A DNA stretch of 64,000 bases, taken from assembly GCA_947625495.1 (NCBI GenBank), contig CANQOQ010000010.1:1-64000 (forward strand), given 5' to 3'. The translations under genes were made by a program, and so were the position numbers. This document shows, piece by piece, positions 1 through 64,000 of this stretch (position 1 is its first letter; each line of letters starts with the position of its first letter). This DNA is from Candidatus Gastranaerophilales bacterium (lineage in GTDB: Bacteria; Cyanobacteriota; Vampirovibrionia; Gastranaerophilales; Gastranaerophilaceae). The notes under the pieces are model-generated. The model was given only the letters and a program-made list of their open reading frames with translations, had not been told where the DNA came from and did not search any database.

Positions 1-165
1 CGTAAAAAAATCGAAAAAGCTTTAAACAAAAATAATAATCTTGATGAAGCTCTTTTAAAAAGCTTTAAAATTACAATTAAAAGCCTTTTAAAAAGAAAAT
101 TACCCATTTGTTATCAAACCGTTGATGTTTATAACTATTTAATCAGTTCATTACAAAATAACTAA
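1..165 (+). CDS. C-terminal fragment of an unidentified protein
   Basis: An open frame enters from the left edge in frame 1 and ends at a TAA at 163-165, giving 54 residues rich in Lys, Asn and Leu (ending SLQNN). No recognisable motif is visible, so no function is proposed. Its last 23 bases overlap convergently with the end of tspO, a common arrangement in compact genomes. The absence of a stop over 162 bases of AT-rich DNA is modest support for a real gene. Confidence 0.45.
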   Translation, partial: RKKIEKALNKNNNLDEALLKSFKITIKSLLKRKLPICYQTVDVYNYLISSLQNN

Positions 166-565
166 AATTTAAGTAAAATGCGAAACTTACCCAAAACAGA
201 TACGGTAATAACAATAATGCAGCCATTTTGGAATGTTTAAAAAATGCTATTATCGTAAGCAGAATAAATATCCACATCAAAACAATTATAAAAAGAGCCC
301 CCGATATACTGTGCAATTTAAAAAATACGGGCGACCATGCAAGATTTAACGCCATTTGTATTATAAAAAACGTTAACGGAAGGATTTTTTCTCTTGTCAT
401 TCCGCTTCTTATAAAAAGCACAAACGAGATTAAAATCATAATATATAAAACCGTCCACACAGGCGCAAAAAGCCAATCGGGCGGATTTAAAAAAGGTTTA
501 TTTAAGCTGTGAAACCAAATTGAATTTTCCATATCACAATGATAAATCCTCTGTGAAAAATTCAT
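143..565 (-). CDS. tspO: TspO/MBR family membrane protein
   Basis: A 140-residue protein of the TspO/peripheral benzodiazepine receptor family, small five-helix membrane proteins that bind tetrapyrroles and sterol-like ligands. Family hallmarks are visible: the N-terminal W..L.KP...PP.W.F.PVWT.LY block (about residues 17-41), the Q..LN..WS...F block near residue 70, and the final PYL.W..FA..LN helix. Five hydrophobic segments span most of the chain, and length is close to the usual 150-160. It lies just downstream of pflA (21 bases). The first ATG is preceded by AGGAT and is kept as start; Met12 is an alternative without a clear ribosome site. Physiological ligand here is unknown. Confidence 0.9.
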   Translation of the reverse strand: MNFSQRIYHCDMENSIWFHSLNKPFLNPPDWLFAPVWTVLYIMILISFVLFIRSGMTREKILPLTFFIIQMALNLAWSPVFFKLHSISGALFIIVLMWIFILLTIIAFFKHSKMAALLLLPYLFWVSFAFYLNFSYFVMN

Positions 566-585
566 ATCCTATAATCGGGTATTTA

Positions 586-1329
586 TTAGGATAAAGTTAA
601 ATTTCTTTTTAATTCATTTAATATGATGTCTCTTGCTTTTATGGCTTCTTCTTTAGTTGCGGGAGCTATTGATTTTAAAGGATAGTCTATATTTAGTTTT
701 TTATATTTTTCTTTTGCCATATCGTGGTATGGCAATATATCAAGTGCTTTTACGCTTTTTAAGGTTGAAATAAACCTGCCTAATTCCTTTAAATATTCTT
801 CTTTATCAGTAATTGAAGGAACTATAACGTGCCTTATCCACATGGGGATATTGTTTTCAGAGAGGAATTTTGCAAAATCAAGAACGGACTTATTTGAATG
901 CCTTGTTAATTTAATGTGTTCTTCATTATTAATATGTTTGATATCGAGTAAAACAAGGTCAGTATACTTAATGAGTTCATTGTATTTATCGGAACGGTCA
1001 AACAAAATACCCGATGTATCAAGGGCTGTATGTATATTTTTTTCTTTTGCAGCTTTAAAAAGTTCAATAACAAAGTCAATCTGAACCAATGGTTCACCGC
1101 CCGTAACCGTTATACCGCCATTTTTTAAAAATTCTTTTATTCCGTCATACTGTTTTAAAATTTCAATGGCGCTCATTTCTTTATTATCGGTATACTCCCA
1201 AGTATCTGGGTTATGGCAGTATAAACAGCGCATAGGACAGCCCTGCATAAATACAACAAACCTTATACCGGGGCCGTCTACTGTCCCAAATGTCTCAATT
1301 GAGTGAATATTACCGTTTTTATTAATCAT
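586..1329 (-). CDS. pflA: Pyruvate formate-lyase activating enzyme (radical SAM)
   Basis: A 247-residue radical SAM enzyme that installs the glycyl radical on pyruvate formate-lyase using S-adenosylmethionine and a [4Fe-4S] cluster. The cluster motif CPMRCLYCHN (CxxxCxxC) lies at about residues 31-40, preceded by the family signature ETFGTVDGPGIRF. The GGITVTGGEPL motif that helps bind SAM follows near residue 72. Length matches E. coli PflA (246). It is the last pfl gene of the locus, but is separated from the pflB parts by a glycan-type gene (1348-2577), which is unusual. Its expected partner is the detached glycyl-radical domain at 2584-2826. Confidence 0.95.
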   Translation of the reverse strand: MINKNGNIHSIETFGTVDGPGIRFVVFMQGCPMRCLYCHNPDTWEYTDNKEMSAIEILKQYDGIKEFLKNGGITVTGGEPLVQIDFVIELFKAAKEKNIHTALDTSGILFDRSDKYNELIKYTDLVLLDIKHINNEEHIKLTRHSNKSVLDFAKFLSENNIPMWIRHVIVPSITDKEEYLKELGRFISTLKSVKALDILPYHDMAKEKYKKLNIDYPLKSIAPATKEEAIKARDIILNELKRNLTLS

Positions 1330-1347
1330 AAATTTATTATATCGTAT

Positions 1348-2577
1348 TTATAATAAATATTTATAAGTTTTATAATTTTCTATTGTATTTCTAATATTAT
1401 TTAATTCCTCTTGATTTACATTATGAAGAAAAGTATCTTCAATTGTTAATTTTAAATTTTTCTGCATTGCAATTTTTAAATCTTCTATATCGGGAGCTTT
1501 TGGCTCAAAGTTAATTTGACCTTTTTTTAATTCATCAATAGAATAAACCTTAATAATATTGTCAAGTACTTCATAACGTCTGTCATCTTTATTTTGATTA
1601 ATAACTACAACGGGTATTCCCATAGCCGTACAGGGAGATGCACAGTGTAGAGCTGTTGTTATAATTAACTTAGCTTCATTTTTGTATTTTTCAAGTAAGT
1701 TATTTGCATCATTTATAAATTCTTCATTGGAATTTAAATAATATAAATCAGACATTCCGGATTTATATTGTTTTTGATTTATAACAACCGCATTGTTTAA
1801 TATTTCAGACGGTATGTATTTGTAAAAATTCTTTGGAATATCCACTAAAAAAACTTTATTTTGAGTATTTTTTATTTCTCTTTTAGGTAAAGTTAATGTA
1901 AGGCATCTGCTAAAATATGAATTAATTCCGATATTTCTAAAAAATTCGCAAGTGTATTTATCTCTGCAGCCAATAATATAATCATTAAAATAAAACGGGT
2001 TTGAATTTAAAAAATCCAAAATAACATCTTGTGCTTTTTCTGTATAATGGGTTCCGATAAATATTGGAATTAACTTACCATTCCGTTGAAAATTGTGATA
2101 TGAATATTTTTCAAAATCAAACCATCCCTGCATTATGGTAAATGCCGATTCTTCATCATAATATTTAATTTTTTCCCTGTCAAAATATTCAAAATTAAAA
2201 TCGGGGAAAAGTTTTTCTAACTGTTTTTTTACTGCAATAGTTTGAATGTGATCACCTAAATTTGCAGCACCATGTTTTCCGCATTTCCAATATTGATAAC
2301 TTAATAAAATACATTTATTGGGTATAAATTTCCCATTTGGTGATGGGGGGGGGTATTTTTGATCTGAAATACTTGAAGATAAGCGTTGAACTTCATATAA
2401 TAAAAAGTTAATTTGACGTTCAATATTTGCTATATATCTATAATCAAAATTGATTTTAACTCCAAAAGAAATCTTTATTCCTAATATAGTAATAACTTTC
2501 TTTTTTTTACATATAAAATTTTGCTTATCTGTTGTGTAAATATTTTTTACAGAAAAAATATTTTCAAAAAATTTCAT
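1348..2577 (-). CDS. Polysaccharide pyruvyl transferase-like protein with internal C9 tract
   Basis: A 409-residue protein resembling the polysaccharide pyruvyl transferase family (PF04230), which adds ketal pyruvate to sugars of surface glycans. Seen: N-terminal ILGIKISF block (about residues 30-37) typical of surface-glycan enzymes in host-associated bacteria, a NLGDHIQT motif near residue 107, FIGTHYTE near 175, and the TALHCASPCTAMGIPVVVINQN C-terminal region shared by the family (family knowledge). A run of nine C on the coding strand (plus coordinates 2345-2353) encodes three prolines at about residues 76-78; any change not a multiple of three would truncate the protein, so phase variation is likely. 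It sits between the glycyl-radical-domain gene and pflA. Exact substrate unknown. Confidence 0.7.
   Translation of the reverse strand: MKFFENIFSVKNIYTTDKQNFICKKKKVITILGIKISFGVKINFDYRYIANIERQINFLLYEVQRLSSSISDQKYPPPSPNGKFIPNKCILLSYQYWKCGKHGAANLGDHIQTIAVKKQLEKLFPDFNFEYFDREKIKYYDEESAFTIMQGWFDFEKYSYHNFQRNGKLIPIFIGTHYTEKAQDVILDFLNSNPFYFNDYIIGCRDKYTCEFFRNIGINSYFSRCLTLTLPKREIKNTQNKVFLVDIPKNFYKYIPSEILNNAVVINQKQYKSGMSDLYYLNSNEEFINDANNLLEKYKNEAKLIITTALHCASPCTAMGIPVVVINQNKDDRRYEVLDNIIKVYSIDELKKGQINFEPKAPDIEDLKIAMQKNLKLTIEDTFLHNVNQEELNNIRNTIENYKTYKYLL
2345..2353. repeat. G9/C9 homopolymer in pyruvyl transferase-like gene
   Basis: Nine consecutive G on the plus strand, read as C on the coding strand, inside the open frame of the pyruvyl transferase-like gene. 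Such a run is striking in DNA this AT-rich and matches the lengths used for slipped-strand phase variation in other host-associated bacteria. At nine the frame is open (predicted ON). Confidence 0.8.
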
Positions 2578-2583
2578 TAATTC

Positions 2584-2826
2584 TCAATCTCCGATTTTAG
2601 AATGGAACGTTCTTGAGATAACGTCATCCTGCTGTTCTTTTGTTAATTTATTAAAATTAACAGCGTAGCCTGAAACTCTGACAGTCAGCTGCGGATATTT
2701 TTCGGGGTGGTTTTGTGCGTCAATCAATGTTTCACGGTTAAAAACATTTACGTTTAAATGGTGTCCGCCCTTTTCAACGTAACCGTCTATAAGATTAATT
2801 AAGTTTTCTTCCTGCATTGTTGTCAT
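2584..2826 (-). CDS. Detached glycyl-radical domain of pyruvate formate-lyase
   Basis: An 80-residue protein equal to the C-terminal end of pyruvate formate-lyase: [14 protein letters not shown] at its start and the radical loop RVSGYAV with the radical Gly near residue 53, followed by [14 protein letters not shown]. In E. coli PFL this segment is fused to the catalytic barrel (radical Gly734). Here it is a separate gene 11 bases after the pflB stop, with its own ribosome site (AGGAG, 8 bases before ATG at 2826; an upstream in-frame TTG is less likely). It resembles the spare-part protein YfiD/GrcA, but in this locus it is probably the obligate radical subunit because the adjacent PflB lacks the domain. 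Confidence 0.9.
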
Positions 2827-2837
2827 AATCAAATCTC

Positions 2838-4919
2838 CTAATAATTATTATTCTCACAGCATCCGCAATCTAAATTAACCATTAAATCGCCCATAAATAC
2901 TTCATTTTTACCTAATGCATCAGGGATAATCGAGAAAGTATTTGAAATACCGTCTTGTGCATCATGGAAGGGAAGTTTTGCAACGGATGACAGTGAAGCT
3001 AAAGCTCCATTCGTATCACGGCCGTGCATTGGGTTAGCACCCGGTGCAAGCGGTACTCCTTCTTTTCTTCCGTCAGGTGTGTTACCTGTCTTTTTGCCGT
3101 ATACAACATTTGATGTTATCGTTAATATTGACATTGTAGGTATTGAGTTTCTGTATGTATAGTGTTTTCTTATTTTTCCCATAAATGATTTAACTATATT
3201 TACGGCTATTTCATCGACTCTGTCATCATTGTTTCCGTATTTAGGGAACTCTCCTTCTGTTTCATAGTCAATAACTATGCCGTTTTCATCACGTATTGTT
3301 TTAACTTTCGCATATTTAATTGCGGAAAGTGAGTCTGCCACAACGGATAAACCTGCAATACCCGTTGCAAAATATCTTTTAACATCTCTGTCCATTAAAG
3401 CCATTTGGGCTTTTTCGTAGCAGTATTTATCGTGCATATAATGAATTACATTTAAAGTATTTACATACAGCCCTGCAAGCCACTCCATCATCGCATCATA
3501 CTTTTCCATTACTTCATTATAGTCAAGATACTCTGATGTAACAGGCTGATATTTAGGCCCTACCTGAACTTTCAATCTTTCATCAACACCGCCGTTAATT
3601 GCATATAACAAGCATTTTGCAAGGTTTGCTCTTGCACCGAAAAATTGCATTTCTTTACCCACAACCATAGATGAAACGCAGCAGGCAATTGCATAATCAT
3701 CACCATGAACGGCTCTCATTAAGTCGTCGTTTTCATATTGAATTGATGAGGTGGTTATGGAAATTTTTGCGCAGTATTCTTTAAAGTTATGCGGCAAGTT
3801 CTTTGACCATAATACCGTTAAGTTTGGCTCGGGGGATGTACCCAGATTTTCAAGTGTATGAAGGTATCTGAAGGAATTCTTTGTAACCAAGGGTCTTCCG
3901 TCAACACCCATACCTGCAATGGATTCAGTTACCCATGTGGGGTCGCCTGAAAAGAGTTCGTTATATTCAGGCGTTCTTGCAAATTTTACCAATCTCAATT
4001 TCATTATAAATTGGTCAATTAGTTCTTGCGCCTGTTCTTCTGTTATAATACCGTTTTTCAAATCCCTTTCAATAAATATATCCAAGAAAGTAGATGTTCT
4101 TCCGATACTCATAGCAGCACCGTTTTGCTCTTTTACGGCAGACAGATAGCCGAAATATAACCATTGAACAGCCTCTTTTGCGCTTTGAGCAGGTTTTGAT
4201 ATATCAAAACCGTAAATTTGCCCCAGCTCTTTCATTTCTTCAAGAGCTCTTATCTGGTCTGTAATTTCTTCTCTTAATTGGATTCTATCGGGAGTCATTT
4301 CTCCTTCAAGTGATTTAAATTGATTTTGTTTATCTTCAATTAACCTGTCGATACCATATAGTGCTACCCTTCTGTAGTCGCCTATAATTCTGCCTCTGCC
4401 GTATGCATCAGGAAGCCCCGTTATTATGGCTGAATGCCTTGCAGCTTTCATCTCGGGTGTATAAACATCAAATACGCCTTGGTTATGAGTTTTTCTGTAT
4501 TTGGTAAAGATTTCCGAAATTTCTCTATCCACCATATAACCATAAGATTTACAGGCTGTTTCTGCCATTCTTATTCCGCCAAATGGCTGCAGTGACCTTT
4601 TTAACGGTTTATCCGTTTGAAGTCCTACTATAACTTCCAAGTCTTTATTTATATAACCTGCGCCGTGAGAGGTTATGGTTGATACAATATGTGTATCCAT
4701 ATCAAGAACGCCGTTATTTTCTCTCTCCTGCTTAAATAAATCACAGCACTCCTGCCACAAATCCATAGTAGCCTGAGTCGGATTAGTTAAAAAACTTGCG
4801 TCTCCGTCATAAGGCGTATAGTTATTCTGTATAAAATCCCTTACATTAATTTCACTTTGCCATTTACCTGATTTAAAATCTTCATAAAAAGAAGATTTTT
4901 CAATCTCCGTATTTAACAT
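2838..4919 (-). CDS. pflB: Pyruvate formate-lyase catalytic core lacking the glycyl-radical domain
   Basis: Formate C-acetyltransferase core (about 693 residues), converting pyruvate and CoA to acetyl-CoA and formate. It aligns by eye with E. coli PflB along almost its whole length, including the catalytic cysteine pair in ACCVSSM (near residue 414), the [24 protein letters not shown] and GANPMHGRD motifs. It stops after [14 protein letters not shown], just where E. coli continues into the radical domain, so the radical Gly is absent and must come from the adjacent 80-residue gene. The start is taken at 4919 because a GGAG lies six bases before that ATG; an in-frame ATG at 4931 overlaps that ribosome site. 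Confidence 0.92.
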
Positions 4920-5010
4920 TTGTATCTCCATATCCCAAAATTTTGTTTAAAAATTATATCATAAATGCATTGTCATGATTATATTTTTAATTCAAATGTA
5001 AATTTTTATT

Positions 5011-5919
5011 TTATTTTTTTAACATATAATAATAAACAGCCTTAATAAAGCCCGGTCTGAATATAAACAAAGGTCGATGTCTGAAATAATTAATATAACT
5101 TTTTAAATTTGATTTTTTTTGCCATTTTTTATCAGGTGTTTCCCAATCGGTTAAAGCTGAATATTTAAAATAATATTCTTTAAACGGAGTATATGCTCCA
5201 TATTTCCATGGTTTTTGCGGTCCTGTGTAGTGCAGTATGTTAAATTTTAATGAATAATTTGAGCGTGAAGTATAATTTGAAACTTGGACATTCCATCTGC
5301 TGTCCAATTTTAATATTTTACCGTCAAATGCTTTATTTAATATATCCTGATCACCCAATATAAATACATTTTGATTGTCCTTAGCGCAGTTAATAAATAT
5401 TTCTTCAGCATTCTCCTGACGCCATTTTTTTAAATTTATTAATAATACTCCGGAATTTACATAAAACTTTTGTTTCAGTTGATTTCTCTTGTGATATCTT
5501 TTGCTGCCTATATCTGCTATTGCGCCCATAAAATATTGCTCAACATTAGTATTGTATAATTCTTTCAGACTTGTATTTACTATTATATCAGGGTCTAAGT
5601 ATATTATTTTGTCTTCATTTATATAACTAGCAAGTTTAAGTCTGTAAAATGACGTAAGAGGAAGATACCCCGTTGTTTTTATTTTCTTAAATTCGCTAAA
5701 TTCATCTTCTTTAGGTTTAATATATACAATGCTAAAATCTTTTATCCGCTTTAAATTGTTTATTTTTTCTTTATTTTCTTCAGTAATATCAGAGCTGATA
5801 ATATAAAAAGTCAGTTTGTCGTCAATATTGGCATTGGATAAAACTGATGCAACGGCACTGCCGGTATATTTGGCATAATTATTGTCAACTGTAAAACATA
5901 TTTTAATTTCGCTCATCAT
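5011..5919 (-). CDS. Glycosyltransferase family 8 (LPS galactosyl/glucosyltransferase-like)
   Basis: A 302-residue retaining sugar transferase of family GT8, using nucleotide sugars to extend a surface glycan. Seen: N-terminal ICFTVDNNY, the metal-binding YLDPDIIV at about residue 103 (usual form YLDxD), VNSGVLLINLKKWR near 155, DQDILN near 194, and the HYTGPQKPW motif near 235 typical of the family. The C-terminus is basic and hydrophobic. It lies 42 bases downstream of the second radical SAM gene in the same orientation and may belong to the same operon, so its product could act on the same surface structure or modified peptide; that link is inference. Confidence 0.88.
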   Translation of the reverse strand: MMSEIKICFTVDNNYAKYTGSAVASVLSNANIDDKLTFYIISSDITEENKEKINNLKRIKDFSIVYIKPKEDEFSEFKKIKTTGYLPLTSFYRLKLASYINEDKIIYLDPDIIVNTSLKELYNTNVEQYFMGAIADIGSKRYHKRNQLKQKFYVNSGVLLINLKKWRQENAEEIFINCAKDNQNVFILGDQDILNKAFDGKILKLDSRWNVQVSNYTSRSNYSLKFNILHYTGPQKPWKYGAYTPFKEYYFKYSALTDWETPDKKWQKKSNLKSYINYFRHRPLFIFRPGFIKAVYYYMLKK

Positions 5920-5961
5920 ACAACCTTTTTATAATTATATTATAAAATAGTTATTTAAATG

Positions 5962-7236
5962 TTAATCTTTTATATTTTGCAACTTTTGTAATTTTAGATA
6001 AGCATTCTTGTACGCCTTTGCATCTTCACAGAGAATTTTTGATTTTCCGAGAAATTTATTATCATTTGTCGGATATAGTGAACAATATTCACAATATTTG
6101 CAGTAATCATACTTAAAACATTGTTTAAGATTTGATTTTATGTATTTTTCTCTAAATTTTGGTAAAATATTGGTCTGTAATTCCTTTAAGGATGTTGTAT
6201 TATAATTGCCCAGAATATAGTTAAATCCTACACATGGAGTTATATCTAAATCAGGTTTGATACTTAAAGTTGAACTTCCCGCACCGCAAATTTTTCCGTC
6301 TGTTTTTTCAAAGTTTCTAATCTCAGCATTTTCAAAAATATAATAGTAAAACTTTTCTATATCTTTATAATTGCATTTTGTACTTAAGTTTTTATTATTT
6401 TTATTGTAAATAAAACGGCAGCCGGAGCTAAATTCCGCACCTGTTTCATCTGCATATAGTTCAACATATTTATGGCTATCTGTATTATATAAAATCTGAG
6501 GACAGGCGATACAGACACTAATATTTTTTTCTCGTAAACGCTTAATTATATTTAGTGTTTTATAATGAGAGCCTTTAACTCCGGTAATATTATCATGTAT
6601 ATCAGAATCCATTGAATATAATGATATTTTAAAAAACGAAGGATAAATATTTAAAAGTTCATTAAATAAATTTTCATCATCATAAAGTTTTTGAGCGTTT
6701 GTCAGAATTGATAATGACATGTGTTTTTTTCGTACATATTTTGCAATTTTTAAAAAATCTTTATTTATTGTGCATTCTCCGCCCGTAAGAGTTATTCCGA
6801 ATACATCAATTTTGTGCGCTTCATCTATTATTTTTTTTGCTTGTTCAAAACTTATTTTATATTCATTCATATCTTTAGGATTAAAGCAGTGTTTACATTT
6901 TAAATTGCATCTATAGTTTAATTCTAAATGCAAAGAACCGATAATATTATTCTCAAAAAATAACCGTGAGAGCTTTTTATTAACATATTTATGGATTTCG
7001 CCATCGGCTTTAATTACAATCTTTTCAGAATTATTATTTGACTTTCTTATTAAATTAAAAAGAAAACTTTTTATATCTGTAGTTTTATAACGGCAAACTG
7101 ATGTTATATTCAGCCAATCATCAGATAATTTACCTTTTAACACATAAAAAACATGATTTTTTAAATCTTCAATTAAACTTATATTATAACTTTTACATTT
7201 AAAATTTCTTGTATTTATATAGTTGGGGATTCGCAT
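5962..7236 (-). CDS. RRE-like/radical SAM/SPASM peptide maturase, copy 1
   Basis: About 424 residues. N-terminal 100 residues (starting MRIPNYINT) look like a PqqD-type RiPP recognition element, with a FYVLKGKLSDDWLNI helix-turn region. A radical SAM core follows: LNYRCNLKCKHCF gives CxxxCxxC near residues 109-116, and TLTGGECTI is the SAM-binding GGE motif. The C-terminal 120 residues hold SPASM-type cysteines (CGAG, TPC, QCF..YCKYCEYC, ILCEDA), ligands for extra Fe-S clusters in peptide-modifying enzymes. Start is placed at 7236, seven bases after the stop of the small peptide gene, because this matches the start of copy 2 (MIIPAYINT); a longer frame from 7317 would overlap the peptide gene. 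Substrate presumably that peptide. Confidence 0.85.
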   Translation of the reverse strand: MRIPNYINTRNFKCKSYNISLIEDLKNHVFYVLKGKLSDDWLNITSVCRYKTTDIKSFLFNLIRKSNNNSEKIVIKADGEIHKYVNKKLSRLFFENNIIGSLHLELNYRCNLKCKHCFNPKDMNEYKISFEQAKKIIDEAHKIDVFGITLTGGECTINKDFLKIAKYVRKKHMSLSILTNAQKLYDDENLFNELLNIYPSFFKISLYSMDSDIHDNITGVKGSHYKTLNIIKRLREKNISVCIACPQILYNTDSHKYVELYADETGAEFSSGCRFIYNKNNKNLSTKCNYKDIEKFYYYIFENAEIRNFEKTDGKICGAGSSTLSIKPDLDITPCVGFNYILGNYNTTSLKELQTNILPKFREKYIKSNLKQCFKYDYCKYCEYCSLYPTNDNKFLGKSKILCEDAKAYKNAYLKLQKLQNIKD

Positions 7237-7243
7237 ATAAATA

Positions 7244-7402
7244 CTATTTACTTTCACATATCGACATACTTGCTCCTTTGGGAACCAGATTCCAATTTGC
7301 TGAAATTCTGGGATCATCTATACCTTCAACTATATCAGAGAAGAATTCATTGATTTCATCCAAGTCTTCTGCATATAAATCTTCATCATCATTTTTTTCC
7401 AT
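7244..7402 (-). CDS. 52-residue candidate RiPP precursor peptide 1
   Basis: A short frame starting at ATG 7402 whose A is shared with the TAA of the ATP-grasp gene (TAATG), with AGGAG seven bases upstream. The product is 52 residues: a very acidic leader containing DEINEFFSDIVEGIDDP (residues 15-31), then IS and an 18-residue basic/polar tail ANWNLVPKGASMSICESK with a single Cys. The second peptide in the operon has the same length and shares DEINExFSDIxExxDP but has an unrelated tail. This conserved-leader/variable-core design next to an RRE-radical SAM-SPASM gene is what is expected of a RiPP precursor. No Gly-Gly cleavage site, protease or exporter is seen nearby. Function is inferred only from context. 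Confidence 0.75.
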   Translation of the reverse strand: MEKNDDEDLYAEDLDEINEFFSDIVEGIDDPRISANWNLVPKGASMSICESK

Positions 7403-8397
7403 TATTTATCTCCTTTTAAATTTAACATTTCCCCGAGTTTTAACTGCAGTTCGTTATTATTTTTACCAAACTCTATAAAACCCGAATATGGAGTAAATGT
7501 CATTTCTCCAAAATACAATTTATTTTTATGTATCATCCAGTCAACTCTTACAAATTTAAAATCTTTTGCAAGCATTTCACTCAATTCTTTTGCTGTTTTT
7601 AATATTTCATCGGCTTCTTCATATATAACTTTATTTGTCGAATAAAAGCTAATATCACAATTGTTAAAATTTTCATCAAAACAACTGATATTTCTATGAG
7701 AAAATTTTTTATTAACAAAAATACTTCTGCATTTTTGTATAAATTTTACATTGCCGTTAAAACACCATATCTCAATTTCTGCATTTGATATATTTAAATC
7801 TTCTCTTAAAAGAGATTCTATAATTATTTGAGGTTTAATATTTTTATACTGAGTTTCAAAATCACTCCAACCAAAAAAGGATTCATTCATCCAATTGTTT
7901 ATATGGAATTTTATTGAATTAAATAGATACGAATTATCTAAAAATTTTTGTTTATCTTTAACTGTAAAGTTCCACTTGCAGCCGTGGTTACATTTAATAA
8001 TAAAACTATCCGGAAGTTTATCAAAATCAATTTCATCAAAATTATTACATATTTGAAGTACGGGCTTTAGATATTCTTCTCCGATTTTTTCTTTTATCCA
8101 ATCTCGTACGAGAACTTTATCTGTAAGAGTTGTTTTTATGGGAAGGTTATCATATATTTTTAACCACTGTATCTTTTCATTCAGGGTTTTTGGATGCTTA
8201 AGATTTAGTTTTTGCATTGTTCGAATTTTGTATGCAAAAACCAAGTATTTAGCATAATCATTTTCATCAAGACTCATTTTGAAGTTATAATCAAAAGGAT
8301 TTATTCTTTTGAGCCCGATATTACAGTTTAAAAATCCCCCCCCCGTGGAGGTTTTGCGCTTTATAAAATCTGTAATTGTATTTAAAAAGCTGTTCAT
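7402..8397 (-). CDS. TupA-like ATP-grasp protein, copy 1 (G9, in frame)
   Basis: A 331-residue protein matching the TupA-like ATP-grasp family (teichuronopeptide/surface glycan genes; family knowledge). Conserved blocks: TLNEKIQWLKIYDN (about residue 76), LTDKVLVRDWIKEKIG, SFIIKCNHGCKW near 134 and the C-terminal FKFVRVDWMIHKNKLYFGEMTFTPYSGF that carries acidic ATP/metal ligands. It presumably joins an amino acid or peptide to an acceptor. Nine G (plus coordinates 8336-8344) encode Gly19-Gly21; nine keeps the frame open. ATG overlaps the stop of the preceding radical SAM gene (ATGA) and its own stop overlaps the peptide start, so translation of the whole operon looks coupled. Confidence 0.8.
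   Translation of the reverse strand: MNSFLNTITDFIKRKTSTGGGFLNCNIGLKRINPFDYNFKMSLDENDYAKYLVFAYKIRTMQKLNLKHPKTLNEKIQWLKIYDNLPIKTTLTDKVLVRDWIKEKIGEEYLKPVLQICNNFDEIDFDKLPDSFIIKCNHGCKWNFTVKDKQKFLDNSYLFNSIKFHINNWMNESFFGWSDFETQYKNIKPQIIIESLLREDLNISNAEIEIWCFNGNVKFIQKCRSIFVNKKFSHRNISCFDENFNNCDISFYSTNKVIYEEADEILKTAKELSEMLAKDFKFVRVDWMIHKNKLYFGEMTFTPYSGFIEFGKNNNELQLKLGEMLNLKGDK
8336..8344. repeat. G9/C9 homopolymer near the start of ATP-grasp copy 1
   Basis: Nine C on the plus strand, G on the coding strand, about 55 bases after the start codon. At this length the frame continues into the conserved ATP-grasp domain (ON). The flanks are nearly identical to those of the 10-base tract in copy 2, so the two loci are a natural ON/OFF comparison. 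Confidence 0.9.
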
Positions 8398-9749
8398 GAG
8401 TTAATTATATATCCTAATGTTTTATTTTGCAACTGTTTTAATTTTAGATAAGCATTCTTGTACGCCTTTGCATCTTCACAGAGAATTCGGGATTTTTTCA
8501 TAAAAGTGTATAAAGTATGCTGGGGACAATAATCACAAAAATCACAATAATCAAATTTAAAGCATTCCTTTAAATTACTTCTGATAAATGTTTTTATGAA
8601 TTTTGGGTATATTTCTTCTTTAAATTGTTTTAATGAGATATTTTTATAATTGCCTAATTTATAATAAAAATTATGACACGGGAATATATCCAATTTAGGA
8701 GATATAGAAATCTTATCCAAACCTGCAGTACAAATAATTTGATTGTCTTTATAAAATCTTGGTCTTATGTTATTTATATCAATATTGTTTATATAATAAT
8801 TTTCCAAATCTTTTCCGTTTAATCTTGCTGATTTATTGTTATTATCAGGATTATATATAAATTTATTATCAATTATATAATTAATACCATTACTTTTTGC
8901 AAATTTTTCTACATCAATATATTCGTTTTTGTTGTATGCTAGTATTTGGTGCATAATAGATACATTAATCTTTTTTTCCTTAAGCTTTTTGATTACTTCC
9001 AAACTTTTTAAATGTGAACCTTTGACACCTGTAATATAATCATGAATTTGAGGATTCATACTGTATAAACTTATATCAATGCTTGACGGATAAATTTTTA
9101 TTAGTTCATTAAAAAATTCAATATCATCATAAAGCTTAATGCCGTTAGTTTTTATATATAAAGACATGTGCTTTTCTCTAATGTATCTTGATATTTTTAG
9201 AAAATCTGGGTTTATTGTGCATTCTCCACCTCCTATTAATATACAATACACTCCTATTTCACAGGCTTCGTCAATAATTTTTTTTGCCTGATTATATGAT
9301 ATTTGGTATTCATTCATATTTTTAGGGGTAAAACAATGCTTGCATTTTAAATTACATCCGTAATTTAAATCTAATGACAAAATATAAATCAATTTGTAAT
9401 TATGGAAAAATTTATTTATATAAGTTTTAAAATAATTAAAATTTTTATTGTTTTTATTTATAACTTTTAAATAATTGGTCTTTAAAGAGGGAAATTCTTT
9501 CTTTGTATTTATCAAATTATTGATTTTTAATTCATAAAATAATCCGTAAAGTTCTTTTTCAAGTTTGTTTTCAATAGCAAAATTTAAAATATATTCATAA
9601 CTTTTATTGTTAACAATAAAAGTCCATAAAACACTTGATATGCCTTTTAAAACAAAATTATTACCGTTTTTAATATTCTCAATAATGCTTATATATAATG
9701 AATTTTTAAGATTGTAGGTTTGAGTATTAATATAAGCAGGTATAATCAT
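8394..9749 (-). CDS. RRE-like/radical SAM/SPASM peptide maturase, copy 2
   Basis: About 451 residues, paralogue of 5962-7236. It begins MIIPAYINT with a PqqD-like N-terminal domain (FVLKGISSVLWTFI, followed by a helical segment to about residue 90). The radical SAM motif is LNYGCNLKCKHCF near residues 131-138 and the GGE motif is LIGGGECTI. The C-terminal SPASM-like region has CTAG, FPCHNF, ECFKFDYCDFCDYC and ILCEDA cysteines. Start at 9749 overlaps the stop of peptide 2 as ATGA; a longer frame to 9794 would run through the peptide gene. The last 16 codons are duplicated upstream of ATP-grasp copy 2. Its likely substrate is the 52-residue peptide immediately upstream. Confidence 0.85.
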   Translation of the reverse strand: MIIPAYINTQTYNLKNSLYISIIENIKNGNNFVLKGISSVLWTFIVNNKSYEYILNFAIENKLEKELYGLFYELKINNLINTKKEFPSLKTNYLKVINKNNKNFNYFKTYINKFFHNYKLIYILSLDLNYGCNLKCKHCFTPKNMNEYQISYNQAKKIIDEACEIGVYCILIGGGECTINPDFLKISRYIREKHMSLYIKTNGIKLYDDIEFFNELIKIYPSSIDISLYSMNPQIHDYITGVKGSHLKSLEVIKKLKEKKINVSIMHQILAYNKNEYIDVEKFAKSNGINYIIDNKFIYNPDNNNKSARLNGKDLENYYINNIDINNIRPRFYKDNQIICTAGLDKISISPKLDIFPCHNFYYKLGNYKNISLKQFKEEIYPKFIKTFIRSNLKECFKFDYCDFCDYCPQHTLYTFMKKSRILCEDAKAYKNAYLKLKQLQNKTLGYIINS

Positions 9750-9904
9750 AATCTTGCACCGCATTCGGTGTATGATGAAAACGTACAATAACATTTAGAT
9801 ATTAGCATAGGATCTACTACTTCAATAATATCTGAAAATAATTCGTTAATTTCATCCGATGTCATGTCATCCAAATTTTTTGCATTTTCTTCATTATCTA
9901 ACAT
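9746..9904 (-). CDS. 52-residue candidate RiPP precursor peptide 2
   Basis: A short frame from ATG 9904, one base after the ATP-grasp copy 2 stop, with AGGAG six bases upstream, ending in a TGA that overlaps the radical SAM start. The leader is acidic and contains DEINELFSDIIEVVDP (residues 17-32), nearly the same as in peptide 1. After IS the 16-residue tail KCYCTFSSYTECGARL carries three Cys, two Ser, three Thr/Tyr and is otherwise unlike peptide 1. Equal length, equal gene position and a conserved leader with a changed tail argue strongly that both are substrates of the neighbouring maturases. No homologue is recognised from memory, and the modification type cannot be read from sequence. 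Confidence 0.75.
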   Translation of the reverse strand: MLDNEENAKNLDDMTSDEINELFSDIIEVVDPMLISKCYCTFSSYTECGARL

Positions 9905-9905
9905 A

Positions 9906-10899
9906 TTAATCTCCTTTCAAATTTAATAGGTTACCTAATTCTTTATTCCAATATCCATTTTCTCTTGAAAAATCTATAAATCCGGATTGCGGAGTAAATG
10001 TCATTTCACCGAAATATAGGTTATTATTATATTGTATGAAATCAACACGTACGAATTTAAAACCTTTTGCTAATTTTTTGCTTAAATCGAATGCTTTCCT
10101 ATAGTTGTTATTTATTTCTCTGTTTATAAGTTGTTCTCTATAATTAAATCTTAAATTTATGGAATTATAATTTTCATCGAATGATGATACAAGTTTATAA
10201 TTATGCTCTGAATCAAATTTGTGAATGTTGATTATTTTAGGTTTAGAGTTGAAACAATATATATCAATTTCTTCCGGTTCTTGATTATTTTTTTCTCTTA
10301 AAAGAGATTCTATAATTATTTGAGGTTTAATATTCTTATACTGAGTTTCAAAATCACTAAAACCAAAAAAAGTTTGTGTCATCCAATATTTAAACTCGTT
10401 TTTTGTAAGTTTAATTAAATTCTTATTTTCTAAAAACTTAGTTTTATTTTTTATAATAGTATGCCACTTGCAACCGTGGTTACATTTAATAATAAAACTA
10501 TCCGGAAGTTTATCAAAATCAATTTCATCAAAATTATTACATATTTGAAGTACGGGCTTTAAATATTCTTCTCCGATTTTTTCTTTTACCCAATCTCGTA
10601 CTAGAACTTTATCCGTAAGAGTTGTTTTTATGGGAAGATTATCATATAACTTAAGCCACTGTATTTTTTCATTAAGTGTTTTAGGATGCCAGAGATTTAG
10701 TTTTTGACCTGTTTTTATGTAATAAGCCTGACAAAGATATTTTTTGTAATCCTTTTCTTTTAGACTCATCATAAAATCGTAATTAAAAACAGATGTATTT
10801 CTTAATCTGGGAATATAATAATTAGAGTTTAAAAATCCCCCCCCCCGTGGAGGTTTTGCGCTTTATAAAATCTGTAATTGTATTCAAAAAGCTGTTCAT
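9906..10899 (-). CDS. TupA-like ATP-grasp protein, copy 2 (G10, out of frame: phase OFF)
   Basis: Paralogue of 7402-8397. The ATG at 10899 and the next 18 codons match copy 1, but the G tract has ten bases instead of nine, so translation leaves frame and ends at a TAA at 10822-10824 after 25 codons. The remaining frame, open from 10772 (two ATGs) to 9906, encodes an intact ATP-grasp domain of 288 residues (LNEKIQWLKLYDN, SFIIKCNHGCKWH, FVRVDFIQYNNNLYFGEMTF). With nine or twelve G the protein would be about 330 residues. Either the gene is switched off by slippage or a shorter form starts at 10772. Because peptide 2 follows after one base, the switch may also affect its translation. Confidence 0.8.
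10837..10846. repeat. G10/C10 homopolymer in ATP-grasp copy 2
   Basis: Ten C on the plus strand (G on the coding strand), in the same place as the nine-base tract of copy 1. The extra base shifts the frame into a stop 13 to 15 bases further on. This is direct sequence evidence for the OFF configuration in the sequenced genome, barring a base-count error in the homopolymer. Confidence 0.85.
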
Positions 10900-10948
10900 G
10901 AGTTAATTGTATATCCTAATGTTTTATTTTGCAACTGTTTTAATTTTT
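10900..10948 (-). repeat. Remnant of a radical SAM gene 3' end (duplication boundary)
   Basis: About 49 bases that repeat 8398-8447 almost exactly. Read on the minus strand they encode KLKQLQNKTLGYTINS and a TGA overlapping the ATG of ATP-grasp copy 2, the same tail that ends radical SAM copy 2. No radical SAM gene precedes it; the HD-domain gene ends at its edge. This is the scar of a tandem duplication (unit about 2.5 kb) or of loss of a further cassette. Confidence 0.8.
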
Positions 10949-13900
10949 AAATCAGTATAATAGGATAGTTGTTTTCATAAGCAAATTTTAAGAAATCATC
11001 GGGCAATTCATTTATTGTATCTGCAATTGCTATTAATCCTTGTATTTTTGGGGTATATCCTATGATTTCGTTATGTGTATGTTCTTCTTTATCAATTAAA
11101 CTTTCTTGATATTCTTTTATTGCGTTTATCAGTTCCGTTCCGCTAAACCCGTATCGTCCTATTTTATATTCTTTATTTGGATTAATTTGATTTAAACTTG
11201 TTTTTGAAGCTATTGTATTTTTATAAAATTCACTAAAATCATCTTCTTTAATTTCTGTTTCATCTATTCCAAGATTATATAATAATGTTTTTTTAAAATT
11301 TAATCTGGATTTCGTATTTGTATATATTAATTTTAAAACATTTTCAATCCCTTTTTGTATACCGGAGGACTGGTTTGTTTTTTCTTCATTGATTATGTTT
11401 GTGTTTATTTGGGAGAGTAAAAAACCGTATTTTCTGCGGGCGTAGGTCCTTTTATATTGAGGAGTAATGATTGATTCTGACAAAACTCCTCCATTATATG
11501 GTGATGTTAGTAATTTAGTTGTTTTTAATGAATTATATAATCTCGAATTATCGACCATGTGGACAAGAAAGACCGCATTCTCTTTTGTTAATCCGTTTGC
11601 GAATCCGTATTTACCCAAATCTTCATTTGTGTCAATATTATGAAAATCTATAACCGTATATTCTTTCCCGTCTTTTATTGTTTTATTGTTATCCGATACT
11701 TTATCTGATATAAAATAGTCGGTAAATATTGCATTTCCCGTTGAATATAAGTATTTTAAATTATTTTCAACAGCTTCAAGATTTGGTTCATCAAGCTTAT
11801 GTTTGTGCATATTATAAAAATTGTCACTTACTGCCTCTAAATCACTTTTTGCAAGTATCTTTGCAATTTCAAAATCATTTGGACGTCTAAATCTGAATGC
11901 CAATTCTTTTGAAATTTTATCTTTATCTGTTGTATTTGAATATTCTTCTAGCCAATGATGATTTTGTATTATTTCATATAATCTGTCTCTTTGTTCGGGA
12001 TTTTTAAATAATTTTTTTATTATACTTCTTGAATACAAAGAAGATTGATTTTGGTGTCCTTTGTCAATTTTGTTTTCTTTTTTCGATATATCATGTAATA
12101 TTGCTGCAATTTTTATAAGAACTTTGTCGGTCTCATTCAGTTTTGTTATATAATCAGGATTATTTATCGTATTTGCCAATACTAATAATGAGTGTACATC
12201 TAACGTATAATTGTGTGTTGCGTGCTGTTTCTTTCCTATTATGTTTATAAATTCGGGAAAGGCTTTTATTATATAATTTAGTTGTTTATTTAAATCTTTG
12301 TTTTCTGTTTGTACTTCGTTCTCACAAATAAACCTATGCATAATATCGTATATTTGCTTCTCTGTTGAATTATTTTTATTAAGCTCATTTAATTTTATTA
12401 TTCCGTTATATCCCGTTATTATTGTTTCATTATCTTTTTCTTCTGTTATAAGACTTATTCCTGTTTTATTTTCAATTATTTCTTTTGTTTCTTTATCGGT
12501 GCATATAAAGCTTAAATCGTTTAAAAATTCTTTTCTCGAATATACTAAATTTATACCGTTTGACATGTTTTTTAATAAGGGTATTGATTCCGTTATTGTT
12601 TTTTCAAACTCTGTCAGAGAATTATTTTTTGTTTTTAAAACATTTTTAATAAAATTTTTTTTTGTATTTTCATCTATATTAATCGAAATATCTTCAAAAT
12701 TAAGACCTGAATCAATATCCGTAATTGTTTGTTCTAAAAACTCAAATCCTTTGATATTATTATTTTGTATATATGTATTCGCTGCTTTTAATGTTTCTAT
12801 CAAATTGATTTTGTCTCTAAAATTAATATCGGATAATTTTAAATTTTGATTTATTATATCAATATACTGCTTACCGCTTAGCTCGGGAATATATGTATTA
12901 TTTGGAATATTATTAATTATCTGCATAAATTTTAAAGTCTTACTAAAAAGTTCTCTGTCTGTTGAATTATTTTCTGATTGGCATAAATCATAGATTTCGC
13001 AGAATAAATCTATATCTCCTATACAGTCAGCGTATGTAATTATATCGGTTTTTATTCTCTCCGAAAGATTGTTATCTTTTTGTTTATATTTATTATATAT
13101 TTCTTCAAGTTTTATTAAACAATTACTTTTTTGTGTTTTATTTGCTAATTCATATATGAAATTTTTTGTATCGGGTGATTTCATACACATATTATAAAAT
13201 GATTCATTTGTTTCAATATTATCAAATTTTGAATATAATTTTTTAATCAAACTGATGTTCTCTTTTATGGGGTTTCCTTGCGGAGTAAATGCAAAATTAA
13301 CATTGTTTATAAAGTTTTTTAAATTAGGGTCTCCTTTCAGTTCATAGAAAGTCCTAAAAATCATTGATCTTGTTTCTTTTGGAAAATTATTTAATTTGTC
13401 ATAAATTTCTTCTGTTAAACTGTATGATTTTGTTTTTCTTTGTATTCTTTCTGCAAGTTTAAATTTATCAACAGGTACAATACCTGTGTCATCTTTTAAT
13501 GTATTAAACAACAAAGCTAATGAATTAATACTGTAATCATAATCGGTATTTTCTGTTTTTAATAATCTTTTTAACAATATTAAATTCTGTTTATCAAAGC
13601 TGCCGTCTTCTTTTTTTATGCTGTTAATAAGTTCAGATAAGAAATATTCGGGATATGTTGTCTTGAAAAATAGCAGATTCATTGCTTTCTTATTATGTCT
13701 GGCTTTAAAATCCATGATTTTCCCTTTAAATGAATCTTCTTCCAAAGGCAGAAAAAAGTTTAAGAAATCATCGGCAATAGGACTGTATTCACCTGTTTGC
13801 ATATCAATACAAGCTTTTACAATATCTCCTGACAATGAAGGATACATCCCCTTTTTATCAAGTTCTTCTTTCTTTTCTTTTATTTTTTCATCATATAAAT

Positions 13901-14162
13901 GAGTTTTAGGATTTATAAAATCTTGTGAATAATTCTGTGCTTCTAAATTTTCATTTGCTCCGGCAGAATTGTTGCCGCTTCCAAAATTTATATTTTTTTG
14001 AACTACTCCTGTCTTATTTTGCCAATAATTAGGATCTATAGGAGATTTTTTTATGTTTTTTTCATTTTTACAGCTGTTTTTTTCAGCTTTTTTCTCTCCT
14101 TTGCGGGAAGAAGCCGGTATATTCCTTTTTATATTAATATTCTTTATTTCTTTAAAATCCAT
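10947..14162 (-). CDS. Giant HD-domain protein of unknown role
   Basis: A 1071-residue protein. The first 120 residues are basic and low-complexity and contain NINFGSG (about residue 58), a short xFG motif seen in other unknown proteins here. The middle is helical and featureless. Near residues 645-740 lies an HD-type metal phosphohydrolase core: H in ATHNYTLDVHS, the doublet in ILHDISKK near 690, and NHHWLEEYS near 736. The C-terminal 250 residues have no motif I recognise (TYARRKYGFLLSQ, IGRYGFSGTEL). No signal peptide or membrane helix is seen. It is transcribed alone or into the downstream ATP-grasp/peptide operon, 47 bases away. Substrate may be a nucleotide or phosphoester; unknown. Confidence 0.7.
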   Translation of the reverse strand: MDFKEIKNINIKRNIPASSRKGEKKAEKNSCKNEKNIKKSPIDPNYWQNKTGVVQKNINFGSGNNSAGANENLEAQNYSQDFINPKTHLYDEKIKEKKEELDKKGMYPSLSGDIVKACIDMQTGEYSPIADDFLNFFLPLEEDSFKGKIMDFKARHNKKAMNLLFFKTTYPEYFLSELINSIKKEDGSFDKQNLILLKRLLKTENTDYDYSINSLALLFNTLKDDTGIVPVDKFKLAERIQRKTKSYSLTEEIYDKLNNFPKETRSMIFRTFYELKGDPNLKNFINNVNFAFTPQGNPIKENISLIKKLYSKFDNIETNESFYNMCMKSPDTKNFIYELANKTQKSNCLIKLEEIYNKYKQKDNNLSERIKTDIITYADCIGDIDLFCEIYDLCQSENNSTDRELFSKTLKFMQIINNIPNNTYIPELSGKQYIDIINQNLKLSDINFRDKINLIETLKAANTYIQNNNIKGFEFLEQTITDIDSGLNFEDISINIDENTKKNFIKNVLKTKNNSLTEFEKTITESIPLLKNMSNGINLVYSRKEFLNDLSFICTDKETKEIIENKTGISLITEEKDNETIITGYNGIIKLNELNKNNSTEKQIYDIMHRFICENEVQTENKDLNKQLNYIIKAFPEFINIIGKKQHATHNYTLDVHSLLVLANTINNPDYITKLNETDKVLIKIAAILHDISKKENKIDKGHQNQSSLYSRSIIKKLFKNPEQRDRLYEIIQNHHWLEEYSNTTDKDKISKELAFRFRRPNDFEIAKILAKSDLEAVSDNFYNMHKHKLDEPNLEAVENNLKYLYSTGNAIFTDYFISDKVSDNNKTIKDGKEYTVIDFHNIDTNEDLGKYGFANGLTKENAVFLVHMVDNSRLYNSLKTTKLLTSPYNGGVLSESIITPQYKRTYARRKYGFLLSQINTNIINEEKTNQSSGIQKGIENVLKLIYTNTKSRLNFKKTLLYNLGIDETEIKEDDFSEFYKNTIASKTSLNQINPNKEYKIGRYGFSGTELINAIKEYQESLIDKEEHTHNEIIGYTPKIQGLIAIADTINELPDDFLKFAYENNYPIILI

Positions 14163-14283
14163 TTTATATTTCGATTTTTACACTCCTATATTATATTCGG
14201 TTTAAAAAATAATAACTTGATATTTTTGATTTAAATATTAAAGTGTGTTAATATTTATGAAGAGAAAAAAGGGAAATTAGGTT

Positions 14284-14934
14284 TTGAAAGAAATAATATC
14301 AGCGCAAAAAGCGGCATCTCTGATTAAAAATGGCTCGACAATTATGGTTGGCGGGTTTTTAAGCTGCGGCGCTCCCGATAAAATTATTGATGCTATTGTT
14401 GAGCAGAAAATCAGTAATCTTACTATGATTTGTAATGATACCTCTTTTCAGGATGTTGATAAGGGGAAATTAATAAAAAACGGACTTGTCAAAAAAGTTA
14501 TTACAACTCATATAGGAACAAATCCTATTACGGGCGAAAAAATGAAATCAGGTGAACTTGAAGTTGAATTTTATCCGATGGGAACTTTAGTCGAAAAAAT
14601 TCACGCAAAGGGTTCTGGTTTGGGTGGAGTTCTTACTCCTACAGGTATTGGTACTATCCTTGAAGAAGGGAAAAAAACAGTTGAAATAAAAGGTAAGAAA
14701 TTTATTTTTGAAGAACCTTTAGGTGCAGATTTTGCCATTATTTACGGTTCTAAAGTCGATAAATTCGGCAATGTTATGTTTGAAGGCACTACAAGAAATT
14801 TTAATACATCTATGGCTACGGCAGCTGACACCGTTATTGTTCAGGCGGAAGAACTGGTTGATTGCCTGAATCCTGATAGTGTTGTAATCCCCGGTATCTT
14901 TATAGATTATATTGTTAAAGGCGGTGAAGTTTAA
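14284..14934 (+). CDS. atoD: 3-oxoacid/acetate CoA-transferase, alpha subunit
   Basis: A 216-residue class I CoA-transferase alpha subunit. It follows E. coli AtoD closely: GSTIMVGGFLSCGAPDKII near residue 18, the IANDTAF-equivalent MICNDTSFQD near 54, SHIGTNP-like THIGTNPITGEKM, GLGGVLTPTGIGT near 117 and the RNFN block near 174. The enzyme moves CoA between acetate/acetyl-CoA and short-chain 3-oxo or fatty acids. A TTG start at 14284 is used because no ATG fits the conserved N-terminus. Its stop overlaps the start of the beta subunit (TAATG), indicating translational coupling and equal subunit supply. Confidence 0.88.
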   Translation: MKEIISAQKAASLIKNGSTIMVGGFLSCGAPDKIIDAIVEQKISNLTMICNDTSFQDVDKGKLIKNGLVKKVITTHIGTNPITGEKMKSGELEVEFYPMGTLVEKIHAKGSGLGGVLTPTGIGTILEEGKKTVEIKGKKFIFEEPLGADFAIIYGSKVDKFGNVMFEGTTRNFNTSMATAADTVIVQAEELVDCLNPDSVVIPGIFIDYIVKGGEV

Positions 14935-15617
14935 TGATTGCCTCTATTGCTGATTTGAATAAAGAGAAAATAAAAGAAATTATTGCAAAAAGAATTGCAA
15001 AAGAATTTAAACCTAATGATATTGTGACATTGGGAATCGGACTTCCAACAGAGGCCGCTAACTATGTTGATGAAAATCTTCATATTATTTTTCAATCCGA
15101 AAACGGTATTTTGGGTATGGGAAAAAATCAGACCGGACCAAATTATAATAAAAAAGTTGTTAACGCAGGCGGAACTTACGTTAATGTTAATGAAGGTGCT
15201 TGCTTCTATGATTCTCAAATGGCTTTTACCATTATGAGAGGCGGTCATATTGACGCAACAGTATTAGGTGCTTTAGAAGTTGATTCTGAAGGAAGTATCG
15301 CAAGCTGGCAAATCCCCGGTAAATTTGTCCCCGGAATCGGCGGGTCCATGGATTTAATTGTCGGCTCCAAAAGGGTTATTGTAGCTATGACTCATACATC
15401 AAATGACGGCTCCTGTAAAATAGTTAAAAAATGCTCGCTTCCTCTTACTGCTTATCGGGAAGTTGATATGATTGTTACGGAAAGAGCTGTCTTTAATGTT
15501 TCCTCTCAGGGACTTATTTTAACGGAAATCAATCCGTTATTCTCCATTGATGATATTAAAAAATCAACCGGAGCTGATTTTATTATCCATAATAATTTAA
15601 AATATATGGGTATTTAG
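14934..15617 (+). CDS. atoA: 3-oxoacid/acetate CoA-transferase, beta subunit
   Basis: A 227-residue beta subunit partner of the preceding gene. Seen: LGIGLPTEAANYV near residue 33, the catalytic-Glu segment QSENGILGMG near 51, GGTYVNVNEGACFYDS, RGGHIDATVLGALEVD near 101, and GIGGSMDLIVGSKRVIVAM near 131. The Glu of SENG forms the CoA-thioester intermediate in this family. Start overlaps the alpha-subunit stop. With AdhE and PFL elsewhere in the window it fits a fermentation that exchanges CoA among short-chain acids; the true acid pair is not readable from sequence. Confidence 0.9.
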   Translation: MIASIADLNKEKIKEIIAKRIAKEFKPNDIVTLGIGLPTEAANYVDENLHIIFQSENGILGMGKNQTGPNYNKKVVNAGGTYVNVNEGACFYDSQMAFTIMRGGHIDATVLGALEVDSEGSIASWQIPGKFVPGIGGSMDLIVGSKRVIVAMTHTSNDGSCKIVKKCSLPLTAYREVDMIVTERAVFNVSSQGLILTEINPLFSIDDIKKSTGADFIIHNNLKYMGI

Positions 15618-16607
15618 ATGGAACTGTTTGCTAATCTTTTTAGAAAGAAGCTTAAATATTTAATTATAGGTGCAGGGTCTGTAGGAGCTACATTCTCTTG
15701 TTTCCTTCATAGTGCATCTAAAAATGTTACTTTAATTTCTAAATATGATTCGGTTATTAATACAGTCAGAAAACAAGGTTTGCATTTGACTTCAACTGTT
15801 AAAGGCGAACATACTTATAAAATTAAAATTACGGATGAAAAATCATATAAAGATAAAGCTGATGTTATAGTCCTATGTATTAGAACGCCCGACATATTTT
15901 CGGCTTTGCCTTTAATAGAAAAAGCTTCACATAAAAATACAATCGTTTTTTCTATTTCTAACGGTTACGGTATCGGATATGCTTTAAATAAAAAACTTAA
16001 AAATAAACTTTGTGTAATTGATGCTAATTTCGTCGGTAAGTGCAGGTGGTTTAACAGAGAAAATGCCGAATATCTTCAATTGAGAGAATATGTTGAACTT
16101 AATTTGTCCGATTCTTTTCACTGTGCCGATAATAAGCTTCTTTCTCAAATAAAAGATGATTTCTCTGAATCGGGCATGAATACTGCAATTATGAATTCTG
16201 ATGAATTTAATAAAAATTCATTTGAAAGGCTTATTACACGTTCTCCTTTTGAAGCGTGCTGTATATATTATGATATAAATGCAAATCAAATTGTAGATGA
16301 AAAGCGCATTATGTTTGAAAATTTATGTAATGAACTTTTAGTACTTGCTAAGGCTCTTAATATTGATATAAATAAAAATTTTCTAAACGAATACTATGCT
16401 AATTTTGAAAAATATAAAGAAAGAGATGATGCTAATGTTTATTCATCCATTTTGCATGATATGAAAATCGGTCAAAACTCTGAAATAGATTTCTTATTCT
16501 TTATTGTTTTAGAACTCGCTAAGGAATATGGAGTTAATCTGCCTTGTTATTCTATGATAGCCGAAAAATTTAAACAATATAAAACTATTGATAAATATTT
16601 TAATTGA
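15618..16607 (+). CDS. Ketopantoate reductase-family NAD(P)H oxidoreductase
   Basis: A 329-residue oxidoreductase of the ApbA/PanE fold. A Rossmann motif YLIIGAGSVGATFSCFL lies at residues 14-30, followed by the adenine-strand VTLISK and the IVLCIRTPD segment near 88; the C-terminal half is helical, as in the family, with SSILHDMKIGQNSEIDF near 276 matching the family's conserved S..D...G..TE.D block. Length is slightly above the usual 300. It starts immediately after the CoA-transferase stop, so it shares that operon. It might make pantoate for CoA, or reduce another 2-oxo acid; the divergent sequence leaves this open. Confidence 0.75.
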   Translation: MELFANLFRKKLKYLIIGAGSVGATFSCFLHSASKNVTLISKYDSVINTVRKQGLHLTSTVKGEHTYKIKITDEKSYKDKADVIVLCIRTPDIFSALPLIEKASHKNTIVFSISNGYGIGYALNKKLKNKLCVIDANFVGKCRWFNRENAEYLQLREYVELNLSDSFHCADNKLLSQIKDDFSESGMNTAIMNSDEFNKNSFERLITRSPFEACCIYYDINANQIVDEKRIMFENLCNELLVLAKALNIDINKNFLNEYYANFEKYKERDDANVYSSILHDMKIGQNSEIDFLFFIVLELAKEYGVNLPCYSMIAEKFKQYKTIDKYFN

Positions 16608-16645
16608 TTTTATGATTATTATAAGTTAGCTTAACGGGTTTTAGT

Positions 16646-17617
16646 ATGAAATTTAAATGCTGTGAATGGGCACTTTCCCATTTGGTTATTAATTCTGATG
16701 ATTTAACATATTGCTGTGCTTCTTTTGATAAAAAGCTTACGTTTTTGGAAAATTATCACGGTGAACTTATTGATACTGAAAAATATTTGAATGACAGAAA
16801 ACTCTATATTGAAAGATGTAAAAATGGTGATTATCCTGAACAATGTAAGGATTGTCCTACTCTGGAAGAAAGAGATTGGGATGAAACACCTGGGTTTATT
16901 GATGTATCGGTATCAAACAGAACCAATTGCAGTTGTGATTGTATATATTGTATAATTTCAGGTGGCGGAAACAGCGAAGTTAAAAAAGATTTAAATACAA
17001 AAAAGACTTATGATGTACGCCCCTTACTCAATCAATTGAAAGATAATAATTTATTTAAAAAGCATTGTCACTTTATAATAGGCGGCGGGGAATGTGCTGA
17101 ATACCCTAATGGTGAACTTAAATGGCTTATTGATTTTGTCTTTTCCATAAACGGCTCTATTGAATTTTTAAGTGCAGGAATTACATATTCAGATGACATT
17201 AGAAAAGCTCTTGAATTTGGAAACAGTAAATTAAAAGTTTCTGTTGATGCCGGTATTAAAAAAACTTATGAAACAATTAAACGGGTTAAAGGTTATAACG
17301 CAGTTTGGTCTAATTTAAAGAAATATATAAAAGCTCAAAAGAAAAATCCAAATGCACTTGTTACTATAAAATATGTGATTATTCCAACTGTTAACGATAA
17401 TATGAAAGATGTAAAAGAATTTTTGAAACGCTGCAGAAAAATCGGTTGTACTTCTATTGAGGTTAATATGGAATTTTTCTGGATGAGTGAAAATTTTGAT
17501 AAACCCATATCAGATAATTTGAGAGAAGTCTTGATGTATTTTAAAGACCAAAAAGATGTATTCTTTTCTTCAAACATTTCATCACATATAAAAAATTGGC
17601 TTGAAAAAAATCTATAA
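16646..17617 (+). CDS. Radical SAM protein with Cys-rich N-terminal domain (family 1)
   Basis: A 323-residue radical SAM protein. Residues 1-80 hold cysteine pairs (KCCEW, YCCAS, CKDCPTLEERDWDE) and the phrase NYHGELIDTEKYL; nearly the same layout occurs in the protein at 24984-25991, so both belong to one family. The SAM cluster motif is NCSCDCIYC near residues 97-104 and the GGE motif is IGGGECAE near 149. No SPASM tail is present. It follows the reductase gene by 38 bases. No short peptide gene is visible next to it. The substrate is unknown; the N-terminal cysteines may bind an auxiliary cluster. Confidence 0.75.
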   Translation: MKFKCCEWALSHLVINSDDLTYCCASFDKKLTFLENYHGELIDTEKYLNDRKLYIERCKNGDYPEQCKDCPTLEERDWDETPGFIDVSVSNRTNCSCDCIYCIISGGGNSEVKKDLNTKKTYDVRPLLNQLKDNNLFKKHCHFIIGGGECAEYPNGELKWLIDFVFSINGSIEFLSAGITYSDDIRKALEFGNSKLKVSVDAGIKKTYETIKRVKGYNAVWSNLKKYIKAQKKNPNALVTIKYVIIPTVNDNMKDVKEFLKRCRKIGCTSIEVNMEFFWMSENFDKPISDNLREVLMYFKDQKDVFFSSNISSHIKNWLEKNL

Positions 17618-17746
17618 TTCTAAAATAACTAAAAAAGCTTTACAATAAAAGTTTTTTTTATTAATATAATATTTGTCCGAGAAAAAAGGGTAATTGTCTT
17701 TCCGAAAGTCACACTTAACGGGTAGATGAGACCTCTAAAAATATCC

Positions 17747-17836
17747 GGAGGAGTGCCGGAGCGGTTGATCGGAGCGGTCTTGAAAACCGTCGTACGTGCG
17801 AGCGTACCGTGGGTTCGAATCCCACCTCCTCCTCCA
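17747..17836 (+). tRNA. tRNA-Ser (UGA)
   Basis: Cloverleaf with acceptor GGAGGAG pairing to CTCCTCC, anticodon loop CTTGAAA (anticodon TGA), a long variable arm (CGTACGTGCGAGCGTACC region) typical of Ser, and T arm GTGGG-TTCGAAT-CCCAC. A CCA end is encoded. A TATAAT-like box about 80 bases upstream is the likely promoter region. Confidence 0.93.
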
Positions 17837-17839
17837 TTT

Positions 17840-17866
17840 AAAAGCCTTCATTTGAAGGCTTTTTTG
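17840..17866 (+). terminator. Rho-independent terminator after tRNA-Ser
   Basis: Perfect stem AAAGCCTTCA / TGAAGGCTTT with a two-base loop, ending in six T, immediately after the tRNA. Confidence 0.85.
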
Positions 17867-17883
17867 ATATTTATTGTTAGTTT

Positions 17884-17940
17884 TACAAAGCGAATTATTG
17901 AGCCTTAGGCGAAATCAATGAGCCTGTATGCGTTAGCTGA
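17884..17940. repeat. Intergenic repeat element, copy A
   Basis: A GC-richer stretch beginning ACAAAGCGAA and running to GAGCCTGTATGCG. It aligns without gaps over about 46 bases with 46086-46131 downstream of tRNA-Asp (shared ACAAAG, GAA, TGA-CC, AGG-GAA, TGA-CCTGTAT-CG). Both copies follow a tRNA and its terminator. The rest of the 225-base gap to 18062 shows nothing I can assign. Confidence 0.5.
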
Positions 17941-18061
17941 TTATTTCGGAAAAGTCCGTTTTGAAAATATTGATTTTTCTACTATAATAATCTTGCAGAT
18001 ATTAATTTCAAATATCTACATTAACTTATATTGCCGAAATAACCAAACTGTTTTTTTGCAA

Positions 18062-18694
18062 TCATATAATTCTGTTAAATCCGTGGTTTGTAACAACGCC
18101 ATATTTTGCTATTTTAGGGTTCAATTTTATTTTCTTTAAATAATTAATTACATCTGTTTTGTCAGAGATGCCTGAAATATTTATAAATCCGCCTATTTTT
18201 TTAATTGAGCTTGCATCTTGCAGATAGGGATTTTTCGCATTCAGGTGTAAATTACCCATAATTTCTTGAATTGAGGAGGTTGTTTTCAAATTAGATTCTT
18301 TAATATCAGCACTTGATAAAATTTTTACAACATCTTTAATTAATTTATTTTCGTCAACACCAAGTTTAGAAAAGCTTTTGCCGTTAATAACGGAAGTATA
18401 ATCTTCAATAATTTTTTTGCCGTCAGCACGGTGATGAACCACCATGCCTGTTTTTTTGAATATTTCATCGGGAGAAAGTCCCATTAACATTTTTTTAGCA
18501 TCCGCTAAACCATCAGGAAGCATACATTCTTCGTACAACGGATTGCCGAATTTATCCATATACTGTTTAAAATTATTTGCCTCTTGCAGTTTTTTCATTT
18601 CTGCATATTCTGTGAGTTTTGAGAAATTTCCCAATCCTGTTGAATGCGATGCTGCATATTTTAGATAATTAGCATTTATACCTACTAAACCCAT
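18062..18694 (-). CDS. Conserved-looking hypothetical protein
   Basis: A 210-residue soluble protein beginning MGLVGINANYLKYAASHS, with a MKKL..ANNFKQYMDKFGNPLYEE helical segment, the phrase MVVHHRADGKKIIEDY near residue 90, and a C-terminal half of mixed helix. No signal peptide, membrane helix or known motif is recognised. Codon use matches the neighbours. It is transcribed towards the tRNA-Ser and preceded by a Shine-Dalgarno-like AGGAG. Role unknown. Confidence 0.6.
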   Translation of the reverse strand: MGLVGINANYLKYAASHSTGLGNFSKLTEYAEMKKLQEANNFKQYMDKFGNPLYEECMLPDGLADAKKMLMGLSPDEIFKKTGMVVHHRADGKKIIEDYTSVINGKSFSKLGVDENKLIKDVVKILSSADIKESNLKTTSSIQEIMGNLHLNAKNPYLQDASSIKKIGGFINISGISDKTDVINYLKKIKLNPKIAKYGVVTNHGFNRII

Positions 18695-18821
18695 TTTAAC
18701 TCCTTTTTTATATACAGAAATTATAAAACATTTGAAGAAGAAAAATTGTCTAATTCCGTAAAAATTTATTTATATACAAACATTTTAATTACTTAATTAC
18801 ATATTTAAATTGAAATCAAAT

Positions 18822-19466
18822 TTAAATGCTATTATCGGAATTTAAATAGCGCTTTATAGCTTCTTCAATAATACCGGCACATTTACCTTTTTTAGCTGTT
18901 TGAATTTCATGTTCAGAACCGATATGCTTTGCACTTCCGTCTTGATATATAACAGTTGTATCATTTGTCCAATTTTTATTATTTATTATCAACCTGTCGT
19001 TATTATATAGATAAACATCAAATTTTGGTTCATTCTTAAAAGCGGTAAATATAAAAGGTGGTTTTTTTGGTCTGCCTGCTTTTTTTAAAATATCGGCAAT
19101 TTCATCATCCGAGAATAGAGAAGTACAATTATAAGTTTCTTTTGCTTCGGGAGTATTTAATTTAGAGTTAGATAGAACCATAGCTCTTCCAAAACTATCA
19201 TCCGGATTATATTCGGAAAGAAAAACAATTTCACTTTTTCCTACTTTCCCAAAATCATAGTGTTCTTCAGGTGATTCCGATTTGCCTATTCCCCCAAATT
19301 CATAAGGTTTTTCATCTGTTACCGTCTTTCCTGATTTACCAAATTGGTTTGGTTCTTTATTAGCATTCAAACGTTCAAGGTTATTTTCAGGGTTAATTAG
19401 TCCTGCTTCTACATGTCTTGAATGAATATTTCTTTCCGGATTAAGCATAGAACCAAATGAAATCAT
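18822..19466 (-). CDS. Hypothetical protein with N-terminal SFG motif and FGK repeats
   Basis: A 214-residue protein starting MISFGSMLNPE, one of the xFG-starting proteins in this window. Residues 35-80 carry a degenerate repeat built on QFGKSGK, EFGGIGKSE and DFGKVGKSE. The C-terminal half is mixed alpha/beta (FIFTAFKNEPKFDVYLYNNDRLIINN). An AGGAGAAT ribosome site precedes the ATG. No enzyme motif or signal peptide is visible. It may be lineage-specific; no function is proposed. Confidence 0.6.
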   Translation of the reverse strand: MISFGSMLNPERNIHSRHVEAGLINPENNLERLNANKEPNQFGKSGKTVTDEKPYEFGGIGKSESPEEHYDFGKVGKSEIVFLSEYNPDDSFGRAMVLSNSKLNTPEAKETYNCTSLFSDDEIADILKKAGRPKKPPFIFTAFKNEPKFDVYLYNNDRLIINNKNWTNDTTVIYQDGSAKHIGSEHEIQTAKKGKCAGIIEEAIKRYLNSDNSI

Positions 19467-19636
19467 AATTAAATTCTCCTGTTGTTATGATACATAAAAG
19501 CTAAAACTAATAAATAATAAAAATTGTTATATGAAATATTAATGTTAAGAAAAATACATATAATTAAACTTCAAAAACAAAAAACCACTCAATTTAAGTG
19601 ATTAAAATAGTCCAATTTGAAAATTTGTAAAAAATA

Positions 19637-19667
19637 AAAGCCGATAAGTTTATTATCAGCTTTTAAA
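19637..19667 (-). terminator. Probable terminator after the aldo/keto reductase operon
   Basis: Imperfect stem AAAAGCCGATAA / TTATCAGCTTTT around a short loop, downstream of 19684-20676 on the minus strand. The rest of the 19467-19683 gap is AT-rich with no gene seen. Confidence 0.5.
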
Positions 19668-19683
19668 ATATTGTTTGTTTTTA

Positions 19684-20676
19684 TTACATTGCTTTAACAG
19701 TGCCTAATTTATGGATGTCTTCATCGGTTCTGTTGCCGTAAATTGTGATTTTATTTAACTCTGTTTCAATATTATTAAATTCTTCATCAGTTAAAACAAT
19801 ATCGGCAGCACCCAAGTTTTCAACCACTCTTTCATCTTTTCTCATACCGGGGATAGGTACTACAAAATCATTTTTATGTAACATCCAAGCAAGAGATATT
19901 TGAGCCGGTGTTGCTCCTTTTTTGAGGGCAACTTCATTTAATAAATCAAGCAAAGGTTGATTTTTTTCAACATTTTCAGGGTTAAATCTTGTTATAACTC
20001 TTCTTACGTCATCACCTTTATACTCTGTATTTTTGTTATATTTACCAGATAAAAATCCGCCTGCCATAGGAGAAAATGCAACAAACCCGATATTTAATTC
20101 TTTACATAACGGAATTACATCTTTTTCAAACATTCTCTCCATCATAGAGTATTCTGATTGTATTGCGGATAGCGGGCAAACTGCGTTTGCTCTTTTAATT
20201 TGTTCAACCGTTGATTGAGATTGTCCCCAAGCTCTGATTTTGCCTTCTTTTATAAATTCGCTCATCCACTCTGCCACATCTTCAACCCTGCTATCTAATG
20301 GAACTCTATGTTCATAATAAATATCAATATAGTCTGTTTGAAGGCGTTTTAGAGAGTCATTCAAGGCATTTGTTACTCCTTTTTTAGATAACTTGCCCTC
20401 CGGAATTTCTTGACCTTCTTGAAATACGGGAACAAATTTTGTTGTTAAAATTATCTTATCTCTAAAAGGTTTAACGGCTTTTCCTACCAGTTCTTCATTG
20501 ACAAAAGGTCCATAGGCTTCTGCCGTATCAAATAAAGTACAGCCTAAATCATAAGCTTTATGCATAAGTCTTATTGATTCTTCTTCAGTCGGAATTGCAC
20601 CATAACCATGAGAAAACCCCATACAACCCATTCCGATTGCACTAACTTCAATGTTTCTAAGCTTTCTTGTTTTCAT
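19684..20676 (-). CDS. Aldo/keto reductase
   Basis: A 330-residue TIM-barrel NADPH oxidoreductase of the AKR superfamily. Catalytic-tetrad residues are in place: Asp and Tyr in FDTAEAYGP (about residues 50-58), Lys in ILTTKF near 80, and His in DIYYEHR near 118-123. The cofactor-binding VPIPGMRK motif lies near residue 273. Ribosome site GGAG precedes the ATG. It is the last gene of a three-gene minus-strand operon (TetR regulator, flavoprotein, this gene), suggesting reductive detoxification of an aldehyde or quinone sensed by the regulator. The natural substrate is unknown. Confidence 0.92.
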   Translation of the reverse strand: MKTRKLRNIEVSAIGMGCMGFSHGYGAIPTEEESIRLMHKAYDLGCTLFDTAEAYGPFVNEELVGKAVKPFRDKIILTTKFVPVFQEGQEIPEGKLSKKGVTNALNDSLKRLQTDYIDIYYEHRVPLDSRVEDVAEWMSEFIKEGKIRAWGQSQSTVEQIKRANAVCPLSAIQSEYSMMERMFEKDVIPLCKELNIGFVAFSPMAGGFLSGKYNKNTEYKGDDVRRVITRFNPENVEKNQPLLDLLNEVALKKGATPAQISLAWMLHKNDFVVPIPGMRKDERVVENLGAADIVLTDEEFNNIETELNKITIYGNRTDEDIHKLGTVKAM

Positions 20677-20688
20677 AATATTTTCTCC

Positions 20689-21228
20689 TTATTTTATAGA
20701 TTTACCCATTTCATAAGCTTCTTTCATAGCGGGTTTATCTAAAATTTCACCTTTTTCGTATACGCTGTGACCATAAATTATTCCGCATTCTTTAGCGCCT
20801 TGAACGCAATCGGCGTAGCCTCTAAAACATTCAATTGTTCGATTTAAGCCTTCAATACCATCTGCACATGTTGCAATATAATAAAAATCTTTATTTTTAA
20901 CTTCCGTCCAACGAGCGACAGTTCTATCAATCAGCGCTTTTAATTGTGCGTCAATCGAATAAAAATAAACAGGACTTGATAAAACTATAACATCTGCATC
21001 TATCATTTTTTGTAAGATTTGCGCCATATCATCTTTTATTGCACAAATTCCGCCATTTTTAGCACAATAATAACAACCCCTGCAGTAATCTATTTTCATT
21101 TTTGCAACATTGATTTTTTCAACGCTGTTTCCCGCTTCAAGTGCGCCTTTTTTAAATTCATCGCACAAAATATCTGAATTTCCGCCAATTCTTGGACTTC
21201 CCGATAAAATTAAAACTTTTTTGCTCAT
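20689..21228 (-). CDS. Flavodoxin-fold NAD(P)H-dependent FMN reductase / iron-sulfur flavoprotein-like
   Basis: About 179 residues. N-terminal KVLILSGSPRIGGNSDIL is the FMN-phosphate loop of the NADPH-dependent FMN reductase family; CRGCYYCAKNGGICAIKDDM (about residues 46-65) gives cysteines spaced as in iron-sulfur flavoproteins; VLSSPVYFYSIDAQLKALIDR near 83 is the family's FMN-binding loop. The start is moved to 21228 because GAAAGG precedes that ATG and it fits the family N-terminus. It sits between the TetR gene (13 bases) and the aldo/keto reductase. Likely a redox carrier or quinone/nitro reductase. Confidence 0.88.
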   Translation of the reverse strand: MSKKVLILSGSPRIGGNSDILCDEFKKGALEAGNSVEKINVAKMKIDYCRGCYYCAKNGGICAIKDDMAQILQKMIDADVIVLSSPVYFYSIDAQLKALIDRTVARWTEVKNKDFYYIATCADGIEGLNRTIECFRGYADCVQGAKECGIIYGHSVYEKGEILDKPAMKEAYEMGKSIK

Positions 21229-21241
21229 AATTTGCCTTTCT

Positions 21242-21847
21242 TTATCCTTCAATATAATCATTTAATATCGCTTTTAGCTGAATTTTGCTGAACTTTTTTG
21301 TCCATTCTTTTGGCTCAAATACCTCGTCAGACATACACCAAACAGTCATCATTCCGTATAATTGCGAAATAATTAAATGCGTCAAAAGTTCTATGGGGAT
21401 ATTTTTCTTTAATTCTTTATTTTTGATTGCGGTTTTTAAAATATTTTCTAACATATTAAAATCATATTGCCACTTACTTATACCGTTATTATCAAAGGCA
21501 GTTTTAGGGTCAATAGCCGATTTTATCCATTCTCTGCAAATATTAATTCCGTATATTTCAACTGCATTCATAAATTTGATAAAAAACATGGTTAATTTTT
21601 CAACAATATTTTTGTTTTTTGTATTTGTAATTTTAACTTCGATTTGTTTAAAATACCCCCGGCAGATTTCAGCAATAATATCTTCTTTATGCTTAAAATA
21701 AACATAAAAAGTACCTTTTGCGACCCCTGCTATTTTTGTTATATCTTCAACGCTCAAAGAACTAAACCCGTTAGTTTTAATTAACTCTTCCGCCGTATCT
21801 AATAATTTTTGCTTTGTAATTAGTGCATTTTGCTGTCTTTTTGTCAT
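21242..21847 (-). CDS. TetR/AcrR family transcriptional repressor
   Basis: A 201-residue regulator with an N-terminal helix-turn-helix (AEELIKTNGFSSLSVEDITKIAGVAKGTFYVYFKHKEDII, split across residues 17-58) typical of TetR proteins, then a helical ligand domain. It is first in the operon with the flavoprotein and aldo/keto reductase and is transcribed divergently from a MarR operon. Palindromic TTGACTnnnAGTCAA-type sites overlap its own promoter (21879-21920), so autorepression is likely. The inducer is unknown. Confidence 0.9.
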   Translation of the reverse strand: MTKRQQNALITKQKLLDTAEELIKTNGFSSLSVEDITKIAGVAKGTFYVYFKHKEDIIAEICRGYFKQIEVKITNTKNKNIVEKLTMFFIKFMNAVEIYGINICREWIKSAIDPKTAFDNNGISKWQYDFNMLENILKTAIKNKELKKNIPIELLTHLIISQLYGMMTVWCMSDEVFEPKEWTKKFSKIQLKAILNDYIEG

Positions 21848-21878
21848 TTTAATAAACCTTTGCTAATTTTATAATTTA

Positions 21879-21920
21879 ATTATATATTATATTGACTAAA
21901 AGTCAATGACTTATAGTCAA
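21879..21920 (-). promoter_or_regulatory. tetR promoter with double palindromic operator
   Basis: On the minus strand a -35 TTGACT (21906-21901) and -10 TATAAT (21884-21879) are spaced by 16 bases. Two adjacent palindromes lie at 21892-21906 (TTGACT AAA AGTCAA) and 21907-21920 (TGACT TAT AGTCA core). They cover the -35 and the spacer and fit a TetR-type operator. Confidence 0.7.
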
Positions 21921-21975
21921 TAATTTATTTTTCTTAATGATACTAAACAGATATACACCTTGAAATAACAATTTC

Positions 21976-22004
21976 TTGACGATAATTAGATATCTAACTA
22001 TAAT
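21976..22004 (+). promoter_or_regulatory. marR promoter with internal palindrome; probably leaderless
   Basis: -35 TTGACG at 21976-21981, 17-base spacer, -10 TATAAT at 21999-22004. The spacer holds the perfect palindrome TTAGATATCTAA (21986-21997), a likely MarR operator. The marR ATG is only six bases after the -10, so transcription would start at or near the A of the start codon and no ribosome site is present. Confidence 0.75.
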
Positions 22005-22010
22005 GATTAT

Positions 22011-22415
22011 ATGAAAAATTTGCTGTCTCTAATTTCAAGAATTCAAGAAAAAGGAAATCGTTTTATTATTGAAGAATTAAAAATAAACGGGGCTAAGGGG
22101 CTTGTACCAAGCCATGGTGATATTTTAGTGTGTCTTTATGAACAAAATAAGATGACTATGAAAGATATATCGGATAAAATTTATAGAACAAAACCAACGG
22201 TTACTGTTTTAGTTGATAAACTTGAGAAACTGGGCTACGTGAAAAGAGAAGCTTCAAAAGAGGATAGCCGTTATACATACATTGTTTTAACCAAAAAAGG
22301 ATTGGATTTTAAACCATTATTTGAAAAAATATCAAACGACTTAAATGATATGCTGTATAAAAATTTATCCGGTATTGAAGCGGATACACTTGAAAAATTA
22401 TTAGAAAAAATATAA
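22011..22415 (+). CDS. MarR family transcriptional regulator
   Basis: A 134-residue winged-helix regulator: MTMKDISDKIYRTKPTVTVLVDKLEKLGYVKRE (helix-turn-helix, split across about residues 46-80) followed by the wing SKEDSRYTYIVLTKKG. Helices at both ends form the dimer interface. It is first in a plus-strand operon with a cupin and a SnoaL-like protein, divergent from the TetR operon. A palindrome in its own promoter spacer suggests autorepression. The start is fixed by the family N-terminus although no Shine-Dalgarno exists. Confidence 0.9.
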   Translation: MKNLLSLISRIQEKGNRFIIEELKINGAKGLVPSHGDILVCLYEQNKMTMKDISDKIYRTKPTVTVLVDKLEKLGYVKREASKEDSRYTYIVLTKKGLDFKPLFEKISNDLNDMLYKNLSGIEADTLEKLLEKI

Positions 22416-22428
22416 AAAGGAGAAAATT

Positions 22429-22803
22429 ATGGCAAACTTTAAAAATGTTGAAATTGGTACAATACAAGAAATCGGGCAACAATACGAAAACGGGAAAGCA
22501 TTTTTGCATGATTTATTAGGTTTGACAAGCTGTGAAATTTCAGTTAATTCTATGCCAAAAGGTGTTAAATTACCCTTTAATCATAAACACAAACAAAATG
22601 AAGAAATCTATATCTTTTTAAAAGGCGAAGGAACAATGACACTTGATAATGAAGTAATCCAAGTTAAAGAAGGCTCTTGTGTAAAAGTTCTGCCTGCTGC
22701 TTCAAGGACAATGGAAGCAAAAACGGATTTACAATATATCTGTGTTCAAGCTAAAGAAGGAAGCCTAGAACAGTTTGGATTTGGCGATGGCGAGTTGTGT
22801 TAA
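22429..22803 (+). CDS. Cupin-domain protein
   Basis: A 124-residue single-cupin protein. The metal-binding cupin motif is visible as FNHKHKQNEEIYIFLKGEG (about residues 46-64), with a second motif around VIQVKEGSCVKVLPAASRT. A strong AAAAGGAG ribosome site precedes the ATG, 13 bases after marR. Small cupins of this kind are often sugar or small-molecule binding or quercetinase-like. It is presumably controlled by the upstream MarR. The substrate cannot be read from sequence. Confidence 0.85.
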   Translation: MANFKNVEIGTIQEIGQQYENGKAFLHDLLGLTSCEISVNSMPKGVKLPFNHKHKQNEEIYIFLKGEGTMTLDNEVIQVKEGSCVKVLPAASRTMEAKTDLQYICVQAKEGSLEQFGFGDGELC

Positions 22804-22818
22804 AACAAAGGAAATAAT

Positions 22819-23235
22819 ATGGATTTAATTGAACGCAATAAAGAATTAATGAAAAAATTTGAAACAATGATAAATACCGCTGATGAAAAATTAGCTCAAG
22901 AGTTAGTGGCACCGGATGCGGCATTTTACACCCCTGCAAGCCCTGAGCCTCTTTACGGAGGCAAAGGCTATCTGTCTGTTGTCCATTGGATGCGTGAGGG
23001 CTTTAGTGATGTCCAATGGCATATAAAAGATATGGCAGCAGACATTGATAAAGTTGCAGTTAAATGGGATTTAACGGGAACTCACGATGGCGAATTTCTG
23101 GGGATAAAACCGACAAATAAAAAAATCTCTGTTTGCGTTATGAACTTCTACTATTTTAATAAAGACGGTCAAGTTATAAATGATATAGCGGCAGAAGGTA
23201 TGATAGGAATTTTGCGCGGTATCGGAGCAATGTAG
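22819..23235 (+). CDS. SnoaL-like (NTF2-fold) polyketide cyclase family protein
   Basis: A 138-residue protein of the NTF2-like SnoaL/ester cyclase family: N-terminal helix NKELMKKFETMINTADEKLAQELV, then APDAAFYTP, GYLSVVHWMREGFSDVQWHIKDM, and the strand-rich end KVAVKWDLTGTHDGEFLGIKPT. These match the usual family blocks (helix, D...F, W....F.D........, V...W...GTH.G.f.G..PT). It closes the MarR operon. Members act on small cyclic molecules or have no known activity; function here is open. Confidence 0.82.
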   Translation: MDLIERNKELMKKFETMINTADEKLAQELVAPDAAFYTPASPEPLYGGKGYLSVVHWMREGFSDVQWHIKDMAADIDKVAVKWDLTGTHDGEFLGIKPTNKKISVCVMNFYYFNKDGQVINDIAAEGMIGILRGIGAM

Positions 23236-23443
23236 TGGATTATACAAACGTAAAATTAAAAAAGTTTTTATTCATAAAAAAAAACTGTTCAAAATTTAAA
23301 ACTATTTAAACAAATTTATAACCAACTTCTCGAAATAATCAATCAAAATTCTATTTACACTGATTTAAAATTTTTTAATATTTTTTAAAAAAATAACAAT
23401 TTTTTCTCATCATCATTTTTACTTGGGAAAAAGGTAAGTATTT

Positions 23444-24943
23444 ATGAAAGTATCCTGTATCTCTCCACGTTCAACTTCTGTTAATAAAATTTTATTAGCA
23501 ACAACTGCGTCAACTACAGCCTCAACTACTGCATCAACAACTGCATCAACAACTGCCTCAACTACAGCTTCTACAACTGCATCTGCTGCCTCTTCTAATA
23601 CTTCAAAAAAAGAACCTTCATACAATAAAGCGGAAATAAAGCAGTATAAATATTTGGTAGATAACAAACAAACTTTTAAAAATACTCAATTAAAAAAAAT
23701 AAAAATTGATAATAATCTTGTTTATAAAAGTATTACTGATAAATTCGTTGAATGTCTTAAAAAAGCTAATTTAGATTCTGATTTAAGTCCGACACTTGAA
23801 ATAATTTATCATAATGAAATACATAAAGTTAATGCCGACGGTACAACTGAAACCAAACCGCTGGATGAAAATTTCAAATTCTACAATGCTGATTTGGCAT
23901 ATTATAACTCGGAAACGCATACTATTAGAATAATGGCCGATAACTTTAGTGAAAATAACGAAAATAATATAAGCGAAATACTCACTCATGAACTATATCA
24001 TACTAAAGAAGCTATTTTAAGGAACAGTATTTCTCAAGAAGATAGAAATAAGTTAGTAAAAGAAATTTTGCTTGAAAATATTAAAAAGGGTGAAAGTTAT
24101 AAAATAATTAAATCCTTTAAAGACGGTAAATATACTGTCATGGAAACCCCTGTTATGCCCAATAGTATGTCAAAGGCTTATATTAAATTTGTTGAAAATT
24201 ATGTTTTTAATAGCGATGAAAATATTATTAATAAACTTCAAGAATACTATGAATTAAAATACAGTAAAAATACTAAAGATAAAATCAGAATATTGGAACT
24301 TGAAAAAGAATTAAAACCTGTTTTCGTTGATTTGAAAAAAATTATTAAATCTGAGCCGTTATATAAACCGCAGAATTATTCTCCTATAAAAATCTTTGCT
24401 AATGAAAAAGAAAAAAAACGTGAACTGCTTGAATATACAATAGCTGTTTATAACAGATATAAATTATATACAGCCAGAGAAATAAAATCTGATTTGCCTG
24501 TTATTGTTGATTATGACAGGGATAAAGTTAAAAATTCTATTGCGTCGAATATTAATTCTGTAGATGGTAATGTAGCCCTTTCGCTTGCTCGTGAAGAAAT
24601 GATGAACATGTCTACATTGAAAAAATTATATGCAGCAATATCTATGAAATCAAATAAAGAATTTCTACAGTATTATTATAGTACTGAAGAGTTAAATGCA
24701 AGGATAACCGGATACAAAAATAAAATTGATATGCTTAAAACTAAAAAAGAAAACGCAAATTTTATTGAAAAAATTAAAATTAACAAACAAATTTTACGTA
24801 ATAAAATGCTTGTGTTAGCCCAAAAAGAAAATTATCTAAGTTATCATTTTATATTAGAATTAAGAAATAATCCCAATGATATATTTCTAAGACTAAAATT
24901 AATAAAATCTACTTTATGTGCCGGATTATTTATGAAATTATAA
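23444..24943 (+). CDS. HExxH protein with N-terminal TTAS repeats
   Basis: A 499-residue protein. After about 20 residues it has seven perfect TTAS tetrapeptide repeats, then AASSNTS. Near residue 183 the sequence ILTHELYHTKE carries an HExxH zinc-protease-like motif, preceded by an aspartate-rich strand region (NSETHTIRIMADNF). The rest is Lys/Asn-rich and helical to the end (LCAGLFMKL). No classical signal peptide or membrane helix is clear. Whether it is an active peptidase is unknown; the third zinc ligand cannot be assigned safely. An AAGGTAAG ribosome site lies about seven bases before the ATG. The 208-base gap before it is AT-rich, nothing else seen. Confidence 0.65.
   Translation: MKVSCISPRSTSVNKILLATTASTTASTTASTTASTTASTTASTTASAASSNTSKKEPSYNKAEIKQYKYLVDNKQTFKNTQLKKIKIDNNLVYKSITDKFVECLKKANLDSDLSPTLEIIYHNEIHKVNADGTTETKPLDENFKFYNADLAYYNSETHTIRIMADNFSENNENNISEILTHELYHTKEAILRNSISQEDRNKLVKEILLENIKKGESYKIIKSFKDGKYTVMETPVMPNSMSKAYIKFVENYVFNSDENIINKLQEYYELKYSKNTKDKIRILELEKELKPVFVDLKKIIKSEPLYKPQNYSPIKIFANEKEKKRELLEYTIAVYNRYKLYTAREIKSDLPVIVDYDRDKVKNSIASNINSVDGNVALSLAREEMMNMSTLKKLYAAISMKSNKEFLQYYYSTEELNARITGYKNKIDMLKTKKENANFIEKIKINKQILRNKMLVLAQKENYLSYHFILELRNNPNDIFLRLKLIKSTLCAGLFMKL
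23501..23584 (+). repeat. 12-base in-frame tandem repeat (7 units, TTAS)
   Basis: Seven consecutive 12-base units, consensus ACWACWGCNTCW, each encoding Thr-Thr-Ala-Ser. Third-codon positions vary between units while the peptide is constant, so the array is old or selected at protein level, but unit number could still vary without breaking the frame. Confidence 0.9.
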
Positions 24944-24983
24944 AAATTCCTGTCTTGCATAAACTACAAATTTGAATATAGAT

Positions 24984-25991
24984 TTATTTTATTAAGGTAC
25001 TTAAGTCTGTTTGTTTATCCGGATTTAAAATATTATATCGTTTTATTAAATCTTCTAGTTGTGCCCATATATAATAGTCTATTAATAATAATTTCGATAT
25101 TTTAACAAAATATTTTGCCAGCTCAATTATATGTGACATTCCTTCACTGTTTTGTGAGTTTTCTTTTAACCAGTATAAATCTATATTTAATATTACTCCT
25201 GAGACTCCGCACATTTTTGATTTCAAAATAAAATTTCTTATTTCTTTTTTTGAATCATTTATCCCCGGAAGTATTATATATTTTGTCCGAACTTGATTCA
25301 TTTTGGAATCCGAATATTTTTTTATATTATTCCACACAACATTATATAAATTTTTCTTTTTGATAATTTCAAATTTTTTTGCATCTGCACAATCTATACT
25401 TGTTATTATTGAGATAAATCCTTTGTCTATACCTCTTTTTATACTTTTAGAAAAAATTGTTCCATTTGTACTTATATTTATTTTTTGAATATTATTTTCT
25501 ATTAAAAAATTTATAAAATTATCAAAATCAGGAGCTAAAGTTGATTCTCCGCCAGCTATGTCAATTCTGGTATTGCTATTTATTATTCCTCGCTTTATCA
25601 TATCTTCAAATACGGGAATTAAATTATATTCTTTTGTATTATTTAATACATTTAAGTCTTTATGATTTGAGCAATATGAACAATATAAATTGCATTTTAC
25701 CCATACATTTAATAAAATATATTTTAATTCATTTTTTCTTTCATCCCAATTATCTTCCCGAATCCATAAACAATCTTTGCAGGCGGGAATTGAAGAACCA
25801 TTCCTCATTAATTCTATATGTTCTTCACGCAATTTAAAAAAATTATCCCAATCAATAAGTTCGCCATTATAATTTTCATATAAAACAGGCTGCCCTCCTG
25901 TTGGTGTCAGCATACAACAATAACCGATTTTATTTAAATGGTTAAAAAATAATTCTCCTTCTACGGAATGACAACTTCTATATCTGTTCAT
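24984..25991 (-). CDS. Radical SAM protein with Cys-rich N-terminal domain (family 1, second member)
   Basis: A 335-residue radical SAM protein. The N-terminal domain has RSCHSVEGE, GYCCML, NYNGELIDWDNF and ACKDCLWIREDNWDE (up to about residue 84), the same order of motifs as in the protein at 16646-17617. The cluster motif VKCNLYCSYCSN lies near residues 102-109; DIAGGESTLAP is the GGE motif near 144. No SPASM tail. It is monocistronic, convergent with the HExxH gene, with a TATAAT box about 45 bases upstream. No precursor-like small gene is seen beside it. Substrate unknown. Confidence 0.75.
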   Translation of the reverse strand: MNRYRSCHSVEGELFFNHLNKIGYCCMLTPTGGQPVLYENYNGELIDWDNFFKLREEHIELMRNGSSIPACKDCLWIREDNWDERKNELKYILLNVWVKCNLYCSYCSNHKDLNVLNNTKEYNLIPVFEDMIKRGIINSNTRIDIAGGESTLAPDFDNFINFLIENNIQKINISTNGTIFSKSIKRGIDKGFISIITSIDCADAKKFEIIKKKNLYNVVWNNIKKYSDSKMNQVRTKYIILPGINDSKKEIRNFILKSKMCGVSGVILNIDLYWLKENSQNSEGMSHIIELAKYFVKISKLLLIDYYIWAQLEDLIKRYNILNPDKQTDLSTLIK

Positions 25992-26093
25992 TTTCTGTTT
26001 TTTTGCTCTTTTTTATTGATGTTATATATTATTATACAAAAAATTAAGATAATAAAATAACTGCAAATAGGAAATGTTTATATAAACATATAA

Positions 26094-26128
26094 AAAGACT
26101 TTTGGTTTTTTAGCCAAAAGTCTTTAAT
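26094..26128 (-). terminator. Terminator downstream of initiator tRNA
   Basis: Stem AAAGACTTTTGG / CCAAAAGTCTTT with an eight-base loop directly beyond the 3' end of the minus-strand tRNA; A/T runs on both sides allow function in either direction. Confidence 0.8.
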
Positions 26129-26133
26129 TTATA

Positions 26134-26210
<77 letters not shown>

Positions 26211-26505
26211 ATATTAAATTTTTTTGCTTTTCCTCTGGAGCAGTCTGGTTCCCAGACTTACCTCTCAAAAAATGATATTTAATCATTTTTTTCGGCAGAG
26301 TACTCCGCATTATTAAATTTTCACAATAAAGCAAACTCGCTTCACTCTTAAATTATTAAACGCTAAAAACTAAAAATCAACCTTTTGATTTTATGTAAAT
26401 TCAAAAAATTCTTTTTAAAGAATATTTAATTCTTCATTAATTTAAATAATATGGGTTTAAAATCCATAAAAATATATTTTTAAAATTTAACAAAAGCTTT
26501 AAAAT
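26211..26505. other. Gene-free region with partial tRNA-like duplications
   Basis: No gene is seen. On the minus strand the tRNA 5' flank and start (AAATTTAATATCGCGGAGT) recur about 100 bases upstream as AAATTTAATAATGCGGAGT (near 26305-26323), and GGAGCAGTCTGGT of the tRNA occurs inverted near 26238-26250. A hairpin GTCTGGTTCCCAGAC and a second stem (AAATGAT / ATCATTT) lie between. Looks like decayed duplication around the tRNA. The end of the region, from about 26450, holds the symporter promoter. Confidence 0.4.
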
Positions 26506-26541
26506 GTGCTATCTTTATTTTGTAAAAATAAAGAGGATAGT

Positions 26542-27843
26542 ATGGAAAAGGATAGAGCGCAGTGGAGTTCACATGTCAGTTTTATCATTGCTACTGTCGG
26601 TAGTGCAGTTGGGCTTGGTAATATTTGGCGATTCCCTTATATAATGGGTAAAAACGGAGGGGCGGTTTTTCTTATTACTTATCTTCTTTTAATTGCTTTT
26701 ATCTGCGTAATTCCTTTATGCTGTGAACTTGCTATCGGTAAGTTATTTAAAACGGATACCGTTAATGCTTTTAAGCTTATTAATCCGCATTTTAAATGGT
26801 TTGGATGGCTTTGTATATTAACTGTTTTATTGATTCCGTGTTTTTATTTTGTGGTGGGAGGCTGGATTTTAAATTATATTTGGATTTTTCTTGCTCATCA
26901 TATCCCTCAAAGTTTTGGAGATTATTTTACTTCATATAGTGCTCAAATATTTATGCCGTGTTTTCTGACGTTAGTATTTCTTATAATGACTGCTATATTT
27001 CCTTATAGAGGAGTAAATAATGGGATTGAAAAGGCAAATAATATTATGATGCCGATTTTTGCACTAATGCTTATAGTTCTTGCTATATTTGCCATTATGC
27101 AGCCTAATGCCGTTAAAGGTTTGGAATTTATGTTTAAACCTGATTTCTCGCAATTTAATAAGAGTATGATTTTAACGGCTCTGGGGCAGGCTCTTTTTAC
27201 TCTGAGTATAGGTATGGGAGCTCTTATTACATACGGCAGTTATATGAAAAAGGATACTAATATCATAAAATCCGCTTATACATTAATTTTCTTTGATACT
27301 TTAATAGCTGTTCTTGCAGGTGTTATGATTTTCCCGATAGTATTTTCATTTGGCTTAGAACCTGCTGCAGGTGCTTCTTTGGTCTTTATTTCACTTCCTG
27401 AGATATTTTCCAAACTCCCATATCCTTCTCTTTTTGGAGTAATTTTCTTTATATTGCTCTTTTTTGCCGCAATAACGTCGGGTATTAGTATTATGGAAAC
27501 TTCTATAGCTTCTTTTATAGAAAATTTCCATATTTCAAGAAAAAAATCTACAATTATTGTCAGCATTATAATTGCCTTTATCTCAATACCTGCAACTTTA
27601 TCCTTTGGTATTTTAAAAGACTTTAAAATATTAAACAGAACTTTTTTTGATTTCCTTGATTATGCAACGTCAAACATATTACTGCCCATAAATACTCTTA
27701 TTATTTGTTTGATTGCAGGCTGGTGCATTAAGTCATTTTATAAGCATGTAACGGATAATATATGGATTCAACGGATTTTTAATATCGTACTTAAGTTTAT
27801 TATTCCTCTAATCTTAATTCCCGTCCTGATATATGGTTTGTAA
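26542..27843 (+). CDS. Sodium-dependent neurotransmitter-symporter family (NSS) transporter
   Basis: About 433 residues with 11-12 hydrophobic helices. The first helix has GSAVGLGNIWRFPYIMGKNGG, the sodium/substrate site signature of NSS (LeuT-like) transporters; GMGALITYGSYMK near the middle and the SGISIMETSIASFIEN stretch also match. These carriers import amino acids or amines with Na+. The start is set at 26542, ten bases after AAGAGG; the upstream in-frame ATG at 26506 lacks a ribosome site and adds a poorly conserved extension. The sodium gradient could come from the oxaloacetate decarboxylase pump at 56106-59353. Confidence 0.92.
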   Translation: MEKDRAQWSSHVSFIIATVGSAVGLGNIWRFPYIMGKNGGAVFLITYLLLIAFICVIPLCCELAIGKLFKTDTVNAFKLINPHFKWFGWLCILTVLLIPCFYFVVGGWILNYIWIFLAHHIPQSFGDYFTSYSAQIFMPCFLTLVFLIMTAIFPYRGVNNGIEKANNIMMPIFALMLIVLAIFAIMQPNAVKGLEFMFKPDFSQFNKSMILTALGQALFTLSIGMGALITYGSYMKKDTNIIKSAYTLIFFDTLIAVLAGVMIFPIVFSFGLEPAAGASLVFISLPEIFSKLPYPSLFGVIFFILLFFAAITSGISIMETSIASFIENFHISRKKSTIIVSIIIAFISIPATLSFGILKDFKILNRTFFDFLDYATSNILLPINTLIICLIAGWCIKSFYKHVTDNIWIQRIFNIVLKFIIPLILIPVLIYGL

Positions 27844-27858
27844 TTATAATTTTGCTTC

Positions 27859-27867
27859 GGGGGGGGG
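27859..27867. repeat. G9 homopolymer, intergenic
   Basis: Nine G 15 bases after the symporter stop, in a GC-richer stretch (27855-27940) that holds no convincing gene. Unlike the other three tracts it is not in a coding frame I trust. Confidence 0.7.
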
Positions 27868-27943
27868 TAAAAGCGGTGTAAAGTTCAAAAAACGGTGGCA
27901 CGTTCGCCCGCATTTGAAGCACCCGATGCGAGTGAATGCAATG

Positions 27944-27974
27944 AAAAAGAGGGCTTTTGCCCTCTTTTTTTTAT
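27944..27974. terminator. Bidirectional terminator between symporter and minE
   Basis: Stem AAAGAGGGC / GCCCTCTTT with a TTTT loop, T run on the plus side and A run on the other, between convergent genes. Confidence 0.85.
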
Positions 27975-27985
27975 TTTGTTTAAAA

Positions 27986-28495
27986 TTATTCTTTTTGATT
28001 TTCTTCTTCAACTATAACATTTTCTTCATCAACGGTTTCACCTTTTGTATCATCAGAATCAGAAGACTCCTCTATAACCGTTTCTTCTATTTCTACTTCC
28101 GTTACTTCACCTTCTACAACGGATGTTTCTTCTTCATCATCATCAGAGTCATCATCTTTGACTTTTTCTTCTTCTTCCTGAAGTTTTTTTCTTATTTCGT
28201 TAAGTTCTTCTTCTGTTTTAGCTCTTACTATCGGAATATTCAACATTAAAGCTACAGCGTCGCCCTCATTTTTTAAGCCTATTTCAAGTTCTTCTTTATC
28301 AATTACAACGTATTTTGAAAAAACCTCAATAAGCTCTTCTCTCATCTTGTTCATAATAAGAGGGTCAAGTTTGGTTCTGTCATGCATTAAGATAACTTGA
28401 AGTCTGTTTGTTGCGGTTTCACTCGTATTTTCAGACTTTTCCATTTGAAAAAGTTCTCTTATTTTATTATAGATATCGGAAAAAAGTGTTTTCAT
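27986..28495 (-). CDS. minE: MinE with long acidic C-terminal extension
   Basis: A 169-residue cell-division topological factor. The first 85 residues are MinE-like: TATNRLQVILMHDRTKLDP is the contact helix that binds MinD, and the dimer part VFSKYVVIDKEELEIGLKNEGDAVALMLNIPI follows. From residue about 90 a coiled coil (TEEELNEIRKKLQEEEEKV) leads into roughly 70 acidic residues rich in Asp/Glu/Ser/Val, absent from usual 80-100 residue MinE proteins. It follows minD directly (stop TAA then ATG). Expected to drive MinD off the membrane; the tail's role is unknown. Confidence 0.9.
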   Translation of the reverse strand: MKTLFSDIYNKIRELFQMEKSENTSETATNRLQVILMHDRTKLDPLIMNKMREELIEVFSKYVVIDKEELEIGLKNEGDAVALMLNIPIVRAKTEEELNEIRKKLQEEEEKVKDDDSDDDEEETSVVEGEVTEVEIEETVIEESSDSDDTKGETVDEENVIVEEENQKE

Positions 28496-29317
28496 TTACT
28501 CCTCCTTTCCTTTCTTTTTTGAACCAAACAGGAATTTTTTTATTTTTCCCATTAAATCGGTAGGTTCATCTATATCCAAAAACGGTACATCTTCACCGTT
28601 AATTCGTCTTGCCACATTGATATAGGCTTTTCCCGCAAGAGATTTTTCATTGTTGATAATTGGCTCACCTCTGTTTGTTGAAGTTATAATCCCTGTATCT
28701 TCGGGGATAATACCTATTTTTTGACATGAAAGAATATTTTCAACGTCTTCAACACTCATCATATCATTAGATTTAATCATATTAGGTCTAACACGGTTTA
28801 TTAAAAGCTTGTAGCTTTCAATTCCTTCTGCCGCTTCAAGTAAACCTATAATTCTGTCTGCATCTCTAACAGCTGACATCTCGGGTGTTGTTACGACTAT
28901 TGCTTCAGAAGCACCTGCTATTGCCGTTTGGAAGCCTTGTTCAATACCTGCAGGGCAGTCTACAATTATAAAATCATAATCTTTCTTTAATTTATCAGTT
29001 ATTTTCTTTAACTGTTCCGCGCTAACAGAGGTTTTATCACGTGTTTGCGCTGCCGCAAGCAAACATAAATTAGGATTCTTCTTATCTTTTACAAGAGCCT
29101 GCTTTAATTTACAGCGTTCTTCCACAACATCTACAAGTGTATAAACAATTCTGTTTTCTAATCCCAGCAACAAATCTAAATTCCTGAGACCTATATCAGT
29201 ATCTATAAGGACAACACTGTGTCCGTTCTTAGCAAGGGCACTACCGATATTGGCACTGGTTGTGGTTTTACCGACTCCGCCTTTACCGGACGTGATAACT
29301 ATTACTCTGCCTGCCAT
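28496..29317 (-). CDS. minD: Septum site-determining ATPase MinD
   Basis: A 273-residue ParA/MinD ATPase with the deviant Walker A GKGGVGKTTTSAN (residues 10-22), Walker B-like DFIIVDCPAG near 117, and LIDTDIGLRNLD. The C-terminus GKIKKFLFGSKKKGKEE is the amphipathic membrane-targeting helix. It recruits MinC to the membrane to block Z-ring assembly away from midcell. Strong AAGGAG precedes the ATG; the gene is in the middle of the minC-minD-minE operon. Confidence 0.97.
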   Translation of the reverse strand: MAGRVIVITSGKGGVGKTTTSANIGSALAKNGHSVVLIDTDIGLRNLDLLLGLENRIVYTLVDVVEERCKLKQALVKDKKNPNLCLLAAAQTRDKTSVSAEQLKKITDKLKKDYDFIIVDCPAGIEQGFQTAIAGASEAIVVTTPEMSAVRDADRIIGLLEAAEGIESYKLLINRVRPNMIKSNDMMSVEDVENILSCQKIGIIPEDTGIITSTNRGEPIINNEKSLAGKAYINVARRINGEDVPFLDIDEPTDLMGKIKKFLFGSKKKGKEE

Positions 29318-29329
29318 CTAATCCGCTCC

Positions 29330-30331
29330 TTAATCATTTATCTTAAATACAACTATTTCACCATTTACTATTCTTGCTTCTTCCGGTGTGAAAGAATTTG
29401 TTTTTTCTATATATATAGTATTCAATGAATCAGGTCTTCTTGAATAACAATTTGCAATTCTTAATTGAATGGCGTTCATTCTTAAAGCTCTGACTCTTGC
29501 TTTTTGGTTTCCGCCTGTTCCTGCGTGGGCTATCCCTGATAATACTCCCCATACCGTTATATCCCCAAATGCCGTTATTTCACAGCCGGGATGACAGTCA
29601 CCTATTACTACAATATTACCTTCAAAGTTTATTACCTGCCCTGAACGTATTGTCTGCTTTATATACTTGGTCGGAAATGATTCAAGCTCAATATCTTCTT
29701 TTGTATATTCCTGCTCGGGAACTACTATATCTTCTAACTTATTATCTTCATTTGTAAAAGATTGCATAGACTCCATTTCTTTGAATGTTTCTTTTGCAGG
29801 TGAATCTCCGAAAATTACTTCTAATTCGTCTTGTACTTCCGAATTTTCAGTTATCTCAGATTCTGTCGGCTGCTCTTGAATTTCAGGTTCTATACTCTCT
29901 TCTTGTACTGTCTGGGGTTGATTATTCTCTTCTACAATTTCTTCCGTTTCTTCAGGACTTTCGGTTTCTGCTTCTTGTGCCTGTATCTCTTCTTTTAGTT
30001 CATCTATAGTTTTATAAGGCATTGTTGGCTCAACTTCTACCGAATTTTCCGCTGACAGATTTGATACAATTATTCCCAGTGCCAATGCTACTTTTTCAGT
30101 TTCAACAGATTTCGTTTCTATACTTGACAATGTAGAATCTATTCCGTTTATTAATGACTTTATACTTAATATTTGAGCTTGATTTAAATCTACATTACCC
30201 AACCTTAAACATATTCTTTTATTTTTTGCTTCATCCGTATCAAGTATTGAACTCAGTTCAAATATAATTTCAGGAGTAGTATTTATATTACTCAAATCTA
30301 TAACATAAATATTTTCATTAAGTTCTTCCAT
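29330..30331 (-). CDS. minC: Septum site-determining protein MinC
   Basis: About 333 residues. The C-terminal 110 residues are the MinC beta-helix that binds MinD and FtsZ: TIRSGQVINFEGNIVVIGD, CHPGCEITAFGDITVWGVLSGIAHAG, then RALRMNAIQLRIANCYSRRPD. The N-terminal 100 residues are a divergent MinC N-domain (ICLRLGNVDLNQAQILSIKSLI), joined by an acidic Glu/Gln-rich linker of about 100 residues, longer than in model MinC. Start at 30331 (GAGAG six bases upstream) rather than the in-frame TTG at 30337. First gene of the min operon. Confidence 0.93.
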   Translation of the reverse strand: MEELNENIYVIDLSNINTTPEIIFELSSILDTDEAKNKRICLRLGNVDLNQAQILSIKSLINGIDSTLSSIETKSVETEKVALALGIIVSNLSAENSVEVEPTMPYKTIDELKEEIQAQEAETESPEETEEIVEENNQPQTVQEESIEPEIQEQPTESEITENSEVQDELEVIFGDSPAKETFKEMESMQSFTNEDNKLEDIVVPEQEYTKEDIELESFPTKYIKQTIRSGQVINFEGNIVVIGDCHPGCEITAFGDITVWGVLSGIAHAGTGGNQKARVRALRMNAIQLRIANCYSRRPDSLNTIYIEKTNSFTPEEARIVNGEIVVFKIND

Positions 30332-30600
30332 ATCCAACTCTCTTATGCTCCCGCTTTTATTTTTTTTTAAAATTCCTATCTATTTATTTAGAATATATTA
30401 AACTGCTTAATAATTCAAATTAAATTCGGATTTATGTATAGTTTTATATACATAATAAGCTTAACTTAAATTTACATTAGTCTTTTACCTTTTATTTGTG
30501 CATATCTTAATATTGGTACAGATAAATTGATTTATTAAAAATTGTCCTTAAATTGCAAATAGGTAATAATAAATATGTAACGGTTATGAGTTGGGATTAT

Positions 30601-31320
30601 ATGAAGTTAAAAAAAATTATTTTTATTGCCGCTGTTTTGATTGGCTTTTGTCCTATAGTTAATGCGTACGTTGGATCAGAACCCGGAATTGATGAAAATA
30701 AAATGCAATCCGTCAGTGAAAAAAAAGGATTCAGTGTTAATAAGCCTGATTTTGATACGGATGCATATTCTAAAATTTATAAAAAAGTCACTAAAGATGG
30801 TGCTGTTATGCAGGCTTTAGAACTTATGAACTCTGTTAACATCTCTAAGTACTCATATAGAGCTTTAATGGGCAACAATTTGACACAAAAACCCGTTAAA
30901 ATTGAATTTAGAAATCTTTCGGAAATTAATCCCGAATATGCTTCTTTCGAGGCTCTGGGGTGGAAGGATAAGAAAAAAGACAGACTATACATTTTTATTA
31001 ATGAAAAACATCGTAATGCGCCTGCCGAGGCTATTGCCGCTCTTTTAGCTCATGAAGCTATTCATCAGGATGAAATTAATTCATTGAATGAAGAAACTTT
31101 TGCCTGGACTCTTGAAGCAGGTACCTGGATGAAACTTGCAGAAAAAAATTCTTCTGTTTATAATCATCCTTCAAGCCTTGTTACCAGAGAAAATAATCTG
31201 AAAAAACTTTTTGAGAAAGGTGATTACACCAATAAATATATTAAAAAAGCCGTTTATACCAATCCCGGTTATAAAAATCTTTCTACTCGCTCTCCCGGTT
31301 TTGAAGATGAAAATCTGTAA
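30601..31320 (+). CDS. Exported HExxH protein (putative zinc peptidase)
   Basis: About 239 residues with a signal peptide LKKIIFIAAVLIGFCPIVNA followed by a predicted cleavage before YVGSEPG. The mature part has DRLYIFINEKHRNAPAEAIAALLAHEAIHQDE (split near residues 125-160 of the chain), with an HEAIH zinc-binding motif and a downstream NEETFAWTLEAGTW that could give the third ligand Glu. The start at Met17 of the longer frame is chosen because it begins the signal peptide. It stands alone upstream of a strong terminator. Probably acts in the periplasm or outside; substrate unknown. Confidence 0.75.
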   Translation: MKLKKIIFIAAVLIGFCPIVNAYVGSEPGIDENKMQSVSEKKGFSVNKPDFDTDAYSKIYKKVTKDGAVMQALELMNSVNISKYSYRALMGNNLTQKPVKIEFRNLSEINPEYASFEALGWKDKKKDRLYIFINEKHRNAPAEAIAALLAHEAIHQDEINSLNEETFAWTLEAGTWMKLAEKNSSVYNHPSSLVTRENNLKKLFEKGDYTNKYIKKAVYTNPGYKNLSTRSPGFEDENL

Positions 31321-31350
31321 AATTTATATATATTAAGAAATGTAAAGATA

Positions 31351-31377
31351 AAAACCCTTGTTATATAAGGGTTTTTT
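31351..31377 (+). terminator. Terminator after HExxH exoprotein gene
   Basis: Stem AAAACCCTT / AAGGGTTTT with a seven-base loop and T run. Confidence 0.85.
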
Positions 31378-31463
31378 AATTTGTATATACCAATTATGCA
31401 ATTTTTATTTCCGGAAAGTTTTTATATATGTAAGAGAAGAAACAAAAAATGAGGAATATAAAA

Positions 31464-31652
31464 ATGGCTAGAGTTTTGATTTCAATGCCCGAAGAATTTT
31501 TAACAAGAATTGATGAAGTTGCAGAAGGTGAAAACCGTACAAGATCTGAACTTATTCGTGAAGCTTTAAGAACTTATATACATAAACAAAGAGTTAAGGA
31601 AAATGCTCTGGCAATAAAGAATGCAAGTATATTGGAATCCTTGCTTGACTAA
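31464..31652 (+). CDS. Ribbon-helix-helix (CopG-type) DNA-binding protein
   Basis: A 62-residue protein with the ribbon-helix-helix pattern: beta strand ARVLISMPEEFLTRIDEVA, turn GENRTRSE, helix LIREALRTYIHKQR. Such proteins bind DNA as dimers and often regulate small operons or are antitoxins; no toxin gene is adjacent, so a plain regulator is more likely. The start at Met6 of the longer frame matches family N-termini; GAGG precedes it. A strong terminator follows. Confidence 0.82.
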   Translation: MARVLISMPEEFLTRIDEVAEGENRTRSELIREALRTYIHKQRVKENALAIKNASILESLLD

Positions 31653-31700
31653 AAAACTATGTGCTGACTACAGACTTATTTTGGATTGGGGAATTGACAA

Positions 31701-31735
31701 AAAAATGACTGTTTTTTAACAGTCATTTTTTTTTG
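31701..31735 (+). terminator. Terminator after RHH gene
   Basis: Stem AAAATGACTGTT / AACAGTCATTTT with T9 tail. Confidence 0.88.
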
Positions 31736-31820
31736 TTATGAAAATATTTGTAACGAACGTAGCAAAATTTTTTTTTACGGTTATTATAATACATGGTCTT
31801 TATTTTAGGAGTTATATAAC

Positions 31821-33680
31821 ATGAAAATTGCAAATTTGCGCCCTATGGTGTCTTTTGGTAGAGCACTTACAAGTATTGAAAAAGAAGAGTTTCAAAAACT
31901 TCAAAAAAAAGCACGTAAAGAATTGAATATTGATAAAACGGCAGCTACCATTTTTGATTTCAGCGTTCCTTCTTCAAAAAATGATACGGGGATTGGTACA
32001 AGTTTTTCTAAAGATGCACAAGAATTGGGTGCTTTCTTAAAGTCTATGGCAGGAGTTAATGCTATTCAGCTTCAGCCTCAAGGTCAAATATCAAATTATA
32101 TCCGCTCGCCGTACTCCGGCACGGGATTTTCTCTCGGTATGCATATTATTGATTTAAATAAACTTGCTGATGATGATTATGAAAATCTTCTGTCCGAAAA
32201 AGATTTGAAAACATCTTATATGCATAGAGTCCAAAATCATGACAGCGTAGATTATGATAACGTATTTTCTACTGACGGACAAAAAGCCATGCTCCAAAAA
32301 GCATATAAAAGATTTTTGAAGTTAGATTCTTCTTCGCCTTTAAAACAAGAATATGAAAGTTTTAAAAAAGAAAACAGCTATTGGCTTGAAAATGATGCTC
32401 TGTTTGAAGCTGCTGCCGTCGCTAATAATTCCTCCGATATGGAAACTTGGCCGGATATAGATAAGTATCTTTTTGATAAAAAAGATGGTAATGCCGAAAG
32501 AATCGCTCAATTAAAATATGTTACTGATGATAAAGGTAATAACGTTGTTGATTTTGAAGAATTTGTCCAATTTATTGCAGATAAACAACAAAAACAATCT
32601 AAAAAAGAATTTAATGAACAAGGTATAGATATCTATGGCGATTGTCAAATAGGGTTTTCTCAAAAGGATTTATGGGCTCACCGCTCGGCTTTCAAATCTA
32701 AATATGAATTCGGATGTGATATCGGTAATAATAATTATTCTTGCTGGTCACCTGCTATTAATTTTGATAAATTAAATTCTGATGCCGGTGAACTTTTATA
32801 TAACAAATTTAATTTGTTCTTTAAACGTTATAATGGTGTCAGAATTGATGCGGCTTGGCAATTAATTAAACCTAAGATATGTAAACCTATTGTAGGGAAT
32901 GATAAAAAACCTATATATGATACTAAAGGTAATAAATTAGGTTCTGAACTCAATCCTCAGCCTGTTATTCCTGATAATGGTCAAAAAATCATCAAAGATA
33001 TTGTTTTGAGAGCTGCAGATAATAATAAAGTACCGCATGATAAAGTATTTCTTGAATTATTGGGCGGTAACTCTTATGACGCATTAGATGCCGTTAAGCA
33101 TTTAGGTGCTACTCTTATTCATATTACAAGATATGCCTCTGATAATTGGGGAAGAGTTAAATACTATGAATCCCATGGTAATAATAAATATCAGAATATG
33201 CGCCCCGGTCAATATATTATAGGTCCGGGAACCCATGATGATGACAGTTTAGTTGACAGAATCAAGTATAAACAATTGAATTTAAATAATTTGGCTTCCG
33301 ATTTGCATTTGAACAAGCAAGAATTGAACGATTCTCCTGCCGCAGCTTCAAGTGCAGTTTTTGCGGAACTCTTTACCACTAAAAATCAATTCGCTACCTT
33401 GCCTGATATTTTAGGCTCCGAGCGCAGATTTAATACCCCTAATACTAAAGAAGGAAACTGGATTTATAGAGCTCCCGTTGATTTTGAACGTGAGTATTTC
33501 CAAAATTTAAATAAAGGTATGGGATTAAATATTGCCGATGCCTACAGTAAAGCCCTTAAAGCAAAAAATCACGGTCATTCTTCTTCTTTAACTCAAAAAC
33601 TTGATAAGTTCGCTCAAATATTGAAAGAAGATGGTCCGATGACTACAAAAGATGCTGATAAATTTTTGCTTAATGCATAA
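31821..33680 (+). CDS. Divergent GH77-like 4-alpha-glucanotransferase
   Basis: A 619-residue protein like amylomaltase/MalQ (GH77), which transfers alpha-1,4-glucan chains. Family landmarks: NAIQLQPQG and SPYSGTGFSLG near residue 95 (usual SPYS...), RYNGVRIDAAWQLI near 345 (catalytic nucleophile Asp of the R.D motif), VFLELLGG near 410 (acid/base Glu) and GPGTHDDDSLVD near 472 (third Asp). The usual RIDHxxG is changed to RIDAAWQ, so activity may differ. The N-terminus MKIANLRPMVSFGRA carries the xFG motif and no signal peptide. AGGAG ribosome site 8 bases before ATG. Alone, ending at a terminator. Confidence 0.75.
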   Translation: MKIANLRPMVSFGRALTSIEKEEFQKLQKKARKELNIDKTAATIFDFSVPSSKNDTGIGTSFSKDAQELGAFLKSMAGVNAIQLQPQGQISNYIRSPYSGTGFSLGMHIIDLNKLADDDYENLLSEKDLKTSYMHRVQNHDSVDYDNVFSTDGQKAMLQKAYKRFLKLDSSSPLKQEYESFKKENSYWLENDALFEAAAVANNSSDMETWPDIDKYLFDKKDGNAERIAQLKYVTDDKGNNVVDFEEFVQFIADKQQKQSKKEFNEQGIDIYGDCQIGFSQKDLWAHRSAFKSKYEFGCDIGNNNYSCWSPAINFDKLNSDAGELLYNKFNLFFKRYNGVRIDAAWQLIKPKICKPIVGNDKKPIYDTKGNKLGSELNPQPVIPDNGQKIIKDIVLRAADNNKVPHDKVFLELLGGNSYDALDAVKHLGATLIHITRYASDNWGRVKYYESHGNNKYQNMRPGQYIIGPGTHDDDSLVDRIKYKQLNLNNLASDLHLNKQELNDSPAAASSAVFAELFTTKNQFATLPDILGSERRFNTPNTKEGNWIYRAPVDFEREYFQNLNKGMGLNIADAYSKALKAKNHGHSSSLTQKLDKFAQILKEDGPMTTKDADKFLLNA

Positions 33681-33696
33681 AAATGAAATTAAGAGA

Positions 33697-33726
33697 AAGA
33701 GGCGGTTTTTTTAACCGCCTCTTTAT
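33697..33726 (+). terminator. Terminator after GH77-like gene
   Basis: Stem AAAGAGGCGGTT / AACCGCCTCTTT with a four-T loop. Confidence 0.85.
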
Positions 33727-33826
33727 ATATTTTTAATATTGTTTTACTCTAATTTTCGTTGACTTTCATGTATTTTTATGATTTTCTATAAATAGAGATT
33801 TTAATCACGAAAGGATTCGAAACATT

Positions 33827-36493
33827 ATGGCAACAAAAAGCAAAACATCCAAAACTAAAAAGAATGTTGACGCATTAGAAAAAGCTTTGAATAAGTCTGA
33901 TGTCGTTGAAACGCTTGACCAATTAGAAACATTAATTTCTAAAGTAAAAAAAGCGCAGAGAATATTTGAAACATATTCTCAAGAACAAGTTGATGCTATT
34001 TTTAAAGCTGCTGCAGCCGCTGCAGACAAGGCACGTATTCCCCTTGCAAGAATGGCTGTCGAAGAAACTGGCATGGGCGTTCTTGAAGATAAAATTATTA
34101 AAAATCACTACGCTTCTGAATATATTTATAATAAACATAAAAACGCAAAAACATGCGGTGTAATTAAAGAAGATAAAGCTAACGGAATTAAGATTGTAGC
34201 TGAACCTTTAGGCGTTTTGGCTGGTATTGTTCCTACAACAAACCCTACTTCTACAGCTATTTTTAAATCTTTAATAGCCTTAAAAACAAGAAACGGTATT
34301 ATATTCTCACCGCACCCGAGAGCTAAAAATTGTACAATAGCTGCTGCTAAATTGGTTCTTGAAGCAGCCGTTAAAGCAGGCGCTCCCGAAAATATCATAG
34401 GCTGGATTGATGTTCCTTCGCTTGAACTCTCTGCTGCTCTTATGAATCACTCCGAAATAGATTGTATCTTGGCTACGGGCGGCCCCGGCATGGTTAAAGC
34501 CGCATATTCATCAGGTAACCCCGCATTAGGTGTCGGCCCTGGAAATACTTCAGCCGTTATTGATGAAACCGCTGATATTAAAACAGCCGTTTCTTCAATA
34601 CTCATGTCTAAAACATTTGATAACGGTATGATTTGTGCATCAGAACAATCCGTTATTGTTGTTGATAAAGTATATGAAGAAGTTAAAAAAGAATTTATTT
34701 ATAGAGGTGCATATCTCGTTAATAAAGCTGAACAAAAAAAGCTGGTTGACCTTCCATTTATTGATCCTCAAAGAGGAACTGCTCATCCCTCTATCGTAGG
34801 TCAGCCTGCTCATAAAATAGCAGAACTCGCAGGATTTAAAACTCCCGATAATGCAAAAATACTGTTGGTTGAAAGACCAAAAGTAGACTGGTCAGACCCG
34901 TTCTCAAGAGAAAAATTATCACCTATTCTTTCAATGTATAAAGCTAAAAACTTTGATGAAGCTGCCGAAATGGCTTATGAACTTGTTTCTAAAGGCGGTG
35001 CAGGCCATACTTCAGTTCTTTATACAGACGACAGAACATCAGAAAGAATTAATAAATATGCTGAAAAAATGCCTACTTGCAGAGTATTAATTAACTCTCC
35101 TTCTTCTCAAGGCGGTATTGGTGACTTATATAACTTTAAATTGGAACCGTCTTTGACACTCGGATGCGGTTCTTGGGGCGGTAATGCCGTTTCCGGTAAC
35201 GTCGGTGTCGAAAATCTTTTGAACTACAAAACCGTTGCTGAAAGGAGAGAAAATATGTTATGGTTCAAAGTTCCTGCTAAAGTTTACTTTAAAAGAGGTG
35301 CTACCGATTTAGCTTTAAGAGAACTCGCAGGTAAAAAACGTGCATTCATCGTTACCGACAGATTCTTATTTAACTCCGGTGCCGTTGATACTATTACTAA
35401 AGTTTTAGATGAAATCGGTATTGAACATGAAGTATTCTTTGATGTTAAACCTGACCCGACATTATCTACTATTAATCAGGCTATGGCTATCTTGAAACCG
35501 TTTGAACCTGATGTAATTATTGCTCTTGGCGGCGGTTCTCCGATGGATGCGGCTAAAATTATGTGGCTGATGTATGAACAGCCTGATACTAACTTCTCAG
35601 ATATTTCTATGAGATTTATGGATATCAGAAAAAGAATCTGTTCAATTCCTGAACTCGGTAAAAAAGCTACTATGGTTGCTATTCCTACAACCTCAGGTAC
35701 AGGCTCGGAAGTTACTCCGTTTGCTATTATTACTGATGATGAATCAAATGTTAAATATGCAATCGCTGATTATGCACTGACACCTAATATGGCAATCGTT
35801 GACCCTAACTTCGTTGACGGCATGCCTAAAGGCTTAACTTCAGCTTCAGGTATTGATGCTTTAGTTCACGCAATTGAAGCTTACGTTTCTTGTATGGCTA
35901 CTAACTTTACTAATTCAAATGCTTTAGAAGCTACTAAATTGGTATTCAGATACTTAGAACGTTCTTATAATGAAGGAGCTAATGACCCTATAGCAAGAGA
36001 AAAAATGCACTATGCAGCAACAATAGCAGGTATGGCATTTGCTAACTCCTTCTTGGGATTATGCCACTCTATGGCTCATAAACTTGGTGCAATGTACCAT
36101 GTTCCCCACGGTGTTGCTAACGCATTATTAATCAGACAAGTTATTAAGTATAACGCTTCTGATGCACCTAAAAAACAGGCTACATTCCCTCAGTATAAGT
36201 TCCCGTGTGCTAAAATGAAATACGGACAAATTGCTGATGAACTCGGCTTGGGCGGTAAAAATGATGATGAAAAGGTTGAACTGCTTCTTAAAGCTGTTGA
36301 TAAATTAATGAAGAAAATTAATCTTCCTAATTCTATCAAAGACTTTGGCGTAGATGAAAAAACCTTTATGGATAACTTAGATCACTTAGTTGAACTTGCA
36401 TTTGATGATCAATGTACGGGTGCAAACCCTGTTTATCCTTTGATGGAAGATATTAAGAAAATATATCTTGATGCTTATAAAGGTAAAGTATAG
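33827..36493 (+). CDS. adhE: Bifunctional acetaldehyde-CoA / alcohol dehydrogenase
   Basis: An 888-residue fusion enzyme that reduces acetyl-CoA to acetaldehyde and then ethanol with NADH. The N-terminal aldehyde dehydrogenase half has the catalytic Cys in NGMICASEQSVIV (near residue 268) and GVGPGNTSAVID; the C-terminal iron alcohol dehydrogenase half (from about residue 480) has GGGSPMDAAKIMW, TSGTGSEVTPFA and the metal-ligand histidines in DALVHAIEAY, LGLCHSMAHKLGA and HVPHGVAN. Length equals E. coli AdhE (891). A basic Lys-rich extension of about 15 residues precedes the conserved start; GAAAGGA serves as ribosome site. Followed by rex, which is the expected repressor. Confidence 0.97.
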   Translation: MATKSKTSKTKKNVDALEKALNKSDVVETLDQLETLISKVKKAQRIFETYSQEQVDAIFKAAAAAADKARIPLARMAVEETGMGVLEDKIIKNHYASEYIYNKHKNAKTCGVIKEDKANGIKIVAEPLGVLAGIVPTTNPTSTAIFKSLIALKTRNGIIFSPHPRAKNCTIAAAKLVLEAAVKAGAPENIIGWIDVPSLELSAALMNHSEIDCILATGGPGMVKAAYSSGNPALGVGPGNTSAVIDETADIKTAVSSILMSKTFDNGMICASEQSVIVVDKVYEEVKKEFIYRGAYLVNKAEQKKLVDLPFIDPQRGTAHPSIVGQPAHKIAELAGFKTPDNAKILLVERPKVDWSDPFSREKLSPILSMYKAKNFDEAAEMAYELVSKGGAGHTSVLYTDDRTSERINKYAEKMPTCRVLINSPSSQGGIGDLYNFKLEPSLTLGCGSWGGNAVSGNVGVENLLNYKTVAERRENMLWFKVPAKVYFKRGATDLALRELAGKKRAFIVTDRFLFNSGAVDTITKVLDEIGIEHEVFFDVKPDPTLSTINQAMAILKPFEPDVIIALGGGSPMDAAKIMWLMYEQPDTNFSDISMRFMDIRKRICSIPELGKKATMVAIPTTSGTGSEVTPFAIITDDESNVKYAIADYALTPNMAIVDPNFVDGMPKGLTSASGIDALVHAIEAYVSCMATNFTNSNALEATKLVFRYLERSYNEGANDPIAREKMHYAATIAGMAFANSFLGLCHSMAHKLGAMYHVPHGVANALLIRQVIKYNASDAPKKQATFPQYKFPCAKMKYGQIADELGLGGKNDDEKVELLLKAVDKLMKKINLPNSIKDFGVDEKTFMDNLDHLVELAFDDQCTGANPVYPLMEDIKKIYLDAYKGKV

Positions 36494-36507
36494 TTTATTC
36501 TGTATAT

Positions 36508-36538
36508 GGAGGAACGAATTTCGTTCCTCCTATTTTTT
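36508..36538 (+). terminator. Terminator between adhE and rex
   Basis: Near-perfect 11-base stem GGAGGAACGAA / TTCGTTCCTCC followed by TATTTTTT. It lies 14 bases after adhE and 10 before rex, so it may attenuate read-through into rex. Confidence 0.85.
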
Positions 36539-36547
36539 GAGGAAATT

Positions 36548-37165
36548 ATGAATAAAGTAATATCGGATAAAGTTATTAACAGATTAACCCTTTATCACAG
36601 TATTTTAACGGACTATATAGAAAAAAATATTGAGTATATTTCAAGCCCAAATATTGCTGACCTATTGCATATTGATAATACTCAGGTGAGAAAAGATATT
36701 GCCCTGCTTAAATATAAAGGGAAATGCAAAGTCGGTTATAAGGCTAAAGAGTTAAAACTTCTGATTGAAGATACACTTAAATTTAAAACCGTTAAAACGG
36801 CTTTTATTGTTGGTGCGGGAAACTTAGGCTCTGCACTCGCCAAATATGATAACTTTGAAGCATACGGATTTAAAATATCCGCTTTGTTTGATAATAATCC
36901 TTCAAAAATCGGTATGAAAATAAATGATAAGAATGTTTTTGATTTGAAAAAATTACCCGATTTAACGGAAAAGTATGATGTTAAAATTGCTATACTTACA
37001 GTCCCCAGAGCCTTCGCTCAAGATGTTACTGATTTTCTCGTTTCCTCAGGAATTAAATATATATGGAATTTTACTCCTTGTGTTTTAAATGTTCCTAATG
37101 ATATTCAAGTTTGGAATGAAAATTTGATTGGAAATTTTCTTCAATTTACGGTTAATCATAAATAA
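36548..37165 (+). CDS. rex: Redox-sensing transcriptional repressor Rex
   Basis: About 205 residues. N-terminal winged helix (VINRLTLYHSILTDYI, ISSPNIADLL.IDNTQVRKDIALL) followed by a Rossmann NAD(H)-binding domain with TAFIVGAGNLGSALAKYDNF (GxGxxG near residue 85). Rex represses fermentation genes such as adhE when NAD+ is high and is released by NADH. Start is at 36548 with GAGGAAA upstream; the longer frame from 36506 only covers the terminator hairpin. Position directly after adhE supports this regulation, although no Rex box was confirmed by eye. Confidence 0.95.
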   Translation: MNKVISDKVINRLTLYHSILTDYIEKNIEYISSPNIADLLHIDNTQVRKDIALLKYKGKCKVGYKAKELKLLIEDTLKFKTVKTAFIVGAGNLGSALAKYDNFEAYGFKISALFDNNPSKIGMKINDKNVFDLKKLPDLTEKYDVKIAILTVPRAFAQDVTDFLVSSGIKYIWNFTPCVLNVPNDIQVWNENLIGNFLQFTVNHK

Positions 37166-37166
37166 T

Positions 37167-37198
37167 AAAAAAGAGAATCAATTTGATTCTCTTTTTTT
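37167..37198. terminator. Bidirectional terminator between rex and rpsU
   Basis: Stem AAAAGAGAATCAA / TTGATTCTCTTTT with T run on both strands between convergent genes. Confidence 0.88.
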
Positions 37199-37202
37199 AT
37201 AT

Positions 37203-37376
37203 CTAAACACGTCTTTTGCGTGCTGCTTCCGATTTGCGTTTTTTCTTTATGCTTGGCTTTTCATAGCGTTCGCGGCGTTTGATTTCCGAAAGTATTCCTG
37301 CTTTTTGTATCTTTTTCTTAAATCTCTTTAAAGCACTTTCGATACTTTCGTTGTCACCAACTCGTACTTCAGGCAT
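37203..37376 (-). CDS. rpsU: Ribosomal protein bS21
   Basis: A 57-residue, strongly basic protein of the small ribosomal subunit. It begins [20 protein letters not shown] and ends in the Arg/Lys-rich tail ([18 protein letters not shown]), the classic bS21 pattern, including RRERYEKPS. bS21 binds near the anti-Shine-Dalgarno region and influences initiation. ATG at 37376 is preceded by AGGTGGTG. The gene is short enough to be missed by length-filtered ORF calls. It stands alone between rex and an SLH protein gene. Confidence 0.95.
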
Positions 37377-37453
37377 TTATTTTTCACCACCTTTTTATGT
37401 TATTTGATTTATATCTTAGATACTAGCAAGAACATATTAAAATTTCAAGCATA

Positions 37454-37486
37454 AAAAAACTGCCTAAAATTTTAGGCAGTTTTTTA
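37454..37486 (-). terminator. Terminator after SLH protein gene
   Basis: Stem AAAACTGCCTAAAA / TTTTAGGCAGTTTT, strongly paired, downstream of 37500-38756. Confidence 0.88.
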
Positions 37487-37499
37487 GAAATTACTTAAC

Positions 37500-38756
37500 T
37501 TAGTTAGGAATTACTAAATCTTGAGTTAATTCTAACCAAACATAATCTCCGTCATTAGCTTTATATGTTCTACCCGGAGTTGTTAAGCCTGTTAATAAAC
37601 CTACAACGGCACCTGCAGGAACACCTGCTGCAATACCATTACCATAGTGATGGTGACCGGTGAAGCTTGCTATACCAACACCAGCGCCGCCGCCTATTAC
37701 AGCACCGCCTAATGTATATCCTACCGGTTTAACCCATCTGTTTTCTGTTAATACACCATTGTGGTTTAATACATTAGCATTGAATGGAACGCAAACGCCT
37801 GATGGAAGTGTCATTGATTCAAATTCTACAGTAACTTTATCGTTTTTATTCCACCATTTTTTAGGTTCAATTGATGTAATTTTTGCAGTCATTGTTGTAT
37901 CTGCTGGAATTACTAATGTACCTTCTTTTGTATAGATATCTTTTTTAGCTGTAAATATTACTGTATCTCCTTCACATGCTTCTTTTGAAGTGAAGTATGT
38001 TGAGAAATAACCTTTTATTATATTGCCTGCTAAAACAATTTTGTTTTGATTTGTAATTTGAACTTCATCTACAGATGCTTTTCTTGTTACATCTAAATGT
38101 TCTGTACTTTCAAGAACTTCTTTGCTTACATATTTTTCTTGAACAGCGCTGATTTTGTTCTTTAATCTGTATAATAAAACTGCAGCTTCTGCTCTGTTTA
38201 AGTTCTTGTTTGGAAGTAATTCATTTGCATCCGGATAGTTTACATAAATACCAAGGTCAATTGTTTTTGCAAATTGACGTGTTGCCCAAGCAGGGATTGA
38301 TGCTCTATCTGTAAATGGTTTTAATGAATCTAAATTTCCTTTGTAGTTCTTTGTAATGTGGCTGATTACAGAAGCAGCTTCTGCTTTTGTCATAATTCTA
38401 TCAGGTTTAAATGTTCCGTCATTGTATCCGTATATTAAACCAAGTTTTGATGATACTAAAATATCATTATAATCATCTCTTGATGAAACAACATCTGAGA
38501 AAGGATTTGCTTCTGATATTGTTTTGTTTCTGTGACCTAATGTTTTTAATAAGGCAGTATTAAATGCTGATCTTGATACTTCTTGATCTGGTGAGAACGA
38601 ATTTTCATTTAATTCTAAAATTCCATCCTCTACGACAGCTGTAATTTCTTTATTTGCCCAGTAATCAGCAGGTACATCGGCATATTCTGCAGCATTTACT
38701 GAACTAAATGAATTCATCATGAAAAATACAGCTAAAATTGCGAAAATCTTTTTCAT
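37500..38756 (-). CDS. Secreted S-layer homology (SLH) domain protein 1
   Basis: A 418-residue exported protein. Signal peptide KKIFAILAVFFMMNSFSSVNA, then three SLH repeats (about residues 22-205): YADVPADYWANKEITAVVEDGIL, LGLIYGYNDGTFKPDRIMTKAEAA (split) and LNRAEAAVLLYRL. SLH domains anchor to cell-wall polymer, often pyruvylated in other bacteria (family knowledge). A beta-rich domain (KDIYTKEGTLVIPADTTM) follows and then a glycine-rich, zipper-like segment (GYTLGGAVIGGGAGVG, GVPAGAVVGLLTGLTTPG). It is a paralogue of 41117-42496. Well-expressed type codon use. Likely an envelope-linking protein. Confidence 0.88.
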   Translation of the reverse strand: MKKIFAILAVFFMMNSFSSVNAAEYADVPADYWANKEITAVVEDGILELNENSFSPDQEVSRSAFNTALLKTLGHRNKTISEANPFSDVVSSRDDYNDILVSSKLGLIYGYNDGTFKPDRIMTKAEAASVISHITKNYKGNLDSLKPFTDRASIPAWATRQFAKTIDLGIYVNYPDANELLPNKNLNRAEAAVLLYRLKNKISAVQEKYVSKEVLESTEHLDVTRKASVDEVQITNQNKIVLAGNIIKGYFSTYFTSKEACEGDTVIFTAKKDIYTKEGTLVIPADTTMTAKITSIEPKKWWNKNDKVTVEFESMTLPSGVCVPFNANVLNHNGVLTENRWVKPVGYTLGGAVIGGGAGVGIASFTGHHHYGNGIAAGVPAGAVVGLLTGLTTPGRTYKANDGDYVWLELTQDLVIPN

Positions 38757-38902
38757 TGTTTTTCTCCATTTGTTGTAACCTAACTAGCCGAAAAAATTAT
38801 ATAATAATAAATATAATTTTGCAACAAATATTAATTCTGTAAATATTTAAAAAAATAACTGTTTTGTTTATTTTATTTATATTATAATAAACAACATAAA
38901 TC

Positions 38903-38975
<73 letters not shown>

Positions 38976-39030
38976 TTTTTATCGTACTTTATTGACCTTA
39001 TTTTTTTATTATGTTAAATTTATTTTGCTT

Positions 39031-39109
39031 GGGCATGTGGTGGAATGGTAGACACGCTAGTCTTAGGAACTAGTGCGTAAGCGTGGGAGTTCGAGTCTCT
39101 TCATGCCCA
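39031..39109 (+). tRNA. tRNA-Leu (UAG)
   Basis: Acceptor GGGCATG / CATGCCC, D arm GGTGGAATGGTAGACAC, anticodon arm CTAGTCTTAGGAACTAG (anticodon TAG), a short variable stem (GCGTAAGCGT) and T loop AGTTCGAGTCT. 55 bases after tRNA-Lys, same strand. Confidence 0.92.
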
Positions 39110-39256
39110 ATCTTTTGAAATTTGAGCTTTACTCCGTCGGAGCAAGCGAAAACAAAAAAGCAGACAGCTCGACACCGGACGATGGCGACGTAAGAGTTTT
39201 GCTTTGCAAAACTCTACAGGTGCAAAAGTTCGATTTTGATGAAACCATATCTAATT
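39110..39256. other. Structured intergenic region after tRNA-Leu
   Basis: No convincing gene. It is less AT-rich than its surroundings and holds two hairpins, ACTCCGTCGGAGC near 39130 and GAGTTTTGC-TTT-GCAAAACTC near 39190-39212. A 72-codon frame across it overlaps the tRNA and looks accidental. Confidence 0.4.
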
Positions 39257-39285
39257 TAAAAAGAGGGGATTATCCCCTCTTTTTA
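39257..39285. terminator. Bidirectional terminator
   Basis: Stem AAAAAGAGGGGAT / ATCCCCTCTTTTT between the tRNA-Leu region and the convergent TPR gene. Confidence 0.85.
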
Positions 39286-40878
39286 TTGTAATTGTTCATA
39301 TACATCCTTTTTATATCCGACTGTTTTCTTTTCTGAAAAATTTTTCTTCATATAGCTTAAAAGCTTTTCTGCTTCTTTATTCTCTGAAAAATTATTTAAT
39401 ATAGTACATTTTGTTAACATTTTTTCGTATGTTTTTATATTATCTTTTCCGTATGTTTTTGAATATATATTTATTGCTTTATTTATATATTCTATTGCTT
39501 GATTTTTATTTCCTTGTGCAGAGTATATATTCGCAATATTTTCATATAAATCAGCACTATCAATACTAATCCCGCCTTTGAGATTGTTTATAATTTCCAA
39601 TGATTTTTGATAATATTCCAATGCTTCATTATCATTTCCTTTTGATGAAATTATATCAGCATATGCTTTATAAATTTCATACATGGGGTATGAAGATTCG
39701 GGAAAAGTTTTTGTATAAATATCTAATGCTGTTTTTATTAACTCATAACTTTCTTCAATGTTTTCGTGTTCTTTTTTTATTTCAGCTGCTTTCTTTAATT
39801 CCGCTCCGTAAAACGCCGGAACATAATCTTTAACGGATTCAATTATAGTTAATGCTTTTTCTAATTCAGCAAAAAGTTCTTTGTCATTTTTTGTTTTTCC
39901 GTATAAATCAATTTTATTATTTATTATATCTAAATGTAAGAATGAATTTTTAGGATAATTTTTTTGAAATTCTTCTAACTTTGTTAAATATTCTTCTGCT
40001 TTTTCATAATCGTTTTTTTCTTTATATATATTAAAATATGTTGAATAAAATTCTTGTTTATTATTTAAACCTTTATCTTTTGTATAATATTCAAAATTTT
40101 TATTTAATAATTCTAAAGCTTCATCATATCTTGCAAAATCAGTATAATATGTTATTTCAGCCATGAAATTCCTTAATTTTTGATTTTTATCATAAGGCAT
40201 ATATTTATTAACCGTATCTTTGGCTTTATTTAAATAAAACAGGTACATATTATAGTCATTTTTGTCTTGAGACAAATAAGTCATATTCTGATAATATTGC
40301 AATAATTGTTTCTTGTCTTCTGTTATGTTTTTGAAATTGTTGAAATGCTTTTCTGCTTTTGGAATGTTTTTTAAAGAAAGATATATTATTCCGTAAAAGT
40401 TTTCAACATTTGGCTTTTCATACATAAACACTTTGTCTTTTTCTGCTGATTCAATTAATTTTAAGTTTTCATGATACATATTTGTTGAAAAATTGTAGTT
40501 GTATAATGTGTAGAAAATATCATTTTTTAATTGTTCCGAAACAGCATCATTTTCTGAAATCTTAACCGCTTTATCTATACTCTTTTTAGCTGTTTCATAC
40601 AATCCTATTGTCAAAGCAAATTCTGCTTTTTTTAAATATAATTTTGCAACATCATAAGACGTTTCACTATATAATTTGGAATTCATTTTTATAAGTTTGT
40701 CATATGCCGTAAGTGCTTGCGGATACCGGTTTTCAGATATCAATTTATTAAGTTTTATTGTTGCTTCATGTATTTTATCAGGAGTTACTTTCAAGTTATT
40801 ATAACTTACAGCAAATGCCGTTATGGCTAATAGTATACATATTATTATAATTCCGTATAGCATATGTTTTTTTTGCAT
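39283..40878 (-). CDS. Membrane-anchored TPR-repeat protein
   Basis: About 531 residues. A single N-terminal membrane helix (HMLYGIIIICILLAITAFAVSY) is followed by many helix pairs of tetratricopeptide type; clear ones are NYEKAEEYLTKLEEF near the middle and, near the end, GNDNEALEYYQKSLEIINN, NKNQAIEYINKAINIYSKTYG. TPR arrays bind partner proteins. Start at 40878 with AAGGAG seven bases upstream; a frame from 40917 has no ribosome site. It lies between two SLH genes, so an envelope-assembly role is possible but unproven. Confidence 0.82.
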   Translation of the reverse strand: MQKKHMLYGIIIICILLAITAFAVSYNNLKVTPDKIHEATIKLNKLISENRYPQALTAYDKLIKMNSKLYSETSYDVAKLYLKKAEFALTIGLYETAKKSIDKAVKISENDAVSEQLKNDIFYTLYNYNFSTNMYHENLKLIESAEKDKVFMYEKPNVENFYGIIYLSLKNIPKAEKHFNNFKNITEDKKQLLQYYQNMTYLSQDKNDYNMYLFYLNKAKDTVNKYMPYDKNQKLRNFMAEITYYTDFARYDEALELLNKNFEYYTKDKGLNNKQEFYSTYFNIYKEKNDYEKAEEYLTKLEEFQKNYPKNSFLHLDIINNKIDLYGKTKNDKELFAELEKALTIIESVKDYVPAFYGAELKKAAEIKKEHENIEESYELIKTALDIYTKTFPESSYPMYEIYKAYADIISSKGNDNEALEYYQKSLEIINNLKGGISIDSADLYENIANIYSAQGNKNQAIEYINKAINIYSKTYGKDNIKTYEKMLTKCTILNNFSENKEAEKLLSYMKKNFSEKKTVGYKKDVYEQLQ

Positions 40879-41116
40879 AAATTTCTCCTTTTGTTTGTTA
40901 TTATATTGTAATTCCAAATATAAACATTTATTAATCCTATTATCTAATAGAATATTACTAATTATTACAATTCTTCGTCAAATTATTTTAAATTTATTTA
41001 TAATATTTCTACACCATTATCTGTAGTTTTGTTGCCTAAATTTTTCTTTTAACATATAATCTTTGTATATCGTGGAATTTTAATTTATTTTATTTAATAG
41101 TTTAAGTGAGGTAAAA

Positions 41117-42496
41117 ATGAGTATTAGAAAAAATTTAACAGCAATGTTTTTAGGATTGATGTTGTTGTTTACCGGTTTTTCTTCTGCTATGGCAAAAGAT
41201 TATACGGATATTCCGGATGATTATTGGGCTGCTGAAGAAATTGAAGATGTAGTTTCAAAGAAAATTATTCCTGTTTATGGTGATAACACTTATAGACCGT
41301 TAGACAGAGTTACCAGAGTTGATTGGACAGGATGGCTACTGAAAGCTCTGGGATTGAGCACAGCTCCTATTACATCTGAACCTGCATATTCTGATGTTAC
41401 TACTGCTACTTTCGGTTATCCTGATATCGCAAGATCTGACCAATTCGGTTTAATTTATGGTTATACTGATGGTGAATTTAAACCGCAAAGATATATTACT
41501 AAAGTTGAAACAGCTTCTATCATGAGTCATATTACTAAAGATACTGAAATTGATACTGAAGTTTTAAAACAATTCTCTGATTCAAAACAAATTCCTAATT
41601 GGGGTGCTATTCCATTCTCTAAAGCTATTAAATACGGCTTATACGTTAATTATCCTTTAGAAACAGAATTAAATCCAAATAGAGAACTTAACAGAGCTGA
41701 AGCTGCTGTATTACTTGCAAGACTTATGAAAGCTTTAGGTCTTGTTGAAGATAAATATATCGGTGATGCTATTGGTGACGAAGATAACCAACAAGAAGAA
41801 GCTAAAGAATATGTTCTTTCTGTTGAACATCTTGACAACTATGGTAAAACTGCCGTTGACAGAGTTCAAATTACTAACCTTAGAAGAATTATCTTAGCTA
41901 AGAATGTATTTAAAGTTTCTTTTGTTGAACCTTTTAATTCTACTAAACATCAAATTGGTGATGTTATTCCTTTCTATTTCAAAAAAGATATTGTTACTAA
42001 AGAAGGTACTTTAATTATTCCTGCTAATACAAAACTTTATGCAACAATTGCAGAATTAAAAGATAAACAATGGATTAACAAAAATACTGAAGTTTATTTA
42101 CATTTTGACAAAATGGTATTCCCAAATGGCAATGAATATCCGTTTATAGCTAGAGTCCTCAATAACGATGAAGGCGTATTAACTGAAAACAGATGGTTAA
42201 AACCGTTAGAATATACAGTAGCAGGTGCTGCAGTCGGCGGTGCTGCAATAGGTCTTCCTGTAGGCGCAGCTAATGACAGATCCGGCGACGGCTTGGCAAT
42301 TGGTATCCCTTCTGGTGCCGGTGCAGGTCTTATTGCAGGTTTCTTAACTCCAGGTGTTAACTACAAAGCTAAAGCTAACGAAGATGTTTTAGTTGAATTA
42401 AAAGTTGATTGCAGCTTGTATAATGATTATGTTCAACAAACAACAACTACTACAACTACAACAACTACTACTTCAACTTCTACTACCGAAGAGTAA
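41117..42496 (+). CDS. Secreted SLH-domain protein 2 with Thr-rich tail
   Basis: A 459-residue paralogue of 37500-38756. Signal peptide NLTAMFLGLMLLFTGFSSAMA, three SLH repeats (YTDIPDDYWAAEEIEDVV, QFGLIYGYTDGEFKPQRYITK, LNRAEAAVLLARLM), then the same beta-rich block (KDIVTKEGTLIIPANTKL) and a glycine-zipper segment (GAAVGGAAIGLPVGAA). It differs by a C-terminal tail of about ten Thr followed by STSTTEE. Ribosome site GTGAGG precedes the ATG. Threonine-rich tails of surface proteins can be glycosylated; here that is a guess. Followed by a strong terminator. Confidence 0.88.
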   Translation: MSIRKNLTAMFLGLMLLFTGFSSAMAKDYTDIPDDYWAAEEIEDVVSKKIIPVYGDNTYRPLDRVTRVDWTGWLLKALGLSTAPITSEPAYSDVTTATFGYPDIARSDQFGLIYGYTDGEFKPQRYITKVETASIMSHITKDTEIDTEVLKQFSDSKQIPNWGAIPFSKAIKYGLYVNYPLETELNPNRELNRAEAAVLLARLMKALGLVEDKYIGDAIGDEDNQQEEAKEYVLSVEHLDNYGKTAVDRVQITNLRRIILAKNVFKVSFVEPFNSTKHQIGDVIPFYFKKDIVTKEGTLIIPANTKLYATIAELKDKQWINKNTEVYLHFDKMVFPNGNEYPFIARVLNNDEGVLTENRWLKPLEYTVAGAAVGGAAIGLPVGAANDRSGDGLAIGIPSGAGAGLIAGFLTPGVNYKAKANEDVLVELKVDCSLYNDYVQQTTTTTTTTTTTSTSTTEE

Positions 42497-42516
42497 TTAT
42501 TGATTCTAAAAAGTAT

Positions 42517-42547
42517 AAAAACCCCGAATTTATATTCGGGGTTTTTT
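42517..42547 (+). terminator. Terminator after SLH protein 2 gene
   Basis: Stem AAAACCCCGAAT / ATTCGGGGTTTT with T6. Confidence 0.9.
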
Positions 42548-42571
42548 CTTGTAAATATATATTTTTACTTT

Positions 42572-42583
42572 TATAATAAAACT
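42572..42583 (+). promoter_or_regulatory. -10 box placing HEAT-repeat gene start at the ATG
   Basis: TATAAT at 42572-42577 ends six bases before the ATG at 42584, leaving no room for a Shine-Dalgarno. The upstream neighbour ends in a terminator at 42547, so this should be the promoter and the transcript would be leaderless. Confidence 0.55.
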
Positions 42584-43804
42584 ATGGAAAACTTAAATGA
42601 TATTTTAAATGATTTAACCGGTAAAGATGAATTAAAAGCTTCTAAAGCTGCTTCTTATTTAATCGAAAATTCTGATATTGAACTGTTTAATATGCTTGTT
42701 CAAAAAACTGATTTCTTATTCGATTTTGTTAGATCAAATGTATATTCCAGACTTGAAAATGCTGTTAATAATGATAATTTTATGAATATATTAAAGTTTT
42801 TTGAAGTATATTCACAATATTATGATGACTTTTTTGCTTCAGTATTATCTAAACATGCCAATGAAAATCTTACGGATATTATATTTGAACTGCTGGAGAA
42901 AGGAACAGTTTCTCAAAAAACGTATGCTGCAAAATATTTCTTTTATATTCCGGATACTGTTGCGTTAGAAGCTCTATCGAAACTCGCTTTTTCTGATGAT
43001 GATGCTTTGAGTTTTAATTCTGCCGAGGCTCTTGGGCAAATGCAGGATGAAGTCTCTTTTGATATTGCTTTAAGTTACTTAAAATCTGATGATGAATTTG
43101 ATAAATTAAAAGCGGTTAAATTCTTTAATGCTTATGGTCGTGATTTCCCTTTTAATGATATCTTTACTGCAATGAAAAATTCTAAAATGCCGGAAAATAT
43201 TGCCGGTCAAATACCTTATATGCAAAGTCTTATTGAACTGTTCAATATTGATAATTATAAGTATGATACCCTTTTGGCTTTAGATTTTATTATTTCCGGT
43301 TTGGGTGAAATCCTGCCGTTATCGGATATATTTCAGTTTGAATTATTTGAATTCCTTCAAATCCTCATTAAAATTAATAACTCTGAAAATATCTATTGTG
43401 GAATTATCGCTTCTATACTTCTTAAATCTCTTTCAAAATTTAAACTCTTTACTGAAAATCAAGAGTATATTTTTGATGAAGATAAAGATACCAAATATGA
43501 AATTGGTTCTATTCTAAAATTATTAAAAGGGCAAAATGCTGATTTTTGGAATTTACAAAAACATTTTATTATCAATGCTTTAGACACAAATTATTTATCT
43601 GTTATTTCAGTTATAATGGAATTTAGTATTAAAGAGGCTGTTCCTAAATTAAAAGATATTTTAACAAAAGAAGACAATGAAATTATTTTATGTGAAACTT
43701 TATCGGCTTTGAAAAGTTTAAATGCTCTTGAAACTTCTGATATTCAAAATATTCAAAATAAAATTAAAAACCCTAATATTAAAGCTATTATTGATTCGCT
43801 TTAG
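42584..43804 (+). CDS. HEAT-repeat-like protein
   Basis: About 406 residues of helix pairs. Repeats are recognisable by alternating ALExLAxxxDD-type segments: ALEALSKLAFSDDDALSFNSAEALGQM near residues 128-154 and KEAVPKLKDILTKEDNEIILCETLSALKSL near the end, which resemble HEAT/PBS-lyase-like repeats. No signal peptide or catalytic motif. Start is at 42584; the longer frame covers the preceding terminator. It is convergent with and overlaps glyS by four bases. Probably a protein-binding scaffold; partner unknown. Confidence 0.7.
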   Translation: MENLNDILNDLTGKDELKASKAASYLIENSDIELFNMLVQKTDFLFDFVRSNVYSRLENAVNNDNFMNILKFFEVYSQYYDDFFASVLSKHANENLTDIIFELLEKGTVSQKTYAAKYFFYIPDTVALEALSKLAFSDDDALSFNSAEALGQMQDEVSFDIALSYLKSDDEFDKLKAVKFFNAYGRDFPFNDIFTAMKNSKMPENIAGQIPYMQSLIELFNIDNYKYDTLLALDFIISGLGEILPLSDIFQFELFEFLQILIKINNSENIYCGIIASILLKSLSKFKLFTENQEYIFDEDKDTKYEIGSILKLLKGQNADFWNLQKHFIINALDTNYLSVISVIMEFSIKEAVPKLKDILTKEDNEIILCETLSALKSLNALETSDIQNIQNKIKNPNIKAIIDSL

Positions 43805-45828
43805 TTTATAATTTTACTGAAATCGGCTATTTTTTCGCATTCATTTTTTATATAGTTCAACATGCTTATTCTGTTTGTTTTTATCTTCTCATCTTTATCC
43901 ATTACAAGAACTTTGTCAAAAAATTCTGTAATAAATGGAACTATTGAAAATAATTTGTCTTCTAATTGTTCTAAAGTTAATTTATTTTCTTTTATATCTT
44001 TTACCATCATCCAAAGATTTTTTTCTGCATCATTTTGAAATAATGCTGTATCTACATTGCTAAATTTATCCTCAGTTTTTATTATTCTTATTATTCGATT
44101 TACTGATTCATGGAATGGAGAATAATTTTCTCTTTTTATTATACTTGATACAAGTTCCAGTCTTTCGATTAAGTCTTTTAGATTTATTAAAACATCTTTA
44201 TTACTAATACATGCTTCCAATACATCGTGTTTATATTTATCGGAAAGCAATATTATTAATCTTTGTTCAAAAAATTCTTTAATATTTTTATATAACTGTT
44301 CTTTATTATCAATATTTACAGGCAGTAAATCAATTGATAATTTAATTAAATTAGATATATTTATATTTAGATTTTTTGCAAGAACAGTTTTTAAAATACC
44401 AAGAGTGGCTCTCCTTACTCCTAACGGATCTTGAGAACCCGATATTTTTTTGCCGTCAGCAAATACGGTTACAACAGTATCTATTTTATCTGCTATACCG
44501 ACCACTTGCCCTTCTATGCTTTGAGCTGTTTCAGATTCTGCATTTAGAGGGAAATAGTGCTCTTTAATCCCTTGTGCAACTTCTTTTGTTTCTCCGCTTC
44601 TTAGTGCATAGTCACTTCCGATAAAACCTTGTAACTCTGTAAATTCAAATACTAATTTCGTTACCAGATCTGCTTTGCATAAAAGTGCTGTTCTTTCTAT
44701 ATCTAAAATAGGTGCATTTATTTCTTTTGCTATAGTTTTTGATAGCGTACAAATCCTTTGAGTTTTATCGTATACAGAACCAAAGCCTTTTTGAAATGTT
44801 ACTCCCTTTAAATCTTCAAGATATGAAATTAATGGTTTTTGAGTATCTTCATGAACAAAAAATATCGCATCTTCAAGTCTTGCTTTAACTACTCTTTCAT
44901 TTCCTGCTTTGATATTTTCAAAAGTGTCACCTGTATAGTTGCTTATTGTAATAAATTTATTAAGGAGTTTTCCGTTTTTATACAGAGGAAAATATCTTTG
45001 ATGAACAGCCATAACCGTAACCGCAACTTTTTCCGGTATCTCAAGGTATTTTTCTTCAAATGAGCAAATAACAGGTATTGGCCATTCAGTGATAAATGTT
45101 ACTTCTTCCAATAAATCTTTATCAAAAACAATATCTGCTCCTATTTCATTTGCTTTAGCTTTTGCAAGTGTTACAATTGTTGATTTTCTTTTTTCTACAT
45201 CAGCTATAACATTGGCTTTCTCAAGTTCTTTTAAATAATCATCAGGTGAATTAATTATAACTTCTGTTTTGGAAAATCTATGGCCTCTCGATATATTTGA
45301 TGACTTTATAGTTGCCAATTCAAATTCAACAATTTCGTTATTAAAAAGAGAAACTATCCATCTTATTGGCCTTTGAAACTTAATATCAAGGTCTGCCCAG
45401 CGCATAAAATGAGTCCCTTTTAATTTCATTATTATTTCAGGTGCCAATGTCTTTAAAAGTTCTTTTGTATCTTTACCTTTTTGGCAAATTTTTGCCCAAA
45501 CATAGTTATCTTCTTTGTATAAATTTTCCGGCTTAATATTGTTTTTATTCGCAAAACCAAGGGCAGCCTTCGTTAAATTACCTGATTCATCATAGGCTAT
45601 TGCTGCCATTGGACCTTTTATAGTTTTTTCAATATCATCTTGTTTCTCTTCAATATCTTCAATCAGTACGGCTAATCTCCTCGGGGTTGCATATATTTTT
45701 ATATCCGCAAATTTTATTTCATTTTCATTTAATGCTTTTGTAAATTCCGTTTTGAGTTGATCAATAGCAGACGGAATAAATTTATATGCAAGTTCTTCTG
45801 TTCCTATTTCTAAAAGGTATTTATTCAT
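43801..45828 (-). CDS. glyS: Glycyl-tRNA synthetase beta subunit
   Basis: A 675-residue beta chain of the tetrameric (alpha2 beta2) glycyl-tRNA synthetase. It starts KYLLEIGTEELAYKFIPSA and contains the family blocks TPRRLAVLIEDI, FMRWADLDIKFQRPIRWIVSL, GHRFS, VMAVHQRYFPLYK, GNERVVKARLEDAIFFVHED and KADLVTKLVFEFTELQGFIG, plus the C-terminal helical tRNA-binding part. The alpha subunit glyQ is not in this window. Length is typical (about 690). Two-subunit GlyRS is the bacterial/cyanobacterial form. Confidence 0.97.
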   Translation of the reverse strand: MNKYLLEIGTEELAYKFIPSAIDQLKTEFTKALNENEIKFADIKIYATPRRLAVLIEDIEEKQDDIEKTIKGPMAAIAYDESGNLTKAALGFANKNNIKPENLYKEDNYVWAKICQKGKDTKELLKTLAPEIIMKLKGTHFMRWADLDIKFQRPIRWIVSLFNNEIVEFELATIKSSNISRGHRFSKTEVIINSPDDYLKELEKANVIADVEKRKSTIVTLAKAKANEIGADIVFDKDLLEEVTFITEWPIPVICSFEEKYLEIPEKVAVTVMAVHQRYFPLYKNGKLLNKFITISNYTGDTFENIKAGNERVVKARLEDAIFFVHEDTQKPLISYLEDLKGVTFQKGFGSVYDKTQRICTLSKTIAKEINAPILDIERTALLCKADLVTKLVFEFTELQGFIGSDYALRSGETKEVAQGIKEHYFPLNAESETAQSIEGQVVGIADKIDTVVTVFADGKKISGSQDPLGVRRATLGILKTVLAKNLNINISNLIKLSIDLLPVNIDNKEQLYKNIKEFFEQRLIILLSDKYKHDVLEACISNKDVLINLKDLIERLELVSSIIKRENYSPFHESVNRIIRIIKTEDKFSNVDTALFQNDAEKNLWMMVKDIKENKLTLEQLEDKLFSIVPFITEFFDKVLVMDKDEKIKTNRISMLNYIKNECEKIADFSKIIN

Positions 45829-45945
45829 AATTAGCCTCGTATTTAATTTGTTTATTTAAATTATATTGTAAAAAAAATATTAGTAAAATATTATTGAGCC
45901 AATATGTTGCAATTTTTTTTTGCTTAGAATATAATAATTTGCGTT

Positions 45946-46023
45946 GGGATCGTAGCTCAGTCTGGTTAGAGTGTCTGCCTGTCACGCAGAAGGTCGCGAG
46001 TTCGAGCCTCGTCGGTCCCGCCA
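45946..46023 (+). tRNA. tRNA-Asp (GUC)
   Basis: Acceptor GGGATCG / CGGTCCC, D arm AGCTCAGTCTGGTTAGAGT, anticodon loop CTGTCAC (GTC), T loop AGTTCGAGCCT and encoded CCA. A TATAAT box near 45930 with TTGCAA about 18 bases before it is the likely promoter. Confidence 0.93.
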
Positions 46024-46048
46024 TTTAAAAAGAGCGAAAGCTCTTTTT
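46004..46048 (+). repeat. Direct repeat: tRNA-Asp 3' end plus terminator, copy 1
   Basis: GAGCCTCGTCGGTCCCGCC and the following hairpin AAAGAGC-GAAA-GCTCTTT. The same sequence recurs at 46153-46197. The hairpin with its T run is the tRNA terminator and has a GAAA tetraloop. Confidence 0.9.
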
Positions 46049-46060
46049 TTTTATGTAAAA

Positions 46061-46152
46061 ATATGCGAGAACGAGCGAAAGCGATACAAAGTGAACCGCT
46101 GAACCAAAGGTGAAGCGAGTGAACCTGTATCCGAAGCAAAGCGGAGGTGTGA
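46061..46152. repeat. Intergenic repeat element, copy B
   Basis: A GC-richer stretch between the two tRNA-Asp 3' ends, with recurring TGAACC units and GTGAAGCGAG. Positions 46086-46131 align without gaps with 17886-17931 after tRNA-Ser. No gene is seen in it. Confidence 0.5.
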
Positions 46153-46197
46153 GAGCCTCGTCGGTCCCGCCATTAAAAAAGAGCGAAAGCTCTTTTT
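46153..46197 (+). repeat. Direct repeat: tRNA-Asp 3' end plus terminator, copy 2
   Basis: Repeats the final 20 bases of tRNA-Asp, its CCA and the terminator hairpin (AAGAGC-GAAA-GCTCTT), 149 bases after copy 1. No tRNA body precedes it. From 46198 to 46311 nothing further is seen. Confidence 0.88.
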
Positions 46198-46311
46198 GTT
46201 GGATTGACTGCGTTTGTCGGGTTTATATCTATAATTTTAAAATAGTTTTTTCTGTAAAGGGGTAGATTTGATAAAAGAATTATATAAAGAGTAAAAAGAA
46301 ATTGTAAAAAA

Positions 46312-46384
46312 TGGAGCGTAGGGGATTCGAACCCCTGACCCCGACACTGCCAGTGTCGTGCGCTACCAACTGCGCTAACGCCCC
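46312..46384 (-). tRNA. tRNA-Ala (GGC)
   Basis: Minus-strand cloverleaf: acceptor GGGGCGT / ACGCTCC, D arm AGCGCAGTTGGTAGCGC, anticodon arm CGACA-CTGGCAG-TGTCG (anticodon GGC) and T arm CAGGGGTTCGAATCCCCTA. No CCA encoded. Promoter on the minus strand: TTGTCA (46424-46419) and TATAAT (46402-46397), 16-base spacing. Confidence 0.93.
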
Positions 46385-46491
46385 CTTTTATTACTTATTA
46401 TATCAATGAAATTTTTATTGACAATTAAATTGCTTAATAAATAGATAAAAAAATGAAATATATATATAATAAGATAAAATGGAGAGATAAT

Positions 46492-47460
46492 ATGAAAAGA
46501 CGAGATTTTATTTACGGATTATCTTGTTTCCTTTTGGGCGCTGGTTTATATAAAACATATAGTTTATATAAGTATAATAATGGATATAATCATAATAATA
46601 TACAAGAAGAAGATATAGAGTGTGTCTTTAGAGAATTTACTTGTGCTACATCTTTCCATTGTAATTTAAATTGCAGAAATTGTGATTGTTATGCACCTTT
46701 AGCAAAAAAAAGATATACATTATACAAAGATTTTGCAAAAGATATGGAAAAAATAAAAAAGTTGGCTCCGGACAGAAATATGAATATTAGTTTTCTCGGT
46801 GGTGAACCTACTATAAATCCTGAGTTAACTAAACTTTTAAAAAAAGCACGTAGTTTATGGCCTGATTCTTCTTTAATGATATTATCTAATGGTGTTATTC
46901 TTGATAAATTTAAAGATGATTTTTGGAAAGATATAAAAGAAACAAATACTGATTTTCATGTTACAAAATACCCTATAAATATAGATAATAAGAAATATGA
47001 AGAGATTGCTTTAAGAAACGGAGTAAATATATTTTATGATATAGTAAAATCAAATAAACTATATGATTTAAATACTCATAAAGTTATAGATAACAACTAT
47101 CATCAGGATGGTTTTGATTGGAGTAAAAATATTCTTGATCTAAAGGGAGAGCAAGACTATAAAAAACTTTTTGATACATGCCCTCATCGCTCTATTGTTA
47201 CCTATGCAAGAGGCAATATATATTATTGTTATGTTCATGCTCACATACAAGCTTTTTGTGATTACTTTAAGGTTAAAATTCCTATTACAAAAAGAGATTA
47301 TATAAAAATTGCCAATGTAAAAGATATAAAGGAAATAGATGAATTTTTAACCACTCCAAAACCGTTATGCAGATTCTGTAAGCAATGTCATAATACATGT
47401 TATGGAGGTGATCCTCTTGAATGGGGTTTTTCGGAATATAAAATTTCTGAATGGACATAA
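46492..47460 (+). CDS. Radical SAM protein with N-terminal membrane/Tat-like segment
   Basis: About 322 residues. It starts MKRRDFIYGLSCFLLGAGLY, a twin-arginine-like motif followed by a short hydrophobic stretch, so the enzyme may be membrane-attached. The radical SAM motif FHCNLNCRNCDCYAPL gives CxxxCxxC near residues 60-67, with FLGGEPTINPE (GGE motif) near 103. The C-terminal part has cysteines in DTCPHRS, CRFCKQCHNTCYGG, like a reduced SPASM region. Start chosen at 46492 because GGAGAG lies six bases upstream. Followed by its own terminator. Substrate unknown; no small peptide gene is adjacent. Confidence 0.75.
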   Translation: MKRRDFIYGLSCFLLGAGLYKTYSLYKYNNGYNHNNIQEEDIECVFREFTCATSFHCNLNCRNCDCYAPLAKKRYTLYKDFAKDMEKIKKLAPDRNMNISFLGGEPTINPELTKLLKKARSLWPDSSLMILSNGVILDKFKDDFWKDIKETNTDFHVTKYPINIDNKKYEEIALRNGVNIFYDIVKSNKLYDLNTHKVIDNNYHQDGFDWSKNILDLKGEQDYKKLFDTCPHRSIVTYARGNIYYCYVHAHIQAFCDYFKVKIPITKRDYIKIANVKDIKEIDEFLTTPKPLCRFCKQCHNTCYGGDPLEWGFSEYKISEWT

Positions 47461-47485
47461 AAAAAGAGCGAAAGCTCTTTTTTTG
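47458..47485 (+). terminator. Terminator after membrane-type radical SAM gene
   Basis: Stem AAAAGAGC-GAAA-GCTCTTTT, the same GAAA-tetraloop hairpin used after tRNA-Asp. Confidence 0.88.
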
Positions 47486-47665
47486 TATTTGTTAAATCAT
47501 GATTTCTAATACATGTCGGAATACATTTCTGACAATTTCTGATAGTTTCATACTTTTATAAGATGTTTATGAAGTTAAAAAGTTAATGTGGATTATATTT
47601 TAAGTTCAAAATATTAGGCAAATGACCAATAGTTAATAAATATTTTGATTCTTATTATATTTTAT

Positions 47666-47956
47666 ATGAGATTAAAAACAAAAAAGAAATTTATATCTGG
47701 CAGTGAAAAAGAAGAATGGTATTTAACAGCTAGAGAGATTGAATATTTATCTCTCGTGGCATTGGGTTTTAAAAATCACATGATTGCGGATAAACTTTTT
47801 GTTACTAAAAGTACTGTTAAAAAAATGCTTGAAAATATTTATAAAAAATTGTTTGCTAAAGATAGGGCAAATGCTATTGCTATAGCTTTTTTGCATGATT
47901 TAATTAATGTAAAAGTTCTAACTGATATTCGTGTAAAATATAGTATTAAAAGATGA
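47666..47956 (+). CDS. Small LuxR-type helix-turn-helix protein
   Basis: About 96 residues. A GerE/LuxR helix-turn-helix covers most of it: LTAREIEYLSLVALGFKNHMIADKLFVTKSTVKKMLENIYKKL (split, residues about 22-64), as in response-regulator output domains, but no receiver domain is attached. Start at 47666; a TATTAT box ends seven bases before it, so the mRNA may be leaderless. It may be a stand-alone regulator. Ends at a terminator shared with the convergent peroxiredoxin gene. Confidence 0.8.
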   Translation: MRLKTKKKFISGSEKEEWYLTAREIEYLSLVALGFKNHMIADKLFVTKSTVKKMLENIYKKLFAKDRANAIAIAFLHDLINVKVLTDIRVKYSIKR

Positions 47957-47960
47957 TAAT

Positions 47961-47992
47961 AAAAATTCCCAATATTTTATTGGGAATTTTTA
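47961..47992. terminator. Bidirectional terminator
   Basis: Stem AAAAATTCCCAATA / TATTGGGAATTTTT between convergent genes. Confidence 0.82.
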
Positions 47993-47998
47993 ATTTAA

Positions 47999-48433
47999 TT
48001 AATTTTCAAAAAATTTTATTATTTCTTCGATATGATTTTCAACATCCACCTTTTCCCAAAATTTAATTATATTCCCTTCTTTATCAAGTATTATTGTAGA
48101 GCGGTTTATTTGAGAAGCTGGTTTCTGATGTTCCTTAAATGCTTCTTTTAGTTTATTCATTTTATCAGATAGTAAAGCAAAGTTCAGTTTATATTTATCT
48201 TTAAATTCTTTATGGCTTTCAATATCATCTGAACTTACGCCTATTATTTTTGCATATTTTTTTAATTTATCTATTGCTTCTTTAAATTTATTTGCTTCTT
48301 GTGTACATACAGGTGTATCATCTTGAGGATAAAAATAAACTATTATATTTTCACCTTTGAAATCTGAAAGTTTATATTTTTTTTCATTACCATCTGCGTC
48401 AAGTCCGTCTAATTCAATGTCTAAATAATGCAT
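47999..48433 (-). CDS. bcp: Peroxiredoxin of the Bcp/PrxQ type
   Basis: A 144-residue thiol peroxidase. The active-site segment YFYPQDDTPVCTQEANKF holds the peroxidatic Cys (near residue 44) in the Prx form TxxC; no resolving Cys five residues on is seen, unlike typical Bcp with CxxxxC. IIGVSSDDIESHKEFKDKY and LLSDKMNKLKEAF match the family, as does the NRSTIILDKEGNI strand. It reduces peroxides in the cytoplasm, sensible for an anaerobe meeting oxygen. AGGAGG-like site precedes the ATG. Confidence 0.9.
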   Translation of the reverse strand: MHYLDIELDGLDADGNEKKYKLSDFKGENIIVYFYPQDDTPVCTQEANKFKEAIDKLKKYAKIIGVSSDDIESHKEFKDKYKLNFALLSDKMNKLKEAFKEHQKPASQINRSTIILDKEGNIIKFWEKVDVENHIEEIIKFFEN

Positions 48434-48623
48434 AATGCCTCCTTTTTTCTGATTCTAATTTGAATTTATTTTATTATCATCAGATAGGTGAATAAATTTA
48501 TTAACTAATGTTTAGTTAATAAAAACTTGTGAAACTTTATTGAATATATTTAGTCTAATTCTCGTAAGGGATTAAACAAATATAAAATTTTATATTATAA
48601 TTAGGGAGAATAAGGAGAGAGTT

Positions 48624-49853
48624 GTGAAAGAAATTCTTAAAAAAACAGCGTTAGTTACATTGACATTACTTTTTGTATGTATGTGCTTTAATAAAAGCAA
48701 TACAGCTTTTGCGCAGTCTGATACTGCATTATATGACATGGTTTGGAAGATAATTAATTCCAAATATGTTGATCAGACTAATAACGGGCAGGATTGGGAG
48801 CGCTGGAGGCATAAATATGATGATGTTATTAAAACATCTGAGGATGCCTATGTCGCTATTGATACAATGATTGCAAGCTTAAATGACCGTTATACTAGAT
48901 TTGTTCCGCCTAAAGAATTTGAGGAAGAAAAAAATGCCATAAAGGGTTCACTCTTTGGTATCGGAGTCCAAATTGGATTAAGAGACGGTAAAATTATGGT
49001 TATTTCACCTATAGAAGATACCCCGGGTGAAAAAGCAGGTTTGAAACCCGAAGATGAAATCCTTTCTATTGACGGTGTTTCTACTAAAGATATGACCGTT
49101 GATAAAGCTGCCGATAAAATAAGAGGTAAGAAAGGAACTGCTGTTTCTCTTCTTATTAAAAGAAAAGGAGAGCCTAATAAAACCTATAATATTGTCAGAG
49201 ATGAAATTATTATTAAGTCCATTTCCGTTAAACTGCCGGATGAATTTAAACTTGATGATAAAATAGGCTATATTAGAATAAGTTCTTTTATGGGCAAAAA
49301 TTCAGGTGATGACTTCGAAAAAGAATTGGTTAAATTCAAAAATAAAGAAGGTATTATTATTGACTTAAGAGCAAATTCTGGCGGGCTATTAACCAATGCT
49401 ATACAAATAGCAGATATGTTTTTAGAAGATGAGATAATTGTCAGCACAGTTGATAGATATGGTTATAAAGATACTGCAAAATCAGGCAGATCAACTGTTT
49501 CTGCTCAGCCTATTGTAGTCCTTATTAACAAGGGTAGTGCTTCTGCAAGTGAAATATTGTCAGGTGCATTAAAAGATAATCATAGAGCTATTTTAATAGG
49601 TGAAAATACTTTCGGAAAAGGTCTTGTTCAGGAAGTTAAACCGCTTTCTCCTTTTGGTTCGGGCTTAAATATTACGGTTCAAAAATATTTGACTCCAAAC
49701 GGTACTGATATTAATAAAAAGGGGATAGCACCGGATATTGAAATTAAGCTTACGGAAGAGAATGTTAAAGCTAAGGATGATGTTCAATTGAAAAAGGCTC
49801 AGGCTGTTTTATTACAGATGATTCAAAATGAAAAAACTTCCGCTAACTATTAA
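48624..49853 (+). CDS. ctpA: C-terminal processing protease (S41, CtpA-like)
   Basis: A 409-residue exported serine protease. N-terminal signal KKTALVTLTLLFVCMCF to FAQ, then SKYVDQTNNGQDW (S41 start), a PDZ domain (about residues 95-175: FGIGVQIGLRDGKIMVISPIEDTPGEKAG split) and the peptidase core: GSASASEILSGALKD with catalytic Ser and FGKGLVQE with catalytic Lys. It trims C-terminal tails of envelope proteins; cyanobacterial CtpA matures photosystem D1, here the substrate must differ. GTG start at 48624 with AAGGAGAGAG upstream. Ends convergently with 49843-51207. Confidence 0.95.
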   Translation: MKEILKKTALVTLTLLFVCMCFNKSNTAFAQSDTALYDMVWKIINSKYVDQTNNGQDWERWRHKYDDVIKTSEDAYVAIDTMIASLNDRYTRFVPPKEFEEEKNAIKGSLFGIGVQIGLRDGKIMVISPIEDTPGEKAGLKPEDEILSIDGVSTKDMTVDKAADKIRGKKGTAVSLLIKRKGEPNKTYNIVRDEIIIKSISVKLPDEFKLDDKIGYIRISSFMGKNSGDDFEKELVKFKNKEGIIIDLRANSGGLLTNAIQIADMFLEDEIIVSTVDRYGYKDTAKSGRSTVSAQPIVVLINKGSASASEILSGALKDNHRAILIGENTFGKGLVQEVKPLSPFGSGLNITVQKYLTPNGTDINKKGIAPDIEIKLTEENVKAKDDVQLKKAQAVLLQMIQNEKTSANY

Positions 49854-51207
49854 TCTTTTGATAAATAATCTGAGCTGCATTTAACACAGGATCTATGGCT
49901 GGAGAATACGGTGGTGAATACGGTAAATCCAAATTCATAAACGTCTCCAGCCTGGTTTTACTTAAAATTGCAGGTATTACCGTATTGATTCTTTTATTTA
50001 CGTCGCCTTCACCTATACCTTGAATACCTAATATGGTATGTGTATTCTTATCTGCTATCAACTTTAATGTCATCATACCTGAATTTGGCATATATCCGGC
50101 CTTGTCTCTTTTCGTTACTATTGCATATTCGGGTTGAAATCCATATTCTATGGCTTCTTTATAACTGATTCCTATTATTGATATTGTATAGTCAAAATAT
50201 TTTGTTATTGTTGAATTTAATATTCCGTCAAAATGACAATTACCGCCGGCTATATTAATTGCGGCACATCTGCCTTCTTTATTTGCCGTTGAGCCCATCG
50301 GTACCCAGGTATATTTATTTGTTACCAAATTGAAATTATCTGTGCAGTCGCCTGCGGCATATATATTGTTTACCGAGGTCTTTAATGTATTACCTACTTT
50401 TATACTGTTTTTTATTCCGAGTTTTATTCCGCTGTCTAAGAGAAAATCAGTATTTGGTCTGACGCCTGTCCCTAAAATTACAAAGTCTGTTTCTATTTCT
50501 TTTCCTGCTGAAGTTAGTACACTTATAACTTCTCCGTTTTCGTTTCCCTTAAATTCAACAGCTTCTTCTCCTGTTAAAATACTGACTTGCCCAGGATTTC
50601 TTCCTATTATATAATCTGTTATTCTTTGCGCAAAATCTTCATCAAACATTCGTAAAATTTGCGAATCTTTTTCTATTAGAGTCACTTTTAAATTATTTTG
50701 AACAAATGCTTCCAATAATTCTATTGAAATATATCCTCCGCCTAATAATACTGCTCGTTTTGATTGAAACATTTTTTCCTTGATTCTTATTCCGTCTTTT
50801 ATTGTTCTTAGGGTAAATACATTTTTTAACCCGATATTCTTTATGTCGGGTATTATAGGTATTGCGCCTGTTGCTAATACTAAAATGTCATAACTTACTT
50901 CATATCTGTTATTTGATATAAGATCTTCTATCAGTACTGTCTGCTCTTCTGTGTTAACCTTTATACATCTGCTTTTTATATGTATATTTATGTTTTGTTT
51001 CTTAAAATCCTCTGGAGTTCTTAATATTAAAGTAGAGTAATCTTGAATGATATTTTCAATAAAATATGGCAAACCGCAGGCGGAATATGAAATAATATCT
51101 TCTTGAGTATATAAATCTATTTTAATATCTGCATTTTCACGTCTTAATTTGGCTGCGGTTTTGGGACCTGCTGCCCCGCCTCCTATTATTACTACTTTTC
51201 CCGTCAT
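49843..51207 (-). CDS. CoA-disulfide reductase/NADH oxidase-like flavoprotein
   Basis: A 454-residue pyridine nucleotide-disulfide oxidoreductase. FAD-binding GGGAAGPKTAAKLRRE at residues 8-23; the redox Cys in ISYSACGLPYF (near residue 45), the single-Cys arrangement of CoA-disulfide reductase and NADH oxidase/peroxidase; NAD motif AVLLGGGYISIELLEAF near 150; and a second FAD motif NIYAAGDCTDN near 285. It may reduce CoA disulfide or oxygen/peroxide. It is the last gene of a minus-strand operon with a small regulator-like protein and Hsp20, suggesting stress defence. Confidence 0.9.
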   Translation of the reverse strand: MTGKVVIIGGGAAGPKTAAKLRRENADIKIDLYTQEDIISYSACGLPYFIENIIQDYSTLILRTPEDFKKQNINIHIKSRCIKVNTEEQTVLIEDLISNNRYEVSYDILVLATGAIPIIPDIKNIGLKNVFTLRTIKDGIRIKEKMFQSKRAVLLGGGYISIELLEAFVQNNLKVTLIEKDSQILRMFDEDFAQRITDYIIGRNPGQVSILTGEEAVEFKGNENGEVISVLTSAGKEIETDFVILGTGVRPNTDFLLDSGIKLGIKNSIKVGNTLKTSVNNIYAAGDCTDNFNLVTNKYTWVPMGSTANKEGRCAAINIAGGNCHFDGILNSTITKYFDYTISIIGISYKEAIEYGFQPEYAIVTKRDKAGYMPNSGMMTLKLIADKNTHTILGIQGIGEGDVNKRINTVIPAILSKTRLETFMNLDLPYSPPYSPAIDPVLNAAQIIYQKINS

Positions 51208-51216
51208 TATTTCACC

Positions 51217-51459
51217 TTAAAATATCATTCTTTGTATTTCTATGCCTTCTATATCGGTTAATTCTTTTTCTAAATCTATTGAACTGTTTCCTTCTTCGAC
51301 TTCCAGTATTATTATCCCTCCTTCAGGACAGAATATTGTCTGTTTGTTATTGATTCCGATTCTTAATCTTATAATGCAGTTAAATTCCGTTAATATCGAT
51401 TGTAATTTAACTGCATTATTTATTTTGTCGTTTAATTTTATTCCGAGTATTTTAGTCAT
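51217..51459 (-). CDS. Small ACT-like protein (hydrogenase-regulator TM1266-like)
   Basis: An 80-residue alpha/beta protein, KLQSILTEFNCIIRLRIGI, then strand IIILEVEEGNSSIDLEKELTDIEGIEIQ. The beta-alpha-beta order and the I.R.GI motif recall the small ACT-like family sometimes labelled iron-only hydrogenase system regulator (family knowledge); no hydrogenase gene is present in this window. It lies between hsp20 (4 bases) and the CoA-disulfide reductase-like gene (9 bases). Function uncertain; ligand sensing is plausible. Confidence 0.55.
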   Translation of the reverse strand: MTKILGIKLNDKINNAVKLQSILTEFNCIIRLRIGINNKQTIFCPEGGIIILEVEEGNSSIDLEKELTDIEGIEIQRMIF

Positions 51460-51463
51460 ACCT

Positions 51464-51925
51464 TTACTCGTTTATTTCAAGTTTACTTGTTTTTTTATTA
51501 TCATTTTCAAGCTTTGGCAGATTTATGCATAATATTCCCTTCTTTAAATCTGCACTTGATTTTTCTACATCAATTTCATAAGGAAAATATAAAGTTCTTG
51601 AATAACTCCCGTATCTGAATTCTGTTTTGTGATACTTGTGTTTTTTATTCTCTTCTTCTTTTTCTGCTTCTTTAGTTGCTTCTATTTTTATGTAGGATTT
51701 ATTAATATCTATATTTATGTCTTCTTTATTAATTCCGGGTAATTCAACTTTGACACTGTATCTGTCATCGTACTCTTTTACATCGACAGGCATTGCCATT
51801 CCGTTTATCTCCTGATGAAATATATATTCCGGAAATAAATTATCAAAGCTTTTTTGTAAAATAGCATTTATATCTTCATTTAACGTATTTAAAAATGTAT
51901 CCGGCTTTTTAATTAAATATTTCAT
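51464..51925 (-). CDS. Small heat-shock protein Hsp20
   Basis: About 153 residues with an alpha-crystallin domain: MAMPVDVKEYDDRYSVKVELPGI (start near residue 43), KEDINIDINKSYIKIEA, FRYGSYSRTLYFPYEIDVEKSSADLKKGILCINLPK (split) with the conserved A.LKGIL.I..PK motif. It is an ATP-independent chaperone that holds unfolding proteins. Start at 51925 with AGGAG before it; the longer frame to 51991 is not needed. It sits after two small unknown proteins in the same operon. Confidence 0.93.
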   Translation of the reverse strand: MKYLIKKPDTFLNTLNEDINAILQKSFDNLFPEYIFHQEINGMAMPVDVKEYDDRYSVKVELPGINKEDINIDINKSYIKIEATKEAEKEEENKKHKYHKTEFRYGSYSRTLYFPYEIDVEKSSADLKKGILCINLPKLENDNKKTSKLEINE

Positions 51926-52008
51926 GTTTTTTCTCCTATGCAAATTTATCTTTTTAAGTTTGCACGAAAAAAAACATTTTATCATTGCCAATTTGGGTAA
52001 TTAAAATA

Positions 52009-52311
52009 TTATACTTCTTCTAATCCGGAAGTAATACCCATTTGCTTTTGTTTTAGTTTGCTTACTGCTGTATCTACTATATAATCATAAGTTTCTTTGT
52101 TTTTAAATCCTTGAGGAAACTCTTTTTTGAGCATTTCCTCTACCATTATTCTAATTTTTAAATCTTCTTCTACAAATTTAGTATCTTGAACAATGGCATT
52201 GAGTAACTTACTTTTGTTTACGTTATTAGCAATTTGGGATGAGAACTTTATCCAATCTGTTTTTATATTTTTTAATTCTTTAACTAATTTAAAATGTCTT
52301 AAACCGAACAT
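52009..52311 (-). CDS. Hypothetical protein in Hsp20 operon
   Basis: A 100-residue helical protein beginning FGLRHFKLVKELK with IVQDTKFVEEDLKIRIMVEEMLKKEFPQGF in the middle. Its ATG overlaps the end of the upstream gene by 13 bases and is preceded by AGGAT. It shares with that gene a pattern of a charged start and an IMIKK/IMVEE-type helix followed by E.P, so the two may be distant relatives or partners. No known domain recognised; role unknown. Confidence 0.6.
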   Translation of the reverse strand: MFGLRHFKLVKELKNIKTDWIKFSSQIANNVNKSKLLNAIVQDTKFVEEDLKIRIMVEEMLKKEFPQGFKNKETYDYIVDTAVSKLKQKQMGITSGLEEV

Positions 52312-52607
52312 TTTATCCTGATTTCTCCATCTTTTATTGATACATCTTCTACTTTTTTTAATTTATTATCCTTTATATATGATAAAACATTTTCAACTCT
52401 TTGTACAGTCTTCATCTTTTCTGTTAATGTGTACAATACCAAATTATATAATAATGAATTATCCTGTAATCGGGGAATTTCCTCTTGTAATATTTTTTTA
52501 ATCATTATTTGAATTTTATCTGTTGTGGAATAGTTATCAAATATCGGATTTATGGCTTTCCCGTTATCATTATATTCTATTGTAATTTTCTTTTCTGTGG
52601 TTTGCAT
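52299..52607 (-). CDS. Hypothetical protein, first gene of Hsp20 operon
   Basis: A 102-residue mainly helical protein: N-terminal strand EKKITIEYNDNGKAINP, then TTDKIQIMIKKILQEEIPRLQDNSLLYNLVLYTLTEKM and a strand-rich end. GGAAGG ribosome site upstream of the ATG at 52607. It starts an operon of five genes ending in the flavoprotein. No family recognised. Confidence 0.6.
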   Translation of the reverse strand: MQTTEKKITIEYNDNGKAINPIFDNYSTTDKIQIMIKKILQEEIPRLQDNSLLYNLVLYTLTEKMKTVQRVENVLSYIKDNKLKKVEDVSIKDGEIRIKCSV

Positions 52608-52826
52608 ATTTACCTTCCTTTTTATTCCTTACTATTCCGATTCCATTTTTGAAAAACTTCTATGAATTTTTTAAATTTACTATATTTATTTATATTTTTA
52701 CATTCCTTAATATTAATTGCTGTAAATATTTGTAAAATGTTCACGGTCATTAATTATTTCCTCCTAAAGTTTTTAAAAGTTTTGTCGATATTTTTTTTAT
52801 TCGGAGAATGTAAAGGCAGGAATTTT

Positions 52827-54668
52827 ATGTCTATTTTTAAATTGAATTTGAAAGGCGGAATTAGAGCCTTAAAAAATGATTCGGAATTTCAAAGCCCTTA
52901 TTATAAATTAAAAGATGAATATAATAAATTTATTCAAAATGCAAGTAATTCTGATTTGGCTAACTCAAAAACGTTGTTAGAAAACCAACTGTCAATGCTT
53001 TTAAAATTACAGGATTTAGCTGACAGTGAAGGCTTAAAAAATGAAGTTCAAGATATAAAAAAACAAATTGTATCGGTTTCTTCTTCTCTTGAAGCATTTC
53101 GTCAGGATACTATGCCTTCTGCTTATTATCCTCCTGTTATCCATCTCGAAAATAAATCGGATTCCGATAATCAAATAAACCTTTATATTGATTATTTGAA
53201 AGAAAATGATTATCAGGTTTCGGAAGATAAAATAAATGTAGCTAAATTGCTTATTAATTCCGATTTTTCTGAAAATTATATTAAGCAAATTCTTTATGAA
53301 ATCAGTAATTCTAAAGAAAATATTGATTATAATTATTATAGCAATGCTTGTAACTTCAAGTCGAAAGGGCTTGATGATTTGTCATGTTTAAAATTTTCAA
53401 AATTCTTAAATCTGGGTTTTGAAGATGAAAATAGCGTTAAAGCTTCAATACTTAATCTTTATAAGGCAGGAATTAATTCTGATTCGGCATTAAAAATTTT
53501 GAATAATCTGATTATAAAATCTCCTGATTCATCTTTATTTAGGATAAATTCATCTGCTGTCCAGACAATTTGCAGAATGAAAAAAACTCTTTATTTAACT
53601 CGTGATAATGAAAAAAATGAAAGAAATAATCCTATAAATACTCAAAATATTCAAGTATTTAATTCCGGAGATACTGTAATTATTTATAAAGATAATAAGA
53701 TTTCTTATATTTCTCCCCTTGAAGGAAAGTCGGTTTCGGAACTTGAAGAAAAATATGATGATGTTATTTCCAAAATTGAAGATAATATCTTATGTGATTT
53801 TTCTGAAAAATATACAAAAGAAGGTAAGTTTAATAATATTTATCCGAGAACATTTGTTGCATTGAGACGAATGGGAATTTGTTATGATCAACTTATTAAT
53901 TTGACTGATATGGCAGTTAATTCATCTGAAGCTGTTGATAAAAATTTTATCGACGTTATTTCTTCTTTTAAACAAGCAGGTATGCTTAGTGCTGATATCC
54001 CTTCTGTAATTTTGGCTTCAAAGAAAAATGAAGATGGTAATTTTGATAATCAAGATGTTAAAAATTCTATTGAACTTACGAATGCTTTAATTTCGGGGAA
54101 TATTATTGCTAAATTTTTACCATATATACACGATAATGAAAATTTAAAAAATCTTATTTTGGACCTATCATATTCTTTTAAAAATAAAACTTTTGTGTCT
54201 GATATTATTGATAAAACAATTACTAAAGATAATGCAGTTGATGAAAATGCTATTGATACAATTTTTTCCTTATCGGATTATTTATCAGATTCAAAAAAAA
54301 CTCTTTCGGAAAAACAATTCTGCAATACATTGATTTATATATTGAACGAAGCTAAAAATCCTTCAGATGATAAAATATCTGATGATGCTGCCGGTATTAT
54401 TAGTATTTTAATTAAAAATTTAATTACACCGGATGATATTTTATCTCTTCTTAAATTATCTAAGACAAAAAATAATGTTGTTGATTCTCAATTGGCTGAT
54501 ATTATTTGGAATCTTTCTTTAAATAAAGTTAATACTGATGTTATTGTAAAAGTTATTGAGAAATGTAAAAAAGACGGAGATATAAACTATAGTCTGGTTA
54601 ATACGATTCTTTCTTTCTTCGAGTCAAAAGAACCGGTTAGTAAAATTATTGATGCAGTTATCGGTTAA
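52827..54668 (+). CDS. Large helical hypothetical protein
   Basis: About 613 residues, starting SIFKLNLKGGIRALKNDS. A coiled-coil stretch (KLKDEYNKFIQNASNSDLANSKTLLEN split) opens it, and the rest is helical repeats with phrases such as GLDDLSCLKFSKFLNLGF and VDENAIDTIFSLSDYLSD that recur at about 70-residue spacing, suggesting an alpha-solenoid. The start is put at 52827 with AGGAATTTT before it; a longer frame from 52662 would add a hydrophobic stretch coding over what looks like a promoter region. No catalytic motif. Unknown function. Confidence 0.6.
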   Translation: MSIFKLNLKGGIRALKNDSEFQSPYYKLKDEYNKFIQNASNSDLANSKTLLENQLSMLLKLQDLADSEGLKNEVQDIKKQIVSVSSSLEAFRQDTMPSAYYPPVIHLENKSDSDNQINLYIDYLKENDYQVSEDKINVAKLLINSDFSENYIKQILYEISNSKENIDYNYYSNACNFKSKGLDDLSCLKFSKFLNLGFEDENSVKASILNLYKAGINSDSALKILNNLIIKSPDSSLFRINSSAVQTICRMKKTLYLTRDNEKNERNNPINTQNIQVFNSGDTVIIYKDNKISYISPLEGKSVSELEEKYDDVISKIEDNILCDFSEKYTKEGKFNNIYPRTFVALRRMGICYDQLINLTDMAVNSSEAVDKNFIDVISSFKQAGMLSADIPSVILASKKNEDGNFDNQDVKNSIELTNALISGNIIAKFLPYIHDNENLKNLILDLSYSFKNKTFVSDIIDKTITKDNAVDENAIDTIFSLSDYLSDSKKTLSEKQFCNTLIYILNEAKNPSDDKISDDAAGIISILIKNLITPDDILSLLKLSKTKNNVVDSQLADIIWNLSLNKVNTDVIVKVIEKCKKDGDINYSLVNTILSFFESKEPVSKIIDAVIG

Positions 54669-54669
54669 T

Positions 54670-54822
54670 TTATTCTTTGCTCTCATCTATCCACACGTAT
54701 GTTTTGGGCAATGTTGATGCAAAGGGATTATTTATATCTCGGTAATTCAATGGATTCGTTGTGTATTTGTTAATCCTTAATATTTTTTCTTTTATTTCAT
54801 TAAAATAGGTTTTTATATTCAT
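54670..54822 (-). CDS. Small hypothetical protein
   Basis: A 50-residue frame, NIKTYFNEIKEKILRINKY followed by NPLNYRDINNPFASTLPKTYVWIDESKE, in the gap between two plus-strand genes. Its composition is plausible (few rare residues, Trp and Tyr at the end) and GGAATTAAG precedes the ATG. No homology recognised. Could be spurious. Confidence 0.35.
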   Translation of the reverse strand: MNIKTYFNEIKEKILRINKYTTNPLNYRDINNPFASTLPKTYVWIDESKE

Positions 54823-54873
54823 CTTAATTCCAACATAATTCCACAGGTTTTATGTTAATTATAAATTAATAAG

Positions 54874-54903
54874 TTGATATATTTCATTAGACTTATGTAT
54901 AAT
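54874..54903 (+). promoter_or_regulatory. Promoter of receiver-domain gene, leaderless
   Basis: -35 TTGATA at 54874-54879, 18-base spacer, -10 TATAAT at 54898-54903. The ATG at 54910 is six bases beyond, so the mRNA probably starts at the start codon. Confidence 0.65.
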
Positions 54904-54909
54904 TTTCTT

Positions 54910-55323
54910 ATGAAAAAAATATTGATTGTTGATGATAAAAAATCTTGGACATTATTTCATAAAGAAATTATACAGGAATTATACGGTAATTTTTTTGAAA
55001 TAACTATAGCAAATAGTGCTTCTCAAGCTTTAGACATCATAAGAAATAACACTTCAATCCCTTTTACACTTATTATTACTGATTTGCAAATGGAAAATGA
55101 CTATGAACCCAAACTCGCCGGTGAATGGTTAATTGAACAGGTTAAATTAATAAAAGAATATGCTCATACAAATATTATTATTATTTCTGCTATGTTTAAT
55201 ATTGAATTGATTGCTAAACAATATAAAACTGAATGTATTTCAAAAAATATGCTTGTCAGAAATAAATTACTTTTGAAATTTATGTTTGAAAAATTAATGC
55301 CTTCTTTAAGTAATATACGTTAA
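54910..55323 (+). CDS. Single-domain response-regulator receiver
   Basis: About 137 residues of CheY-like fold: KKILIVDDKKSW (acidic pair), phosphoacceptor Asp in LIITDLQMEND (near residue 61), then the Thr/Ser strand NIIIISAMF and the conserved Lys near the C-terminal part (CISKNMLV). No output domain. It may pass phosphate to, or be sensed by, another protein; no histidine kinase is next to it. Start at Met13 of the longer frame matches the family start. Confidence 0.82.
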   Translation: MKKILIVDDKKSWTLFHKEIIQELYGNFFEITIANSASQALDIIRNNTSIPFTLIITDLQMENDYEPKLAGEWLIEQVKLIKEYAHTNIIIISAMFNIELIAKQYKTECISKNMLVRNKLLLKFMFEKLMPSLSNIR

Positions 55324-55362
55324 TTTTAAATTGATTTTGTTTGTGATACTATAAATTTGATT

Positions 55363-56112
55363 ATGGTTAATTTGGACATGTCGAAATATTCAATAGTAAC
55401 ACTGGACGAAGTTGAGTCAACAAATGCTTATGCTCTTGAAAATATGGCATTTTTAGAGGATAGCACAGTCATTTATACTGCTCATCAGACTTCGGGCAGA
55501 GGCAGGTACAGCCGCAAGTGGATTGGTGACGGCTCTGATAACATTTATATGTCTTTTGTACTTAAAACATTCGGTACGAATGATTTTCCGTTCCCAAATC
55601 TTACTCAATATCTTTCGGTTGTTGTATGTGATTTTTTGGAAAAAGAATTTAAAATAAACTCTGAAATTAAGTGGCCTAACGATATATTGGTTAATGGCTG
55701 CAAAATTTCGGGTATTCTTGCTGAGTCGGTTATGAAAAACAATAAAATAGAAGGCATTGCTTTAGGGCTTGGCTTGAATGTTAATCTTAAAAAGGAAACT
55801 CTTGATAACATTGATCAAAAGGCAATTTCTCTTTCCGTACTATTTGATAAATACTTTGATACGGATGTTTTAGTCAGAAAAATATCCGATATGTTTTTTG
55901 AAAACTATAACGATTTTGTAAAATACGGATTTTCTTTTATTAAAAATAAATATATCTTAAAATGCGGATTTTTGGGAAAAAATATCCAAATAAGAGAAGC
56001 AAATCAAAAGAAAAATTACTTTGCAAAAGCAATAGATGATGACGGATTATTGCTTGCAATTGATGAAAATAATAATGTATGTAAGATAATAACGGGAGAT
56101 GTTTTATGTTAA
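55363..56112 (+). CDS. birA: Biotin-[acetyl-CoA-carboxylase/oxaloacetate decarboxylase] ligase
   Basis: About 249 residues of the BirA/BPL catalytic domain without the DNA-binding N-domain. VTLDEVESTNAYA at about residue 12 is the family start, TSGRGRYSRKWIGDG (near 46) the biotinyl-AMP loop (GRGRxGRxW type), and IKWPNDILVNGCKISGILAES (split) near 105-125 the biotin site. It attaches biotin to a Lys. Its stop overlaps the start of oadG, so its most likely substrate is the biotin domain of OadA two genes on. Start at the ATG 55363 rather than the upstream TTG. Confidence 0.93.
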   Translation: MVNLDMSKYSIVTLDEVESTNAYALENMAFLEDSTVIYTAHQTSGRGRYSRKWIGDGSDNIYMSFVLKTFGTNDFPFPNLTQYLSVVVCDFLEKEFKINSEIKWPNDILVNGCKISGILAESVMKNNKIEGIALGLGLNVNLKKETLDNIDQKAISLSVLFDKYFDTDVLVRKISDMFFENYNDFVKYGFSFIKNKYILKCGFLGKNIQIREANQKKNYFAKAIDDDGLLLAIDENNNVCKIITGDVLC

Positions 56113-56324
56113 ATGAAGGTTTAACTCTTATGGCAACGGGCATGGGAACGGTATTCAGCTTTCTTGTTCTGCTTTGGGCTGCCGTAAGTATTATGGGAAA
56201 AGTTGTTGCTTATTTAAATAAGATTTTTCCGGAAGAAGTTAAAACGGTTGTTAACGCAATGCCAAGTTCCAACAATGATGTGGAATTGGCTATAGCTATT
56301 GCAGCTGCTAAGTTGAGAAAATAA
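56106..56324 (+). CDS. oadG: Oxaloacetate decarboxylase gamma subunit
   Basis: A 72-residue single-pass membrane protein: LNEGLTLMATGMGTVFSFLVLLWAAVSIMGKV, then a hydrophilic tail EEVKTV...NDVELAIAIAAAKLRK typical of OadG, which holds the pump together and helps Zn/biotin-domain docking. Overlaps birA by seven bases and is followed by oadA after 31 bases. Confidence 0.88.
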   Translation: MLNEGLTLMATGMGTVFSFLVLLWAAVSIMGKVVAYLNKIFPEEVKTVVNAMPSSNNDVELAIAIAAAKLRK

Positions 56325-56355
56325 TTTTGTACATAGATATAAAGAGGAAAAGAAA

Positions 56356-58155
56356 ATGGCAAAAAAACAAATTAAAGTTATGGATACATCTTTCCGTGAC
56401 GGTTTTCAATCCGTATACGGGGCAAGGGTGTTTACTAAAGACTTTTTACCTGCATTAGAAGCTGCAGTTGCTGCAGGATTAAAGCATTTTGAAGTCGGAG
56501 GCGGCGCAAGATTTCAATCTCCAATCTTTTATTGCAATGAAAATGCATTTGATATGATGGATACAATAAGAAAAACTGTCGGTCCCGATATTAATTTACA
56601 AACTTTAGCAAGAGGGGTAAATGTTGTAGGGCTTGATTCGCAACCCCGTGACATTATTAATCTTCACGCTAAAATGTTTAAAAAACACGGTATGACAACA
56701 ATCAGAAACTTTGATGCGTTAAACGATGTTAATAATTTAATATATTCAGGCCAATGTATAGTTGATAACGGCTTAAACCATGAAGTTACGATTACCATGA
56801 TGGAACTTCCGATAGGATGTACGGGAGCTCATGATGTTGCGTTCTATGAAAGAGTTCTGCGCTCTATCTTAGATGCGGGTATTCCGTTTACTTCATTGGC
56901 ATTTAAAGATGCATCAGGTACATCTGCTCCTCAAAAAGTTTATGAAACGGTAAAAAGAACAAGAGAAATTCTTGGACCCGATGCTCACATAAGATTCCAT
57001 TCTCATGAAACTGCAGGAACAGGACTTTTGGCATATAGAGCTGCATTAGACGGTGGTGCCGATGGTATTGACTTATCAATGAAACCTGTTTCGGGCGGTA
57101 CCGCACAGCCTGATATAGTTTCAATGTGGCATGCACTTAAAGGAACAGAATACGATTTAGGTATAGATATTGAAAAAATCTTGGAAACGGAAGAAATATT
57201 TAAAGAATGTATGAAAGATTACTTCTTGCCTCCTGAAGCATTGGCAGTTAACCCTGTTATTATTTCATCACCGCTTCCCGGGGGAGCTTTAACCGCTAAT
57301 ACTCAGATGATGAGAGATAACGGAACAATGGACAGATTCCCCGAAGTTGTTGCCGCAATGAAAGAAGTTGTTGAAAAGGGCGGTTTCGCAACATCCGTTA
57401 CTCCGGTTTCTCAATTCTACTTCCAACAGGCTTATGCTAACGTTATGTTCGGACCTTGGAAGAAAATGACTGAAGGATACGGGAAAATGGTTTTGGGCTA
57501 TTTCGGCAAAACTCCATGCACTCCTGATTCTGAAGTTGTAAAAGAAGCAGCAGAACAATTAGGACTTCAGCCGACAACCGAAACGGTTCTTGACTTAAAT
57601 GATAAAGACCCGAATAAGGGTATAGAACCCGCTAAAAAGATGCTTGCCGATGCAGGTTTGGAACAAACGGAAGAAAATATATTTATAGCAGCAGCTTGCA
57701 AAGAAAAAGGTATTGCCTTCCTTCAAGGCCACGGAACTATCGGAGTAAGAAAAAATGAACCTGCTAAAGCTCAAGCAGCTGCCGTAACATGTTCTAATTC
57801 AGAAGGCTGCACGGTTAAGGTTAACGGCAAGAAATTTGCAGTTAAACTCCAAAATGGTGTAGCCGTTGTTAACGGAAAAGAATATACGGTTGATATTACT
57901 GACGGTATTGAAGAAACTTCTCACGCAGCAGGAAATGCAGAAGGAACGGAAGTTAAAGCTCCTATGCCGGGGGCTGTTCTTAGAGTCGTAAAAAATGTCG
58001 GCGACAGCGTTGAAGAAAATGAAGAAATTTTGGTAATTGAAGCTATGAAAATGGAAACTCCAATTAAGTCTCCCGTTTCAGGTACCTTAACTTCATTATC
58101 CGTCGGTCAAGGCGACAAAGTTCAATCGGGTCAAGTAATGGCTACAGTCGGTTAG
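56356..58155 (+). CDS. oadA: Oxaloacetate decarboxylase alpha subunit (biotin-carrying)
   Basis: A 599-residue soluble carboxyltransferase. The barrel opens [19 protein letters not shown] (family D.T.RD..QS), with [14 protein letters not shown] and the metal/active-site pattern [14 protein letters not shown] near 193 and [11 protein letters not shown] near 216. The PYC_OADA-type middle follows. The C-terminal 75 residues form the biotinyl domain with the biotin Lys in [13 protein letters not shown] near residue 562. It moves carboxylate from oxaloacetate to biotin; decarboxylation by OadB drives Na+ export. AGAGGA ribosome site. Similar pumps may use methylmalonyl-CoA or glutaconyl-CoA, but the N-terminal barrel favours oxaloacetate/pyruvate. 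Confidence 0.93.
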
Positions 58156-58165
58156 GAGGCGGATT

Positions 58166-59353
58166 ATGCAATTAGTTGACGGATTAACTCAATTATGGAA
58201 CTCTACAGGTATTTATAATTTTATAAATACCGCTCATAAAAGCGTTGAAGGAACCTGCGTTGAACAATTTTTAACGCATTTCGGCCAGCCTATAATGATA
58301 CTTATATGCTGCTTTCTTCTTTGGCTTGGGATTAAAAAGAAGTTTGAACCTTTATTATTAGTTCCTATTGCATTCGGCGGACTATTATCAAATATCCCGA
58401 TGCCTTTAGGTGAAGAAATTGCAGGCCCGAACGGATTCTTGGGAATTATCTTTGCGGCAGGTATTGATAAAGGTTTATTCCCATTGATTATATTTATGGG
58501 CGTAGGTGCTATGACTGATTTTGGGCCCTTAATAGCAAATCCTAAAACTCTATTACTCGGCGGCGCCGCTCAGTTTGGTATTTTTGGAGCTTTGTTATTG
58601 GCTCTTGTCCTTGGGTTTGACCTTCAAGCGGCAGGCTCAATAGGTATTATAGGCGGTGCTGACGGCCCTACTTCAATTTATGTTACAACAAAACTTAAAC
58701 AGGAACTTTTAGGCTCAATTGCTGTTGCCGCATACTCATATATGGCATTAGTTCCCGTTATTCAACCGCCCATTATGAAATTATTAACAACAAAAGAAGA
58801 ACGTAAAATTCAAATGAAACAGCTTCGTGAAGTTTCAAAACGTGAAAAAATCGTTTTCCCGCTCGTCGTTCTTATTCTTTGTTTAATATTCCTTCCTTCG
58901 GCTTGTCCGTTGGTCGGGGCTTTAACTTTCGGTAATTTATGCAAAGAATGCGGTGTTACTGATAGACTCTCAGATACTATGCAGAATGCTCTAATAAATA
59001 TAGTTACTATATTTTTAGGCTTAACAGTCGGTTCAAAACTTCAGGCTGACCACTTCTTAACCATTGAAACGTTAAAAATATTGTTCCTCGGTATTATTGC
59101 ATTCTCATTAGCTACGGCAGCAGGCGTTATAATGGCAAAAATAATGAATCTTTTCTTAAAAGAAAAGATAAATCCTTTAATAGGTTCAGCCGGTGTTTCT
59201 GCTGTTCCTATGGCTGCAAGAGTTTCCAATAAAGTCGGTATGGAAGAAAATCCTCAGAACTTCCTTCTAATGCACGCTATGGGACCAAACGTAGCAGGTG
59301 TTATAGGTTCTGCTGTTGCAGCAGGTGTTTTATTGGCATTAATTGCTCATTAA
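58166..59353 (+). CDS. oadB: Sodium-pumping decarboxylase beta subunit
   Basis: A 395-residue membrane protein with about nine to eleven hydrophobic helices. Seen: PMGEE-like [27 protein letters not shown] (Asp for Na+ coupling), [17 protein letters not shown] near residue 163 and, late, [21 protein letters not shown]. These are OadB/GcdB hallmarks. It decarboxylates carboxybiotin and expels Na+. Last gene of birA-oadG-oadA-oadB, ended by a terminator. Confidence 0.96.
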
Positions 59354-59360
59354 TATTGTA

Positions 59361-59391
59361 AAAGAGGGGATTATTTAATCCCCTCTTTTTA
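59361..59391. terminator. Bidirectional terminator after oadB
   Basis: Stem AAAGAGGGGATTA / TAATCCCCTCTTT between convergent oadB and the CHAP gene. Confidence 0.88.
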
Positions 59392-59398
59392 TATTTTA

Positions 59399-61366
59399 TT
59401 AATTTACTCTTACGAATGAATTTATTCTTGAAGTACCAACTTCGTATGTTCTTTCTCCTACATGAGAACTTGTGTTTCCTTCTATGGTCTTTACAACACC
59501 ATTTTCTACGGATACAACTATTCCTATATGGCGTGCATTTCCTCTTGCGGTATTGAATATTATTAAATCTCCCGGTTGTGCATCATTTGCATCTTTAAAT
59601 GCACATCCGTTATTATTTGCTGCTGCTAATATTTCTGAACAAGAATTGTGGTTACAATTTTGGAACCAAGCAGGAACTTCATCACCATAGGTTTCATTTA
59701 ATACATAATTTACAAATGCTGCACACCATAATCCGTCAGGCAAATCATATCCGCATTTTGACTCGACATCACTTTCAGAATATCCTAAAAATTTATATGC
59801 AAAATCAAGTAATTCTTCTGCATCACCTTTTAGTGAATATTCTTTCTTTATTTGCTTGTTATCGTAATTATTTATTGATGTTTTAACTTCATTTACATAA
59901 TCTTTTGATTTATTTATTTCTTCTTTTGCTTCTGTAATTATTGAGTTTTGTTCATCGCTATAATTTTGTTTAGCATCATTATATGCATCCATGCTTTCTT
60001 TAACTTCAGGATACTTTTGACTTATTTCTGCTTCAAGATTTGTTTTTTGATCTATTAATTCACTTAAATCTGTATTTTTAAGTTCATCTTTTTGTGTATT
60101 TAAAACATTTAAAGCTTCTTTTGCATCGTCCCAAGCACTTTTCTTTTCTCCTTCATCTCGTTCGGAATCAATGATTTTTGCCTCTAAATCGCTGATTTTA
60201 GCATCTAATTCTGATATTTCTTCAGGGGTCATATCGCTTCTATCAGCAGATTTAAGTTCTTCCAGTGAACTTTTTAAAGTTTTTGTTTTATTTACTGCAT
60301 TATTATATGCTGTTTCACAGTCACTTACTACAATTTCCTGTTGCGATATTTCCAGTTCTTTATCATTAATTTCTGATTCTTTTTCATCAATTGAATTTTT
60401 GATATTATCAAGCTCTTTCGCCATCTCAACATCAACAGATTTTAACATCTCTTGATATGCTTTATATGCGTTATTTTCTATTTCTTTTAATTCTTTTAAT
60501 TCTGGTAAGTTACCGCTTAATGCATCGGATAATACAGATTGTTTGTCAGATAAATCGGATTCAGCTTTATTAAGTTCAGAATTTAGCTCTTCTTTTGTCA
60601 TATTATCAAGAGTTTTTTCCTGAATTCCGTTAAATAAATTTTGAGCTGCGCCGTATGTTGACGGAATGTTAAAGTTCCCTGATGAAAATGCAGCATCCGC
60701 TTGAGGAGTTTCGCCCAGTCTTTCGGTTATTTCTTCATCTGTTGCAAATTCAAATACCCCGTCTTGTATATCTTTTACAGCTGATAATATATCTTTAATT
60801 GATATATTTTCACTGTTATTATCATAGTCTTTTATTACTTCAAGAAAATTTGCAAGTTCTTCTTCATTAACTTCTCCGTCTTGATCTTTATCTAAAACCC
60901 CTTTAAATGTTGAGTCTTTTAATAATTCATTTAAGATATTTGTTATTATTTCAGGGTCATTAATTTGTGCATTTTCATCTTCAATGCCTTCAGGTAATAC
61001 AAATTGCCCTTCTTCGCTGTTTTGTGCACCTGTAACATTAGGCATTGTCTGCTCATAAATATCTTGACTATATTGTACTCCTATATTACCACTGCCTCCC
61101 TGCCCATTCTCTGTTTCCATATCGGAAAGTTTTTCTTCTATATCTATTAGCTGACCGTTGATTATTTCCATATCCATTATTTCATTAATGCTTTTTGAAA
61201 AAATAGAAGCATCGCAATTTAATTCATCGGATAAGTAATTCTTGAATTCATTCGCATACATAAATATACTTATGTCAGTATTATCTATAGCATATTCTTT
61301 ATTGCTATATTGACTGATTTCTTCCAAGTAATTTTTAAAGCCTAATTTTAAAGATTCAAAATTCAT
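59399..61366 (-). CDS. Coiled-coil protein with C-terminal CHAP amidase domain
   Basis: About 655 residues. The first 200 are acidic and contain an EF-hand-like DKDQDGEVNEEEL (near residue 158). Residues about 265-500 are a long coiled coil (KEIENNAYKAYQEML, DNIKNSIDEKESEINDKELE, others). The C-terminal 120 residues are a CHAP-type cysteine amidase/peptidase: Cys in DGLWCAAFVNYVLNE, His in ARHIGIVVSVENG, Asp/Asn in TIEGNTS, with the PGDLIIFN strand. Such domains cut peptidoglycan crosslinks. No classical signal peptide is visible, so secretion would need another route. Start at 61366 after GGAGAAGGAAAG. Confidence 0.85.
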   Translation of the reverse strand: MNFESLKLGFKNYLEEISQYSNKEYAIDNTDISIFMYANEFKNYLSDELNCDASIFSKSINEIMDMEIINGQLIDIEEKLSDMETENGQGGSGNIGVQYSQDIYEQTMPNVTGAQNSEEGQFVLPEGIEDENAQINDPEIITNILNELLKDSTFKGVLDKDQDGEVNEEELANFLEVIKDYDNNSENISIKDILSAVKDIQDGVFEFATDEEITERLGETPQADAAFSSGNFNIPSTYGAAQNLFNGIQEKTLDNMTKEELNSELNKAESDLSDKQSVLSDALSGNLPELKELKEIENNAYKAYQEMLKSVDVEMAKELDNIKNSIDEKESEINDKELEISQQEIVVSDCETAYNNAVNKTKTLKSSLEELKSADRSDMTPEEISELDAKISDLEAKIIDSERDEGEKKSAWDDAKEALNVLNTQKDELKNTDLSELIDQKTNLEAEISQKYPEVKESMDAYNDAKQNYSDEQNSIITEAKEEINKSKDYVNEVKTSINNYDNKQIKKEYSLKGDAEELLDFAYKFLGYSESDVESKCGYDLPDGLWCAAFVNYVLNETYGDEVPAWFQNCNHNSCSEILAAANNNGCAFKDANDAQPGDLIIFNTARGNARHIGIVVSVENGVVKTIEGNTSSHVGERTYEVGTSRINSFVRVN

Positions 61367-61447
61367 TACTTTCCTTCTCCTTACAAATTTAATAATCGGC
61401 ATTATGTATATTCATGTTTAGAAGGAAAAAACAAATTGTTACATTTG

Positions 61448-62446
61448 TTAATATAAATTTTTCATTATGGCTTGTGTATATTCTATAGATGTAGCATTCC
61501 CGCCTAAATCCGGTGTTAAATAAATTCTTTCACTTATAGTTTTAAAAAGAGCTGTTTCTATTCTTTTTGCAATATTACTTTGTCCTATATACTTAAGCAT
61601 TTCTATGGCAGAAAGTAACAGTGCCGTCGGATTGGCTTTATTCTGTCCTTTTATATCGGGAGCGCTTCCGTGTACGGGCTCAAAAACCGCAATGTTATCA
61701 CCTATATTTGCACCCTGTGCTATACCTAAACCGCCAGTTAAACCTGCACATAAATCGGAAACTATATCGCCGTATAAGTTTGGCAATACAAGTACATCAA
61801 ATTTCTCCGGATTTTGAACCAATTGCATACATAAATTATCAACCAGAATCTCTTTATACTCTATTTGAGGATATTTTTCGGCTATTTCTCTTGTGCAATT
61901 TAAGAATAATCCGTCCGTTAACTTGCAAATATTTGCTTTTGATACTGCATGTACTGTTTTTCTGCTGTTTTTAACGGCATAATTAAATGCAAATTCAGCA
62001 ATACGAAGTGAGGCTTTTCTTGTAATTATTTTTATACTCTCTGCGGTATCTTCATCTATTTGTCTTTCAATACCCGCATAAAGGTCTTCGGTATTCTCTC
62101 TTACAATAACAAGGTCAACATTGTCAAAACGGGTTTTTATTCCTTCTATATTCTTAGATGGTCTTAAATTCGCATATAAATCAAGAGATTTTCTTAACTG
62201 AACATTTACGCTTCTGAACCCTTGACCTATCGGAGTTGTAACGGGAGCTTTCAGGGCGACTTTATTTCGTTTTATCGATTCAATTACTCTCTCGGGTAAT
62301 GGTGTACCTTCTTTCTCTATAACATCAGCACCTGCACTTTGTGTATCCCACTCAATTTCGGCACCTGCCGCATTCAATATTTCAACAACCGCTTGTGTTA
62401 TCTCAGGTCCAATCCCGTCACCGGGTATCAAAGTAACTGTTTTCAT
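61448..62446 (-). CDS. NAD-type isocitrate dehydrogenase
   Basis: A 332-residue member of the isocitrate/isopropylmalate dehydrogenase family. It has TLIPGDGIGPEIT at the start and VIVRENTEDLYAGIE near residue 115; the ENTEDLYAGIE form is that of NAD-isocitrate or homoisocitrate dehydrogenases, rather than the ELTGGIYFG form of LeuB (family knowledge). NLYGDIVSDLCAGLTGGLG near 225 carries metal-binding Asp residues and FEPVHGSAPDIKG the cofactor site. It follows a two-subunit dehydratase, so together they could make 2-oxoglutarate from citrate. Leucine synthesis is a less likely reading. Confidence 0.85.
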   Translation of the reverse strand: MKTVTLIPGDGIGPEITQAVVEILNAAGAEIEWDTQSAGADVIEKEGTPLPERVIESIKRNKVALKAPVTTPIGQGFRSVNVQLRKSLDLYANLRPSKNIEGIKTRFDNVDLVIVRENTEDLYAGIERQIDEDTAESIKIITRKASLRIAEFAFNYAVKNSRKTVHAVSKANICKLTDGLFLNCTREIAEKYPQIEYKEILVDNLCMQLVQNPEKFDVLVLPNLYGDIVSDLCAGLTGGLGIAQGANIGDNIAVFEPVHGSAPDIKGQNKANPTALLLSAIEMLKYIGQSNIAKRIETALFKTISERIYLTPDLGGNATSIEYTQAIMKNLY

Positions 62447-62454
62447 TTTTACTC

Positions 62455-62955
62455 CTATACTAAGTCAAAATCCCCGTGTAATTTTATATGCTCTATCAAT
62501 CCGCCTTCATTCAAAAGCTTAATCATAACGTCAGGCAGAGGCGTAATAGGAAGTTCTAAATTTTGCGTAATATTTTTTACCAGTCCCTTTTTTATGTCTA
62601 TTTCGAGTTCATCACCCGCATTTATTTTATCAGTATCGCACTCAATTAATAAAAGTCCTATGTTTATTGCGTTACGGTAGAAAATTCTTGCAAAGCTTTT
62701 AGCAAGAACTGCTCCGACTCCTGCAATTTTTATAATTTGCGGTGCATGTTCTCTTGATGAACCCAAACCAAAATTATTTCCCGCTACAACAAAATCACCT
62801 TTACTCATTTTTGAAGCAAAATCAGGGTCGGCATCTTCAAGTACATGTTTCGCAAGTTCAGGCAGGTTAGAGCGAAGATGAAATAATCGCCCAGGGGCTA
62901 TATGGTCGGTTGAAATATTATCGCCGAATTTAAATGCTTTTCCTCTTAATTCCAT
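62455..62955 (-). CDS. Aconitase/isopropylmalate dehydratase-family small subunit
   Basis: A 166-residue swivelling-domain protein of the LeuD/HacB type: GDNISTDHIAPGR near residue 12, then GNNFGLGSSREHAPQ (near 59) containing the family's catalytic Ser-Arg, and IFYRNAINIGLLLIECD. Length is typical for stand-alone small subunits. The start overlaps the large-subunit stop as TAATG, so the subunits are coupled. The loop that sets substrate choice reads FHLRSN instead of the YLRT of many LeuD/HacB proteins, so citrate/isocitrate is as likely as isopropylmalate. Confidence 0.85.
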   Translation of the reverse strand: MELRGKAFKFGDNISTDHIAPGRLFHLRSNLPELAKHVLEDADPDFASKMSKGDFVVAGNNFGLGSSREHAPQIIKIAGVGAVLAKSFARIFYRNAINIGLLLIECDTDKINAGDELEIDIKKGLVKNITQNLELPITPLPDVMIKLLNEGGLIEHIKLHGDFDLV

Positions 62956-64000
62956 TATAATACCTCCCTGACATCTGCTATGTAACCTTTTATTGCACTG
63001 TATGCTGCTGTAGCAGGTGATGATAAATAAATATATCCTAATGTATTACCCATTCTGCCTTGAAAATTTCTGTTCTGCGTTGCAAGACAAACTTCTCCGT
63101 CACCTAATATTCCCGCATGAACTCCTACGCAGGCGCCGCAGCCTGTAGTTACTATTGCAGCTCCAGATTCAACAAATGTTTCAATTAAACCTTCTTTTAA
63201 AGCCTGCAGAAATACTTTCCTTGATGCTGGTGAAACTATTAACCTTACACCGTCTTTTACTTTTTTGCCTCTTAAAATATCCGCTGCAATCCTTAAATCT
63301 TCAATTCTGCCGTTTGTACAGGTTCCTATATATACCTGATTTATTTTTACCTGTTCCATTTCGTCAATTGTTTTTGTGTTATCTACCGTATGAGGACAGG
63401 ATATTGTAGGTTTTAGTTCGCTTAAGTTAATTTCTATTACTCGTTCATAAACAGCATCAGAATCTGCTTTTATCTCTTTATATTTATCTTCTCTTCCCTG
63501 CTCTTTTAAATATTCATAAGTTTTTTCATCTGTTTCAAAAAGTCCTGCTTTAGCTCCTGCTTCTACTGCCATATTTGAAATTGTGAAACGTTCTGCCATT
63601 GTTAAATTTTTAACCGCACTTCCCGTAAATTCAAGTGCTTTATATGTGGCACCGTCTGCACCTATCAGTCCTATTAAGTGAAGTATAAGGTCTTTTGCAT
63701 AGACGCCTTTTTGAAACTCGCCTTCTAAAACAATTTTATAGGTTGAAGGCACCTTGAGCCAAGTTTTACCGAGCGCCATAACAACGGCGATATCGGTTGA
63801 ACCTACACCTGTTGCAAAAGCGCCTAATGCGCCTGATGTGCAAGTATGAGAATCAGCTCCCAAAAGAATTTCCCCTGGGTTTACAAAACTTTCTACGAGT
63901 CTTTGATGACATACTCCGTCACCTGACTCGGATAAAACGGCTCCATACTCTTTTGCAAACTCTCTTAAAACTATATGTGAGTTTGACAGCTCTTTTCTGG
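62955..64000 (-). CDS. Aconitase/isopropylmalate dehydratase-family large subunit (N-terminus cut off)
   Basis: The frame runs through the right edge, so the N-terminal part is missing; about 348 codons are visible. GADSHTCTSGALGAFATGVGSTD (split) and HQRLVES before it are the LeuC/HacA signature; NQVYIGTCTNGRIEDLR and TTGCGACVGVHAG provide the Fe-S cysteines. It forms the [4Fe-4S] dehydratase with the small subunit next to it. An internal ATG at 63863 is not the start because conserved sequence continues upstream. With the isocitrate dehydrogenase it forms a three-gene operon. Confidence 0.9.
   Translation of the reverse strand, partial: RKELSNSHIVLREFAKEYGAVLSESGDGVCHQRLVESFVNPGEILLGADSHTCTSGALGAFATGVGSTDIAVVMALGKTWLKVPSTYKIVLEGEFQKGVYAKDLILHLIGLIGADGATYKALEFTGSAVKNLTMAERFTISNMAVEAGAKAGLFETDEKTYEYLKEQGREDKYKEIKADSDAVYERVIEINLSELKPTISCPHTVDNTKTIDEMEQVKINQVYIGTCTNGRIEDLRIAADILRGKKVKDGVRLIVSPASRKVFLQALKEGLIETFVESGAAIVTTGCGACVGVHAGILGDGEVCLATQNRNFQGRMGNTLGYIYLSSPATAAYSAIKGYIADVREVL

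What the first reader, a model, noticed from the sequence alone, without database searches (positions are those of the whole stretch)
5962..10899. Undescribed-looking RiPP-type operon: ATP-grasp, 52-residue peptide, RRE-radical SAM/SPASM, present twice
Seen: two tandem copies of TupA-like ATP-grasp gene, short acidic peptide gene, and radical SAM/SPASM gene whose N-terminal 100 residues look like a PqqD-type recognition domain. All genes overlap or nearly touch (ATGA, TAATG, 1-7 base gaps), so they are one translated unit. Known: RRE + radical SAM + SPASM next to a small gene usually marks ribosomally made, modified peptides. Inference: the TupA-like ATP-grasp is a second modifying or ligating enzyme, a combination I do not recognise as a named RiPP class. 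No protease or exporter is beside it, and a GT8 gene follows, so the peptide could be sugar-linked or surface-attached rather than a secreted antibiotic.
Basis: partly seen in the sequence, partly recalled or inferred. Interest (0 to 1): 0.92.

Follow-up and report, generated by a model that had tools for sequence, protein, structure and literature searches.

The report
Phase-variable TupA ATP-grasp RiPP cassettes
A gut Gastranaerophilales genome carries two copies of a three-gene cassette that probably makes a chemically modified small peptide; relatives carry dozens of such cassettes, the peptide ends are unrelated to each other while the front ends are conserved, and long runs of G sit where slippage could switch the enzyme on and off.

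Summary
Window 5962-10899 (minus strand) holds two tandem cassettes of TupA-like ATP-grasp (PF14305), 52-residue acidic peptide and RRE-radical SAM/SPASM protein. Two things were missed. The second ATP-grasp is out of frame at a run of 10 G, while the first (9 G) is in frame. The cassettes are a 5-kb insertion absent from a syntenic relative, so the GT8 gene is a resident neighbour.

Across the genus, 73 of 91 examined ATP-grasp genes are followed directly by a peptide with the same leader (..SxDEINELFSDIIE..). The cores are unrelated to each other, and 90 of 93 contain Cys. The peptide-linked ATP-grasps form one clade (100/99), apart from the family's other TupA proteins, which have no such peptide nearby. 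Two genomes reach the reported 63 ATP-grasp hits each. G/C runs of 8 or more are 34-fold enriched at the ATP-grasp 5' ends; most assembled copies are OFF. In one relative the runs lie exactly at the leader/core junction of two precursors.

Best reading: an undescribed RiPP class built on a TupA-type ligase, with radical SAM/SPASM (thioether-type) as partner in one subclade, under phase variation. The chemistry and the product's role are inferred, not shown.

The parts
9906..10899 (-). TupA-like ATP-grasp, cassette 2; out of frame in this assembly (25 aa from ATG 10899), intact 330-aa frame if the tract were G9
10837..10846 (-). G10 tract (C10 on + strand), 53 nt after the ATG; predicted OFF
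10906..10934 (-). predicted promoter TTGCAA-N17-TACAAT, 6 nt before ATG 10899 (leaderless-type)
10903..10947 (-). remnant of a third rSAM 3' end, part of the 119-nt repeat D3 (96% to 8327-8445): sign of cassette duplication or recombination
9746..9904 (-). precursor peptide 2: leader MLDNEENAKNLDDMTSDEINELFSDIIEVVDPMLIS, core KCYCTFSSYTECGARL (boundary proposed)
8394..9749 (-). RRE-radical SAM-SPASM protein 2 (start at ATG 9749 proposed; ORF opens at 9794)
7402..8397 (-). TupA-like ATP-grasp, cassette 1, 331 aa, in frame (ON)
8336..8344 (-). G9 tract, 53 nt after the ATG; ON
8404..8432 (-). predicted promoter TTGCAA-N17-TATAAT, 6 nt before ATG 8397
7244..7402 (-). precursor peptide 1: leader MEKNDDEDLYAEDLDEINEFFSDIVEGIDDPRIS, core ANWNLVPKGASMSICESK (boundary proposed)
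5962..7236 (-). radical SAM-SPASM protein 1 with shortened RRE (start at ATG 7236 proposed; ORF opens at 7317)
5917..10955 (.). stretch absent from the syntenic locus of a relative (L333): the inserted two-cassette block
5011..5919 (-). GT8 glycosyltransferase; resident neighbour, not part of the system

Best explanation
These are two RiPP-type cassettes of an undescribed, genus-restricted class. Shown from sequence: each cassette encodes a TupA-clade ATP-grasp, a precursor with a conserved acidic helical leader and an unrelated Cys-bearing core, and in this subclade an RRE-radical SAM/SPASM maturase. Also shown: G tracts are concentrated at the ATP-grasp 5' end, and many assembled copies are out of frame while the rest of the gene stays open. 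Inferred: each cassette is transcribed from its own TTGCAA-N17-TATAAT promoter, with the ATP-grasp ATG at or near the transcript start. The leader helix (DEINELFSDIIE) is held by the RRE and by the ATP-grasp. The ATP-grasp activates a carboxylate as acyl phosphate and forms an amide or ester on the precursor. The rSAM/SPASM protein cross-links the core, most likely a thioether at Cys. The leader is cut near the [ILV]-[AS] motif. Replication slippage in the G tract switches the ATP-grasp ON or OFF per cell, so a population makes a changing set of modified peptides. Protease and exporter are elsewhere and unidentified.
For: Peptide leader directly after 73 of 91 ATP-grasps, 34 of 41 in the set picked by ATP-grasp alone. 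None at 30 loci with other TupA proteins of the family. In pairs with similar leaders, median identity is 0.75 for leader and 0.22 for core (shuffled cores 0.13, 95th percentile 0.23); DNA 0.82 and 0.49. Cys is 10.4% of core and 0.04% of leader residues; 90 of 93 cores hold Cys. Peptide-linked ATP-grasps form one clade of 66 rows, 100/99, with the rSAM-linked ones a subclade of 24, 100/99. rSAM nearest solved proteins: CteB, SuiB, SkfB by sequence and fold. ATP-grasp fold confirmed: Ddl Z 13.6, graspetide ligase PsnB among the top Foldseek rows. Tracts: 20 of 78 ATP-grasps; 0.71/kb against 0.021/kb elsewhere; 15 of 24 rSAM-linked, 5 of 54 others; 14 OFF, 5 ON, 1 undetermined. Leader/core-junction tracts in two precursors of L040. 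Promoter-like motif at 14 of 20 rSAM-linked starts against 9% of random windows.
Against: No product, expression or cleavage is known. Tract lengths come from MAG assemblies, so ON/OFF states may contain sequencing or assembly errors, and length change within one population was not seen. An internal ATG (MMSLxEKDY) might give some ATP-grasp in OFF copies. For several tracts the start codon assignment is ambiguous. No acceptor/donor residue pattern in the cores tells what the ATP-grasp does. One rSAM (P0001) has a shortened RRE. Loci were gathered by similarity to the cassettes, so frequencies are not those of a random sample.
Confidence: 0.72

Rival explanations
1. The ATP-grasp works as TupA relatives do in capsule synthesis: it joins the peptide to a carboxyl or amino group of a surface glycan, so the cassettes make a variable, switchable, peptide-decorated cell surface rather than a free peptide.
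For: A TupA-like domain of C. jejuni Cj1438 makes amides on glucuronic acid of the capsule (PMC11800379). G/C-tract switching is common for surface traits (PMC8355987; general knowledge). The window also has a G9/C9 tract inside a polysaccharide pyruvyl transferase gene.
Against: No polysaccharide genes travel with the cassettes. GT8 is resident at the site without them. The peptide-linked ATP-grasps are a separate clade from the other TupA proteins.
Confidence: 0.25
2. The ATP-grasp is a graspetide-like macrocyclase that makes intramolecular ester or amide rings in the core.
For: Same fold as the graspetide ligases PsnB and AMdnB. ATP-grasp plus SPASM loci exist in Bacteroides graspetide branch 5 (PMC8939145).
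Against: Different Pfam family (PF14305); no NCBIfam match at all for P0003. Cores share no Thr/Ser/Lys plus Asp/Glu pattern; the only invariant residue outside the leader is a Cys, and that alignment is loose there.
Confidence: 0.3
3. The tracts are not switches: frameshifted ATP-grasps are decaying pseudogenes or assembly errors.
For: Homopolymers of 9-11 are error-prone. One locus (L044) is plainly decayed: stop in the leader and a truncated ATP-grasp.
Against: Enrichment of the tracts themselves at one place does not depend on exact length. In the OFF copies whose start is clear (window, L042, L207, L198, L200), one tract length change restores the full frame. Same distance (mostly 53 nt) from a shared promoter-like start.
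Confidence: 0.15
4. The small proteins are not precursors but short-lived regulatory or structural subunits of the ATP-grasp.
For: One peptide beside each ATP-grasp; acidic conserved N-terminal helix.
Against: Half of each peptide is free to change completely while the other half is conserved, and the free half keeps Cys.
Confidence: 0.08

Closest known systems
Sactipeptide/ranthipeptide maturases (SkfB, CteB, AlbA) and SuiB
   Same: Domain order RRE, radical SAM, SPASM; best matches by sequence and fold; small Cys-bearing precursor next door
   Different: No NCBIfam equivalog cut-off reached; a TupA ATP-grasp is the constant partner; no dedicated exporter or protease; new leader family
Graspetides, in particular Bacteroides branch 5 loci with ATP-grasp plus SPASM (PMC8939145)
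   Same: ATP-grasp ligase, SPASM protein, hypervariable precursors with Cys
   Different: Other ATP-grasp family (PF14305 here; not mentioned in that paper); leader without the motifs described there; one ATP-grasp per precursor; phase-variable tracts
TupA-like amide ligases of polysaccharide synthesis (C. jejuni Cj1438C, PMC11800379)
   Same: Same Pfam family and ATP-grasp fold
   Different: Separate clade, no glycan genes in the cassette, paired with a leader peptide
Gonococcal nap island bacteriocin-like peptides (PMC11798529)
   Same: Homopolymer-based ON/OFF switching of a peptide gene
   Different: Peptides there are not described as RiPPs with ATP-grasp or rSAM partners

Membership tests
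RiPP system | Short precursor with conserved leader and variable core beside a modifying enzyme | tested here: met
RiPP system | Ribosomal precursor shown to be modified and its leader removed | not testable with these tools
   needs mass spectrometry
RRE-bearing maturase | PqqD-like fold (three strands, three helices) at the N terminus | tested here: met
   AlphaFold model of P0004, residues 22-91, pLDDT above 90; SuiB and SkfB alignments begin at residues 15 and 22. Pfam PqqD only E about 0.06 in two relatives; P0001 shortened
Radical SAM/SPASM peptide maturase | CxxxCxxC motif and SPASM cysteines | tested here: met
   C137, C141, C144 and the seven C-terminal cysteines invariant in 12 and 24 sequences
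Sactipeptide/ranthipeptide | Thioether cross-link from Cys in the core | not testable with these tools
   Cys present in 90 of 93 cores is compatible only
Known rSAM maturase equivalogs (AlbA, SkfB, StsB, PqqE and others) | NCBIfam curated cut-off | tested here: not met
   74 bits against 850 for AlbA, 80 against 400 for GeoRSP; no family near its cut-off among the 25 shown
Graspetide | Graspetide-family ATP-grasp | tested here: not met
   PF14305 only, no NCBIfam match for P0003, although fold is shared
Graspetide | Conserved ester/amide donor and acceptor residues in the core | tested here: not met
   No conserved residue but Cys in the core; cores near shuffled identity
TupA-like ATP-grasp | PF14305 above gathering score | tested here: met
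   106 and 129 bits against 25
TupA-type polysaccharide amide ligase | Lies in a polysaccharide gene cluster | tested here: not met
   Cassettes at scattered sites beside unrelated genes
Phase-variable (contingency) locus | Slippage-prone tract placed to shift the frame, beyond chance | tested here: met
Phase-variable (contingency) locus | Tract length varies within one population | not testable with these tools
   needs reads or clones; only different paralogues and genomes were compared
Diversity-generating retroelement targets | Reverse transcriptase in the genome | tested here: not met
   No RVT_1 match in G000 nor in G199, G213, G218 which hold many cassettes

The most novel reading that the evidence does not exclude
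A bacterial antigenic-variation-like system built from RiPPs: dozens of independently switched ATP-grasp/precursor cassettes per genome, each giving a different Cys-bearing modified peptide, so that each cell displays or secretes its own random subset.
Probability: 0.3. Interest if true: 0.95.

Novelty: new variant of a known kind. Interest (0 to 1): 0.86.

Why it matters
It would add the TupA family of ATP-grasp ligases, so far tied to surface polysaccharides, to the RiPP enzymes, with one dedicated ligase per precursor. It would also be a case of RiPP maturation controlled by slippage, with the switch in one relative placed exactly between leader and core. The expansion (63 ATP-grasp hits reported in each of two 2.3-2.5 Mb genomes) in an uncultured gut lineage of Cyanobacteriota relatives suggests a major trait of that genus that annotation pipelines pass over, because the precursors are small and unrelated in their cores.

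Tried and rejected
Diversity-generating retroelement as the source of variable cores: no reverse transcriptase in G000 or most cassette-rich genomes. GT8 as part of the operon: it stays in place without the cassettes. Viperin-type defence: only the generic radical SAM part matches. Phage origin: no PHROG match for the peptides or the ATP-grasp. Solved relatives of the ATP-grasp by sequence: none. First trial of the peptide alignment failed on wrong coordinates. Literature searches for TupA with RiPP, Gastranaerophilales RiPPs, and phase-variable RiPPs found nothing describing this system; only the held open-access library was searched. A first report call lacked fields and was not accepted.

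Full report
What is there. On the minus strand of the window two cassettes follow each other: TupA-like ATP-grasp, small acidic peptide, radical SAM/SPASM protein, twice. Pfam puts both ATP-grasps in PF14305 well above cut-off and both large proteins in Radical_SAM, one also in SPASM. No NCBIfam equivalog is met. The window genome is a 1.88 Mb assembly of 51 contigs. Close relatives found by name are Candidatus Gastranaerophilales MAGs from animal guts.

The frameshift. The second ATP-grasp starts at ATG 10899 but a run of ten G throws it out of frame after 25 residues. With nine G it would be a 330-residue protein like its neighbour, which has nine G and is open. The window has four runs of nine or ten G/C, with 0.17 matches of eight G expected in shuffled sequence and nine seen.

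Tandem copies by recombination. A 119-nt stretch covering the end of the rSAM gene and the start of the ATP-grasp gene is repeated at 96% (8327-8445 and 10829-10947). Upstream of the second cassette there is thus a remnant of a third rSAM 3' end.

An inserted block. In relative G212 (L333) the window's flanks align at 92-95% (GT8 and pyruvate formate lyase on one side, CoA transferase genes on the other), while 5917-10955 is missing; GT8 lies directly next to the HD-domain gene. In G049 (L334) GT8 lies next to the CoA transferase. The GT8 gene is therefore a resident neighbour.

Relatives. A radical SAM search of the family and order found real orthologues almost only in the window's genus (19 of 383 order genomes at E below 1e-40, 17 of them in the genus). 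The precursor profile found its family in that genus alone (15 of 383 genomes, 1 of 52 genera), and in 27 of 41 genus genomes at a loose threshold. The ATP-grasp profile found 34 of 41 genus genomes; two of them, G142 and G199, show 63 hits each, a number that may be a reporting limit and includes fragments.

The peptide belongs to the ATP-grasp. About 110 stretches were taken from these genomes. Of 91 ATP-grasps with a complete 3' end, 73 have a leader-type peptide starting within 200 nt. Among loci picked by ATP-grasp alone it is 34 of 41. In 947 kb searched on both strands only 14 leader hits lie away from an ATP-grasp, several at contig ends. Thirty loci of other PF14305 proteins from the family have none. 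The tree puts all 59 peptide-linked ATP-grasps in one clade of 66 rows (100/99), with the rSAM-linked ones a subclade (24 rows, 100/99); the other TupA proteins are elsewhere (31 rows, 100/98).

Leader and core. The leader carries a conserved helix-like stretch (..LSxDEINELFSDIIE..) and often an [ILVF][AS] motif at the boundary (73 of 93). Pairs with similar leaders have cores no more alike than near-shuffled sequence (0.22 against 0.13 with a 95th percentile of 0.23; DNA 0.49 against 0.82 in the leader). Cores contain 10.4% Cys, leaders 0.04%. rSAM-linked cores are short (median 18.5 residues, 1.5 Cys), the others long (55 residues, 6 Cys).

The rSAM. The best solved matches by sequence are SkfB and CteB; by fold CteB, SuiB and SkfB (SuiB Z 25.0 over 352 residues, SkfB Z 24.2 over 289). 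The model (pLDDT 89) shows the RRE fold at residues 22-91. These comparisons show a shared fold, not a reaction. A thioether is the most likely product because the nearest relatives make one (CteB, SkfB) and the cores keep Cys, but SuiB makes a carbon-carbon bond, so this remains inference.

The ATP-grasp. The model (pLDDT 89) matches D-Ala-D-Ala ligases (Z 13.6, 218 residues) and, by Foldseek, the graspetide ligases PsnB and AMdnB. K135, R284, D286 and E298 are invariant in 27 sequences, as expected of an active ligase (inference). What it ligates is not known. Its kin in C. jejuni makes amides on capsular glucuronic acid (PMC11800379).

Switching. G/C runs of eight or more occur within 300 nt before (to 60 nt after) the start of the ATP-grasp domain in 20 of 78 genes, 0.71 per kb against 0.021 per kb elsewhere in the same sequences. 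They are mostly a trait of rSAM-linked cassettes (15 of 24, against 5 of 54). By reading frame 14 are OFF, 5 ON, 1 undecided; the start codon is uncertain for several, so these counts are approximate. In the clear cases the tract begins 53-65 nt after an ATG. In relative G185 (L040) two precursors carry C11 and C9 exactly between leader and core; as assembled both are truncated, and C10 would give cores IDARVAMDTMYTISATPGLGCGGPK and YEGRIAMDSVNVPGLLTGGTNVVSCGGGK.

Promoter. Fourteen of 20 rSAM-linked ATP-grasps start six nt after a TATAAT-like hexamer with TTG-type -35, a pattern seen in 9% of random windows by the same procedure. This suggests that each cassette has its own leaderless-type transcript (inference).

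Known or new. ATP-grasp with SPASM occurs in Bacteroides graspetide loci (PMC8939145), with another ATP-grasp family; PF14305 is not mentioned there. Homopolymer switching of a bacteriocin-like peptide is proposed in gonococcus (PMC11798529). The papers held describe neither a TupA-based RiPP nor slippage control of a RiPP maturase. I rate it a new variant of a known kind (RiPP), with a real possibility that it is a variation system of a new sort.

Noticed in passing
L039 (own genome contig 14, about 34.1-36.5 kb) and L045: A second type: Cys-rich peptide MNKLYIKK.. (no acidic leader), then rSAM/SPASM, then a TupA-like ATP-grasp of another clade; in L045 a B12-radical SAM resembling RiPP C-methyltransferases follows.
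   Followed up: partly
L043, L046, L047, L048, L055: A third type in other genera and in a Clostridiales MAG: peptide MLKISRIARHT..CGCP..CGILYR, rSAM/SPASM, and (L046, L055) a 300-aa protein without a family.
   Followed up: partly
L280-L305 (G142, G199): Two genomes have 63 reported TupA ATP-grasp hits each, with peptides of 75-165 residues rich in Cys and Tyr.
   Followed up: partly
L224 3608-4380: Three tandem precursors, two with C9 tracts near their 5' ends, beside a TupA-like and a GARS-like ATP-grasp.
   Followed up: no
L229, L234, L236, L237; L241; L246: Cassettes without the RRE-rSAM are followed by other radical SAM proteins (334 aa; 353 aa with SPASM; B12-binding 480 aa) that may be alternative partners.
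   Followed up: partly
window 2345-2353 and 27859-27867: Further G9 tracts: one inside a polysaccharide pyruvyl transferase gene (in frame), one in what looks like non-coding DNA.
   Followed up: partly
window 2584-4931: Pyruvate formate lyase appears split: a 697-aa protein with the first half of the glycyl radical domain and a separate 82-aa ORF with the second half; the same split is seen in L333 and L334.
   Followed up: partly
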